Positions 1-6,682 of a stretch of 6,682 nucleotides of DNA are shown piece after piece. The notes under the pieces were generated by a model. It worked only from the letters and a program-made list of their open reading frames with translations, did no database searches and had not been told where the DNA came from. The translations under genes were made by a program, and so were the position numbers. This stretch comes from Nitrospinae bacterium RIFCSPLOWO2_12_FULL_45_22 (lineage in GTDB: Bacteria > 2-12-FULL-45-22): contig MHDQ01000173.1 of NCBI GenBank assembly GCA_001803565.1, positions 1 through 6,682 of the forward strand. Direction: 5' to 3'. Positions within the stretch are counted from its first letter, which is position 1; each line of letters starts with the position of its first letter.

Positions 1-1020
1 CCGGGCAGTGCGGGCTATCTCTAATGCCTTCTGCACAGTATTCATCTTGGCCATAGATATCTGCGCATGATGTGCCTTACCCTGATCTTTTAGCCGGCCT
101 AACTGTAAACAGAGGAGTTCTCCTTTGGTTATTTCGGTCAACATATCTACCAGCTTTTTCTGTACCAGTTGGAAAGCTGCTATAGGTTTACCGAACTGAA
201 TCCTTTCCCTGGCATAGTTTAAGGCTGTAGTATAGCAAGCCTTAGCAGCCCCTATGGCTCCCCAGGCGATACTGTAACGGGCCTGGTTCAGACACATGAG
301 GGGCGATTTAAGACCCTGGGCATGGGGGAGGATATTTTTGGCTGGCACTTGACAGTCCTCAAAGATCAATTCGGAGGTAACTGAGGCCCGTAAGGAAAAT
401 TTACCGTGGATATCTCGGGTAGAAAAACCTTCGGTTCCTTTCTCTACTAAGAAGCCCTTTATGATATTATCTGGGGTCTTAGCCCAAACTAGTGCTACAT
501 CGGCAATAGAGCCATTCGTTATCCACATTTTGCTGCCATTCAAGATATAATAAGGGCCATCTTTTACCGCCTTAGTGACCATCCCAGCCGGATTAGAGCC
601 ATAATCCGGTTCGGTTAAGCCAAAGCAGCCAATCTTCTCTGCCTTCGCCAGTTTAGGCAGCCAGTAATCCTTTTGCTCGTCGGAGCCAAAGGTATAAATG
701 GGATACATGACTAAACCGCTCTGTACTGAAGCAAAGCTCCTGATACTGCTGTCGCCCCGCTCCAGCTCCTCCATCATAAGGCCATAAGCTATATTATTCA
801 CACCCGCACACTGATACCCAGTAAGGGTAGCCCCTAGAACTCCTAAGTGGCCAATAGCTGATACCAGCTCCGCAGGAAAAGTAGCCTCTCGGTTATGTTT
901 TTCGATGATAGGTATTACTTGCTCGTCTACAAAGTCGCGCATAGTGTTCCTTACCATTATCTCTTCCGGTGATAATAGCGACTCGATATCGTAGAAATCT
1001 ACCACTTGAAACCTTGCCAT
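1..1020 (-). CDS. gcdH: Acyl-CoA dehydrogenase, glutaryl-CoA dehydrogenase type (3' end cut by window edge)
   Basis: FAD-dependent dehydrogenase that would oxidise the alpha-beta bond of an acyl-CoA, most likely glutaryl-CoA, passing electrons to electron-transfer flavoprotein in the cytoplasm. The visible 340 residues cover the N-terminal helical domain, the middle beta domain (GCFGLTEPDYGSNP at 131-144, MWITNG at 165-170) and much of the C-terminal helical domain (RIQFGKPIAAFQ at 273-284, KKLVDMLTEIT at 288-298). By recall, resemblance to human GCDH is strong throughout (KFSLRAS at 207-213, LQLGRLKDQ at 305-313). Glu87, Arg94 and Ser95 match the residues that hold the distal carboxylate of glutaryl-CoA in the human enzyme. 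The catalytic Glu lies beyond the window, so activity cannot be confirmed. The ATG at 1020 is chosen because it follows AGGGA by 8 bases and gives the usual N-terminus; the frame stays open upstream to a stop at 1126-1128. It could instead be a non-decarboxylating variant or act on a related dicarboxylyl-CoA. Confidence 0.88.
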   Translation of the reverse strand, partial: MARFQVVDFYDIESLLSPEEIMVRNTMRDFVDEQVIPIIEKHNREATFPAELVSAIGHLGVLGATLTGYQCAGVNNIAYGLMMEELERGDSSIRSFASVQSGLVMYPIYTFGSDEQKDYWLPKLAKAEKIGCFGLTEPDYGSNPAGMVTKAVKDGPYYILNGSKMWITNGSIADVALVWAKTPDNIIKGFLVEKGTEGFSTRDIHGKFSLRASVTSELIFEDCQVPAKNILPHAQGLKSPLMCLNQARYSIAWGAIGAAKACYTTALNYARERIQFGKPIAAFQLVQKKLVDMLTEITKGELLCLQLGRLKDQGKAHHAQISMAKMNTVQKALEIARTAR

Positions 1021-1028
1021 AGAAATAA

Positions 1029-1033
1029 TCCCT
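1029..1033 (-). promoter_or_regulatory. Ribosome binding site of the acyl-CoA dehydrogenase
   Basis: AGGGA on the minus strand, 8 bases before the ATG at 1020. It is a modest Shine-Dalgarno match, but it supports that ATG over any start further upstream in the same open frame. Confidence 0.5.
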
Positions 1034-1053
1034 ACTATAAGGTCGTATTTCTT

Positions 1054-1162
1054 CTCCCTGGCTAATGGGGGTTGGGCCAGAGAAGATACAGAAAGTGAAG
1101 AGTCAGAGGTGTCAGTCAACACCTTCTACGGCAGCATCTTTGCCTCTTTCATTACCAGGGAG
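1054..1162. repeat. Weak inverted repeat, possible decayed element
   Basis: CTCCCTGGCTAATG at 1054-1067 pairs with CATTACCAGGGAG at 1150-1162, perfect except for one unpaired base, with 82 bases between the arms. The right arm ends 4 bases before the flanking duplication of the MITE at 1175. It could be the remains of an older insertion or chance; no flanking duplication was found for it. Confidence 0.3.
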
Positions 1163-1174
1163 GGAATAAAATAT

Positions 1175-1337
1175 GTAACCGTTCACTAGACCTATCACCC
1201 AGAGCTGGCGAAGATTCCTTACTTCGTTCGGAATGACAATGGGGAAGGGTCCCGATTGATGTCATTTCGACCAAAGGGGGAAATCTAGAGCCAGGGGCTC
1301 GGAATGGCATAATCTTGAAAAGCTGGTGAACGGTTAC
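1175..1337. mobile_element. MITE-like element with GTAA-type ends and 8-bp target duplication
   Basis: A 163-bp non-autonomous transposon-like element. Its ends are perfect 12-bp terminal inverted repeats: GTAACCGTTCAC at 1175-1186 and GTGAACGGTTAC at 1326-1337. The octamer TAAAATAT abuts the left end (1167-1174) and is repeated exactly abutting the right end (1338-1345), as expected of a target-site duplication. Ends beginning GTAA with an 8-bp duplication are hallmarks of the IS66 family, so an IS66-type transposase elsewhere in the genome is the likely mobiliser; this is inference. The interior is too short for a transposase and carries an imperfect palindrome. Confidence 0.85.
1212..1286. 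repeat. Imperfect palindrome inside the MITE
   Basis: AGATTCCTTACTTCG and the following GGAATGACA (1212-1237) are matched in inverted form by TGTCATTTCGACC through GAAATCT (1260-1286), with a few mismatches and gaps. The half-sites resemble the GATTC...GGAATGACA type of interspersed repeat seen in many bacterial genomes. A partial third copy, CTCGGAATGGCAT, lies at 1298-1310. As RNA this could fold into a long imperfect hairpin. Confidence 0.55.
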
Positions 1338-1458
1338 TAAAATATAAGTTAAATAAGGGATTCCACCTGGTCAAATTATTCCCTAAACCTCAATTTAATA
1401 ACCTATTGAATTTGCTTTATAAAGCCTAAATTTTAGTGGCAAAAATACGATTTTACTC

Positions 1459-1548
1459 TTATTTTTTCTTCTGCCTCATCTTGGCCAGGAGTTTCTTATA
1501 CTTATGTTTGCGAATCTTCTTCCGCCTCTTCTTGACTACACTCCCCAT
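1459..1548 (-). CDS. bS22-like small ribosomal protein (AURKAIP1/COX24 domain), 29 residues
   Basis: A 29-codon gene whose product begins MGSVVKKRRKKIRKHKYKK and ends KMRQKKK. More than half of the residues are Lys or Arg. The MGSVxKKRRKxxxKxKxxK pattern matches the family containing mycobacterial ribosomal protein bS22 (about 33 residues, starting MGSVIKKRRKRM) and the C-terminal domain of mitochondrial mS38/COX24. The expected role is a structural peptide of the 30S subunit, binding 16S rRNA. An AGGAAGGGG stretch lies 11 bases before the ATG and a TATAAT box sits further upstream, so it probably has its own transcript. It is flanked on both sides by MITE-like elements and is separated from enolase by 251 bases. 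Genes this short are often missed by gene callers. The family match is from memory; the basic composition, start motif and ribosome binding site are directly visible. Confidence 0.85.
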   Translation of the reverse strand: MGSVVKKRRKKIRKHKYKKLLAKMRQKKK

Positions 1549-1559
1549 CGTATCATTTG

Positions 1560-1568
1560 CCCCTTCCT
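1560..1568 (-). promoter_or_regulatory. Ribosome binding site of the bS22-like gene
   Basis: AGGAAGGGG on the minus strand, ending 11 bases before the ATG at 1548. The purine-rich run is a good Shine-Dalgarno match at a slightly long spacing, and it helps show that this tiny frame is translated. Confidence 0.6.
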
Positions 1569-1585
1569 GGTTTTCAGCTTTCTGT

Positions 1586-1591
1586 ATTATA
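1586..1591 (-). promoter_or_regulatory. Probable -10 box for the bS22-like gene
   Basis: A perfect TATAAT on the minus strand, giving a predicted transcription start near 1579 and a leader of about 30 bases. No good TTGACA-like -35 is present at 16-18 bp. At 17-bp spacing the -35 slot (1609-1614, AATGTC) falls on the duplication next to the MITE at 1618, so insertion may have changed this promoter. Confidence 0.45.
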
Positions 1592-1617
1592 AGATAGGAG
1601 AAAAACAAGACATTAAT

Positions 1618-1780
1618 TTAGTTCCCACTGAAAAATGGGATGTTGAGCAAGCCTTCGGCCTCGAGGGCCTCAGCCCGAAGGCTTGACCACTAGATGCGTT
1701 ATGAAAACAATACTGCTGTAACAATAGGTAGTGGCAAAGCTTGCTTTGCTGGTTTTTCTGGTTTTTTCAGTGGGAACTAA
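1618..1780. mobile_element. Second MITE-like element with 18-bp inverted ends and hairpin core
   Basis: A 163-bp element bounded by perfect 18-bp terminal inverted repeats: TTAGTTCCCACTGAAAAA at 1618-1635 and its reverse complement at 1763-1780. The pentamer TTAAT directly flanks both ends (1613-1617 and 1781-1785), consistent with a 5-bp target-site duplication. The ends differ from those of the element at 1175, so a different transposase would be involved; the family is not assigned. The left end can also fold on itself (TCCCA at 1623-1627 with TGGGA at 1636-1640). The interior holds an 11-bp GC-rich hairpin and no plausible transposase frame. It starts 19 bases after the enolase stop codon, between enolase and the bS22-like gene. 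Confidence 0.8.
1648..1685. repeat. GC-rich hairpin in the core of the second MITE
   Basis: CAAGCCTTCGG at 1648-1658 and CCGAAGGCTTG at 1675-1685 form a perfect 11-bp stem around a 16-base loop that contains the palindrome CCTCGAGG (1659-1666). It lies downstream of enolase and could slow or end its transcript, but no T-tract follows on the minus strand, so it is not called an intrinsic terminator. Confidence 0.7.
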
Positions 1781-1799
1781 TTAATAGCACAACAATTGT

Positions 1800-3095
<1,296 letters not shown>

Positions 3096-3101
3096 CTATC
3101 T

Positions 3102-3107
3102 CTCCTT
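3102..3107 (-). promoter_or_regulatory. Ribosome binding site of enolase
   Basis: AAGGAG on the minus strand, 9 bases before the ATG at 3092. This is a strong match at standard spacing and confirms the start. Confidence 0.8.
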
Positions 3108-3136
3108 TCAACAGCAATAAAGTTATGCGCCGCATT

Positions 3137-3145
3137 ATTATACCA
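3137..3145 (-). promoter_or_regulatory. Extended -10 promoter of enolase
   Basis: On the minus strand this reads TGGTATAAT, a perfect -10 hexamer preceded by a TGn extension. No good -35 is present, which extended -10 promoters can tolerate. Transcription would start near 3130, giving a leader of just under 40 bases before the enolase ATG. Confidence 0.6.
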
Positions 3146-3228
3146 TAATAACTCATAAATCTATAGTGAATATAACTTGATAACATAGGAATTTAACTTA
3201 CCAGCTTCCAGGGATTACGGATGTTACT

Positions 3229-3269
3229 AATATACGAATAGCACAAATTGAATCCTTGTATCGTATACT
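3229..3269. repeat. Inverted repeat upstream of the CoA-transferase, possible operator
   Basis: AATATACGA at 3229-3237 faces TCGTATACT at 3261-3269, giving 8 of 9 pairs with 23 bases between the arms. Arm centres are 32 bp apart, about three helical turns. The right arm overlaps the last base of the proposed -35 box and part of the spacer of the plus-strand promoter. It may bind a regulator, but no cognate regulator gene is in the window and the region is AT-rich, so chance is possible. Confidence 0.3.
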
Positions 3270-3285
3270 CGCTTTATGCTATAGT
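3256..3285 (+). promoter_or_regulatory. Probable promoter of the CoA-transferase gene
   Basis: TTGTAT (3256-3261) and TATAGT (3280-3285) are separated by 18 bp. The -10 box matches five of six consensus bases and carries an upstream TGC extension; the -35 is weak, matching three of six. Predicted start is near 3292, with a leader of about 40 bases. Confidence 0.5.
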
Positions 3286-3317
3286 TTTCATCAAAAATAT
3301 AAAGGGGGCTTAAACAA

Positions 3318-3323
3318 AGGAGG
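3318..3323 (+). promoter_or_regulatory. Ribosome binding site of the CoA-transferase
   Basis: AGGAGG, within AAAGGAGGG, lies 8 bases before the ATG at 3332. This is a near-ideal Shine-Dalgarno sequence that fixes the start and suggests efficient translation. Confidence 0.85.
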
Positions 3324-3331
3324 GTTTCATC

Positions 3332-5827
3332 ATGGTTAATTTCAATGATATCTCCGGACCACTGAAGGGCTTAAAGATTTTAGATTTGGGTTTAGCAGGG
3401 GCAGGCCCTATCGGGCCTACTCTCCTGGCAGAGCTAGGGGCCGAGGTCATTAAAATTGAACCGCCTGAGGGTGGTAATCTGCTCAGGAGGATGCCTCCTC
3501 TCTTTAATGGGCAGTCCTTATGGTTTCCTACTGAAGGGCGGCATAAGAAGTCTTTAACCGTAGACCTTCATGCCGAGAAAGGCCAAAAGATTGTAAAAGA
3601 CCTGATAAGACATTGCGATATAGTGCTAGAAAATTTCCGTCCTGGAACCATGGAGAGATGGAATATGGGGTGGGAGGAGTTAAAAAAGATAAAAGAAGAC
3701 CTTATTATGGTAAGGGTCTCGGGCTTTGGTCAGGAAGGGCCCTATAAGAACCGCACATCTTATGATAGTATGGGCGCAGCCATGGGTGGAGTTACCCATC
3801 TAACTGGGCATCCTGACGACCCTCCTACATTGATCCAACTGGCTTTATGTGATTATATATCGGCTGCCTTTAATGCCCTGGCTACTCTCCTGGCTGTCTA
3901 TTACAAAAACAAAACCGGCAAAGGGCAATGGGCTGAGATTACGCAATACGAAGCTATCTTGCGCCTGGCAGAATGGAGCGTGGCCGCTTATGATAAACTG
4001 GGATTAGTAAGAGGAAGATGCGGTAACCGCCATCCCAGCATTGCCCCCCAAGACCTTTACCTGACCAGGGATGAAAAATGGGTGGCTATCTCTGCCCCTA
4101 CTGACAAGATATTTGCACGCCTTGCCCAAGCCGTCGGAAGAGAAGACCTTGTGGGAAAGGAAAAATTTTCTAACCCGGCTATGCGGGCAGAGAACTCTGA
4201 AGAGATAAACACCCTGGTAGCGGAATGGGTAAAGGGTAAAAGCCTGGCTGAGGTAGTAAGGATATTGGCTGATGCTGGGGTTCCAGTAGGCCCCCTATGT
4301 TCAGTGAAGGAGATCATTGAAGACCCGCATTACCAGGCCAGGCAGAACCTGGTTAAGATTGATGACCCGGTCTTCGGAGAGCTCGTGGTTACCAATATTA
4401 CCCCAAGATTTTCCGCTACTCCGGTATCGGTCCATGATGCTGGTGTACCTCTCGGCGAGAATAACCAGGAGATACTGAAAGATATCCTGGGATATAGCCC
4501 AGAATATATAGAGTCCCTGAAAGGAGAAGGTATTATTGCCCCACCAGCAAAGGCTTCCGCCCCCACTGAAACTTCGCTCAATACCCAGCCGACAACTGAA
4601 ACCTATGACAGGCTTCCCTGGCTCAAAGGAAGCCAGGAAGATATGGCCCTGGCAGGCCTGAGGATCATCGAGCTGGGATCAAGTCTGGCTGCATCCTTCG
4701 TCACCTCGCTCCTATCAGATTTTGGCGCAGAGGTTATCAAGATAGAGGAACCCGGTATAGGGGATAATTTAAGGCACCTGCCTCCTTTCTATCAGGGTAA
4801 ATCCCTGTGGTGGGCCGTGGAGGCGAGGAATAAGAAATCTATTACCCTGGATTTAAGGCTAGAAGATGCTAGAAAGGTGTTAAAAGACCTGGTAGCAGTT
4901 TCTGATGTAGTAGTAGAGGGATTCAGGGCCGGAACATTGGAAAGATGGGGTATAGATTATGAAGAATTAAAAAAGGCAAATGAAAAGATAATACTTCTCA
5001 GGATATCCGGCTTTGGCCAGGAAGGACCCTATAAAGACAGGGTTTCGCTGGATCCAGTAGCGACAGCTATGGGCGGCACTACATTTACTATTGGCTTTAA
5101 AGAAAGACCGCCCGTCAAGCCCGGGCTGGCTTATGGTGACTATGTCCCGGGTATATTTGGCGCTATCGGTATAATGGCGGCCTTATACCACAGGGGTAGG
5201 ACTGGAGAGGGCCAGTGCGTCGAATTAGCCCTCTATGAACCATTTTTACGCTTCTACCACGATCATATACCATACTATCATAAGACCGGTGAGGTCAGGG
5301 AGCGGGCGGGAAATAAGTTTTATCTGGGTGCCCCTCTGGGACTCTATGAGACAAAGGATGAAAAATGGCTCGCTATCATTATCATAGAGGATAAAGATTT
5401 TGGCAGGATAGTTAGGGCCATGAACCAGGAGGAGTTGGCTACAGACCCAAGATTTTCTACTATGCTGGGGAGGGTCCAAAACAAGGATATTCTAAACCAG
5501 ATTGTAGAGCCATGGATGAAGGCGCATACCAGGTCTGAGTTGATTGAAGTACTGGTGAAGAATCAGGTACCTATGAGTCCTATCAATAGCATTGAAGACA
5601 TATTTAATGATCCTCATTATCAATTCAGGAAAAATATCCTGGAGATAGAAGACCCAGTTCTGGGTAAGGTCAAGATGCAAGATGTGGTGCCCAAATTATC
5701 CCTTACCCCAGGCTGTGTCAAGAGCACAGGCCCGGAACTGGGACAGCACAACAAAGAGATATACGGTACCTTATTGGGTTATTCCCAGAGAGATATAGGA
5801 AGCCTGAGAGAAAAAAGGGCCATTTAG
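3332..5827 (+). CDS. Tandem-domain class III (CaiB/BaiF) CoA-transferase
   Basis: Predicted cytoplasmic enzyme transferring CoA from an acyl-CoA donor to a carboxylic acid; the substrates are unknown. Two full CaiB/BaiF domains are fused: residues 11-402 and 440-831, joined by a Pro/Ser/Thr-rich linker (about 403-439). Usual family members are about 400 residues and form interlocked dimers, so this protein may fold as a covalent pseudo-dimer. Each half has GAEVIKIE (36-43; 465-472), KKS..(V/L)DL (72-79; 501-508), GFGQEGPYK (131-139; 560-568) and the TG.GQ segment. The expected catalytic Asp is present in both, at 174 (LCDYIS) and 603 (YGDYVP). The halves stay in register at a constant offset of 429 residues. 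In half two, ENFRPG (100-105) has become EGFRAG (529-534). DMSP lyase DddD has a similar two-domain build and size but that identity is not supported by any specific motif I can see. A TPR gene follows 23 bases downstream, probably in one operon. Confidence 0.93.
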   Translation: MVNFNDISGPLKGLKILDLGLAGAGPIGPTLLAELGAEVIKIEPPEGGNLLRRMPPLFNGQSLWFPTEGRHKKSLTVDLHAEKGQKIVKDLIRHCDIVLENFRPGTMERWNMGWEELKKIKEDLIMVRVSGFGQEGPYKNRTSYDSMGAAMGGVTHLTGHPDDPPTLIQLALCDYISAAFNALATLLAVYYKNKTGKGQWAEITQYEAILRLAEWSVAAYDKLGLVRGRCGNRHPSIAPQDLYLTRDEKWVAISAPTDKIFARLAQAVGREDLVGKEKFSNPAMRAENSEEINTLVAEWVKGKSLAEVVRILADAGVPVGPLCSVKEIIEDPHYQARQNLVKIDDPVFGELVVTNITPRFSATPVSVHDAGVPLGENNQEILKDILGYSPEYIESLKGEGIIAPPAKASAPTETSLNTQPTTETYDRLPWLKGSQEDMALAGLRIIELGSSLAASFVTSLLSDFGAEVIKIEEPGIGDNLRHLPPFYQGKSLWWAVEARNKKSITLDLRLEDARKVLKDLVAVSDVVVEGFRAGTLERWGIDYEELKKANEKIILLRISGFGQEGPYKDRVSLDPVATAMGGTTFTIGFKERPPVKPGLAYGDYVPGIFGAIGIMAALYHRGRTGEGQCVELALYEPFLRFYHDHIPYYHKTGEVRERAGNKFYLGAPLGLYETKDEKWLAIIIIEDKDFGRIVRAMNQEELATDPRFSTMLGRVQNKDILNQIVEPWMKAHTRSELIEVLVKNQVPMSPINSIEDIFNDPHYQFRKNILEIEDPVLGKVKMQDVVPKLSLTPGCVKSTGPELGQHNKEIYGTLLGYSQRDIGSLREKRAI
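3362..5824 (+). repeat. Internal gene duplication in the CoA-transferase
   Basis: Bases 3362-4537 and 4649-5824 encode homologous halves of equal length, offset by 1287 bases (429 codons) with no net insertion or deletion. DNA similarity remains visible in the most conserved part, for example around 3722-3750 against 5009-5037 (encoding GFGQEGPY). Elsewhere the DNA has diverged, so the duplication or fusion is old. Confidence 0.85.
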
Positions 5828-5839
5828 TTAATAATACCT

Positions 5840-5845
5840 GAGAGG
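5840..5845 (+). promoter_or_regulatory. Ribosome binding site of the TPR gene
   Basis: GAGAGG ends 5 bases before the ATG at 5851, a moderate Shine-Dalgarno site at short spacing. It lies in the 23-base gap after the CoA-transferase stop, which shows no promoter or terminator, consistent with co-transcription. Confidence 0.5.
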
Positions 5846-5850
5846 TAAAG

Positions 5851-6682
5851 ATGGTTAGAGTTAACCCCTATATAAAGATGAAGTTGGAGCGGGCCAGGGG
5901 ACTTGTCTCTGCTAAGGATTATTCTCAAGCCCAGCAAGAAGTCCAGGAGGCACTGGAAGAAGCCCCTAATAATACTGAATTATTAACCCTCCTGGCTAAT
6001 ATATACACCCATCAGGAGCGGCTGACAGATGCTACCCTGATTATAGACCAGCTCCTACAGGCTGGTGAGACTGGCTATGATTTCTTTGTCACCAAAGGCA
6101 ATATCCTCTATCAACAGGAGCGCTTAGCTGAGGCCCTGGAATATTTCCAATTAGCCCTCAAGAAAAAACGTACTAATTATCTGCTGGGGAGACTGATCCA
6201 AACCTTACTACACCTCAACCGTACCGGCGAAGCCCTGTACTATACCCAGCTTGCCCTGGAATATGATCCCGAAAATCCTTTTTCCTTGAAATACCTGGCG
6301 CAGATTTATAAGAAACAAAATGAGTGGGAACGGGCCTTAGAGATATATCAAAAAGTGATAGAACTGATGCCTAAAGATGAGTTTTGCTACAAAGAATATC
6401 TCCAATTAAAGGCCAGGGGCTGGACTCCGCAGAAGGTAGAGGGCGAGCTGAAGGCTATTCTTAGGGTTTCGGACAAGAAAGATAACCCTTATCTCCATGC
6501 CTTAAGGGGCCAGAACCTTAAAAGTATGGGCCAGTGGGAAGAGGCCATAATGGAGTATCAAAAGGCTATCCAACTGGCACCAGGAGATAATTTTTTGCTT
6601 AAGCAACTAGGCTTTTGTTATTCCCATTTACAAAGATACGCAGAGGCAGCCGAGACCCTAAAGATACCTTTTATCCAGAACC
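5851..6682 (+). CDS. TPR-repeat protein (3' end cut by window edge)
   Basis: The visible 277 residues consist almost wholly of tetratricopeptide repeats, helix-turn-helix units that bind partner proteins. Clear units lie near residues 11-40 (ending ALEEAPN), 45-72, 77-106 (AEALEYFQLAL), 110-140 (GEALYYTQLALEYDP), 146-175 (WERALEIYQKVIELMP), 214-245 (WEEAIMEYQKAIQLAP) and 247 onward. Residues 176-212 are less regular and may be a degenerate repeat. No signal peptide or membrane segment is seen at the N-terminus, so the visible part looks cytoplasmic; a different domain could follow past the window. ATG 5851 is preferred over the in-frame ATG at 5878 because of the GAGAGG site and the short distance to the upstream gene. 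It may share a transcript with the CoA-transferase. No enzymatic role can be assigned. Confidence 0.88.
   Translation, partial: MVRVNPYIKMKLERARGLVSAKDYSQAQQEVQEALEEAPNNTELLTLLANIYTHQERLTDATLIIDQLLQAGETGYDFFVTKGNILYQQERLAEALEYFQLALKKKRTNYLLGRLIQTLLHLNRTGEALYYTQLALEYDPENPFSLKYLAQIYKKQNEWERALEIYQKVIELMPKDEFCYKEYLQLKARGWTPQKVEGELKAILRVSDKKDNPYLHALRGQNLKSMGQWEEAIMEYQKAIQLAPGDNFLLKQLGFCYSHLQRYAEAAETLKIPFIQN

Follow-up and report, generated by a model that had tools for sequence, protein, structure and literature searches.

A 163-bp MITE with IS66-type ends in the genome of a Nitrospinae bacterium, very probably mobilised by an IS66 transposase

MITEs usually originate by internal deletion of a parent element. 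Bacterial examples with a known parent include MITECca01, from an IS982 element (PMC9769881), and MITEPsy1, from ISPsy2 (PMC3189936). The element described here resembles both in being shorter than 300 bp, in possessing terminal inverted repeats and in presumably relying on a parent IS to move it in trans, but the two published MITEs belong to other parent families and are copies of one sequence, whereas here common ends enclose widely different interiors. The second comparable system is the single-tnpC type of IS66 element. Published IS66 insertions are flanked by 8-bp repeats and have ends that begin GTAAGCG (PMC11946415), and the MITE shares with single-tnpC elements the 8-bp duplication and GTAA-starting ends of the form GTAA(C/G)(C/T)(G/A)TTCA(C/G) (also PMC11946415). 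It differs from them in having no gene and in an interior that is unrelated to the left part of the resident IS66 element. The third system is the REP/BIME class of repeats, with which the MITE has in common a dispersed palindrome as its interior and the ability to fold into a hairpin; here, however, the palindrome lies within transposon ends that are themselves bordered by an 8-bp duplication. No IS66 MITE of this type, and no mosaic or chimeric bacterial IS66 MITE, was found in the open-access literature, and the end sequence and the typical core sequence led to unrelated open-access papers or to nothing.

The window (the whole stretch of 6,682 nucleotides that was analysed) contains the element at an intergenic site. 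On one side lies the 3' end of an enolase gene (minus strand, 1800-3092), and on the other an acyl-CoA dehydrogenase gene, likewise on the minus strand, begins. The features of the element are as follows.

1167-1174, no strand: left 8-bp target-site duplication, TAAAATAT
1175-1186, plus strand: left terminal inverted repeat, GTAACCGTTCAC, an IS66-type end
1187-1325: MITE interior, non-coding, with no ORF of at least 60 aa here or in the 163 bp as a whole
1212-1238, plus strand: interior palindrome arm 1, AGATTCCTTACTTCGTTCGGAATGACA, 74% complementary to arm 2 and belonging to the dispersed GTCATT-type repeat class
1260-1286, plus strand: interior palindrome arm 2, TGTCATTTCGACCAAAGGGGGAAATCT, of the GTCATT-type class, which occurs between other ends too
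1326-1337, minus strand: right terminal inverted repeat, reading GTGAACGGTTAC on the plus strand
1338-1345, no strand: right 8-bp target-site duplication, TAAAATAT

The MITE measures 163 bp (1175-1337), and its ends are perfect over 12 bp inside a perfect 8-bp duplication. This structure was exactly as given in a preliminary description of the window, and when positions 1175-1189 were aligned with 1323-1337, 14 of 15 bp were found to pair in inverted orientation. By chance, a perfect 12-bp inverted pair together with a perfect 8-bp direct repeat within 300 bp would be expected about 2e-6 times per window (6682 x 300 x 4^-20). Folding of the 163-bp strand gave z = -5.0 relative to shuffles. Being short, free of a transposase gene and bounded by terminal inverted repeats and a target-site duplication, the element has the makeup by which MITEs are recognised. 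The intact duplication makes a recent insertion plausible. No orthologous match to the empty site of the window was obtained in the 40 other genomes searched, none of them from a close enough relative.

The terminal repeat is abundant in this genome. In the assembly of 3.67 Mb, 46 exact instances of GTAACCGTTCAC were counted and 0 of the reversed control; with one mismatch allowed, the counts were 162 and 5, respectively. In sampled stretches of the genome, at least 23 paired-end elements of 112-243 bp with differing 8-bp duplications were found when up to 3 mismatches per end and up to 1 in the duplication were accepted; each of 20 shuffled-end controls yielded 0 elements. The duplication was perfect in 16 of the 23, and these 16 duplications had an A+T content of 79%, compared with 54% for the sampled sequence. 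The flanks of the paired ends were varied, for example TAACCACT, GTGTAGTT, TAAAATTA, AATTAATT and AAGAATTT. The preliminary description had named multiple copies with differing 8-bp flanks as supporting evidence. Such copies were found for the family defined by its ends, members of which lie at unrelated sites, but not for the entire MITE: its complete sequence of 163 bp occurs once in the genome and is matched elsewhere by fragments of 27-39 bp only, so that just the ends and parts of the core are repeated. One 243-bp copy (L248) appears to be a GGGTGTGGCTATT-ended element nested in one of the GTAACAGTTCAG type, and a shorter relative (L260) is without the insert.

An empty site was identified for one family member, in Bacterium BMS3Bbin14. 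There, an element with GCTATCAC on both flanks (L175:547-698) splits a repeat, of which the same genome has four uninterrupted copies in which the target is present once (ATATCAC is kept, while the first base differs). The comparison shows the insertion of a member of the end class with an 8-bp duplication. These data bear directly on the alternative that the locus is a non-mobile structural palindrome, such as a REP/BIME-like repeat, a terminator or a protein-binding site, that happens to resemble a MITE. The strong hairpin potential, the intergenic site and an interior that consists of dispersed palindromic repeat sequence are all consistent with that proposal. It was nevertheless judged scarcely credible, given exact 8-bp duplications that vary by copy and a family member with an empty site, and for the family defined by its ends it is refuted by the differing duplications. 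To our knowledge, REP-type repeats are without 8-bp duplications. Other candidate empty sites were discarded: in this genome, L056 in an element of the L265/L270 type was matched on one side only, and several junction-spanning matches proved to reflect tandemly duplicated flanking sequence adjacent to the element.

Only one gene for an IS66 transposase was detected in the genome, a truncated tnpC (C275). Its start codon lies 133 bp inside a left end, GTAACCGTTCACCCAGC, that has the same 12 bases as the MITE end. The N-terminal half of the truncated TnpC matched DDE_Tnp_IS66, zf-IS66 and DUF6444; the IS66 domains reach approximately residue 314, the gene is cut after about 330 residues, and the protein scored below the NCBIfam IS66 cut-off (160 versus 180 bits). 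No partner end with a matching duplication was found for this left end, and the assembly, which is 85% complete, yielded no intact IS66 transposase. The truncated gene is fused to an HD-domain gene beside a run of N, and its abrupt end may be either a real truncation or the result of mis-scaffolding. At this locus (L048, about 2770-2990), tnpC reads in frame into the HD-domain gene, and the N run has the peptide EVGGFEKL on either side; this repeat suggests that the run may be a false gap joining two overlapping contigs. A parent of the three-gene IS66 type (tnpA, tnpB and tnpC) was rejected. tnpA and tnpB would not fit into the 133 bp that separate the left end from tnpC, and the full relatives described below, at 1493-1556 bp, have space for tnpC alone. 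The partner was therefore deduced to be of the single-tnpC type.

Full homologous IS66 elements with perfect 8-bp duplications were found in two other genomes (G048 and G233), each within a single contig. The ends of the 1493-bp element are GTAACCATTCAG and GTAACTATTCAG, that of the 1556-bp element is GTAAGCGTTCAG, and they differ from the MITE end by one or two bases. A planctomycetotal MAG that itself bears MITEs (L307) has a 1493-bp IS66 element with GTAACCGTTCACG at both ends. This element carries a frameshift and is not flanked by matching 8-bp repeats; the product of its main ORF scores above the NCBIfam cut-off for IS66. One such end was also found beside an IS66 gene in each of two further loci (L305 and L306), from Omnitrophica and Magnetococcales genomes. 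In all, at least three other genomes with MITEs of this kind have the identical end next to an IS66 gene. An IS66 transposase match was obtained in 8 of the 12 MITE-bearing genomes checked and none in the other 4. The preliminary description had also named a full IS66 element with matching ends as supporting evidence; full elements with identical or near-identical ends, most with 8-bp duplications, do exist elsewhere, while this genome offered the truncated tnpC only. Its premise that GTAA ends with 8-bp duplications are IS66 traits agrees both with these IS66 elements and with published data (PMC11946415).

From these observations, positions 1175-1337 are very probably a non-autonomous MITE whose 12-bp ends would be the binding and cleavage sites for a TnpC of the single-tnpC type of IS66, acting in trans. 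The assignment to IS66 is well supported by the copies of the end, the end at the resident tnpC, the planctomycetotal element, the ends of the relatives and the empty site in BMS3Bbin14, and the mobilising family proposed in the preliminary description can be upheld as very probable on the basis of ends that match IS66 elements and of the 8-bp duplications. We infer from sequence comparison that TnpC is the enzyme and that it acts in trans. In the proposed mechanism, TnpC made elsewhere in the cell would act on both ends, and insertion would duplicate 8 bp of an AT-rich target, the element having landed between the enolase and acyl-CoA dehydrogenase genes; the truncated tnpC in this genome would be a remnant of the source. 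It could be argued instead that the MITE was moved by another DDE family that produces 8-bp duplications and has GTAA-like ends, as the genome has just a truncated IS66 copy and 8-bp duplications are made by some other IS families, for example an IS6 element (PMC3281130). This was considered very improbable. The identical end adjoins tnpC here and IS66 genes in three or more other genomes that bear these MITEs, homologous IS66 ends are the same bar one or two bases, and a non-IS66 mover is strongly disfavoured given IS66 elements with these ends.

To determine the distribution of such elements, a GTDB-based collection was scanned for GTAACCGTTCA(C/G) ends spaced 112-172 bp apart; about 0.2 chance matches would be expected in the whole scan by our own arithmetic. 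The matches listed included Planctomycetota, Desulfobacterales and other deltaproteobacteria, Chloroflexales, Omnitrophica, Roizmanbacteria, Methylococcaceae, Magnetococcales, Bacteroidia and Poribacteria. Among the matches listed, 81 elements came from other genomes, and the 8-bp duplication was perfect in 40 of these and had one mismatch in 12 more. Control duplication lengths in the same 81 gave 0 for 7 bp, 0 for 10 bp and 5 for 9 bp. MITEs of this end class are uncommon, being present in only 3 of 386 sampled genomes, this genome included, and the control gave 0. Viral contigs produced only 2 matches to ends of the GTAACCGTTCA type. One GTAACCGTTCA-ended element on a viral contig (L321:5443-5606) lies beside genes resembling those of a Mu-like phage. 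A 12-bp end and an 8-bp duplication tie many unannotated repeats between genes, in this genome and in those of several phyla, to one transposase family, and because this combination is diagnostic, the repeats should be easy to annotate and usable as insertion markers. In kind, the window element is an ordinary MITE of the IS66 type, to which the recurrence of the end across phyla and the mixed interiors add interest.

Several classes of interior were found between the same ends: the GTCATT...AATCT palindrome of the window MITE, the CCACTAAGGCACCAAG class and the CACAGAG class. Genome-wide, the GTCATT-type class was matched 67 times, and its control 0 times. Interiors between such ends were likewise varied, and often palindromic, in other phyla. 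With the ends removed, interiors folded better than shuffles, with a median z of -3.8 in this genome and -2.9 elsewhere. The core classes are also present in the genome outside GTAACCGTTCAC-ended elements, and by eye they were seen between other inverted ends, TATAGTGAACGAC-like and ACTAGTGTATCGTTTCAT-like. These end types were assigned by eye; an automated search for other ends round every core copy, under strict settings, gave mostly none. The interior is a palindromic repeat module, unlike leftover IS66 sequence, and the MITE is therefore best seen as a pair of putative IS66 ends round unrelated repeat DNA.

The origin of the interior is the one point on which this reading departs from derivation of the MITE by internal deletion of the resident IS66 element, in which case it would still be moved by IS66. 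The latter is favoured by the identity of the MITE ends with the resident left end over 12 bp. It was regarded as unlikely, as outside the ends the interior is unmatched to the left part of the IS66 element (the sole part compared, the right part being missing) and is instead a repeat class present between other ends. Beyond the MITE itself, we tentatively hypothesize that the GTAACCGTTCA(C/G) ends form a cross-phylum shell round otherwise unrelated dispersed palindromic repeats, that MITEs with quite different ends in one genome can carry these repeat modules too, that such MITEs evolve by recombining end modules and palindromic core modules, and that some of the puzzling dispersed repeats of environmental bacteria are cargo of transposase ends. 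This broader proposal has a lesser chance of being right than of being wrong; if true, it would help to explain the spread of dispersed palindromic repeats. A core may come to lie between different ends by nested insertion, by recombination through palindromes or by independent capture.

A GTCGAGCAAGCTCGACCACTAC module is common to GTAACCGTTCAC-ended elements and to a second MITE-like family, which is represented in the window by one copy. This second MITE-like repeat occupies window positions 1619-1780 (AGTTCCCACTGAAAAA ... TTTTTTCAGTGGGAACT) and has about 12 related matches in the genome. Its flanks are AT-rich and may be 4-bp duplications, and GTAACCGTTCAC-ended elements contain its GAGCAAGC/CCACTA core as well. 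Between the two repeats, on the minus strand at window positions 1459-1548, lies a 29-codon Lys/Arg-rich ORF, MGSVVKKRRKKIRKHKYKKLLAKMRQKKK, that by eye resembles short proteins of the AURKAIP1/COX24 type.
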